Assembly: GCA_022571255.1 (NCBI GenBank)
Contig: JACZYD010000017.1
Location: 1 to 36,866 of the forward strand
Direction of reading: 5' to 3'
Length of the DNA: 36,866 nucleotides
From: Bacteroidota bacterium
Lineage (GTDB): Bacteria > Bacteroidota > Rhodothermia > Rhodothermales > UBA10348
Shown here: one piece after another, positions 1-36,866 of the stretch
Layout: every line of letters begins with the position of its first letter
Numbering within the stretch: the first letter of the stretch is position 1
Translations under genes and position numbers: made by a program
Notes under the pieces: generated by a model
Seen by the model: the letters and a program-made list of their open reading frames with translations, nothing else
Database searches by the model: none
Told to the model about the DNA's origin: nothing

Positions 1-1581
<1,581 letters not shown>

Positions 1582-1674
1582 GGGTCACAATCGAAACGTC
1601 GCTTTTTCCCGCGGGTCATAATTGGAACGTCAATTTTTCCCGCGGGTGATAATCGGAACCTCATTTTTTCCCGG
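1582..1674. repeat. three tandem 31-bp repeats, resembling an IS21-type end
   Basis: Three head-to-tail 31-bp units lie at 1582-1612, 1613-1643 and 1644-1674. Neighbouring units differ at about five positions. Each reads GGGTCAnAATnGnAACGT and then a T-tract followed by CCCGC. The third unit contains the stop codon and the last codons of the leftward methyltransferase gene. As I recall, direct subterminal repeats carrying a GGTCATAATTGGAAC-like core are typical of IS21-family ends. No istA or istB transposase is present nearby, so if this is an IS end it is a relic or a solo end. The repeats are seen directly; the IS assignment is inference. Confidence 0.85.
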
Positions 1675-2518
1675 CAACGACAAGAAGGCCCGTCCCGGTC
1701 TTGTTCGGTCGGCGCATATCCATCGCGTGCAGAATCATGCCAGGAACCAGAACCGCCAGATAATAAAGTGGCAAAAAGACCACAAACAGGAAGCTCACGT
1801 GCAGAAGCTGCATCGGCCACTTGATCAGAAAACGCCACGCCAACGACCCGGACGTACCATAGGTCAGGAAAATGTGCGAGGGTTCGAGACCTGCCCGGCG
1901 CAATTTGTCGGCGATTTCCTCAGGGCTGTACCCGTTGCGTACATGTTCTCCTATAAAACTCTTGTCCCCGCCGGGCTGCACATCCGACCCGCCTTGGTCA
2001 GACGGTGTATTGATGATCACGATGCCGCCGGGCCGGAGCACCCGATGAAAATTCCGGAACACTGCCTCGTCTTCAACGATGTGTTCCATCACATCAACAG
2101 ACAGAATCAGATCATAGGGACCTTCTCTGGAAAGTTCTGTAAGATCTTCGACAGAAAAGTGCACCCTGTCTGCCAGGCCGCTTCGGAGGAACATGATTTC
2201 CGCGCGATCCAGATATTCCTGTTTTATATCAACGGCATCAATCTCGATATCCTCGAACCGGCGGGCCACAAAGTAGGCGAACTGTCCGAACCCCGTGCCC
2301 GCATCGAGCATGCGCAAACGTCCGCCCCCGTCTTTTTTCAGATGAATCCCAGATTTCGAGGCTCGGCTTTTCAGTACTTTTATTTGCCGTTTCAGTTCTC
2401 GCCGCACATACCACGAACGTAAAAAGAAGACGTGGAGCAGAAAGAAAAATGGCTTTGTGAGCCACGCGTTTTCTCCTATGATATCGCCGAAACGATCTTT
2501 TACCGGGTCGTAATCCAA
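1661..2518 (-). CDS. class I SAM-dependent methyltransferase with C-terminal membrane segment
   Basis: This is a 285-residue putative methyltransferase. Residues about 68-80 read RMLDAGTGFGQFA, the SAM-binding motif I. They are followed by an acidic strand (EIDAVDIKQEYLDRA) and by the post-motif SVDVMEHIVEDEAVFRNFHRVLRPGG (shown here with its key residues D, E and H). A hydrophobic stretch near residues 238-265 would anchor it to the inner membrane. The start is TTG at 2518, preceded by GAGGG at good spacing and 10 bases after the stop of the GT4 gene, so it is probably cotranscribed with the two upstream glycosyltransferases. A role in modifying a surface glycan or lipid is inferred from this context; the substrate cannot be told. 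The final codons fall inside the 31-bp repeat array, so the C-terminus may have been reset by that element. Confidence 0.85.
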   Translation of the reverse strand: MDYDPVKDRFGDIIGENAWLTKPFFFLLHVFFLRSWYVRRELKRQIKVLKSRASKSGIHLKKDGGGRLRMLDAGTGFGQFAYFVARRFEDIEIDAVDIKQEYLDRAEIMFLRSGLADRVHFSVEDLTELSREGPYDLILSVDVMEHIVEDEAVFRNFHRVLRPGGIVIINTPSDQGGSDVQPGGDKSFIGEHVRNGYSPEEIADKLRRAGLEPSHIFLTYGTSGSLAWRFLIKWPMQLLHVSFLFVVFLPLYYLAVLVPGMILHAMDMRRPNKTGTGLLVVAGKK

Positions 2519-2528
2519 ATCAGGTCCC

Positions 2529-3701
2529 TCAGATCTCGGTCAGTATAAAATCAGAAAATCCACTCCAGGAGGAATCTTTCTTCAATAAAAATACTCCCCG
2601 TTCAAGTTTTTCTCTCACACCCGATTCGAAGAAGTGCACAATTGCATCGCCCAGAGCTTGAGGGTCTGATGGCGGCACCACCAGACCGGCATCGTGGGCT
2701 TCGACCGCTTCTGCAAGACCCCCCACATCGGAGACGATTACCGGGCGTTCAAAATGGAAGGCCATTTGAATAATTCCGCTTTGCGTGGCCGAGAGATAGG
2801 GTTGAACGACCACGTCACACGCACCGAACAATGGAGGCAAGCGTTCCGACGGGATATACTCGTCGAACAGCGTAACCTCTGAATCCAGTCCAAGGCGACG
2901 AATGTGATCGACATATCGAGCGCGACTCTCATAAAATTCGCCGGCTATAACAAGGTGCAGGCCGGGCAGTCGTTTTCGAGCGTCTGGAAGGGCGTCCAGG
3001 AGTATATCAAGGCCCTTATAATGACGTATGAGTCCAAAAAACAACAGGATCCGGGCATCGCGGGACCATCCAAGATCCCGGCGGGATGCCTCTCTTGAAA
3101 TCAATTCTCCAAATTGGTCATAAACAGGGTGAGGGATGAGTTTCGGTTTCGAGCCGGGTACGAGATCCTCGATGTCCTCACATACTGCCTTCGACATCGC
3201 GATAACCGAGTCACATCTCTTCAAAAACATCCTCGTAAGAAATTGATCACCGGTGTGGCGTTCATGTGGTAACGCGTTGTGTACGATTGCCAGGACTCGA
3301 ATACCCGCTTTTTGCAGGGTCCCGGCAATTACCGTATATGCCGGAGCAAAAAAGGGCATCCAGACCATGAAGACGACGACTTCAACACCCGCCGCCTTTA
3401 GCTGTCGGCCCGCGTTCAGCCAGGAAATCGGGTTGATGGAATCGATAAAAATGGCCCGATCCTGCCCCGAATCTCCATGGGCCGGATCCTCCCGCCAGGT
3501 ATCCGGTGTTCCGGGTTCATACTGGGTTTTGCCCGGAAAAAACAGGTCGGGGTACAATCTTGAGAAGGAGACACGAACTACGGATGTTGTTTTAGTCTCC
3601 AGTTGGGCGCACAGCCGGTTCGTGAAATGGGCAATTCCTCCACGGTACGGTGCGTGCGGGCCAACTACTGCGACCGGGATGGGTGATTCAGCCGATATCA
3701 T
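2529..3701 (-). CDS. glycosyltransferase family 4 (GT-B fold)
   Basis: This predicted cytoplasmic GT-B enzyme of about 390 residues transfers a sugar from a nucleotide donor. Near the N-terminus it has the acceptor-side glycine loop VVGPHAPYRGGIAHFTNRL. The linker strand RILLFFGLIRHYKGLDILLD opens the donor domain near residue 218. The donor-binding region contains VVQPYLSATQSGIIQMAF and RPVIVSDVGGLAEAV, where family 4 enzymes carry their E-x7-E-type motif. I chose the ATG at 3701 because the protein then begins MISAESPIPVAVVGP. An in-frame ATG at 3725 would add eight residues. The start lies inside the 3' end of the GT2 gene (14-base overlap), and the stop is 10 bases before the methyltransferase start, so the three genes are probably translated from one message. 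The sugar and acceptor are unknown. Confidence 0.88.
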   Translation of the reverse strand: MISAESPIPVAVVGPHAPYRGGIAHFTNRLCAQLETKTTSVVRVSFSRLYPDLFFPGKTQYEPGTPDTWREDPAHGDSGQDRAIFIDSINPISWLNAGRQLKAAGVEVVVFMVWMPFFAPAYTVIAGTLQKAGIRVLAIVHNALPHERHTGDQFLTRMFLKRCDSVIAMSKAVCEDIEDLVPGSKPKLIPHPVYDQFGELISREASRRDLGWSRDARILLFFGLIRHYKGLDILLDALPDARKRLPGLHLVIAGEFYESRARYVDHIRRLGLDSEVTLFDEYIPSERLPPLFGACDVVVQPYLSATQSGIIQMAFHFERPVIVSDVGGLAEAVEAHDAGLVVPPSDPQALGDAIVHFFESGVREKLERGVFLLKKDSSWSGFSDFILTEI

Positions 3702-4668
3702 GGGTTTCTGCAACGTGCACCTCATCCGACAGACAGGATTCTATCACATCGAATACATTGGGTCTTTTCATTCGGTCGACGACAATCATCTCTCCGATAA
3801 GACCCGTAGTAAACATCTGCACGCCAACGAGAATCAGTAATACTCCAAGAAGTAAAAGAGGTCTGTCGCCAATTGGATTCCCATAAAACAATTTGTCGAT
3901 GGCTATCCACAGACTCAGCGAAAAACCGCCCGCGAATGCCGCAGTCCCCAGCGTTCCAAAAAAATGCATCGGTCGCGCGGCAAAACGCGTCAGAAAAAAA
4001 ACACTCAACAGATCCAGAAACCCCCGCAGATACCGCTCGAATCCAAATTTAGTGCGTCCGAATTTTCGCGCGTGATGCTGAACCTCTTTTTCTGCGATCC
4101 GGTCGTAGCCTTCCCACTTCGCAAGAACCGGTATGTATCGATGTAATTCCCCGTACAAGTGCACATGTCTGACAACCTCTGCGCGATATATCTTGAGGCC
4201 GCAGTTAAAATCATGCAGTGGTATGCGCGTCATTGTTCGCGTAACGAAGTTGAAAAACCGGCTTGGTATGATCTTGGAAAGAGGATCTTTTCTTTTTTTC
4301 TTCCATCCACTTACCAGATCATATCCTTCCTCCAGCAATTCAACGAGTGACGGAATCTCGGCGGGATCGTCCTGAAGATCGGCATCCAGGGTTACCACGT
4401 ATTTCCCTCTTGCAATCTTGAAACCCATCGCAAGTGCCGCAGATTTTCCGTAATTGCGTCGAAGTCTGAGGCCACCGAAACGAGGATCCTTTTCGTGTAT
4501 TTCTTTAATCACGTCCCACGACCCATCACTCGATCCGTCGTCCACCAGAAACGCCTCAAAACTGAGTTCTGCCGACGTACAGACCCCAGCAATATTCTCT
4601 ACCAGTTCAGGAAGCGATTCTTCCTCCTCAAAAACTGGGATAACAATGGATACATCCGGTTCGATCAT
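3688..4668 (-). CDS. membrane glycosyltransferase family 2, DPM1/GtrB-like
   Basis: This is a 326-residue polyprenyl-phosphate-type glycosyltransferase. The GT-A domain starts at once (VSIVIPVFEEEESLPELVE) and has the nucleotide and metal motif TLDADLQDDPAEIP near residue 95-108. The acceptor-side signature FNCGLKIYRAEV follows. Two C-terminal hydrophobic segments (about 235-260 and 270-300) match the GtrB/ArnC layout, in which the enzyme charges undecaprenyl or dolichyl phosphate with a hexose at the cytoplasmic face. The ATG at 4668 was preferred to one at 4728, because the longer start would overlap gyrB and adds a tail the family lacks. The gene sits 22 bases after gyrB and overlaps the downstream GT4. 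The product, probably a lipid-linked sugar for surface-glycan decoration, is inferred from family and context. Confidence 0.9.
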   Translation of the reverse strand: MIEPDVSIVIPVFEEEESLPELVENIAGVCTSAELSFEAFLVDDGSSDGSWDVIKEIHEKDPRFGGLRLRRNYGKSAALAMGFKIARGKYVVTLDADLQDDPAEIPSLVELLEEGYDLVSGWKKKRKDPLSKIIPSRFFNFVTRTMTRIPLHDFNCGLKIYRAEVVRHVHLYGELHRYIPVLAKWEGYDRIAEKEVQHHARKFGRTKFGFERYLRGFLDLLSVFFLTRFAARPMHFFGTLGTAAFAGGFSLSLWIAIDKLFYGNPIGDRPLLLLGVLLILVGVQMFTTGLIGEMIVVDRMKRPNVFDVIESCLSDEVHVAETHDIG

Positions 4669-4690
4669 GGCCTGTCGCCCGGTAAAAGTG

Positions 4691-6757
<2,067 letters not shown>

Positions 6758-6788
6758 TCAGACGGTGTACACCAAGTACCGGAGTCCT

Positions 6789-7451
6789 TCAGACTTCCAA
6801 ATAACGCATGAATTCCTGAACGCGTTCGGTCAGATCAGTATCGTCACCCTCACCATACGCGGCGGTAACTGTGTACCCGTTGTGTTCAAGAATATGACGG
6901 ACACGCGCCGCGTCGACCGTATTGAGTTTGATCGTCACGCGGATCGTCCCTTTTTCCTGATCAACCGGCTCTGTGGAAACCGAGTGGACTTTAGCGTCAT
7001 TCTGTTCAATCACATGAATGACCTGAGAAAGAGCGTAATCCCGTTCATCAATTTCGAGTGTAAGAATCGCCCCAGGTCGCTGCGTCCCAAGCATGCGGGC
7101 ATACCACTCGAACAAATCCTGTCTCTGTACCAGTCCGAGATAGTATCCGTCAGCATCTACCACCGGCAGAGTGGTCAGATCGTGTTCAATCATAACGCCG
7201 GTGGATTCGAAGATGTGAGCCTTCGGCGAGATAGTAACCGGTTCACCCGCGAGCAGTTCGGAAATACAAACCTCCGGTCCTTCCGAATCCAGCAACCTGT
7301 TTTCCGAAAGAACTCCTATCACTCGGCCGTCCGAATCAATGACCGGAAGATGCCGAACCCGAAATTCCAGAAGAAGTCCGAGCGCAAAATCCACCGTGTC
7401 GCTGTGTTTCAGAGGCGGTGTCGCAGTATTGATGAGCGTCTCTACCGTCAT
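6789..7451 (-). CDS. CBS-pair protein with C-terminal ACT-like domain
   Basis: This 220-residue soluble protein begins with two CBS motifs. Residues about 1-60 include RVRHLPVIDSDGRVIGVLSE, and residues about 65-125 include LTTLPVVDADGYYLGLVQRQ. CBS pairs bind adenine nucleotides and act as energy or ligand sensors. The rest (about 130-205) has the alternating strand and helix pattern of an ACT-like domain, with ILTLEIDERDYALSQVIHVI, suggesting a second small-ligand site, an arrangement like that of AcuB-type proteins. No enzyme domain is present, so it probably regulates a partner. The start ATG at 7451 is preceded by AAAGGA at 12 bases. It lies 133 bases upstream of gyrB on the same strand, but nothing shows a functional link. 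The exact role is unknown. Confidence 0.85.
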   Translation of the reverse strand: MTVETLINTATPPLKHSDTVDFALGLLLEFRVRHLPVIDSDGRVIGVLSENRLLDSEGPEVCISELLAGEPVTISPKAHIFESTGVMIEHDLTTLPVVDADGYYLGLVQRQDLFEWYARMLGTQRPGAILTLEIDERDYALSQVIHVIEQNDAKVHSVSTEPVDQEKGTIRVTIKLNTVDAARVRHILEHNGYTVTAAYGEGDDTDLTERVQEFMRYLEV

Positions 7452-7751
7452 GTCTCTAACGCATCCTTTGATTGGATCCTTGATTAATTATCGGCACGTT
7501 TTCCACCCGCGATAACTTTAATGTCTCGTGGTACCCTGCCGTTTCCCCGTTCACGGTCATATACTGCCCGGTCAGCCTGTTTTGCAGACAACGAATCCGT
7601 CTACCCGAGAAACGATTCGCTTGAACAGAGTCACGTTGATCTAAATTAGGGCTCGCCGGGACTTCCTGCAATTGTGCCGCCAGCGGATAGCCGCATATGA
7701 AAAGCCGCTACGAACAAATTCCACTGCCGCTGCGAACAAAGGCCACTGCCG
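7452..7751. other. 300-base spacer between hflX and CBS gene
   Basis: This spacer holds the 22-bp repeat array at its right end (7704-7787) and probably the promoter of the CBS gene at its left end. A 71-codon minus-strand frame at 7456-7671 shows no recognisable domain and an amino-acid make-up typical of chance frames, so I do not call it. No tRNA-like fold or strong terminator was seen. Confidence 0.4.
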
Positions 7752-7787
7752 CTACGAACGAAGGCCGCCGCCGCTACTTGTCAACGG
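7704..7787. repeat. 22-bp tandem repeats covering the 3' end of hflX
   Basis: Units at 7704-7725, 7726-7747 and 7748-7769 share the core GCCGCTnCGAACnAA and are followed by a partial fourth copy from 7770. The array runs into the hflX coding region, so that the last residues of HflX (SSGGGLRS) and its stop codon are made of repeat units read on the minus strand. The unit is unlike the other arrays in the window. Confidence 0.85.
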
Positions 7788-9062
7788 CGCATTTACCGGC
7801 CTGTAATGTCGGAAGCGGGCAATAAGGGGTTTGACGTCCTGCGCATATCGTGGTGCGGTGCGGAAATGCAATCGAACAACGTCTCGGACTTCGTCTTCAT
7901 AGTCCACCTGGCCGGGCATGTATTCTTCAGAAAGAACCTCACCGATCTTGCGAATATGTGCAATCGTCTTTTGCTCTTCAACGGGCAGGTAAAGTACCGT
8001 TTCCGAATAATCAGCTTCGATTACGTCGAGGAGGCGCTTTCGAAACGCCGTAAGACCGATTCCACGACGGGCCGAAATAAATGTCGCCTCGGGATATTGT
8101 TCGTGCAGGGCGTGGAGCTGCAAAACGTGCTCCATCGCATCGATCTTGTTGAACACCAGTAACGTTGGTTTGTGTGTTACGTTGAGTTCGGCAAGCGTCT
8201 CATCAACGACCTGCATATGCTCTGTAAACCGCTCGTGGCTTACATCTACGACGTGCAGCAGCACGTCGCTTTCCCGCACTTCGTCCAGCGTACTTTTAAA
8301 ACTCTGAATCAGTCGGAGAGGCAATTTCCTGATAAATCCCACCGTATCAGAAAGTAAAACCTGCCGTCCCGGGGCAATAAATACCGTTCGTGTCGTCGAA
8401 TCGAGGGTCGCAAACAACCGGTCTTCGACCACTACATTTGTTTTAGCCACGGCGTTCATCAGCGTAGATTTTCCCGCGTTCGTGTATCCAACAAGGGAAA
8501 CCCGCGTGAACGCTGCCCGCCCTTTTCGCTGGGACGTTCGCTGACGATCGATTTTTTCCAGCCGGGCCTTCAACGTCGAGATTCGTTGACCAATCATGCG
8601 GCGGTCGGTCTCTATCTGGGTTTCACCCGGTCCTTTTGTCCCGATGCCCCCTTTCTGGCGGCTGAGGTGTGTCCAATGTCTTGTCAATCGCGTACGCAGA
8701 TATTCCAGCTGAGCCAGTTCAACCTGCGTTTTGGCAGTAGCGGAACGCGCGTGTAGGGCAAAAATGTCCAGAATCAGTGCCGAACGATCCAAAAGTTTAC
8801 AACTCAGCAATTTTTCGAGATTGCGAAGCTGAACGGGAGAAAGTTCGTCGTCGAATATGATCAGATCCGTGTGCCGCTGACCTGCCAGCTGCTTGATCTC
8901 GGAGACCTTCCCTTTACCCACGTATGTGGCGGCATTGACTCGGGAAACCTTCTGCATCACGCGATCTGTTACCTCGGCGCCAGCGGTTTCAACCAGAAGG
9001 TGAAGTTCGTTCAGCGAATCTTCGACATCCCAGATCGACTCGCCGGGTCCGATCACACCCAC
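7752..9062 (-). CDS. hflX: ribosome-associated GTPase HflX
   Basis: HflX is a GTPase that binds the large ribosomal subunit and splits stalled or hibernating 70S particles. The 436 visible residues have the N-terminal HflX domain (TYVGKGKVSEIKQL, FDDELSPVQLRNLE), the coiled linker with GIGTKGPGETQIETDRR, and a G domain from about residue 185. That domain has Walker A GYTNAGKSTLMNAV (about 190), ATLDSTTR as switch I, DTVGFIRKLP as G3 and NKIDA as G4. The first canonical start is GTG at 9062. Homology appears to extend upstream through KKESAILVGV, where no ATG, GTG or TTG exists before the previous in-frame stop. An ATT at 9068 sits seven bases after AAGGA and may be the true start. The C-terminus is formed by tandem repeats. 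Confidence 0.94.
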   Translation of the reverse strand: MGVIGPGESIWDVEDSLNELHLLVETAGAEVTDRVMQKVSRVNAATYVGKGKVSEIKQLAGQRHTDLIIFDDELSPVQLRNLEKLLSCKLLDRSALILDIFALHARSATAKTQVELAQLEYLRTRLTRHWTHLSRQKGGIGTKGPGETQIETDRRMIGQRISTLKARLEKIDRQRTSQRKGRAAFTRVSLVGYTNAGKSTLMNAVAKTNVVVEDRLFATLDSTTRTVFIAPGRQVLLSDTVGFIRKLPLRLIQSFKSTLDEVRESDVLLHVVDVSHERFTEHMQVVDETLAELNVTHKPTLLVFNKIDAMEHVLQLHALHEQYPEATFISARRGIGLTAFRKRLLDVIEADYSETVLYLPVEEQKTIAHIRKIGEVLSEEYMPGQVDYEDEVRDVVRLHFRTAPRYAQDVKPLIARFRHYRPVNAPLTSSGGGLRS

Positions 9063-9165
9063 CAGAATGGCAGATTCCTTTTTGGGCGGATCTGTTTTAA
9101 AAGACGTGGATTTGGATGACGTTGAAATAGGACACCGATAGATTATGACTTCGGATGAGCGACGA

Positions 9166-9726
9166 TCACTTTTCCAGGGCTTTGCGGCCGATAGTGTGTT
9201 TCTCGGATATTTCCATCCTCGAGTCGAGATTCATACGTAAAAATGAGCGAAACCGATCAACTTCAGTACTTGGTACCGTGATTTCCAACCTTTTCCGTTC
9301 ACCAAGAAAATCCTGATATATAAAAACGAAGTGGATCTGTTTAACGTCTCCCACTTCAAAATAGTCAACGATCTGACCCCACGCGATTGCGTCACCCGAC
9401 TTTCCCAGTTCCGGAATAATACCGTAGTCAGTCACCAGGCTTGAAGAAGACAACAACGCCGATACAAACCAGATGACTCCTCCCAGAAGGTAACCCGCGT
9501 AAATCGGTATTTGAATCGAAGGGAATGTATTCTGCGCATAGACAAGAAAAACGGCTACCACCCCGATGAAAAGTACAGGCCAGACAGGTACATTTTTGGC
9601 TTTACTGGAACGCCAGGACATCCGGACGCGCCGAATCCGCAATCTCTGCGAAACGGTGAGTCCGAGCAACAGCGCTGTGACCGCCACAAACGCTGAAACG
9701 AGAATTAAATGGATTATCCCGAGCAA
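9166..9726 (-). CDS. hypothetical inner-membrane protein
   Basis: This 186-residue protein belongs to no family I recognise. It opens with a hydrophobic helix (about 2-24). A short basic cytoplasmic stretch (RLRIRRVRMSWRSSKAK) follows, then two more helices (about 48-66 and 74-95). The remaining 90 residues are soluble, with strands ending in an acidic and basic mix. The soluble part (AWGQIVDYFEVGDVKQIHFVFIY, key residues W, D, F) looks like a small beta-rich domain of the bacterial-PH type, which is a guess. The minus-strand gene lies between the BatA-like protein (89 bases upstream) and hflX (about 100 bases downstream), so cotranscription is possible. The start ATG at 9726 gives a typical membrane-protein N-terminus. 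Confidence 0.7.
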   Translation of the reverse strand: MLGIIHLILVSAFVAVTALLLGLTVSQRLRIRRVRMSWRSSKAKNVPVWPVLFIGVVAVFLVYAQNTFPSIQIPIYAGYLLGGVIWFVSALLSSSSLVTDYGIIPELGKSGDAIAWGQIVDYFEVGDVKQIHFVFIYQDFLGERKRLEITVPSTEVDRFRSFLRMNLDSRMEISEKHTIGRKALEK

Positions 9727-9815
9727 AAATTCAGCCGATTAGGATTTTCATTGACATCGCCCTGATTGTCGTCGCGCCGATGGTCGCCGCCCGGAATCAC
9801 ATCCCTGCGCATGAA

Positions 9816-11945
9816 TCATACCGATTCCGGACGCCACCTTTTTTCAATAATCATCTCCGCGACAAGGCAGAATAACGCGAGCATTAAAAAGACGTTCCAG
9901 AGTTCAGTCCCCGTTTTTGCCGTCTGAATCAGGTCCTGCAGCTGATCCGCGTCGGCGTCAGACAGATTCACAACGGCAACAGCGGTCCCCAGTGATTCCT
10001 GAAGGGCTGTTTTCGCTTCTGGACGAGAGTAGCTGATCAGTATCGACTCTTTTCGTTCCGGAACTACGGATATTCTACGAATGACTTCGTCTCCATTTTT
10101 TACATCATAAATTCCCGTCTGAAGATAACCGGCTTCTATCGAGGCAAGAAGACCACCGGGCACCCGCCGCAATTCAGGTAAATAAATTGTCCCGAGTGAG
10201 CCCTCAATCACAATTTGAGAGCCGTCTTGAAGTCCCGAGAACAGTAGCCGGGCACCGCTTCCCTCAACGAATTCACCGCCGGTTACAGACCCCGCAGCGG
10301 AGAGGTAATCGATCGATCGATACAGGAGCGGAATAAACAGACCTCTTACCGGAAAATCGGTCCATGTCAGTGCTGGTGCGACAGAGAACAACATCAGGCT
10401 CCCGAGCCCGGACCGTATCTCCTGCAAAAAAACGCGATCTCCACTCATTCGAATGAGAGATTGTTCATTGCCCTCCCCGGGATGATATGCCACCATACGG
10501 AAAACCGCCGGCCGTTCCAGTTCAGGTGTCGAGCCGTCCTGATCCTGCTCGAACATACCCTCAAACAAAGTGTGTTCATGGTCGATCCGATCAAAAACAG
10601 CCACCGTACCCTCCGCTTCGTAACCCTCAATCACCTCTCCAATTACACCGGCACCGAGATCGGCCAGCAACGCATTGTAATCGGCCAACACAATTTCATC
10701 CCCGGGAAACAGGATTACACCTCCACCATCGTTGATGTATTGTACCACCGAGGACCTCTCGCCGGAAGACAGATCCGTGAGACCGTTCAGGATAATGGTG
10801 TCGAACTGGCCCAACGAAACGCTTGCCAGCGCCGTTTCAGCGATCCGGGTGACGTCGAACTGCACTCGCCGCAACGTCATATCGCTGGAAAACGCCATTT
10901 TCAGATAGTCTGAATTGGCCGAAGATCCTTCGACGAGAAGAAGCTTGCGTTCCTCTGGAATAAAAAGAGTCAGTGCTCGCGTATCGTCCGGATTATAATC
11001 TGAGTCCTGAATTTCTACGCGACCCCTTAACCACCCGGCTGTTCGTGGTGTGACTGCAATGGGCACGCTGGTGACTTGTCCCGCTCCCAGATCAACAGTC
11101 GCCTGGGCTACTCTTTCCTCTTCAAGAAAAAGAGAAACCACAAGATTTGTGATCGCACGCTCGCTGAAGTTCTCTATCCTCACCTCCATACGCACCACCT
11201 GACCGACCGACAATATTCGGCTCAATATCCGTATACCGGAGATAGCCAGATTATCGTGAATCTGATCACCAACCGGCAATAGAAAAACTCGAATATCTTC
11301 GGGAAACGAACGATCCTTTGAATCTGCCAGGGAATCGGTAAATGTCGACTTCTGCAGGTCGGACAACACATATATCTCTCGATTCGGGTTGGCACTTGAT
11401 TCCAGGAGACTCGCCGCGTGGCGCACGACGTCACTCAAGATCATTCCCCCTCCATCCAAGGAGATGTCCATGATGGCCCGGCGTGCCACAGACGGATTTT
11501 GCAGCGGAGGAATCGAGGCCGCTGACGAAATCGTGGGAAGGATGAACACTTCGTCGCCGGCGTCCATATCGTTTACGAGTGCCAGGACTATGTTTCGCGC
11601 CTGCTCCAGATAAGCCCCGTGACCGTCACGCAGTGACATGGAGTTTGAATTATCAAACACGATGACCATGGATGACTTGCTCTGACCGGCCAGCCCGGGC
11701 AGAGTACCTTTCATTGCAGGTCTTGCAAAGGCGAGAACAAGCGCAGCAATCGCCAGTGTCCTCAAAGCAAGAAGCAGCCACTGTTTAATCCTGACGCGCC
11801 GCATCGTGCTTTTCTGAAGCTCCTGCAGAAAAGCCAGAGAACTGAAATCGATCCGACGGGGCTTCCTGAAATTAAACAGATGGATAATGAGGGGGATGGC
11901 CGCAGCGGCCATCACCATCAAAAAAAGCGGATTGAGAAACGTCAT
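9816..11945 (-). CDS. BatA-like VWA membrane protein with N-terminal double-transmembrane domain
   Basis: This 709-residue inner-membrane protein is of a type found in Bacteroidota and relatives. The N-terminus MTFLNPLFLMVMAAAAIPLI plus IHLFNFRKPRRIDFSSLAFL is the double-membrane domain (helices about 5-25 and 58-78) that starts BatA/BatB-like proteins. A VWA domain follows with a MIDAS-like VIVFDNSNSMSLRDG near residue 93-107. A long periplasmic region holds immunoglobulin-like and glutamine-amidotransferase-like segments (INDGGGVILFPGDE). The last hydrophobic helix (about 682-702) returns to the membrane, with a short basic tail. These proteins are thought to assemble envelope complexes with MoxR ATPases, but no MoxR or DUF58 gene is present here. 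The start ATG at 11945 overlaps the stop of a possible small upstream frame (ATGA). The precise function is unknown. Confidence 0.85.
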   Translation of the reverse strand: MTFLNPLFLMVMAAAAIPLIIHLFNFRKPRRIDFSSLAFLQELQKSTMRRVRIKQWLLLALRTLAIAALVLAFARPAMKGTLPGLAGQSKSSMVIVFDNSNSMSLRDGHGAYLEQARNIVLALVNDMDAGDEVFILPTISSAASIPPLQNPSVARRAIMDISLDGGGMILSDVVRHAASLLESSANPNREIYVLSDLQKSTFTDSLADSKDRSFPEDIRVFLLPVGDQIHDNLAISGIRILSRILSVGQVVRMEVRIENFSERAITNLVVSLFLEEERVAQATVDLGAGQVTSVPIAVTPRTAGWLRGRVEIQDSDYNPDDTRALTLFIPEERKLLLVEGSSANSDYLKMAFSSDMTLRRVQFDVTRIAETALASVSLGQFDTIILNGLTDLSSGERSSVVQYINDGGGVILFPGDEIVLADYNALLADLGAGVIGEVIEGYEAEGTVAVFDRIDHEHTLFEGMFEQDQDGSTPELERPAVFRMVAYHPGEGNEQSLIRMSGDRVFLQEIRSGLGSLMLFSVAPALTWTDFPVRGLFIPLLYRSIDYLSAAGSVTGGEFVEGSGARLLFSGLQDGSQIVIEGSLGTIYLPELRRVPGGLLASIEAGYLQTGIYDVKNGDEVIRRISVVPERKESILISYSRPEAKTALQESLGTAVAVVNLSDADADQLQDLIQTAKTGTELWNVFLMLALFCLVAEMIIEKRWRPESV

Positions 11946-12073
11946 CTATTGAAGAACTTGACAGGAATCTGAATAGTGCACGTCTTCTTTTTGATATCAG
12001 GCAGCTTCATACCCTTGCCCACCGGACGCTGTTCCTCGATACATTCGGGCGGGGCATCAACATTTCTTCCCAA
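11942..12073 (-). CDS. possible small protein or gene remnant ahead of the BatA-like gene
   Basis: A frame of up to 43 codons (TTG at 12073; later GTG at 12022 or ATG at 12010) ends in ATGA, where its stop overlaps the ATG of the BatA-like gene. The C-terminal residues MKLPDIKKKTCTIQIPVKFF look coding in codon choice. The ending resembles the last strand of TonB-type domains, but only loosely. Upstream the same frame runs antisense into uvrA, so if real it is either a very small protein that couples translation to the next gene or the truncated end of a lost gene. Evidence is weak. Confidence 0.25.
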   Translation of the reverse strand: MGRNVDAPPECIEEQRPVGKGMKLPDIKKKTCTIQIPVKFFNR

Positions 12074-12137
12074 AGTGCGGCACCTCGACGTGTTATCATA
12101 AGTACAATCCTCTTCTGCAGGATTCAATCGTATTGGA
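11946..12137. promoter_or_regulatory. divergent promoter region between the BatA-like gene and uvrA
   Basis: The two genes are transcribed away from each other across 192 bases, so this region must hold the promoter of uvrA and probably that of the BatA-like gene. I could not identify a convincing promoter pair or a LexA-type operator by eye. Confidence 0.4.
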
Positions 12138-14954
12138 ATGAAGGATCGACGCATCGTTATTCGAGGGGCAAGACAACACAATCTGAAAGGGATCGACCTC
12201 GACCTGCCCAGAGGCAAATTAATTGTGTTTACAGGACCTTCGGGATCCGGCAAATCGTCGCTCGCTTTCGATACCATTTACGCGGAGGGTCAGAGACGGT
12301 ATGTTGAGAGTCTGAGCGCCTATGCTCGCCAGTTCTTGGAGCGCATGGACAAGCCGGATGTCGACATGATAACCGGCCTTTCTCCGGCGATTGCCATTGA
12401 GCAGAAGACAGGCTCCAGAAATCCTCGCTCAACCGTGGCCACACAAACTGAGATTTTTGACCACCTGAGGCTTTTATTTGCAAGAATCGGCATCACGTAC
12501 TCACCCGTAAGCGGCGAGGTGGTACAGAAAGATTCACCGCGCTCGGTTGCCCGGTCTCTCATCAAGGAATTGCCCGACGGAACCCGGTTTTATCTCTGTT
12601 TTCCTTTCCCCTCACACAAAAACACGAGTGTACGAAACGAACTCGAGGTCCTGATACGGCGTGGATTTTTTCGCGTGCTGAAGTTTCCCACTCCGGCTCA
12701 GAAAAAAAAAGGGCACGAAGAATGTATTGTGGATCTCAACGAGACTCCGCCGGAGAGCCTCCGTGTATCTCGGGACAGACTTCTTGTTCTGCTCGATCGC
12801 CTCGTGATTCACCACAATGAGGAAGCCGTTGAGTCTCGTATTGCAGATTCCGTAGAGGCGGCCTTCAGTGAGGGAGGCGACGAATGTATCGTTCAAGTTG
12901 CCGGAAACGGCCGTCGCCTGCAATTCAGCAGGTATTTTGAGCGCGATGGAATCAGATTTGACGAACCCACACCCCATCTTTTTTCGTTCAACTCTCCCCT
13001 TGGCGCCTGCCCGACCTGTCAGGGTTTCGGGCGAACAACAGGACTCGATCCTGAACTCGTAGTACCCAACGAGGTATTGTCCATCAGGCAGGGTGCCGTG
13101 GCCCCGTTTCGAACCGAGGCATGGGCGACTCATTTTCGCGCCCTGATCAGAATGGCAGCCGATGAGAAAGTCGATATCGACGTGCCTTATGCCTCGCTGG
13201 TCAAACGGGAAAGAGACCTGATATGGAATGGAAAAGGAGAATACGTGGGTATCTACGGGTTCTTCAGATATCTGGAAAAGCGTAACTACAAGATGCATTA
13301 TCGCATCTTTCACGCGCGATACCGGGGCTACTCCACATGCACGGACTGTCATGGTTTCCGCCTCAGGGATCAGGCACTCTACATTCGCGTGGGTGATCTG
13401 CATATAGGAGAAATCTGCGAACTCACAACAGTCGATGCAAAAACTTATTTCGACGACTTGGTCCTGACAAAACACGAGAACGCCATCGCGGGTCGACTTC
13501 TGGAGGAGATTCGGAAACGTCTGAAATACCTGGTTGAAGTCGGACTGGACTATCTGACCCTTGACCGTTTATCCAAAACCCTTTCAGGTGGAGAAAGTCA
13601 GCGTATCAGTCTGGCTACCTCGCTCGGATCGTCACTCGTCGGATCAATGTATATACTCGACGAACCGTCGATCGGTCTTCACCCCAGAGATACGGCGCGT
13701 CTTATCAAAATCCTGGAACACCTGCGCGATATGGGAAATTCGGTTCTGGTTGTTGAACATGACCCTGAAATGATGCGCAGTGCTGATTATCTCGTTGATC
13801 TGGGTCCCGGTGCCGGCCGAAATGGTGGATTTATAGTCGCGGTGGGGTCACCGGATCAAATCACGGAGAATCCGGATTCCCTTACGGGTGCGTACCTGAG
13901 TGGTCGTAAAAAAATTCCGGTTCCGAGCACGAGGCGAAACGGGCATCCCCGCGACGTGATCCGGATTGAAAACGCACGACAGCACAACCTGAAAAGACTG
14001 GACGCTTGTTTTCCGCTTGGGATGATCGTGTGTGTTACGGGGGTGAGCGGGTCGGGTAAATCGACGCTTGTTCACGATACATTGTATAACGGCCTGGCCA
14101 GGCTGAAAGGTGTTTTGATTGGTGAATCACGTACTGGTGCGCATGACGCCATCCGGGGCCACGAACTCGTTGATGCCATTGAACTGGTCGATCAGACGCC
14201 GATCGGCAAATCGCCAAGATCAAACCCTGTAACCTATATCAAAGCCTTTGATACCATTCGGAAGATGTTCTCAGAAACTTACCAGGCACGCATCCGCGGT
14301 TACAGACCAGGGTATTTTTCTTTTAATGTCCCGGGTGGCCGATGTGAAGTCTGTCAGGGCGAAGGGGTCGTCCGAATTGAAATGCAGTTTCTGGCTGATT
14401 TATTCCTTGAGTGTGAGGCGTGCAAAGGGAAGCGTTACAAACAGGACGTTCTCGAAGTTCATCTGCGGGGGAAAAGCATTCACGATGTATTGCAGATGAC
14501 GGCCGATGAGGCGCTCGAGTTTTTCAAGGACACGGCCGTTTTGAAGAACAAACTTCAGGTTCTTTCCGATATTGGCCTGGGTTATTTGCCTCTGGGGCAA
14601 CCGGCGAACACACTTTCGGGAGGCGAAGCACAGAGGATCAAACTGGCCCTTCACCTCGGTCGGGTTCAACGGGAAAGAACATTGTATATCTTTGACGAAC
14701 CGACAACGGGACTTCATTTCGATGATATCCGCAAATTGCTCGCCGCCTTCAACGCACTCGTGGAAAATGGACATTCTGTGATCATTGTGGAGCATAATTT
14801 AGACGTTATCAAATCGTCCGATTACGTCATCGACCTTGGACCGGAAGGAGGTGTCCGGGGAGGATTCATCGTTGCTGAAGGGACTCCCGAAGAGCTGGCG
14901 GCCAATCCAAAAAGTCACACCGGCCGCTATCTCAAGCCTTTGCTTGCGAATTGA
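12138..14954 (+). CDS. uvrA: excinuclease ABC subunit A
   Basis: UvrA is the damage-recognition ATPase of nucleotide excision repair; it loads UvrB at lesions. The 938 residues hold two ABC modules. The first has Walker A GPSGSGKSS (about 34), LSGGESQRISLA (about 484) and DEPSIGLHPRD. The second has GVSGSGKST (about 635), LSGGEAQRIKLALHL (about 829) and DEPTTGLHFDD. The zinc site in the second module is intact (CEVCQGEGV and CEACKGKRY), as are CPTCQGFG (about 293) and CTDCHGFRL (about 400) in the first. The cysteine pairs of the peripheral insertion domain are missing: YSPVSGEVV replaces a C-x2-C, and the partner pair before FSFNSPLGAC is also gone. I recall the same loss in Bacteroidota UvrA. 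Start ATG at 12138; mfd, its transcription-coupling partner, lies in this window at 25133. Confidence 0.97.
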   Translation: MKDRRIVIRGARQHNLKGIDLDLPRGKLIVFTGPSGSGKSSLAFDTIYAEGQRRYVESLSAYARQFLERMDKPDVDMITGLSPAIAIEQKTGSRNPRSTVATQTEIFDHLRLLFARIGITYSPVSGEVVQKDSPRSVARSLIKELPDGTRFYLCFPFPSHKNTSVRNELEVLIRRGFFRVLKFPTPAQKKKGHEECIVDLNETPPESLRVSRDRLLVLLDRLVIHHNEEAVESRIADSVEAAFSEGGDECIVQVAGNGRRLQFSRYFERDGIRFDEPTPHLFSFNSPLGACPTCQGFGRTTGLDPELVVPNEVLSIRQGAVAPFRTEAWATHFRALIRMAADEKVDIDVPYASLVKRERDLIWNGKGEYVGIYGFFRYLEKRNYKMHYRIFHARYRGYSTCTDCHGFRLRDQALYIRVGDLHIGEICELTTVDAKTYFDDLVLTKHENAIAGRLLEEIRKRLKYLVEVGLDYLTLDRLSKTLSGGESQRISLATSLGSSLVGSMYILDEPSIGLHPRDTARLIKILEHLRDMGNSVLVVEHDPEMMRSADYLVDLGPGAGRNGGFIVAVGSPDQITENPDSLTGAYLSGRKKIPVPSTRRNGHPRDVIRIENARQHNLKRLDACFPLGMIVCVTGVSGSGKSTLVHDTLYNGLARLKGVLIGESRTGAHDAIRGHELVDAIELVDQTPIGKSPRSNPVTYIKAFDTIRKMFSETYQARIRGYRPGYFSFNVPGGRCEVCQGEGVVRIEMQFLADLFLECEACKGKRYKQDVLEVHLRGKSIHDVLQMTADEALEFFKDTAVLKNKLQVLSDIGLGYLPLGQPANTLSGGEAQRIKLALHLGRVQRERTLYIFDEPTTGLHFDDIRKLLAAFNALVENGHSVIIVEHNLDVIKSSDYVIDLGPEGGVRGGFIVAEGTPEELAANPKSHTGRYLKPLLAN

Positions 14955-15226
14955 TGCCGGAATGCGGATAAAATGTTTGTGATGTATCAGCACACGGTTA
15001 TTTTCGATGGCTTATATTGTGAGTGAGTGTAATAACGATTCCATAACCCGTCCATTCAGCGCAATAAAGACGGTTTATGAAAGTTTTCGAAGGGGGGAAG
15101 AAATCAACGCAACGGCATCCGCTTCTGCCGAACTAACCGGGTCGGACTCCGTAGATGTGCGTTCCGCGGGATCAGCGGAAAGAACTGAGTAACATTTGCT
15201 GGTTGCCAGCTACGCGCCGAATAATC
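14955..15226. other. spacer after uvrA, no gene seen
   Basis: This 272-base spacer probably carries the promoter of the following GT4 gene. A short hairpin (TTCCGC, 7-base loop, GCGGAA) lies near 15162-15180 without a T-tract. A purine run AAGGGGGGAAG near 15090-15100 looks like a ribosome-binding site but is not followed by a usable start. No gene is called. Confidence 0.35.
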
Positions 15227-16504
15227 ATGCGTGCACGTTCAGGATTACATATCAACTCGACTGGAGCACGGGAAGCTGAAAATATTCGTGTCCCTAAACG
15301 TATCGCTCTGTTTACCGGGGCGTACAATCACATCGCGGACGGAGTCTCGCTGACACTCAACCGTCTGGTGGAGCATCTGGAAAAAAACGGGTCGGAAGTT
15401 CTCGTGCTGGCACCCACCTGTGATGATCCTCCGATCGAGCACAAAGGAACGCTCGCGGCGGTTCCCTCCATCGCGGCCCCCGGACGCCCGGAATACAGAC
15501 TGGCCACGGGTTTTCCGTCTCACTTGAAACGTCGCGTCAAGAAATTTCGTCCGACACTTTTTCATATCGCAACACCGGACATCTTGGGGTTTAAAGCACT
15601 TCGACTTGCCCGCAGCTGGGGTATCCCTGTAGTCGCTTCGTTTCACACACATTTCAGTTCCTATCTGAAATATTACAAGCTCGGCTCTATCGAGAATATC
15701 CTCTGGAAATACGGGCGCTGGTTCTATAAAAACTGCGAACAGATTTATGTACCCTCAGAATCAATAGTTGACGTTTTGAGACAGCAGGGTATTGAAAATG
15801 GAGTCAGACTGTGGCCACGCGGCGTCGACATGAATGTGTTCAACCCTCAGAAACGATCCATCGCGTGGCGTCGTCACTTTGGAATTTCTGACCACGAGGT
15901 CGTCGTCTCTTTTGTAAGTCGATTGGTCTGGGAAAAAGGGCTCGATATCTATGCCGACGTGATCGGAAATCTGTCCCGAGAAGGTATTCCTCATCGCAGT
16001 ATTATTATCGGAGACGGACCGGCAAGAAAAACACTGGAAAAGCGTCTGCCAGGAACCATTTTTGCAGGATACAGACGCGGCGAAGACCTTTCGGCAGCGT
16101 ATGCGTCTTCTGATGTGTTTTTATTTCCCAGTGATACCGAGACATTCGGAAACGTGACTCTCGAAGCCATGGCGTCCGGTGTTCCAACCGTATGTGCGGA
16201 CGCTTTCGGAAGTCGCGCGCTGGTTTCCTCCGGAAAAACCGGGTATCTGGCGCCTCCGGGAAATGCCGCTGTCTTTACGGATTATGTCCGCAAACTGGTC
16301 GTAAATAACAGACTGAGGGCCGAGCTCGGGCATGGAGCATTCGAAAAAGCCCAGGGATACACGTGGGATTCCATCCTCACAAGAATCAGCGGCTATTATG
16401 ACGAGATGCTTGGCTACGATCCGGATCCCGCCCCTGAAGAAATGAAAACAGCAGATTCGGGCTTTGCTCAACCACACGCTTCTTCGATTTCGCTCAACGC
16501 CTGA
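15227..16504 (+). CDS. glycosyltransferase family 4, MgtA/SQD2-like
   Basis: This is a cytoplasmic or membrane-associated GT-B enzyme of about 425 residues. The N-terminal domain has ALFTGAYNHIADGVSLTL, HIATPDILGFKALRLAR and SFHTHFSSYLKYY, a combination shared by GDP-mannose-dependent mannosyltransferases of the MgtA type and by plant and bacterial SQD2-like sulfoquinovosyl transferases. WPRGVDMNVFNP precedes the linker, and the donor domain begins at FVSRLVWEKGLDIYADV. FLFPSDTETFGNVTLEAMAS supplies the E-x7-E donor motif. I favour the ATG at 15227; an ATG at 15155 would add 24 residues with no family support. The second GT4 gene starts six bases after its stop, so the two are cotranscribed. 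A lipid acceptor, giving a glycolipid, is likely for this subfamily but is inference here. Confidence 0.88.
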   Translation: MRARSGLHINSTGAREAENIRVPKRIALFTGAYNHIADGVSLTLNRLVEHLEKNGSEVLVLAPTCDDPPIEHKGTLAAVPSIAAPGRPEYRLATGFPSHLKRRVKKFRPTLFHIATPDILGFKALRLARSWGIPVVASFHTHFSSYLKYYKLGSIENILWKYGRWFYKNCEQIYVPSESIVDVLRQQGIENGVRLWPRGVDMNVFNPQKRSIAWRRHFGISDHEVVVSFVSRLVWEKGLDIYADVIGNLSREGIPHRSIIIGDGPARKTLEKRLPGTIFAGYRRGEDLSAAYASSDVFLFPSDTETFGNVTLEAMASGVPTVCADAFGSRALVSSGKTGYLAPPGNAAVFTDYVRKLVVNNRLRAELGHGAFEKAQGYTWDSILTRISGYYDEMLGYDPDPAPEEMKTADSGFAQPHASSISLNA

Positions 16505-16510
16505 GACGCC

Positions 16511-17638
16511 GTGACTCTGGTCTATGTGTCACACACCCAGCCGCCCGCTTCTGCGCCTCTCTCCAATATCGGGGGAATGCAGCGAGTTGCAGAAGAGTTG
16601 CTCGAAAGCCTGGATGCGAGAGACGAAGTGGACGTCGAGGCATTATTACTTCGGTGCTCCTGGAAATGGATTCACATCAGAATAATCCCTTTTCTTGTTT
16701 CCTCGTTCTTAAAGCTCAGAATTCGAATCGTGCGTGGGGATCTCGAAACCATCCTGTTCTCCTCTATGGTGACCGCCCTGCTGGTCATTCCGCTCGATAA
16801 ATATCTTCGCGCATCGAGAGTCAAAACGGCAGTTATTGTCCACGGCCTGGATGTCACCTCCTCCTTTGCGTTGTACCAGAGATGGGTCCGGCGCGTACTT
16901 GGTTCCATCGATCTTGTGCTTGCGGTGAGTCAAGCTACGGGCATGGAATGTGTCGCGCGTGGGTTATCACAGGACCGTATTCATGTTATACACAACGGAG
17001 TGAAAACGTCCCGGTTTGAGACCGAGCCCCCTCTCAGACCCGAACGCACGAAGCTGTTCGCTCATTTCGATTCTCCGTCAGGCGTTTTACCCGAAGACGG
17101 GTTCCTGCTGTGCAGTGTGGGCCGTCACGTCGAGCGAAAAGGTTATGCGTGGTTTATAGAACACGTCATGCCCGCGTTGCCCCCGAACATACACTACTGG
17201 CTGGCCGGTGACGGACCCGAATCTGTACACATTCAAGGGGTTGTTAAAAGGATGAACCTGTCCGATCGAGTGCACCTGCTCGGGAAACTGAGCGATCCCG
17301 AATTGATGGCATTGTACCGAGGATCCGACCTCTTCATCATGCCCAACATCAAAGTCCGAGATGACATGGAAGGATTCGGAATTGTGATGCTTGAAGCAGG
17401 GATGAATGGTCTTCCCTCCATCGCCGCCCGCATCGAAGGTATTGAAGAGGTAATTCTGGAGGGGAAAAACGGGTATTTTGTTCGTTCCGGAGATGCCGAA
17501 GGGTTTGTCAGAGCAATTTCTTCTTATGTCTCAGAAACGCAGAATCTGGAAGCAGCCAGAAAATCTGCTTTTGATTATACTCGAGACACGTTCGGGTGGG
17601 AGACGATTTCTGACCGGGTAGTAAAGGCTTTGTCGTAG
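16511..17638 (+). CDS. glycosyltransferase family 4
   Basis: This 375-residue GT-B glycosyltransferase starts at GTG 16511. The start is supported by the usual first strand and acceptor loop (LVYVSHTQPPASAPLSNIGG, MQRVAEELLE). The middle has VIVHGLDVTSSFALYQRWVR and HVIHNGVKTSRF. The donor domain starts with CSVGRHVERKGYAWFIEHVM, and the donor motif is FIMPNIKVRDDMEGFGIVML followed by EAG. This fits the PimB-like or WaaG-like branch of family 4, but the donor sugar cannot be told. It follows the first GT4 by six bases and converges with the RND exporter gene, whose stop is 59 bases away. Its last codons (KALS and the stop) match the repeat units that fill the gap between the two genes. Confidence 0.88.
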   Translation: MTLVYVSHTQPPASAPLSNIGGMQRVAEELLESLDARDEVDVEALLLRCSWKWIHIRIIPFLVSSFLKLRIRIVRGDLETILFSSMVTALLVIPLDKYLRASRVKTAVIVHGLDVTSSFALYQRWVRRVLGSIDLVLAVSQATGMECVARGLSQDRIHVIHNGVKTSRFETEPPLRPERTKLFAHFDSPSGVLPEDGFLLCSVGRHVERKGYAWFIEHVMPALPPNIHYWLAGDGPESVHIQGVVKRMNLSDRVHLLGKLSDPELMALYRGSDLFIMPNIKVRDDMEGFGIVMLEAGMNGLPSIAARIEGIEEVILEGKNGYFVRSGDAEGFVRAISSYVSETQNLEAARKSAFDYTRDTFGWETISDRVVKALS

Positions 17639-17755
17639 CAAGGCTTGGCATCACAGGGCCTGGCGTCATAATATTTCGTCGCAGGGCCTGTCATCTCTCA
17701 GGCTTTGTCCGTCGCAGTCCCTGGCGTCACATTTGTCGTCGCAGAGCCTTTCCAC
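17625..17755. repeat. degenerate repeats of about 26 bp between convergent genes
   Basis: About five imperfect copies of a unit containing GTCGTCGCAGGGCCTGGCGTC fill the region, including copies near 17631, 17676, 17709 and 17735. The array covers the last codons of the plus-strand GT4 gene and encodes the C-terminal tail (about TTNVTPGTATDKA) of the minus-strand RND exporter. I see no clear rho-independent terminator for either gene, so the array may take that place, which is a guess. Confidence 0.7.
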
Positions 17756-20346
17756 CCCTTCGCGGCCTGCTCACGCTGCTCCATTCGCTCGATCATCGCG
17801 GGTAAGAAGATAATTGCTGCAAGCAGCGTGGTCCCAATTCCTATCACGGCGAGTTCTCCTATCGAATGAAGGCCGGGATGAAAACTGAGCAATAACCCGC
17901 CGAATCCTACCATGGTTGTCAGCGAACCCATGATTACGTGTTCGCCGGTTGAAAGCACGACGCGCATCATTGACCCGGATCCTTCCTCTCGATATCTGTG
18001 AACAAGATGAACGCCCGCATCATTGCCGATTCCCAGAATTGCCGGGAAAACAATGAGGTTGTAAAAGTTGATTCGAAGGTCAAGAAGCTCAACCACGAAC
18101 AACATCCAGAGAATACCCACAATAAGCGGAAGCAGTGCAAGTGCCGACCATCGAAGCGACCGGAAATTCAGATACATGAGAGCACAGACAATCAGAAACG
18201 TCGCTCCGATCATCCAGGGCGATTCCTTCTGCATCAACTTCAGCATGTCGGCTGCGACCAGAGACGTCGAGCCCGCGTGATATACTTTCCCCTCCTCAGT
18301 CGTAATCGTTCCCACGTCATTCGAAAACGCGATCGAATTCCGACCATCGGAAAGACCCACTGACGGGTAGATCATCACGAAATTTCCGATCTCTCCGGAT
18401 TTTGATGTGAATTGCCTCCGCAGGAATTCAGGGACCTGATCGATCTGGATGGTTTCCGTTGTGGACGCCGCCAGACGAAGCCTTCGAATGTCTGCTGATG
18501 AATCGGCTTCCATAAAACGATCGGCGAGCTGTGCACGAATCTCGCGGAGTCGATCGAGCCTGTTCTGCTGCTTTTCTGATGTCAACGGAAACCGGTCCTG
18601 AAGCGATTCCACTTTTAAAATAGTGGGAGACGTTGTGTCCGATGCGATTATGTACTTTACTGCAGCTACAAGATCGTCTACTTCCTCACGAGAATCCACT
18701 ACTATGTATGCTGGATTTCGACCGCGGCTGCGTCCTTCTACACGATTAATCACAACAGCCCGAGAATAGTAGGCTTCATATCTGGGTTCAAGTTTCCCGA
18801 ACTGATATTCAAAAGATACCCGGGGGAGAAGCACGATTGCAGCAATAACTGCTACCGTACTGCCCAGCAGAATGGTCTTGTGGGCCGGAATATGTCGCCT
18901 GTACCCAGCTCCAAGTGGTGCCGTGTTGTGATCATCGTCGGCGCCGGTATCATCAATGCCGGCGGTATCATCAATGCCGGCGGTATCTCGAAGGTGGTGG
19001 CGGCTTTCCGGGCCTCCGAGCCTCAATATTCCTGTCCGTTCAAAGAGCACAATCATCGCAGGCATCACGAATAACATTGCGACCAGAGCGTTCATGATAC
19101 CGGTGCCCGCAATAAGACCGAATTGAGAAAATCCCCTGAAATCGGCCAGAATCAGTACGAACATAGCCGCCGAAGTCGTCAGCGCGCCGACCGTCACCGC
19201 CTGTCCGGTACTCATGAACGTGATTTCGATGGCTTCCGTGACGCCTCGACCAGCTCCTCGCTCTTCCGTATACCTGGCGTAAAAATGAATGCCGTAATCG
19301 ATACCCAGTCCGAAAAGAACAAGACCCAGCGCTGAGGTCATCAGATTGAGCGTACCAAAGACAATCGAAGCCAATGCAAACGTCCACGACAGGCTCATCA
19401 AGAGCGGAATTCCTATCAAAGCGGCCAGTACGGGTGCCCGCAGTAACATGGATAACACAAGAGTAAGCCGAACGCCTTTTCCGGTCCTGGCCCGAACCGA
19501 TTTATACAGGAAATAAAAGACCACCATCAATAACACAGCGAGTATGCCTGTGCCAAATGAACCAATTACGTCATCCCGGATAGTGGTTGCCTCGATGAGT
19601 TGACGAAGCAACCTTCCGGCAGAAGTAACTCGCATTGCGTCGTGATACGCAGTCGGATCCAGAGACAATAAAAGCAGATCCAGATCCCGATACGCAGCCT
19701 CAATAAATTTAAAGTCGGTTTGCGAACCACTGGGATAAAATCGTACGACCAGCGTCAGACTATCCTCGGAAATCGGATATTCACTCGATACGATATCTCT
19801 ATAAATAAGGTCAAGTTCACGGCCCAGCGAGTCCGTTTCAGACTCAAAATCACTTTCATCATCTTCCTCTATGTCGAAGAAAAATGGATTCGTATCGAGA
19901 GAAGCCTGCTCGATTTTTGCATCCAGATAATCCTGGAGCATATCCAACTCTTCCTCCGTCGCGAAATAAAGTGCATTTTCCCGGAGGAACGAAACGTCCT
20001 TTCTGAATTCGACTCTCTGAAAGTATGGTTCGTCGTAGTCGGCTCCCTTCATTGCAAGAACTTCCGGGATCATTATTTCAGCAAAAGCGACGTTGGCTTC
20101 GAAGGATGGACTCTCGATGGCTATGGCAAGCTCTGACTCCCCTCCCACTGTTTCTCTGAGCTTCTCCAGTGCTTTTACACTTTCATAGTCCGGCGGCAGA
20201 AGGTTAGCGAGGTTTGTATCGATCGTGAGGTGCAGGGCGAAAAAAAAGCTCACTGCTGACAAAACGGCGGCCGCTGTCAAAACCATCGTACTCCTGTGCC
20301 CGACCAGGCGAATAGCGGGCCGTAATAAACTGAAAAATCGTTCCAT
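17698..20346 (-). CDS. RND/MMPL-family exporter with sterol-sensing-like fold
   Basis: This 882-residue inner-membrane transporter has the two-fold repeat of the RND superfamily. Each half has one hydrophobic helix, a large extracytoplasmic loop and five more helices. Half one starts near residue 18 (STMVLTAAAVLSAVSFFFAL) and has the TM4 motif FGLGIDYGIHFYARYTEE near 345. Half two has the matching GIGNDAGVHLVHRYREE near 777. Such MMPL/HpnN-like proteins export lipids or hopanoids with proton drive. The ATG at 20346 gives a sensible N-terminus (MERFFSLLRPAIRLVGHRS); an upstream ATG at 20409 adds 21 unlikely residues. The linker between halves carries a DTAGID repeat made by an 18-bp DNA repeat. 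The C-terminal tail is encoded by another array. Next to two GT4 genes, glycolipid or lipid transport is plausible but unproven. Confidence 0.88.
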   Translation of the reverse strand: MERFFSLLRPAIRLVGHRSTMVLTAAAVLSAVSFFFALHLTIDTNLANLLPPDYESVKALEKLRETVGGESELAIAIESPSFEANVAFAEIMIPEVLAMKGADYDEPYFQRVEFRKDVSFLRENALYFATEEELDMLQDYLDAKIEQASLDTNPFFFDIEEDDESDFESETDSLGRELDLIYRDIVSSEYPISEDSLTLVVRFYPSGSQTDFKFIEAAYRDLDLLLLSLDPTAYHDAMRVTSAGRLLRQLIEATTIRDDVIGSFGTGILAVLLMVVFYFLYKSVRARTGKGVRLTLVLSMLLRAPVLAALIGIPLLMSLSWTFALASIVFGTLNLMTSALGLVLFGLGIDYGIHFYARYTEERGAGRGVTEAIEITFMSTGQAVTVGALTTSAAMFVLILADFRGFSQFGLIAGTGIMNALVAMLFVMPAMIVLFERTGILRLGGPESRHHLRDTAGIDDTAGIDDTGADDDHNTAPLGAGYRRHIPAHKTILLGSTVAVIAAIVLLPRVSFEYQFGKLEPRYEAYYSRAVVINRVEGRSRGRNPAYIVVDSREEVDDLVAAVKYIIASDTTSPTILKVESLQDRFPLTSEKQQNRLDRLREIRAQLADRFMEADSSADIRRLRLAASTTETIQIDQVPEFLRRQFTSKSGEIGNFVMIYPSVGLSDGRNSIAFSNDVGTITTEEGKVYHAGSTSLVAADMLKLMQKESPWMIGATFLIVCALMYLNFRSLRWSALALLPLIVGILWMLFVVELLDLRINFYNLIVFPAILGIGNDAGVHLVHRYREEGSGSMMRVVLSTGEHVIMGSLTTMVGFGGLLLSFHPGLHSIGELAVIGIGTTLLAAIIFLPAMIERMEQREQAAKGWKGSATTNVTPGTATDKA
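18943..18987. repeat. 18-bp in-frame tandem repeat inside the RND exporter gene
   Basis: Two units at 18943-18960 and 18961-18978 and a partial third read GnCGGTATCATCAATGCC. On the minus strand they encode the hexapeptide DTAGID in frame. They sit in the cytoplasmic linker between the two halves of the transporter, where added length should be harmless. Confidence 0.85.
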
Positions 20347-20489
20347 GGGGCCACATACCGATGACGCCAGACATAGATTCGCGTCGAACACAGATTCCAG
20401 ATAATCCACTTCGAACTCGCCTGAAAAAGGATTTGCCGTATCTTGATCGGTTACAAAGCGAAATTAATTCAGAGTGTAACCGCATTTTT
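20347..20489. promoter_or_regulatory. divergent region between exporter and MaoC-like gene
   Basis: The exporter gene and the MaoC-like gene are transcribed apart across 143 bases, so promoters for both should lie here. No specific operator or promoter box was recognised. Confidence 0.35.
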
Positions 20490-20906
20490 ATGCATACATA
20501 CGATTCTATTCAGGTAGGCGACACTTTCAAGCTCACTCGATTTATCAGTAAAGAGGATGTGCAGGCCTTCGCAGACGTAACGGGTGATGACAACCCACTG
20601 CACGTGGACGAAACCTACGCGGCTGGAACTCGATTCGGCAACACAGTCGTGCACGGTATACTGCTGATAGGCATTATTTCCAAGGTTCTCGGAAGAGATT
20701 ACCCTGGAAATGGATCGATCGCCGTATCGATTTCGGCCAAGTTTCTACGTCCGGTTCCGGTGGGGTCAGAAATCGAAATCGAGGTTCGCGTAGCTGAAAA
20801 GATGGAAAAATACGGTCACGTCAGACTGCGCGTCTACGTCTATTTGAACAAGAAAATGGCCGTTGGCGGCGAGGCCGTTGTTATTCCTCCGTCGGAAGAA
20901 GAATAA
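20490..20906 (+). CDS. MaoC-like hotdog-fold dehydratase
   Basis: This 138-residue single-hotdog enzyme is of the MaoC/PhaJ type, which hydrates trans-2-enoyl-CoA to (R)-3-hydroxyacyl-CoA or does the matching step on ACP. The hydratase-2 signature FADVTGDDNPLHVDETYA is intact, with the catalytic Asp and His of D-x-N-P-x-H near residues 35-40. It is followed by RFGNTVVHGILLIGIIS, the usual G-x-VVHG loop. The ATG at 20490 gives the standard short N-terminus (MHTYDSIQVGDTF); earlier in-frame starts from 20361 reach into the divergent region. It is complete, with no fusion partner. The stop is eight bases from the stop of the convergent peptidase gene. A role in fatty-acid or polyhydroxyalkanoate metabolism follows from the family, but the substrate is unknown. 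Confidence 0.9.
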   Translation: MHTYDSIQVGDTFKLTRFISKEDVQAFADVTGDDNPLHVDETYAAGTRFGNTVVHGILLIGIISKVLGRDYPGNGSIAVSISAKFLRPVPVGSEIEIEVRVAEKMEKYGHVRLRVYVYLNKKMAVGGEAVVIPPSEEE

Positions 20907-20914
20907 ACCAGGAC

Positions 20915-22411
20915 CTACCGAACAAGTTTGTAGGCGTACCCGCGTGCGACCGTATCGCTGAGTTCGAGCTGGTTCAGAATTGCGAGGTTGCCGAAGGATA
21001 TTTCGGAAGTTGATTCTCCTTCGATCAAAGCCTCAAATGATTTTTCTTCCGGTGCCTTATGAATTCGAATTCTGATCGGTTCGACTTCCAGAAGCGCTTT
21101 GTCTCGCAACGGACGAAAACTCTGAATCATCGGTTCAAATATCAGGTCATACGCTGCAAAGTCACGGCGATCGGTAAAACCGAGAAACGAATACACGTCT
21201 CCGCCATAATCCATAAAATGCATCCGAAATCGGATGGTCTGTGCATTTTCCACCACGGTTTCGGCCACAATGTAGTGCGACTCGACTCCATGAAATGTGG
21301 AGCTTCCACGATCCAGAATGTCTACTCCCTGTCGAACGGCCAGAGCCTCGGCTGCGGCTTTGGCCGTCTCGAATTCAGCGTCAATCATCAAACGGGCAGC
21401 CGCCTGACCGTCTTCCGAAATCATGATAATCTGAGACGGCTGATTCGTCAACCGGAATCCATCCGGGACATCAAATTGAAACGCCAGATCCGGATGAATG
21501 AAACGGCCCTCGCGAGTAAATCCCTGTCTCGGGTCCGAGCCAAATATAATTTCGTCGATTTGTTGCAGGTACCAGGATCGACCAACACGTCTCGACCCGG
21601 TTTCACTCGGCCACGTAGCCGCTTCTTCTATTATTTTCGTTTCGCGCTGTCCCGGATCCGGGTGTGTTTGCAGAAATGAAGGGATGTCCTGCCCGGACTG
21701 ATTGGTGAGTCGTTTGAGCGAATTGAAAAACCCCGCCCCTTCTGCCGCATCGTATCCCGTGAGTGCGGCATATTCAACGCCCAGCTTATCTGATTGCGAT
21801 TCATCGTCGCGCCCGTAACTCAAAAGAAGCAGTTGGGAACCTATTCCTCCGTAATTCAGCACGCTTTCCGCCGTGTTGCCGCCGACGAGTAACTGTCCCC
21901 CGATGGCTCCTGCCATCAAGGCTGCCTGGCTGAGGATCTGGTTTTTTGCCCGTTTCGACATGTGTCGCGCAGTGACATGACCGATCTCATGCCCGATCAC
22001 GACGGCAAGCTGCGCCTCATTGTCCACGTGCGCAAGAAGCCCGCGCGTGACATAAATATATCCTCCGGGTAAAGCAAACGCATTCACAACCTCGCTGTCC
22101 AGCACCCGAAAATAAAATTTCGTGGCGAGCCATTCCGGCTCGGCTCCCGCTCGCCTCACATGACTGATCGCCACCATGGCCTGTCCAAGCGAATCGATAT
22201 ATGAACTGAGGCGCTCGTCTTCGTATAATCCGAACTGGGAGATAATCTGACTATCGGCTTCCCTTCCCATGCGCACCTCTTCTGCCCACGAATAGCCGTA
22301 TGATTTTTTCTTGCCCGTAATTGGGTCTCTCGATACGACACAACCCGACAGCAAAAGAGTCCCCGCCAGCATTCCGAAAACGAGGAGTAATTTTCGATTT
22401 TTCTTATTCAT
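20915..22411 (-). CDS. M48-family metalloprotease lipoprotein
   Basis: This 498-residue zinc peptidase is probably anchored in the periplasm. The ATG at 22411 gives a lipoprotein signal (basic MNKKNRKLL, hydrophobic stretch, lipobox LLSGC with the lipidated cysteine at residue 24). The peptidase domain has VIGHEIGHVTARHM near residue 139 with the HExxH zinc site, and the third ligand in SQSDKLGVEYAALTGYD. ALPGGYIYVTRGLL upstream of the zinc site is typical of BepA/YfgC-like and Loi-type M48 enzymes. The C-terminal 200 residues have beta-rich segments and an NL-x-PGQTL-like end is not evident. Such proteins help quality control of outer-membrane assembly; that role is inferred. A longer frame from 22543 would put 44 residues, partly repeat-encoded, before the signal and is unlikely. 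recF lies just upstream. Confidence 0.88.
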   Translation of the reverse strand: MNKKNRKLLLVFGMLAGTLLLSGCVVSRDPITGKKKSYGYSWAEEVRMGREADSQIISQFGLYEDERLSSYIDSLGQAMVAISHVRRAGAEPEWLATKFYFRVLDSEVVNAFALPGGYIYVTRGLLAHVDNEAQLAVVIGHEIGHVTARHMSKRAKNQILSQAALMAGAIGGQLLVGGNTAESVLNYGGIGSQLLLLSYGRDDESQSDKLGVEYAALTGYDAAEGAGFFNSLKRLTNQSGQDIPSFLQTHPDPGQRETKIIEEAATWPSETGSRRVGRSWYLQQIDEIIFGSDPRQGFTREGRFIHPDLAFQFDVPDGFRLTNQPSQIIMISEDGQAAARLMIDAEFETAKAAAEALAVRQGVDILDRGSSTFHGVESHYIVAETVVENAQTIRFRMHFMDYGGDVYSFLGFTDRRDFAAYDLIFEPMIQSFRPLRDKALLEVEPIRIRIHKAPEEKSFEALIEGESTSEISFGNLAILNQLELSDTVARGYAYKLVR

Positions 22412-22428
22412 GGGCGTTCGTTTACCAG

Positions 22429-22488
22429 CGCTGTATGTACTGACGCTGTATTCACCGGCCCTGTATTCACCGGCGCTGTATGTACTGG
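22429..22488. repeat. four 15-bp tandem repeats upstream of the M48 gene
   Basis: Units at 22429-22443, 22444-22458, 22459-22473 and 22474-22488 alternate between CGCTGTATGTACTGn and CnCTGTATTCACCGG. They fill most of the gap between recF and the M48 peptidase gene. The spacing is a multiple of three and the minus-strand frame stays open, so a start further upstream would encode repeats of the TYSAG/EYRAG kind. Confidence 0.9.
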
Positions 22489-22546
22489 TTCGGCATCTAT
22501 CTGGTAGTGCCGCGTTTCTTGACGCTTGTTCTTTTTGATACATTGG

Positions 22547-23680
22547 TCATACTTCGGAGGCAATCGTTTCCCGAATGTCGAGGTGGTGGTCACTATTTTC
22601 ACCGAGCAGCTCTCCAAAGATATCCTTTCGAGCTGCCGTAATCAGGCTCTGCCCCATTTCCGACTCGTGGAGTATGGAGAAAAATAAGCCGATCCGGGTA
22701 TGATCCAGGTTGTCAAAAACGTCATCAAGTAACAGCAGAGGGGGCTCTTCCACCGTTTCAAGTAGAAAGCTGTACTGCGCCAGTTTCAGAGCCAGACCGA
22801 AAGTCCGATGTTGCCCCTGAGATGCAAACCTGCGAACGGGCATACCGTCCAGTTCAAAATGAAGATCGTCGCGATGAGGCCCGGCAAGAGTCAGGCCTCT
22901 CTCCCATTCGCGATGAGCACATTTCTGCAGAACATTACTGAACACTTCTTTGATTTCTTCGACATCGCCCAGCTTGGCGTCGCCGCTTAACGGCCTGTAG
23001 AAAATTCTCGGTTCCTCTATCTCTGACCCGATTCTTCTGCATGCCTCGTCGAGAAGACGGCTGAACCGTTCAATAAACAGCAGCCTGGAGTGAATAATGC
23101 GCGACCCGATATCAACCAGTTCCCGGGACCAGGAGGAAATCTGCTCGGAATGCATCGGTCCCCTGCGACGTTTTATACTTTGTAATAATTCGTTTCGCTG
23201 CTTAAGTGTACGGCGATATCGAATCAGGTCATCAAGATAGATTCTGCTTGACTGACTGATTATCGTGTCAATGAAACGGCGTCTTTCTTCAGGCCCTCCG
23301 GCCGTAATGACATAATCATCGGGTGAGAAAACGACCACTGGAATCCGGCCTACAAAGTCAGATGCGCGTGGTACATGAACACCGTTCACGAAAATCTTCT
23401 TCCCTTCTCCCGGTAAAAATGCAATCCGGACAACAAGAGACTGCCCCGTTGAAGATTCGAAATCTCCAATTATCTCAAAAAACGGTGCGCCGTGTCGCAG
23501 CACATACCGATCATTGGATGTGAGAAAACTTTTGGTCAAACAGAGATAGTGTACCGCCTCGAGGATATTGGTTTTTCCCGTACCATTGGGTCCACTTATT
23601 ATGTTCAGCCCCGGATGAAAGGCGAGGACGCTTTCTTCGTGGGCCCTGAACTGTTTTAAAGATATCCGTTTGATTACCAT
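22547..23680 (-). CDS. recF: DNA replication and repair protein RecF
   Basis: RecF is an SMC-like ATPase that helps load RecA at single-strand gaps with RecO and RecR. The 377 residues begin MVIKRISLKQFRAHEESVLA, the family's standard first strand and F-R motif. They contain Walker A ISGPNGTGKTNILEAVHYL near residue 28-46, the FVGRIPVVVFSPDDYVI segment, and the Walker B region PLLLLDDVFDNLDHTRIGL near residue 318-336. The Q-loop and signature region ASQGQHRTFGLALKLAQ lies just before. Length fits the family. The gene is not beside dnaN here, unlike many genomes; it stands alone between the M48 gene and a divergent murQ. The ATG at 23680 needs no adjustment. Confidence 0.95.
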   Translation of the reverse strand: MVIKRISLKQFRAHEESVLAFHPGLNIISGPNGTGKTNILEAVHYLCLTKSFLTSNDRYVLRHGAPFFEIIGDFESSTGQSLVVRIAFLPGEGKKIFVNGVHVPRASDFVGRIPVVVFSPDDYVITAGGPEERRRFIDTIISQSSRIYLDDLIRYRRTLKQRNELLQSIKRRRGPMHSEQISSWSRELVDIGSRIIHSRLLFIERFSRLLDEACRRIGSEIEEPRIFYRPLSGDAKLGDVEEIKEVFSNVLQKCAHREWERGLTLAGPHRDDLHFELDGMPVRRFASQGQHRTFGLALKLAQYSFLLETVEEPPLLLLDDVFDNLDHTRIGLFFSILHESEMGQSLITAARKDIFGELLGENSDHHLDIRETIASEV

Positions 23681-24019
23681 GCGATGATTACGCGATCACG
23701 TTGTATTCGTTCACCGTTCCGACGGCGGCCGTCACGGCGGCCAACTTGCCGTCGACTGTAGCTCGACTGGGCTGTCGTTGTGGCCTACGGCGGCCGTCGC
23801 GGTAGCCGACTTGCCGTCGACTGTAGCCCGACTGGGCTGTCGTTGTGGCCTACGGCGACCGTCGCGGTAGCCGACTGGCCGTCGACTGTAGCCTGCGACG
23901 GCCGCGCCGTACAACCACCTTGATTGCCGGATTGAATATGGTGTAATTTCTTTCCGGTATTCCGACGGCTGCTGTTCGGGCTGGCTGATTATATTCTCCC
24001 GCAATTTATTGCAACCCGC
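23681..24019. other. 339-base divergent spacer between recF and murQ
   Basis: This spacer holds the 65-bp repeat array (23721-23905) and must contain promoters for recF and murQ. The AT-rich stretch at about 23960-24010, just before murQ, is the most likely promoter site, but I cannot assign exact boxes. A chance minus-strand frame of 137 codons (23732-24145) crosses the array and is not called, because its sequence is repeat translation plus antisense murQ. Confidence 0.5.
23721..23905. repeat. 65-bp tandem repeat, about 2.8 copies
   Basis: Copies begin at 23746, 23811 and 23876, exactly 65 bp apart; the first two are full length with few mismatches. The last is partial, and the right part of a further copy precedes the first (23721-23745). 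The unit is GC-rich and includes GCCGTCGACTGTAGC and CGGCGGCCGTCGCGGTAGCC, which can pair with each other in part, so each copy could fold. It is the longest unit in the window. Confidence 0.92.
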
Positions 24020-24949
24020 ATGACTGACAAGAAACTGTTCTCTGAACTGCAGAATCTTGCTACCGAGCAACGAAATCCCCGCACAAAACATATCGATACG
24101 GCGCCGACAAGAGAAATCCTTCGTCTGATCAATGAGGAAGATCACCGGGTTGCCGAAGCCGTGAAAGGAGAACTTGACGCGATCACAGAAGCCGTCGAAC
24201 TCATTGTTGTTTCACTCAAAGCCGGGGGTCGGCTGTTCTATTTTGGCGCCGGAACAAGTGGAAGACTCGGAATTCTGGATGCCTCCGAGTGCCCTCCTAC
24301 ATTCGGCACTGCTCCGGAAATGGTGCAGGGGGTTATCGCCGGCGGTCGGGAAGCTGTTTTCAGATCTGTTGAAGGGGCAGAGGACCTGGAATCCAATGGA
24401 ACCACCGCCTTTCAGGATGCCGGAGTCAGGGCGGCAGACGTTGTGTGTGGAATCGCCGCCAGTCGGCGTACTCCCTTCGTAATCGGTGCCATAAATGCCG
24501 CTAATTCGCTGGGGTGCAAAACTATTTTTATCACATGTACACCCCGCAGCAAGTTCAACATTTCGGTGGATGTGGCTATTTGCCCTGTCGTAGGGCCTGA
24601 GGTCGTGATGGGTTCTACGCGGATGAAAAGTGGTACTGCACAAAAAATGGTTCTCAACATGCTTACAACAGCCACCATGGTAAGGCTCGGAAAAATATAT
24701 GAGAATATGATGGTGGACCTGCAGATGACCAATCAGAAACTGGTTGAACGCTCAAGGAGAACGGTCATGACAGTGACAGGTATTACCTATGAACAGGCCT
24801 CGCGGTTATTGACGGACGCCAACGATCACGTTAAAACAGCCCTCGTGATGCAACTCTCCGACGTAACCAGGCAAGAAGCCCGGCGGCGCCTCGAGGCTGC
24901 ATCCGGTTTTGTCCGAATCGCATTGGAAAACAAAATCGCACCTGAGTAG
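24020..24949 (+). CDS. murQ: N-acetylmuramic acid 6-phosphate etherase
   Basis: MurQ splits the lactyl ether of MurNAc-6-phosphate to give GlcNAc-6-phosphate and D-lactate, recovering amino sugar from cell-wall turnover. The 309 residues contain the SIS domain with the two family signatures: FYFGAGTSGRLGILDASECP (about 72-91) and GPEVVMGSTRMKSGTAQKMV (about 193-212). The N-terminus includes TEQRNPRTKHIDTAP, also conserved. The C-terminal helical region (LLTDANDHVKTALVMQLSDV) fits the family. Start ATG at 24020 lacks a clear Shine-Dalgarno. No PTS transporter or AnmK kinase gene is adjacent, so the substrate source is not shown here. The mfd gene follows 183 bases downstream with a parS site in between. 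Confidence 0.96.
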   Translation: MTDKKLFSELQNLATEQRNPRTKHIDTAPTREILRLINEEDHRVAEAVKGELDAITEAVELIVVSLKAGGRLFYFGAGTSGRLGILDASECPPTFGTAPEMVQGVIAGGREAVFRSVEGAEDLESNGTTAFQDAGVRAADVVCGIAASRRTPFVIGAINAANSLGCKTIFITCTPRSKFNISVDVAICPVVGPEVVMGSTRMKSGTAQKMVLNMLTTATMVRLGKIYENMMVDLQMTNQKLVERSRRTVMTVTGITYEQASRLLTDANDHVKTALVMQLSDVTRQEARRRLEAASGFVRIALENKIAPE

Positions 24950-25034
24950 CGTATTTGCGTTGCTCCTTTCTTTTGTGGACATATATCTATAATACACAAC
25001 TACTTACCTGTATCTTTGCCTTGGAGTTCTGGAA

Positions 25035-25050
25035 TGTTTCACGTGAAACA
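25035..25050. promoter_or_regulatory. parS: parS partition site
   Basis: The sequence TGTTTCACGTGAAACA is the exact 16-base palindrome bound by chromosomal ParB in most bacteria. Flanking bases extend the palindrome to 18 (ATGTTTCACGTGAAACAT, 25034-25051). It lies in the murQ-mfd spacer. ParB loading here would organise the origin region for segregation. parA and parB are not in the window. Confidence 0.95.
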
Positions 25051-25067
25051 TCGTGGCTTCCGGAATG

Positions 25068-25103
25068 CATTCCCGTTCTGAATTCCATTCCCATTCTGAA
25101 ATA
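25068..25103. repeat. two 18-bp direct repeats
   Basis: CATTCCCGTTCTGAATTC at 25068-25085 is followed at once by a copy with four differences at 25086-25103. It is a short duplication between parS and the mfd start, and it may lie in the mfd leader. Confidence 0.7.
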
Positions 25104-25132
25104 CAATCGTATTCACTGGCCCCTTTTACCCT

Positions 25133-28100
25133 GTGTCGCTTAAATCCATTTTTGATGCCGTATCCGCAATTCCTGAGTGTAAAGCGCTCGTAAAAGCGAT
25201 CCGCGAGAGCGACAAAAAACATCCTTTTTCAGTGTCTGCAAAGGGCCTTTCCGGATCTCTATCGGCCATCGTGGCAGCTTGTGTTTTCAGACGAACCGGA
25301 AAGAACATAGTTGTTCTGCTCGATGATGCAGAATCAGCCTCCTACTTCCATAGCGATATTCAGCAGATTCTGGGGCTGGAAGACCACATACTGCTGCTCC
25401 CTTTTTCGGGGAAAAAACCTTTCGATTTGGAATATGTGGCCGATCCAACCCCTGGAATCCAGCGAACAGACATTCTTCAGTCACTCCATGAAGATTTCAA
25501 GGGTATTCTCGTCGCCGATCTGGATGCTTTTCTTGAACTCGTCCCGTCGCGTGAAGAAGTCTCCGGCTTGACCCTGGAGATTGCAGTCGGGGAGATGTAT
25601 GATCCGGAAGACCTCATAAAATCTCTTGTTTCGCAGGGGTTTTTGCGTGTCGAATTTGTAGAAAGACCTGGTGATCTGGCCCTGAGGGGCGGTATCCTTG
25701 ATATTTTTGCGTTCACCGGCGACTATCCCGTTCGCCTTGAGTTTTTTGGTGATGAAATTGAATCGATCAGGGAATTCGATATTCACACGCAGCGAAGCGT
25801 CAGCCGTAAAAAAAGAGCACGACTTGTACCGGACCTTGACCCGACAGCCCGTTCATCATCGGGCGGCGTTCCTCTGTTCGAATACCTTTCTGGTGACTCG
25901 TTGCTGATTCTTCATAACGAATCGATGTTGAGGGAACATGCACTTGACACGTTCGATCGAATGTCCGCTCTTCTGTCTGAAAGTGCATCTGTCTCCTTCA
26001 AGGCGGAAGACCTCATCATGACCGCTGCCGGTTTTTGCAAGGCGATAGAGCATTATTCCCGTTTGCTTATCGGATCGTTTCAGGGTAACGCCTCGATAGA
26101 GATTCTATTTGAATCAGCACCACAGCCTGTTTTCAACAGTTCCATATCGCTGCTGCGCAAACAACTGGAAAGCAATCATCATCGAAATATCCGAACGGTA
26201 ATTCTATGCGATACGTCTGGACAGGAGGGACGCATACATGATTTACTTGATGACGATCTTGATCGTTTTTCTGTGCAGATCAAACGCGAATCTCTTCATG
26301 AAGGATTTGAACTGCCGTGCGCGGGCCTTGCCGTTTATACGGATCACCAGATTTTCAATCGGTACCACCGACCGACTGCACGACGGCAGAGACGACGATT
26401 CGGGGGGCTGAGTCTTCGAGAACTGCACCATCTGGTCCCGGGAGATTTCGTGGTCCATATCGACTATGGCATCGGTCGGTTTTCCGGAATGCAGAAAATT
26501 GAGGTAAATGGTAAAAAGCAGGAGGTTCTTCGCATCGTGTATCAGCAGGACGACATCTTGTATGTGAACGTGAATTCGCTCTACAAACTCCACAAATACA
26601 AAGGCAAAGAGGGCCACCAGCCGAGACTCACCAGACTGGGTTCGGAGCAATGGGCGAAGGCTAAATCAAGAACGAAGTCTCGTTTAAAGGATATTGCCCG
26701 CGATTTGATCAAGCTTTATGCAAAAAGAAAACAGGCGAAGGGGCACGCATTTCCCGAGGATACCGTCTGGCAGCGCGAACTCGAAGCATCATTCCAGTAT
26801 GAAGATACTCCCGACCAATACGCGGCAAGTGAGGTGGTAAAAAGGGATATGTGTGAGCCGGTTCCGATGGATCGTCTGGTCTGTGGTGACGTAGGGTTCG
26901 GTAAAACAGAAATAGCCGTCCGCGCAGCATTCAAAGCCGTTCAGGACGGGAAGCAGGTCGCGGTACTCGTCCCCACTACTGTGCTGGCCATGCAACATTT
27001 TCAGACATTTTCAGAGCGTCTGTCTCTGTATCCCGTACAAGTCCATGTTCTTTCACGATTAAAGAGCTCTGCAGAAATCAAAAACACGATAAAGGCCATC
27101 GAAAGAGGGGAGGCCGACATCATTATCGGAACACATCGCCTCATTTCGAGAGACGTAAAATTCAAAGATCTGGGTCTTCTCATCGTAGACGAAGAACAGC
27201 GCTTTGGAGTGGGAGTGAAAGAAAAATTGAGACGCCTCCGGGTCAGTGTCGACACCCTCACGTTGACAGCCACGCCCATTCCCCGAACCCTCCAGTTTTC
27301 TCTTCTCGGAGCCCGCGATCTGACCATTATCTCAACGCCTCCTCTGAACAGACAACCCATTGTCTCAGAGATACATACTTTCGACAAAGATCTTATTCGA
27401 GATGCAATACTGTTAGAGATCAAACGCGGCGGGCAGGTGTTTTTTATTCATAACCGTGTGCAATCCATCGATGTTATGGCCGAAACACTCCGGATGTTGA
27501 TTCCGGACGTGCGAATCAAAGTCGGGCACGGACAGATGTCAGGCCCGAATCTCGAACGGGTAATGACAGGATTTTTCCAGAAGAAATTCGACGTGCTCGT
27601 GAGTACGAGTATTATCGAAAACGGCCTTGATGTAAGCAACGCCAACACAATTATCATCAACCGAGCCGAGCGTTTTGGTCTGGCCGAACTGCACCAACTG
27701 CGAGGTCGCGTGGGACGTTCGGACAAAAAAGCGTTCTGTTATCTTTTGGTACCATCAATACATGGTCTTACCCGCGAGGCAAAACAACGCCTTCAAATCG
27801 TAGAGGAGTTTACAGCTCTGGGTAGCGGATTTCATATTGCGATGCGTGATATGGATATACGAGGAGCCGGAAACATGTTCGGTGCCGAACAATCCGGATT
27901 CATAGACGACGTCGGATTCGATACATATCACAAAATCCTGGATGAAGCCGTTGAAGAATTACGACGAACCGAGTTTTCCGATCTTTTCAGGAGTGAAAAG
28001 GTGCCATTGGCGGGGGAGACCTCCGTCGAAGTGGAGGCCGATGCGCTGATCCCGGAAGACTATCTCTCCAATGGTGTTGAGCGGCTGAATATCTATCGTC

Positions 28101-28558
28101 AAATATCCGAAGCTGCAAGCGAGGATGTACTGGTGGAAATCATGAAGTCGATGGTCGATCGGTTTGGCCCGGTTACTTCTGAGGTCGAGAATCTCCTTAT
28201 TGCAATGGAATTAAAGATTCTGGGCCAGAAGCTCAGGTTTTCTCGCATTGTGTTCAAGAATCAACGCCTCTTCCTGGTCTTTCCCGAAAATGAGAAAGAC
28301 CCGTATTTCTATGCGAACCTTTTTCATGGAATGTTGGAGCAATTGAACGCGCTGCCGTGGCGATACGTCTTGAAAAAGAGTAGCGCCGGAAAACTACGGG
28401 CTATCATTCAGGATATCCCAGACCTCGAAACCGCAAGGGAGGTTTTGAGGACACTTCGGGACAGTCTGTCGTCTGATTATTCTGAAGGGGAAACTGATAA
28501 ATCGTTGGAAAAGTCGGTTGACCAGCAGGTGGAAAACGCTTCCAGCGATGCGTTTTAA
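25133..28558 (+). CDS. mfd: transcription-repair coupling factor
   Basis: Mfd removes RNA polymerase stalled at lesions and recruits UvrA. The 1141 residues have a UvrB-like N-terminal part (about 1-330, with FFGDEIESIREFD near 204). An RNA-polymerase-interacting CarD-like domain follows near 430-500 (LVPGDFVVHIDYGIGRFSGM). The translocase domains start near 550: Walker A DVGFGKTEIAVRAAF (about 585), DEEQRFGVGVKEKL (about 685), TATPIPRTLQFSLLGARDL (about 712), and STSIIENGLDVSNANT in the second RecA fold. The TRCF C-terminal domain ends the protein with an acidic tail. The start is GTG at 25133 (first residues MSLKSIFDAVSAIP). Its stop codon overlaps the stop of the convergent WYL-regulator gene by two bases. 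It pairs functionally with uvrA at 12138. Confidence 0.97.
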   Translation: MSLKSIFDAVSAIPECKALVKAIRESDKKHPFSVSAKGLSGSLSAIVAACVFRRTGKNIVVLLDDAESASYFHSDIQQILGLEDHILLLPFSGKKPFDLEYVADPTPGIQRTDILQSLHEDFKGILVADLDAFLELVPSREEVSGLTLEIAVGEMYDPEDLIKSLVSQGFLRVEFVERPGDLALRGGILDIFAFTGDYPVRLEFFGDEIESIREFDIHTQRSVSRKKRARLVPDLDPTARSSSGGVPLFEYLSGDSLLILHNESMLREHALDTFDRMSALLSESASVSFKAEDLIMTAAGFCKAIEHYSRLLIGSFQGNASIEILFESAPQPVFNSSISLLRKQLESNHHRNIRTVILCDTSGQEGRIHDLLDDDLDRFSVQIKRESLHEGFELPCAGLAVYTDHQIFNRYHRPTARRQRRRFGGLSLRELHHLVPGDFVVHIDYGIGRFSGMQKIEVNGKKQEVLRIVYQQDDILYVNVNSLYKLHKYKGKEGHQPRLTRLGSEQWAKAKSRTKSRLKDIARDLIKLYAKRKQAKGHAFPEDTVWQRELEASFQYEDTPDQYAASEVVKRDMCEPVPMDRLVCGDVGFGKTEIAVRAAFKAVQDGKQVAVLVPTTVLAMQHFQTFSERLSLYPVQVHVLSRLKSSAEIKNTIKAIERGEADIIIGTHRLISRDVKFKDLGLLIVDEEQRFGVGVKEKLRRLRVSVDTLTLTATPIPRTLQFSLLGARDLTIISTPPLNRQPIVSEIHTFDKDLIRDAILLEIKRGGQVFFIHNRVQSIDVMAETLRMLIPDVRIKVGHGQMSGPNLERVMTGFFQKKFDVLVSTSIIENGLDVSNANTIIINRAERFGLAELHQLRGRVGRSDKKAFCYLLVPSIHGLTREAKQRLQIVEEFTALGSGFHIAMRDMDIRGAGNMFGAEQSGFIDDVGFDTYHKILDEAVEELRRTEFSDLFRSEKVPLAGETSVEVEADALIPEDYLSNGVERLNIYRQISEAASEDVLVEIMKSMVDRFGPVTSEVENLLIAMELKILGQKLRFSRIVFKNQRLFLVFPENEKDPYFYANLFHGMLEQLNALPWRYVLKKSSAGKLRAIIQDIPDLETAREVLRTLRDSLSSDYSEGETDKSLEKSVDQQVENASSDAF

Positions 28559-29532
28559 CCCTCGTATATGGCAGCTATTCCTCTGGCCGCTTTTAAATGT
28601 CTGCTTTTCAGCTCATCCGGCTCTACAACTTCAACCCCTTCGCCATATCGTAACAACCAGGACGCGATGTAATCGAGATTACTGAACCGGAATTGCACAT
28701 CTACGCCTGCCGGACTCTTTTCTTCTCGTTCGATTCGCGCTGGAATTTCCATCCGCGCGCGACCGTAATCATCTTCCTTGAATCGGAGATGGACATTTTT
28801 CATTTCCGAATCCAAGCCCAGTTCCTCCAGATACGCGGCCAGGTCAAAGCCGTCCGGTCTTTCAAAACGTTCGGTCAACACAAACATCTCCCTGATTCGG
28901 TCCAATCGGAAATTTCTGACGTCTTTTCGAAGATGATCGTAGGCAATCAGATTCCAATGATCCGTGTAATACACGAGCCCTAACGGATCTACATATCGTT
29001 TCGTGAGCTCTGAGCGGGATTCCACAAAATACTCCATCGTCACTTTGCGACTTCTCGCAACGGCCTCACTCAGTTTATACCATCTGCCTGATTCACTTCC
29101 TCCTTCCTGTACGGCATGCAACCAATAAGGATCAAGGACGGTATTTTCCCGAAGCCGGTCCACATACTCCCTGATCTCACGCGGCAGAACGGCCCTGATT
29201 TTGAGCGCAACCGCGTCGGCATCCTCTCGAAGGGATGCATCCGATTGTAATTTCATAAACTCGGTGCCCACCAGCAAAGTCGCGGCTTCCCGGGCCGATA
29301 GCATCAGTGGCGGCAACTGATAACCTTCCAGGATTTCATAACCACCACCTTCAGAATAGGTGAGAGGGACACCCGATTCTGTCAGTGCGTTGAGGTCGCG
29401 AAACACCGTCCTTCTGCTCACCGAAAAATGTTCGGCCAGGTCCCGTGACGTCATGTTTGGTCGATTCTGAAGCAAAAGAATCGTCGCAAACAATCTTTCT
29501 GTGCGGTTTTCGCGTCTTTCTTTGTTACTCAT
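28555..29532 (-). CDS. HTH and WYL-domain transcriptional regulator
   Basis: This 325-residue DNA-binding regulator belongs to the DeoR-like/WYL group. Residues about 10-65 form a winged helix-turn-helix (TSRDLAEHFSVSRRTVFRDL, NALTESGVPLTYSEGGGYEI). A middle region follows with the PafC-type LPPLMLSAREAATLLVG. A WYL domain lies near 140-230 (VYYTDHWNLIAYDHLRKDVR and FRLDRI). A C-terminal WCX-like extension ends the protein. WYL domains bind ligands or nucleic acid and often respond to single-stranded DNA or cyclic signals. The start ATG at 29532 overlaps the rsmG stop in ATGA, so translation is coupled to rsmG and the gene is the last of the rpmH-to-rsmG run. Targets are unknown. A linkage to DNA repair (mfd is convergent and touching) is suggestive only. 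Confidence 0.92.
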   Translation of the reverse strand: MSNKERRENRTERLFATILLLQNRPNMTSRDLAEHFSVSRRTVFRDLNALTESGVPLTYSEGGGYEILEGYQLPPLMLSAREAATLLVGTEFMKLQSDASLREDADAVALKIRAVLPREIREYVDRLRENTVLDPYWLHAVQEGGSESGRWYKLSEAVARSRKVTMEYFVESRSELTKRYVDPLGLVYYTDHWNLIAYDHLRKDVRNFRLDRIREMFVLTERFERPDGFDLAAYLEELGLDSEMKNVHLRFKEDDYGRARMEIPARIEREEKSPAGVDVQFRFSNLDYIASWLLRYGEGVEVVEPDELKSRHLKAARGIAAIYEG

Positions 29533-30266
29533 GTGTTTTCGTTGAGCTGCACATGTACGATGACCTTCTCTCGAAAATAAGGCTGATTATTAAAAAGTTC
29601 ATCCACGGACAGGACGGTCACCAACAGATCAGGGTACCAATCCTGCAGGATTTTGATCTCTTCAGCGAGATCACCTCCTTTTAAACAGATCAGACCTGGC
29701 GGCCAGAATGAGGTCCCGCCTTGTCCGCTGTCGCAATCTTTGGCGACGCTGCCTTTTTGAATACGCGCTACCTGGCTGTGCCATTTCCAGAGCGTACTCA
29801 ATGGCACCGTCGCTCTCGACACGGAAAACTCAGCATTTTCGTGATAGTCCTCGGCGCGAGAGTGACAGACGGAAACATTTCTGATGGACAGTCGCCGGAC
29901 AATGGCCTCGACAACCTGCATCTTTTTGCCCACTTTGTCCAGCGCTGTGACCTGCACGGACGGAAAGATGACAGCAAGCGGAATCGCGGGCAGGCCTCCG
30001 CCTGATCCCCAGTCCACAATGTGCACATCCGGCGGAAAATCACGGCAGGCTATCGCCAGAGAATGTTGAATATGATGTTGAAAGAAATGGTTTTCGGCTG
30101 ATCTCGATACCAGATTGTGCTTACGGTTGAACGACAAAAGAGCCGTTTCATACGATTTGAGCAACTTTGTATGCTTTTTAATAGACCTTGCAACACGTTC
30201 CTTCTCTGACGCGGATACCGACAGGTATTGGACGCCGGATATACCGTATGGGGCTTTCAGGACCAT
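29529..30266 (-). CDS. rsmG: 16S rRNA (guanine(527)-N7)-methyltransferase
   Basis: RsmG (GidB) methylates G527 in the 530 loop of 16S rRNA using SAM. The protein of about 245 residues has the family's N-terminal helices (LSFNRKHNLVSRS). Its SAM site is VDWGSGGGLPAIPLAVIFP with VTALDKVGKKMQVVEAI, and it has FSVSRATVPLSTLWKW further on. I chose the ATG at 30266. The frame is open to 30353, but that extension would overlap the mnmG end and read through a parS site. The gene follows mnmG by 28 bases, all but one dozen of which is parS. Unusually, the next gene is a WYL regulator rather than parA and parB, which often follow rsmG. Confidence 0.93.
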   Translation of the reverse strand: MVLKAPYGISGVQYLSVSASEKERVARSIKKHTKLLKSYETALLSFNRKHNLVSRSAENHFFQHHIQHSLAIACRDFPPDVHIVDWGSGGGLPAIPLAVIFPSVQVTALDKVGKKMQVVEAIVRRLSIRNVSVCHSRAEDYHENAEFSVSRATVPLSTLWKWHSQVARIQKGSVAKDCDSGQGGTSFWPPGLICLKGGDLAEEIKILQDWYPDLLVTVLSVDELFNNQPYFREKVIVHVQLNENT

Positions 30267-30278
30267 GGTCACACGCAA

Positions 30279-30294
30279 TGTTTCACGTGAAACA
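30279..30294. promoter_or_regulatory. parS: parS partition site in the mnmG-rsmG gap
   Basis: This is a second exact TGTTTCACGTGAAACA, again extended to the 18-base ATGTTTCACGTGAAACAT (30278-30295). It lies directly against the mnmG stop codon, with one base of the extended palindrome being the last base of that codon. It is 5.2 kb from the first copy. parS in or near rsmG is seen in other phyla, so the placement fits a conserved origin-proximal site. Confidence 0.95.
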
Positions 30295-32253
30295 TCAGGC
30301 TTCGACCACCGACTGTTCGGATCGGGCAGAACGCTCGGTTGTTTCGATCTCATGGTCCAGCGAGGGCAATGTAAATGTATCCCGTTGCAGCAGTATCAGA
30401 AGAACAGAGATATCTGCAGGGCTCACGCCACTTATGCGAGAAGCCTGTCCTATATTTTCGGGTCGTATTCTGGAAAGTTTCTGTCGCGCCTCTATCGAAA
30501 TATTCCGTACCGAGTCGAAATCGAAGCCCTCTGGAATCTTCCTGGACTCCATTTTTCTGGTTTTGGCTACCAGAGCCGATTCTCGCTCGAGGTATCCGGC
30601 ATATTTCAGCTCAATTTCCACGAGCGTCTCGGATGCCTCGATACCCGGCGCTTCAACGACGAGCTCCGCGCGTCTTTCAATATGGTCTATCAGAGCCGAC
30701 AGACCAACCTGCGGCCGAACCGCCAATCGCGCGATACGCTCGGGCTGTTTGATGGCCGACGTACCGGCGGCCTCAAGAAAAGAGTTCACCGAATCAGGCG
30801 AAACGTTTTCCCGCTCAATATTTGCTCTCGTCTGTTCAACCGCGTGTCGTCTGAGCTCCATTCTTCGCATTCTTGCTTCATCTACAAGCCCTATTTCGTA
30901 TCCGATCGGGGTCAGCCGGCGATCCGCGTTGTCCTGACGAAGCAAAATGCGGTGTTCTGCGCGAGAGGTAAACATCCGGTATGGTTCGTCCGTGCCTTTG
31001 GCCACGAGGTCGTCGATTAAAACACCGATGTATGCCTGATCCCGTCGCAGTACGACAGGCGCTTGACCATTCAGCATTCGCGAAGCATTTATTCCAGCCA
31101 TTAATCCTTGTGCTGCGGCCTCTTCGTAGCCTGTTGTCCCATTGATCTGACCCGCGAAATAAAGTCTTTCGACATTTTTTGTCTCGAGACTATACCGAAT
31201 CTGATAAGGGGGGAAATAATCATACTCAATCGCGTATCCCGGCCTTATCAAGTGCACATGCTCGAGTCCTCTCGTCCTTCGCAATGCGTCGATCTGAACC
31301 TGTTCCGGGAGACTGGTTGAAAATCCGTTGACGTAAACCTCTTCCGTTTTCCAACCCTCAGGCTCAAGAAATAACTGGTGCTGACTTTTTTCGGCAAATC
31401 GATCGATTTTCTCTTCTATCGATGGGCAATACCTCGGACCCTGTCCCTTAATCTTTCCTGCAAACATGGGGCTCCGATCGAAACCGGTTCTCAGCACATC
31501 GTGAACGGATGGGTTGGTATACGTGAGCCAGCAACTTCGCTGGCGCGTCGGAAGAGCGTCGGTCATGAACGAAAATGGACTCGGATCCGGATCGCCCGGC
31601 TGTTCTTCGATAAGATCGTAGTTTATGGTTCGACCGTCAATTCTGGGTGGCGTTCCTGTCTTCAATCTGCCGCTTTCAAACCCGAGATCATGGAGCGTAG
31701 CCGTCAATCCTCTGGAAGCAGTCTCTCCCATGCGACCTCCTCCGAATTGTTTTTCACCCACATGAATGGTTCCGTTCATGAACGTACCGTTTGTGAGTAT
31801 CACTGCCCGGGCGCGGATGTCGCGACCAAGCCGTGTGCGAACTCCTTCCACACCGGATTGAGATACCAGTAAGTCCGTCACCATGTCCGCTCGCATCGAA
31901 AGTTTTTGAATCGATTCGAGATCTTGCCGGACGGCATTCGCATAAAGGATCCGGTCGCACTGTGCGCGGGGCGACCAGACCGCAGGCCCCTTGCGTTTAT
32001 TCAACATGCGAAACTGGATTCCTGCCCGGTCGGTAACGCGACCCATGAGCCCTCCGAGCGCATCAATTTCCCGTGCTATCTGCCCTTTACCGATTCCTCC
32101 TATGGCCGGATTACATGACATTCTTCCGATCGCCTCAAGGTTCATCGTGATCAGTAATGTCTTGGCTCCCATTCTCGCAGACGCAGCGGCAGCCTCTGAC
32201 CCTGCGTGACCACCGCCTACTACTATTATATCGTATTCGACTATATCCACCAT
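30295..32253 (-). CDS. mnmG: tRNA uridine-34 carboxymethylaminomethyl synthesis protein MnmG
   Basis: MnmG (GidA) with MnmE installs carboxymethylaminomethyl groups at the wobble uridine of several tRNAs, using FAD, NADH and methylene-tetrahydrofolate. The 652 residues begin at ATG 32253 (MVDIVEYDIIVVGGGHAG), with the FAD dinucleotide site at once. Family signatures include MSCNPAIGGIGKGQIAREID, GPRYCPSIEEKI, VNGFSTSLP and GQINGTTGYEEAAAQGL. The C-terminal helical domain that contacts MnmE and tRNA is present and ends with SEQSVVEA. An upstream in-frame ATG at 32367 would overlap mnmE and is not used. The gap from mnmE is ten bases, so the two partners are cotranscribed. Length is slightly above the family's 620-630. 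Confidence 0.96.
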   Translation of the reverse strand: MVDIVEYDIIVVGGGHAGSEAAAASARMGAKTLLITMNLEAIGRMSCNPAIGGIGKGQIAREIDALGGLMGRVTDRAGIQFRMLNKRKGPAVWSPRAQCDRILYANAVRQDLESIQKLSMRADMVTDLLVSQSGVEGVRTRLGRDIRARAVILTNGTFMNGTIHVGEKQFGGGRMGETASRGLTATLHDLGFESGRLKTGTPPRIDGRTINYDLIEEQPGDPDPSPFSFMTDALPTRQRSCWLTYTNPSVHDVLRTGFDRSPMFAGKIKGQGPRYCPSIEEKIDRFAEKSQHQLFLEPEGWKTEEVYVNGFSTSLPEQVQIDALRRTRGLEHVHLIRPGYAIEYDYFPPYQIRYSLETKNVERLYFAGQINGTTGYEEAAAQGLMAGINASRMLNGQAPVVLRRDQAYIGVLIDDLVAKGTDEPYRMFTSRAEHRILLRQDNADRRLTPIGYEIGLVDEARMRRMELRRHAVEQTRANIERENVSPDSVNSFLEAAGTSAIKQPERIARLAVRPQVGLSALIDHIERRAELVVEAPGIEASETLVEIELKYAGYLERESALVAKTRKMESRKIPEGFDFDSVRNISIEARQKLSRIRPENIGQASRISGVSPADISVLLILLQRDTFTLPSLDHEIETTERSARSEQSVVEA

Positions 32254-32263
32254 TGTCAGATTA

Positions 32264-33781
32264 TTATTTTCCGATACAGAATTCAGAAAATATGTGACTG
32301 AGCACATCCTCATTGGTCGTCGCTCCCGTGATAGCTCCCAGCTCAAACATGGCCGTACGTAATTCAAGTGAAAGGATATCTCCTGACGCTGACGACTCCC
32401 AGGCTTGTGATGCGTTCCCGACTGCGGTCAACGCACGCTGGAGGTGGTCGCGGTGGCGCAGATTGGTTAGTATCGGAGCAGCTTCATCAAGAATCCAATC
32501 ACCCCGAAGAGAATCAATCAGCTCTGTGAGGACAGGCAAAAGGATCGTCTCGTCGGATTGTGCCTCCTTGGCACTGATAAATCTGGTTTGATATGCAAGA
32601 ATGTCCGTCTCGATATTATTCGTTTTGTCGGCCTGCATTGCGCCGGCCCGTGTGCTGTCGGCCTGCATCGTGCCGGTCTGTGTAGTGTCGGCCTGCATTG
32701 CGCCGGCCCGTGTGCTGTCGGCCTCTATCGCGCCGGCCTGCTTAACGCGTAGAAGATCCACTTTGTTTGCAAATACCTTGATGACGAGATCTGGTCTTTC
32801 GGATCGCATTCGCGCGAGAAAGTCCTTCTCGTCCTGATCTAACCCGATCAATGCATCAAAAACATAAAATAGAGCATCCGCGTGTCTTATCGATTCTTTG
32901 GCCCGGCGCACACCTTCTGCCTCGATTGCGTCCTGCGTGTCACGAAGGCCCGCGGTATCCCGGAACCGGATTCTGAGGCCGTCAAATTCGACTTCGGCCT
33001 CAATTTCGTCTCGCGTTGTCCCGGGCACATCAGATACGATGGCACGTTCATATCCGACCAGGGCATTCAGCAGGGTAGACTTGCCCGCGTTGGGCCGACC
33101 ACCTATCACGACCTGAATTCCGTCTCGGATCAAGGCGCCGAAACGATACGATTCGAGCAAACTGGTAAATAGAGCCTGGCTTTTTTTGAAAAGCTGCGTA
33201 AGCCGATCAGGTGAAGCAAACTCGACGTCTTCTTCGGAAAAATCCAGTTCCAGTTCAATGGCCGCGCAAAGATCCAGCATTTCTGATCGAATTGCCTCAA
33301 GTTCAACCGAATAACCACCCTTCAGCTGGGCAAGTGAGCTCTCCTGTGCCCTCCTGGACGAGGCATCTATGATGTTTGCCACGGCTTCGGCCTGGGACAG
33401 ATCCATCCGGCCATTCAGAAATCCGCGTTTCGTAAATTCTCCAGGTTGAGCGGGCCTTGCCCCGGCTTCAATAAGGCTCTGTATGATCCGGGCGGCCGCA
33501 TAATCACCGCCGTGACAGGTGATTTCAACCACATTTTCACCCGTTACGGAGTGCGGCGCAAGAAAAACCGAAACAACAACCTGATCGATTTCTTCTTTCT
33601 TTGACGTGGAAATAAAGCCTACTGCAAGGGTATGAGAGCCGATTTCCTGGATCGCAATGCCCGGAAAACACGAACCAGCGATATCCAGAGAAGCCGGTCC
33701 TGACAGCCTCACAATCGCCAGTGCGGCTACGCCTCTGGCCGTAGCGAGTGCAACAATGGTATCGTCATCCACCTGTCGCAT
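32264..33781 (-). CDS. mnmE: tRNA modification GTPase MnmE with a repeat insertion in the G domain
   Basis: MnmE is the dimeric GTPase partner of MnmG. The 505 residues have the N-terminal tetrahydrofolate-binding domain (DDDTIVALATARGVAALAIV; LNGRMDLSQAEAVANIID). The G domain has Walker A GGRPNAGKSTLLNAL near 228, the G2/K-loop segment SDVPGTTRDEIE, DTAGLRDT (about 275) and NKVD (about 336). SAKE, the G5 motif, is near 401. The C-terminal CIGK with the essential cysteine is intact. Between NKVD and SAKE lies an extra stretch of about 40 residues made of 10-residue repeats (MQADSTRAGA-like) encoded by a 30-bp tandem repeat. This makes the protein about 45-50 residues longer than usual. All catalytic motifs remain, so it is probably active with an exposed disordered loop. 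Start ATG at 33781. Confidence 0.95.
   Translation of the reverse strand: MRQVDDDTIVALATARGVAALAIVRLSGPASLDIAGSCFPGIAIQEIGSHTLAVGFISTSKKEEIDQVVVSVFLAPHSVTGENVVEITCHGGDYAAARIIQSLIEAGARPAQPGEFTKRGFLNGRMDLSQAEAVANIIDASSRRAQESSLAQLKGGYSVELEAIRSEMLDLCAAIELELDFSEEDVEFASPDRLTQLFKKSQALFTSLLESYRFGALIRDGIQVVIGGRPNAGKSTLLNALVGYERAIVSDVPGTTRDEIEAEVEFDGLRIRFRDTAGLRDTQDAIEAEGVRRAKESIRHADALFYVFDALIGLDQDEKDFLARMRSERPDLVIKVFANKVDLLRVKQAGAIEADSTRAGAMQADTTQTGTMQADSTRAGAMQADKTNNIETDILAYQTRFISAKEAQSDETILLPVLTELIDSLRGDWILDEAAPILTNLRHRDHLQRALTAVGNASQAWESSASGDILSLELRTAMFELGAITGATTNEDVLSHIFSEFCIGK
32631..32750. repeat. four 30-bp in-frame tandem repeats inside mnmE
   Basis: Units lie at 32631-32660, 32661-32690, 32691-32720 and 32721-32750. 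The first and third are identical, the second differs at a few positions and the fourth is more diverged. Each begins GCCTnnATnGnGCCGG. Thirty bases keep the frame, adding ten residues per unit to residues about 344-383 of MnmE. The identity of units one and three suggests recent duplication of a two-unit block. Confidence 0.95.
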
Positions 33782-33792
33782 CGGAAGTCAGA

Positions 33793-35619
33793 TTACCACC
33801 CTTTGCGCGAAGCGGGACGGCCTTTCGCCCGGGCGGATTTAGTGTGCCTGGTTCGTTTTCCCACTCCCTTACGGCGAGAATTATTCTCTGTTTCATCGGG
33901 CTCTGCGGCAGATTCTGCTTTCTGCTGACTTGCAATCAACTTTTGCTGTATAGCCGTAAGCACATTATAACAGAGGTAATAAAGGCTAAGACCAGAAGCG
34001 AACTTATTGAAAATCACGGAGATGAATACAGGCATTACATACATGAATATCTTGGCCTGAACCGCGCTTCCAGAAGTCGGTGTAAACTGCATCTGCACGG
34101 CCATGGACAGTCCCATCAAAAGCGTAAAACCAGCCACGAAGTTCCCGTACATGGGAATAGTGAATGGTAAGTTCATGATGATATCCGGAGCAGACAGATC
34201 AGTAGCCCATAAAAAGCCCTGCTGTCGCAGCGCAATCGACTGAGGCAGGAACTGCCACAGGGCAATGATGATCGGGTACTGAAGAAACATAGGCAGACAA
34301 CCTCCGAGCGGATTGACACCCGTTTCCTTATACATCTTCATCGTCGCCTGCTGCTGCTTTTGCGGATCGTTGGCATATTTCTCCTTTATGGCCTCCATCC
34401 GGGGCTGCAGTTCCTTCATCCTGGCCATGCTCTTGAATGACTTCTTCGTCAGCGGATACAGAAGTACTTTAATCAGAATCGAGAAAATGATGATGACCAG
34501 GCCATAATTGGGTAACCATCCACCCAGAAGTGCGAAGATGGGAATGAAAAAATATTTTGCGAGGGGACGAGTTACCGTTTCGAAGAAATCCCAGCCAAAA
34601 TCGACGGTATCATAAAGACCAAGATCATACCGGTCGATCCGATTCATCTCCATGGGTCCCACGTATATACGAAATTTTCCGGGGCCATTCAGATCGAGCG
34701 GAACCAAAATACTCGCCACAAAATCCAAACGCAGCAGGGGATCTTCGATTTCCAATTGTCGCTCACCGATCAAGTCCGATCCCCGCGTGGGTACGTCGGG
34801 GATGATAGCCGCGATAAAATACTTGTTCTTGACAGCGACCCAGTCAATATCACCCCGATACGATCCCTCCAGGTAAGAATCCGATGTGAGAACCAGTTTT
34901 TCCACTTCACCCCCGGTGCGAACGAAAGCCCCCGAATGTTGCGTCTCGAGCTCATGATTTCCTTCTGTAAAGGGAAGTCCTCCGTTCCATTGCAGTTCGT
35001 AGCCATGCAGAGCGATAAAGGTCTCCGCATTTTCCTGCTCGATAGAGAGTTTTATTTCGTATGTGCCCGGTTCGAACGTGTACCGAAATGTCAGCGTGCC
35101 TTCGCCGATCACGGTCGTGAATTTCAGGTCCTGAGGATCATCGCGGAGAACCATGCGGCTCGCAGAATAGTCCGTCTCAAACACGAAAGAGCGCGTGTCA
35201 TAAATACGATTACCGGGTGTCGTGAAAACCATTGACAACGCACCTTCCTTCGTAGAATCGATCATCTCCACGTGCGAGTCTTCTTCAAACTTTTTGTATT
35301 CCTTCAGTTTGAAAGAAAGAAGCGTACCGCCACGAGTCGAGAATACGGCTGTGTACAGGTCATTTTCGACCGTAATTTCCCGAATCACTCCATCCTGTGT
35401 ACCGAGAATTGTGGAATCGCCTTCAACAATCTCAGGAACACTGCCTGGCACCTGTAACTCTTTTGGAGGTTGAATTGTATCGTCGTCCGGAAGAAATCGA
35501 TTGTCTTCCCGTCCTGCATCCGGCGGCACTTCAACTGGACGATCCGGTGTGAGGAACGTCATCCAGACGACTATGATCAGGGCAATCAGGATCGTCGCTG
35601 TAATTACATTTCTATCCAC
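33793..35619 (-). CDS. yidC: membrane protein insertase YidC
   Basis: YidC inserts and folds inner-membrane proteins, alone or with SecYEG. The 608 residues start at GTG 35619 (MDRNVITATILIALIIVVWM) with the N-terminal membrane helix at about 5-23. A large periplasmic domain follows to about residue 350, with beta-rich segments such as VVIGEGTLTFRYTFEPGTYE (approximate). The conserved insertase core follows, with YGLVIIIFSILIKVLLYPLT and the cytoplasmic hairpin KSFKSMARMKELQPRMEAIK. MYKETGVNPLGGCLPMFLQY and YLCYNVLTAIQQKLI follow. The hydrophilic-groove arginine expected in the first core helix region is not checked by alignment. The basic tail (KRTRHTKSARAKGRPASRKG) probably contacts ribosomes, as in other long-tailed forms. 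It lies 11 bases before mnmE. Confidence 0.95.
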   Translation of the reverse strand: MDRNVITATILIALIIVVWMTFLTPDRPVEVPPDAGREDNRFLPDDDTIQPPKELQVPGSVPEIVEGDSTILGTQDGVIREITVENDLYTAVFSTRGGTLLSFKLKEYKKFEEDSHVEMIDSTKEGALSMVFTTPGNRIYDTRSFVFETDYSASRMVLRDDPQDLKFTTVIGEGTLTFRYTFEPGTYEIKLSIEQENAETFIALHGYELQWNGGLPFTEGNHELETQHSGAFVRTGGEVEKLVLTSDSYLEGSYRGDIDWVAVKNKYFIAAIIPDVPTRGSDLIGERQLEIEDPLLRLDFVASILVPLDLNGPGKFRIYVGPMEMNRIDRYDLGLYDTVDFGWDFFETVTRPLAKYFFIPIFALLGGWLPNYGLVIIIFSILIKVLLYPLTKKSFKSMARMKELQPRMEAIKEKYANDPQKQQQATMKMYKETGVNPLGGCLPMFLQYPIIIALWQFLPQSIALRQQGFLWATDLSAPDIIMNLPFTIPMYGNFVAGFTLLMGLSMAVQMQFTPTSGSAVQAKIFMYVMPVFISVIFNKFASGLSLYYLCYNVLTAIQQKLIASQQKAESAAEPDETENNSRRKGVGKRTRHTKSARAKGRPASRKGW

Positions 35620-35768
35620 GGGAAATTTTTTTAGGGCGGAACGAACCGCTGGATGAGAGGAGAGAAAGGGTGATATTCAGGTCGTGCGGGTGAGTCTGAA
35701 TCTGGTTTCGGGTCTGGTTTGTATCGCGGTACGGTCTCGTCTGTATCAGGGCGTACCCGTACGTTAGG
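35620..35768. other. spacer where yidD is usually found, with degenerate repeats
   Basis: Many genomes have yidD between rnpA and yidC. Here there are only 149 bases, too few for the roughly 70-codon gene, and no HCxxxPSCSxY-like signature is seen. Two imperfect copies beginning GGTCTnGTnTGTATC lie at 35711-35732 and 35733-35756. A palindromic stretch CGTACCCGTACG is at about 35752-35763. Confidence 0.6.
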
Positions 35769-36281
35769 TTATCGTGGCTGTTCCGTTTTATGTTCAGTCA
35801 TCATTGACGTCATACCTTCGCCCGTTGCCGCTGCACTTTCTCGCTGGACAAGCTTTAAAAGAGCGTCACGGAATGCGTTTCGCAGCTCTTCGGGAGTAGC
35901 CAGGTTGTGCCTGAGAACTACCATCAGGATAACACGCGTATCAGTCTGACTCAGCGCGCTTTCAATTCGAGTACGGTTCAATCGATATTCTTCCCTTAAC
36001 AGGCGTTTTATTCGATTTCGCGTGACGGCGTTTCCAGCGGATCTACCGATCGCAAATCCGATCTGAACAGGGACCGTCGAGTCGATTTCCACAGCCGAAA
36101 CTCTTCTGTACAAAATGCGCACCGCACCGGAACTCATTATGCGCGAATCAGCTCGCGTACGGTCAAATAATGATTGGATCAGTCTCCGCCTTTTCAAACG
36201 ACGTGAACGCGGAAACGTGTGCGTCTCAATTTCGCCCCTGCCGCGGGATGCCTTTCGATATACCTTTGAGGATGCCGACAC
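35769..36281 (-). CDS. rnpA: ribonuclease P protein component
   Basis: RnpA is the basic protein subunit of RNase P, which trims the 5' leader of tRNA precursors. The signature helix is RNRIKRLLREEYRLNR near residue 88-103, preceded by the strand VQIGFAIGRSAGNAVT. The N-terminal HTFPRSRRLKRRRLIQSLFD matches the family start region. The start is GTG at 36281, six bases from the rpmH stop, which fits the usual overlap of the two genes. At 170 residues it is longer than the typical 110-130. The excess is a 20-residue basic N-terminal lead and a C-terminal tail with no family equivalent that I recognise (after about residue 145). The tail runs toward the degenerate repeats of the yidC spacer. Confidence 0.92.
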   Translation of the reverse strand: MSASSKVYRKASRGRGEIETHTFPRSRRLKRRRLIQSLFDRTRADSRIMSSGAVRILYRRVSAVEIDSTVPVQIGFAIGRSAGNAVTRNRIKRLLREEYRLNRTRIESALSQTDTRVILMVVLRHNLATPEELRNAFRDALLKLVQRESAAATGEGMTSMMTEHKTEQPR

Positions 36282-36286
36282 GAGGG

Positions 36287-36442
36287 CTATTTTCGACTGC
36301 GGGTATCGCTGACCGTCAGGTTTTTGCGTCCCTTTGATCGGCGACGTGCCAGCAGATTACGACCGTTTTTTGTTGCCATCCGGGAGCGGAAACCATGCTT
36401 GTTTGCACGTTTACGACGACTTGGTTGGTAGGTGCGCTTCAT
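36287..36442 (-). CDS. rpmH: 50S ribosomal protein L34
   Basis: This 51-residue basic protein is read on the minus strand from ATG 36442 to TAG at 36287. It begins [20 protein letters not shown], the near-universal L34 N-terminus, and continues [21 protein letters not shown]34 is a small protein of the large ribosomal subunit. The C-terminal [10 protein letters not shown] tail is a few residues longer than the usual 44-46. It heads the rpmH-rnpA-yidC-mnmE-mnmG-rsmG run and is the standard neighbour of dnaA, which would be expected beyond the right edge. No Shine-Dalgarno is visible; the leader is A-rich (TTAAAAG). Confidence 0.97.
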
Positions 36443-36866
36443 CTTTTAATCTCTGAATCGGTTCTCTGACAGAATGTAACTGATAATCGACACAATTCCG
36501 CAGGTGTCGACCTATACCGTAGCCAAGAAATATAATGGTCGTTGCGACTGATTACCATATTCAGAAATCGACTTCATCAAAAACCTGCGCGGCAGCGTTT
36601 TCTTTGCGCATGCCTTGGATATTTGTCTTCTGCACTATCACGGCCGTCTTTTTCGGCTGAACCGAACCAGGTATAGATCCGTTTCAGAACAAAAGAAGAA
36701 CCTATTCTGTTTACTGTTTTCTCCATGAACACCCTAAAAGCCAGGTCCTGAGCGTTATTTCCGTGACACGTCGCCGCGCCGTGATTTCAAATCCGTCTGA
36801 TCCAAATGCGGTCATCGATGCCGTCGTCACCACAACGATTAGGAACTGCTTTGATTCGATTTTATT
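36443..36866. other. 424-base region upstream of rpmH, no gene or DnaA box recognised
   Basis: By gene order this is the rpmH-dnaA interval, where oriC often lies. I searched by eye on both strands for TTATNCACA-type DnaA boxes and found none, nor AT-rich 13-mers. The promoter of the rpmH run must be here. A frame opening at GTG 36763 on the plus strand stays open to the window end (at least 34 codons) but does not resemble the DnaA N-terminus, so I make no gene call for it. Origin function, if any, may lie further right. Confidence 0.5.

Follow-up and report, generated by a model that had tools for sequence, protein, structure and literature searches.

An in-frame minisatellite between the G4 and G5 motifs of MnmE in a bacterial genome rich in tandem arrays

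The closest solved structures to the protein described here, both by sequence and by fold, are those of the GTPase MnmE (TrmE/ThdF; TIGR00450; PDB 3gee, 1xzp and 9hip), with which it shares all domains, the G motifs and the FCIGK motif. It differs from them by an insertion between G4 and G5, in which a repeat encodes about 42 additional residues. Repeats of this general kind are not new. The intragenic tandem repeats of Legionella pneumophila (Coil et al. 2008, PMC2639597) are likewise in-frame minisatellites lying within genes, with potentially variable copy number, whereas the array reported here interrupts the G domain of a GTPase with a housekeeping role and is known from a single genome. 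Prokaryotic genomes rich in satellites have also been described, among them Methanosarcina, Burkholderia pseudomallei and Chloroflexus (Subirana and Messeguer 2019, PMC6749651). Like those genomes, the source genome of our locus contains many dispersed short tandem arrays in which periods that are multiples of 3 are favored, as expected for coding arrays; unlike them, its arrays are mostly of 2-4 copies and the excess is absent from the congener. Arrays of at least four copies occur at about 25 per Mb (TRF), similar to the highest bacterial value of 23.0 per Mb in that survey, although the methods differ. A literature search found no paper joining Rhodothermia and tandem repeats. Bacterial tandem repeats within coding sequence and prokaryotic genomes rich in satellites are thus both already known, and the interest of the MnmE array is the genome around it.

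The MnmE array and its host gene

The features of the window, by which we mean the whole 36,866-nt stretch of DNA analysed, are collected in Table 1. The mnmE product has the domain order of the enzyme, with a TrmE N-terminal domain, a helical domain and a G domain inserted in the helical domain (Pfam TrmE_N, MnmE_helical and MMR_HSR1 at residues 8-125, 128-502 and 223-330, respectively). It scores 349.7 bits with TIGR00450, well over that model's own cut-off, and 356.5 with NF003661, slightly under the cut-off of 380; we attribute the shortfall to divergence together with the insert. Every invariant column of a 43-sequence homologue alignment is present. The invariant or near-invariant residues include G233, K234, S235 and T236 of the P-loop, T255-D258 of switch I (TTRD), D275-G278 (DTAG), E287 (the glutamate after DTAG), N339, K340 and D342 of NKxD, and S403 and A404 of the SA motif; the C-terminal FCIGK motif occupies residues 501-505. 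Neither this alignment nor the domain matches gave any sign of a pseudogene, and the MnmE reaction itself would be unchanged by the insert. Directly downstream lies what we take, from its recognizable sequence, to be an mnmG-like ORF (30295-32367), and an ORF that is presumably rsmG-like on the same grounds also adjoins mnmE.

Table 1. Features of the window. Repeat units 1-4 are numbered along the plus strand in one fixed register (32628-32747); mnmE itself is on the minus strand.
Feature	Position	Strand	Remarks
mnmE (trmE/thdF), tRNA uridine-5-carboxymethylaminomethyl(34) synthesis GTPase, 505 aa	32264..33781	-	Pfam, TIGR00450, invariant columns
Repeat unit 1	32628..32657	-	30 bp, in frame, identical to unit 3
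Repeat unit 2	32658..32687	-	24/30 to unit 1
Repeat unit 3	32688..32717	-	30/30 to unit 1
Repeat unit 4	32718..32747	-	most divergent, 21/30; 5'-most unit in mnmE
18 bp x 3.2 array (DTAGID), inter-domain linker of HpnN-like MMPL/RND transporter	18931..18987	-	TRF; in frame; just after MMPL match 316-462
15 bp x 3.9 array, N-terminus of BepA-like M48 protease	22424..22482	-	TRF; in frame; M48 match from residue 141
31 bp x 3.0 array, mostly intergenic	1581..1673		TRF
22 bp x 3.4 array, 3' end/downstream of hflX	7704..7777		TRF
65 bp x 2.6 array, intergenic	23722..23893		TRF

The original prediction, made from the letters of the window, was of an in-frame minisatellite of four 30-bp units in the G domain of MnmE between G4 and G5, and this was borne out both by TRF and by the units read in a fixed register. 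TRF places a 30-bp x 3.8 array (score 163) at 32626-32740, in frame and between the G4 motif NKVD (residues 339-342) and the G5 motif SAKE (403-406). The predicted span of 32631-32750 is about 3 bp off the register adopted in Table 1. Units one and three are identical, as had been claimed; relative to these two, unit 2 has 6 base differences and unit 4 has 9, and the 30-mers flanking the array match the units at just 9/30 and 3/30 positions. At a period of 30 the array matches itself at 71/90 positions, and none of 200 shuffles gave more than 41. The array is therefore a coding minisatellite in the usual sense: its units are head-to-tail, within 10-100 bp and more alike than expected by chance, they lie in an ORF and their period is a multiple of three.

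The same 32626-32740 interval is also reported by TRF as a 60-bp x 1.9 array, with a 92% match and the better score of 202. This better-scoring period and the ABAB' order of the units suggest that a 60-bp block duplication was superimposed on an older 30-bp duplication. The predicted recent change is also probable, the identity of units 1 and 3 suggesting that the array was rearranged not long ago.

The G4-G5 spacer in relatives and in the predicted structure

Taken to start four residues ahead of FANKVD and to run past SAKE, the spacer segment is 78 aa long here and about 27-40 aa in most relatives from the order and in Bacteroidota homologues. On these segment lengths the insertion amounts to ~42 residues relative to typical relatives, close to the 40 or so originally proposed. 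The alignment that had been suggested as a check found no relative with the same insertion: the array is absent from every Rhodothermia-order relative in which the spacer is covered. The only congener, G001, is a MAG that is 74% complete and from which mnmE was not recovered; the closest sequences with which this locus could be compared therefore come from other members of the family and are no more than about 63% identical.

Two members of the same family as the source genome, L026 and L006, do carry long low-complexity segments at the same spot (70 and 53 aa), and these suggest that the G4-G5 segment is a recurrent insertion site. They also raise the alternative that the family has long had an insert here, and that it became repetitive only recently. 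Their sequences, however, are dissimilar to the MnmE repeat of the window and most family members have a short spacer, which makes an old shared insert unlikely. Unrelated inserts at one place indicate instead that the site tolerates length and that the window array was not inherited from a common family insert.

In Ras-like folds the G4 and G5 motifs both contact guanine. The original prediction that the loop faces the region near the guanine base is correct as to its placement between these motifs, but an AlphaFold2 model built from the alignment (mean pLDDT 86) gives no sign of the loop packing on the pocket. Its best fold matches are MnmE structures (9hip, 3gei, 3gee and 1xzq). Structure modelling had been proposed as a check on the loop, and the repeat region (residues ~350-390) is modelled as a protrusion from the well-predicted G domain, with pLDDT of about 48-56 compared with >90 for most of the surrounding domain; a low pLDDT does not in itself prove disorder, and some helix is modelled in this region. 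The product of the repeat is thus predicted to be a flexible loop of about 42 residues, rich in Ala, Gly, Thr, Asp and Gln, that points away from the normal G fold.

The codon differences between units bear on constraint. Counting units in gene order, all 4 of the codon differences between units 2 and 3 are non-synonymous, as are 5/6 or 6/6 in the comparisons with unit 1. Because most differences change the amino acid, the frame alone looks constrained. Nothing points to constraint on the peptide of the repeat units, although with so few changes the pattern is only suggestive.

Could the repeat be a functional element, in which copy number alters nucleotide affinity, G-domain dimerisation or coupling to MnmG and so produces reversible variation in tRNA wobble modification? 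Its position between G4 and G5 in the G domain would suit such a role, MnmE activity depends on G-domain dimerisation (PMC2749940), and the two identical units suggest recent change. It is also possible that the array affects activity, since it differs from most of the other arrays examined in lying within a folded domain, beside the nucleotide pocket. Against this, neither the repeat nor its length is conserved in relatives, the unit differences are mostly non-synonymous, the repeat is modelled as a low-confidence protrusion and many equivalent arrays occur in unrelated genes and in intergenic regions. We consider tuning improbable. The original prediction had left a choice between tuning of GTPase behaviour and an insert that is simply tolerated; the non-synonymous changes, the restriction of the insert to this species, the unrelated inserts that relatives carry at this site and the similar arrays across the genome speak against the former, and by the same evidence the latter is the better supported of the two.

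Tandem arrays in the window and across the genome

Besides that of MnmE, TRF finds five arrays in the window, some coding and some intergenic, with a score of at least 50 and a period of at least 15 (Table 1). A contig of the congener (G001:C217) is collinear with 5.8-29.5 kb of the window, an interval that contains four of the window arrays. The congener lacks the repeat residues of both the MMPL transporter and the M48 protease, its region at the hflX end is shorter and has no array, and the region of the 65-bp array is 209 bp shorter; the interval at the array beginning at 1581 is 40 bp shorter.

The source genome is a draft MAG of 3.29 Mb in 205 contigs, 99% complete, from an uncultured bacterium whose closest named relatives among the genomes compared belong to the Rhodothermia. 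We sampled 41 stretches of it totalling 485 kb with TRF, calling genes crudely as the longest ORF. This sample contains 87 tandem arrays. Arrays with a TRF score of at least 80 occur at 1.24 per 10 kb. The corresponding densities are 0.08 for ten relatives from the order, over 636 kb, 0.21 for the congener and 0.35 for Bacteroidota loci pooled together. The comparison rests on this threshold because a cut-off of at least 50 alone gives weak contrast: at that level the density in the pooled Bacteroidota loci is 1.09 per 10 kb. No arrays appeared in a first-order Markov control made for the initial 256 kb. By its density in the 485-kb sample, far above both relatives and chance, the source genome belongs with the satellite-rich genomes, and extrapolation gives several hundred arrays for the whole of it. 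The MnmE array is therefore not special to MnmE, but one of many across the source genome, a wider pattern that the original prediction had missed.

Inside called ORFs, 35/40 arrays have a period divisible by three, compared with 12/47 elsewhere (Fisher p = 6e-9). The arrays are commoner outside genes than expected, with 47/87 being intergenic or at gene edges though about 88% of bases are in the crude ORFs. The bias in period is what real DNA under selection for frame would show. Assembly artefact has to be weighed here, given a draft of 205 contigs and the known tendency of tandem repeats to cause assembly errors (PMC6868369). The frame bias of the coding arrays is a strong argument to the contrary, since frame is something an assembler cannot know. 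Moreover, the units are imperfect copies, just 5/87 arrays are near the ends of the sampled stretches and the relatives, likewise fragmented drafts, lack the excess. An artefactual origin is accordingly very improbable, although the exact copy number of arrays in a draft assembly may be wrong even where the arrays are real.

A mobile or dispersed repeat family that seeded the same unit in many places would account for arrays that are both numerous and species-specific. Protein and DNA searches of the whole genome with the MnmE unit, however, revealed no second significant copy and returned chance-level matches only, and the units of different arrays share no k-mer beyond a random genomic control. 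With no motif in common among the units, a dispersed element has very little probability.

Ten array-bearing proteins were scanned against Pfam, and the arrays examined were found mostly in linkers and at termini. The arrays of an E2 acyltransferase, bL25, a GH95 protein, an AcrB-like pump and the M48 protease are in linkers or termini outside domains: in frame in the linker between lipoyl domains for the E2 enzyme (ETDGAA repeats, L147:5205-5285), in frame in the C-terminal tail after the last domain for bL25 (L147:1858-1918), after the last domain for the pump, and before the first domain for the GH95 protein and the protease. The MnmE array is unusual in that it interrupts a folded domain. 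Separately, one minus-strand ORF (L144:513-1838) combines matches to a TPP-enzyme C-terminal domain and to the 49 kDa subunit of complex I, which is an unusual pairing; close to the N-terminus this ORF also has an in-frame repeat of 84 bp.

Origin of the arrays and implications

The explanation that we favor, with a probability of about 0.8, is that minisatellites arose in a burst specific to this lineage and were then filtered by selection on reading frame and site, the MnmE loop being a tolerated by-product. The MnmE array would be one of many products of this genome-wide and apparently recent burst, probably created by tandem duplication through replication slippage or slipped-strand mispairing, in which a 30-bp unit arose first and was apparently followed by the 60-bp block duplication. 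It would occupy a loop that tolerates changes in length, between G4 and G5 of the G domain, where selection may hold the frame and leave the loop sequence largely free and neutral.

The driver of the burst, we infer, would be some change in replication or repair. RecJ, MutS1 and Pol I are all present in the source genome, so the loss of any of these three was rejected as the driver. SbcD (TIGR00619) was not detected there, but in most of the family it is likewise undetected or represented by weak partial matches only, including in sampled members without an array excess, whereas most of the order's other families that were searched have it with scores above the cut-off. The absence of SbcD is thus not sufficient as a driver, and among RecJ, MutS1, Pol I and SbcD no replication or repair defect explaining the burst was found. 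More tentatively, a single replication or repair change in this species might have set off a genome-wide wave of minisatellites since the split from the congener, through which many genes, including essential ones, gained disordered in-frame segments; we regard this stronger version as possible but rather doubtful.

Taken alone, the MnmE loop suggests that a conserved GTPase can accommodate some 40 additional residues in its G4-G5 segment. The source genome is an unusual bacterial case that offers dozens of independent insertions in which to score the protein sites that accept new disordered sequence, and its array excess could point to an undescribed replication or repair phenotype. If a wave triggered by a single change did occur, it would amount to a natural experiment in the acquisition of disordered protein regions by bacteria.
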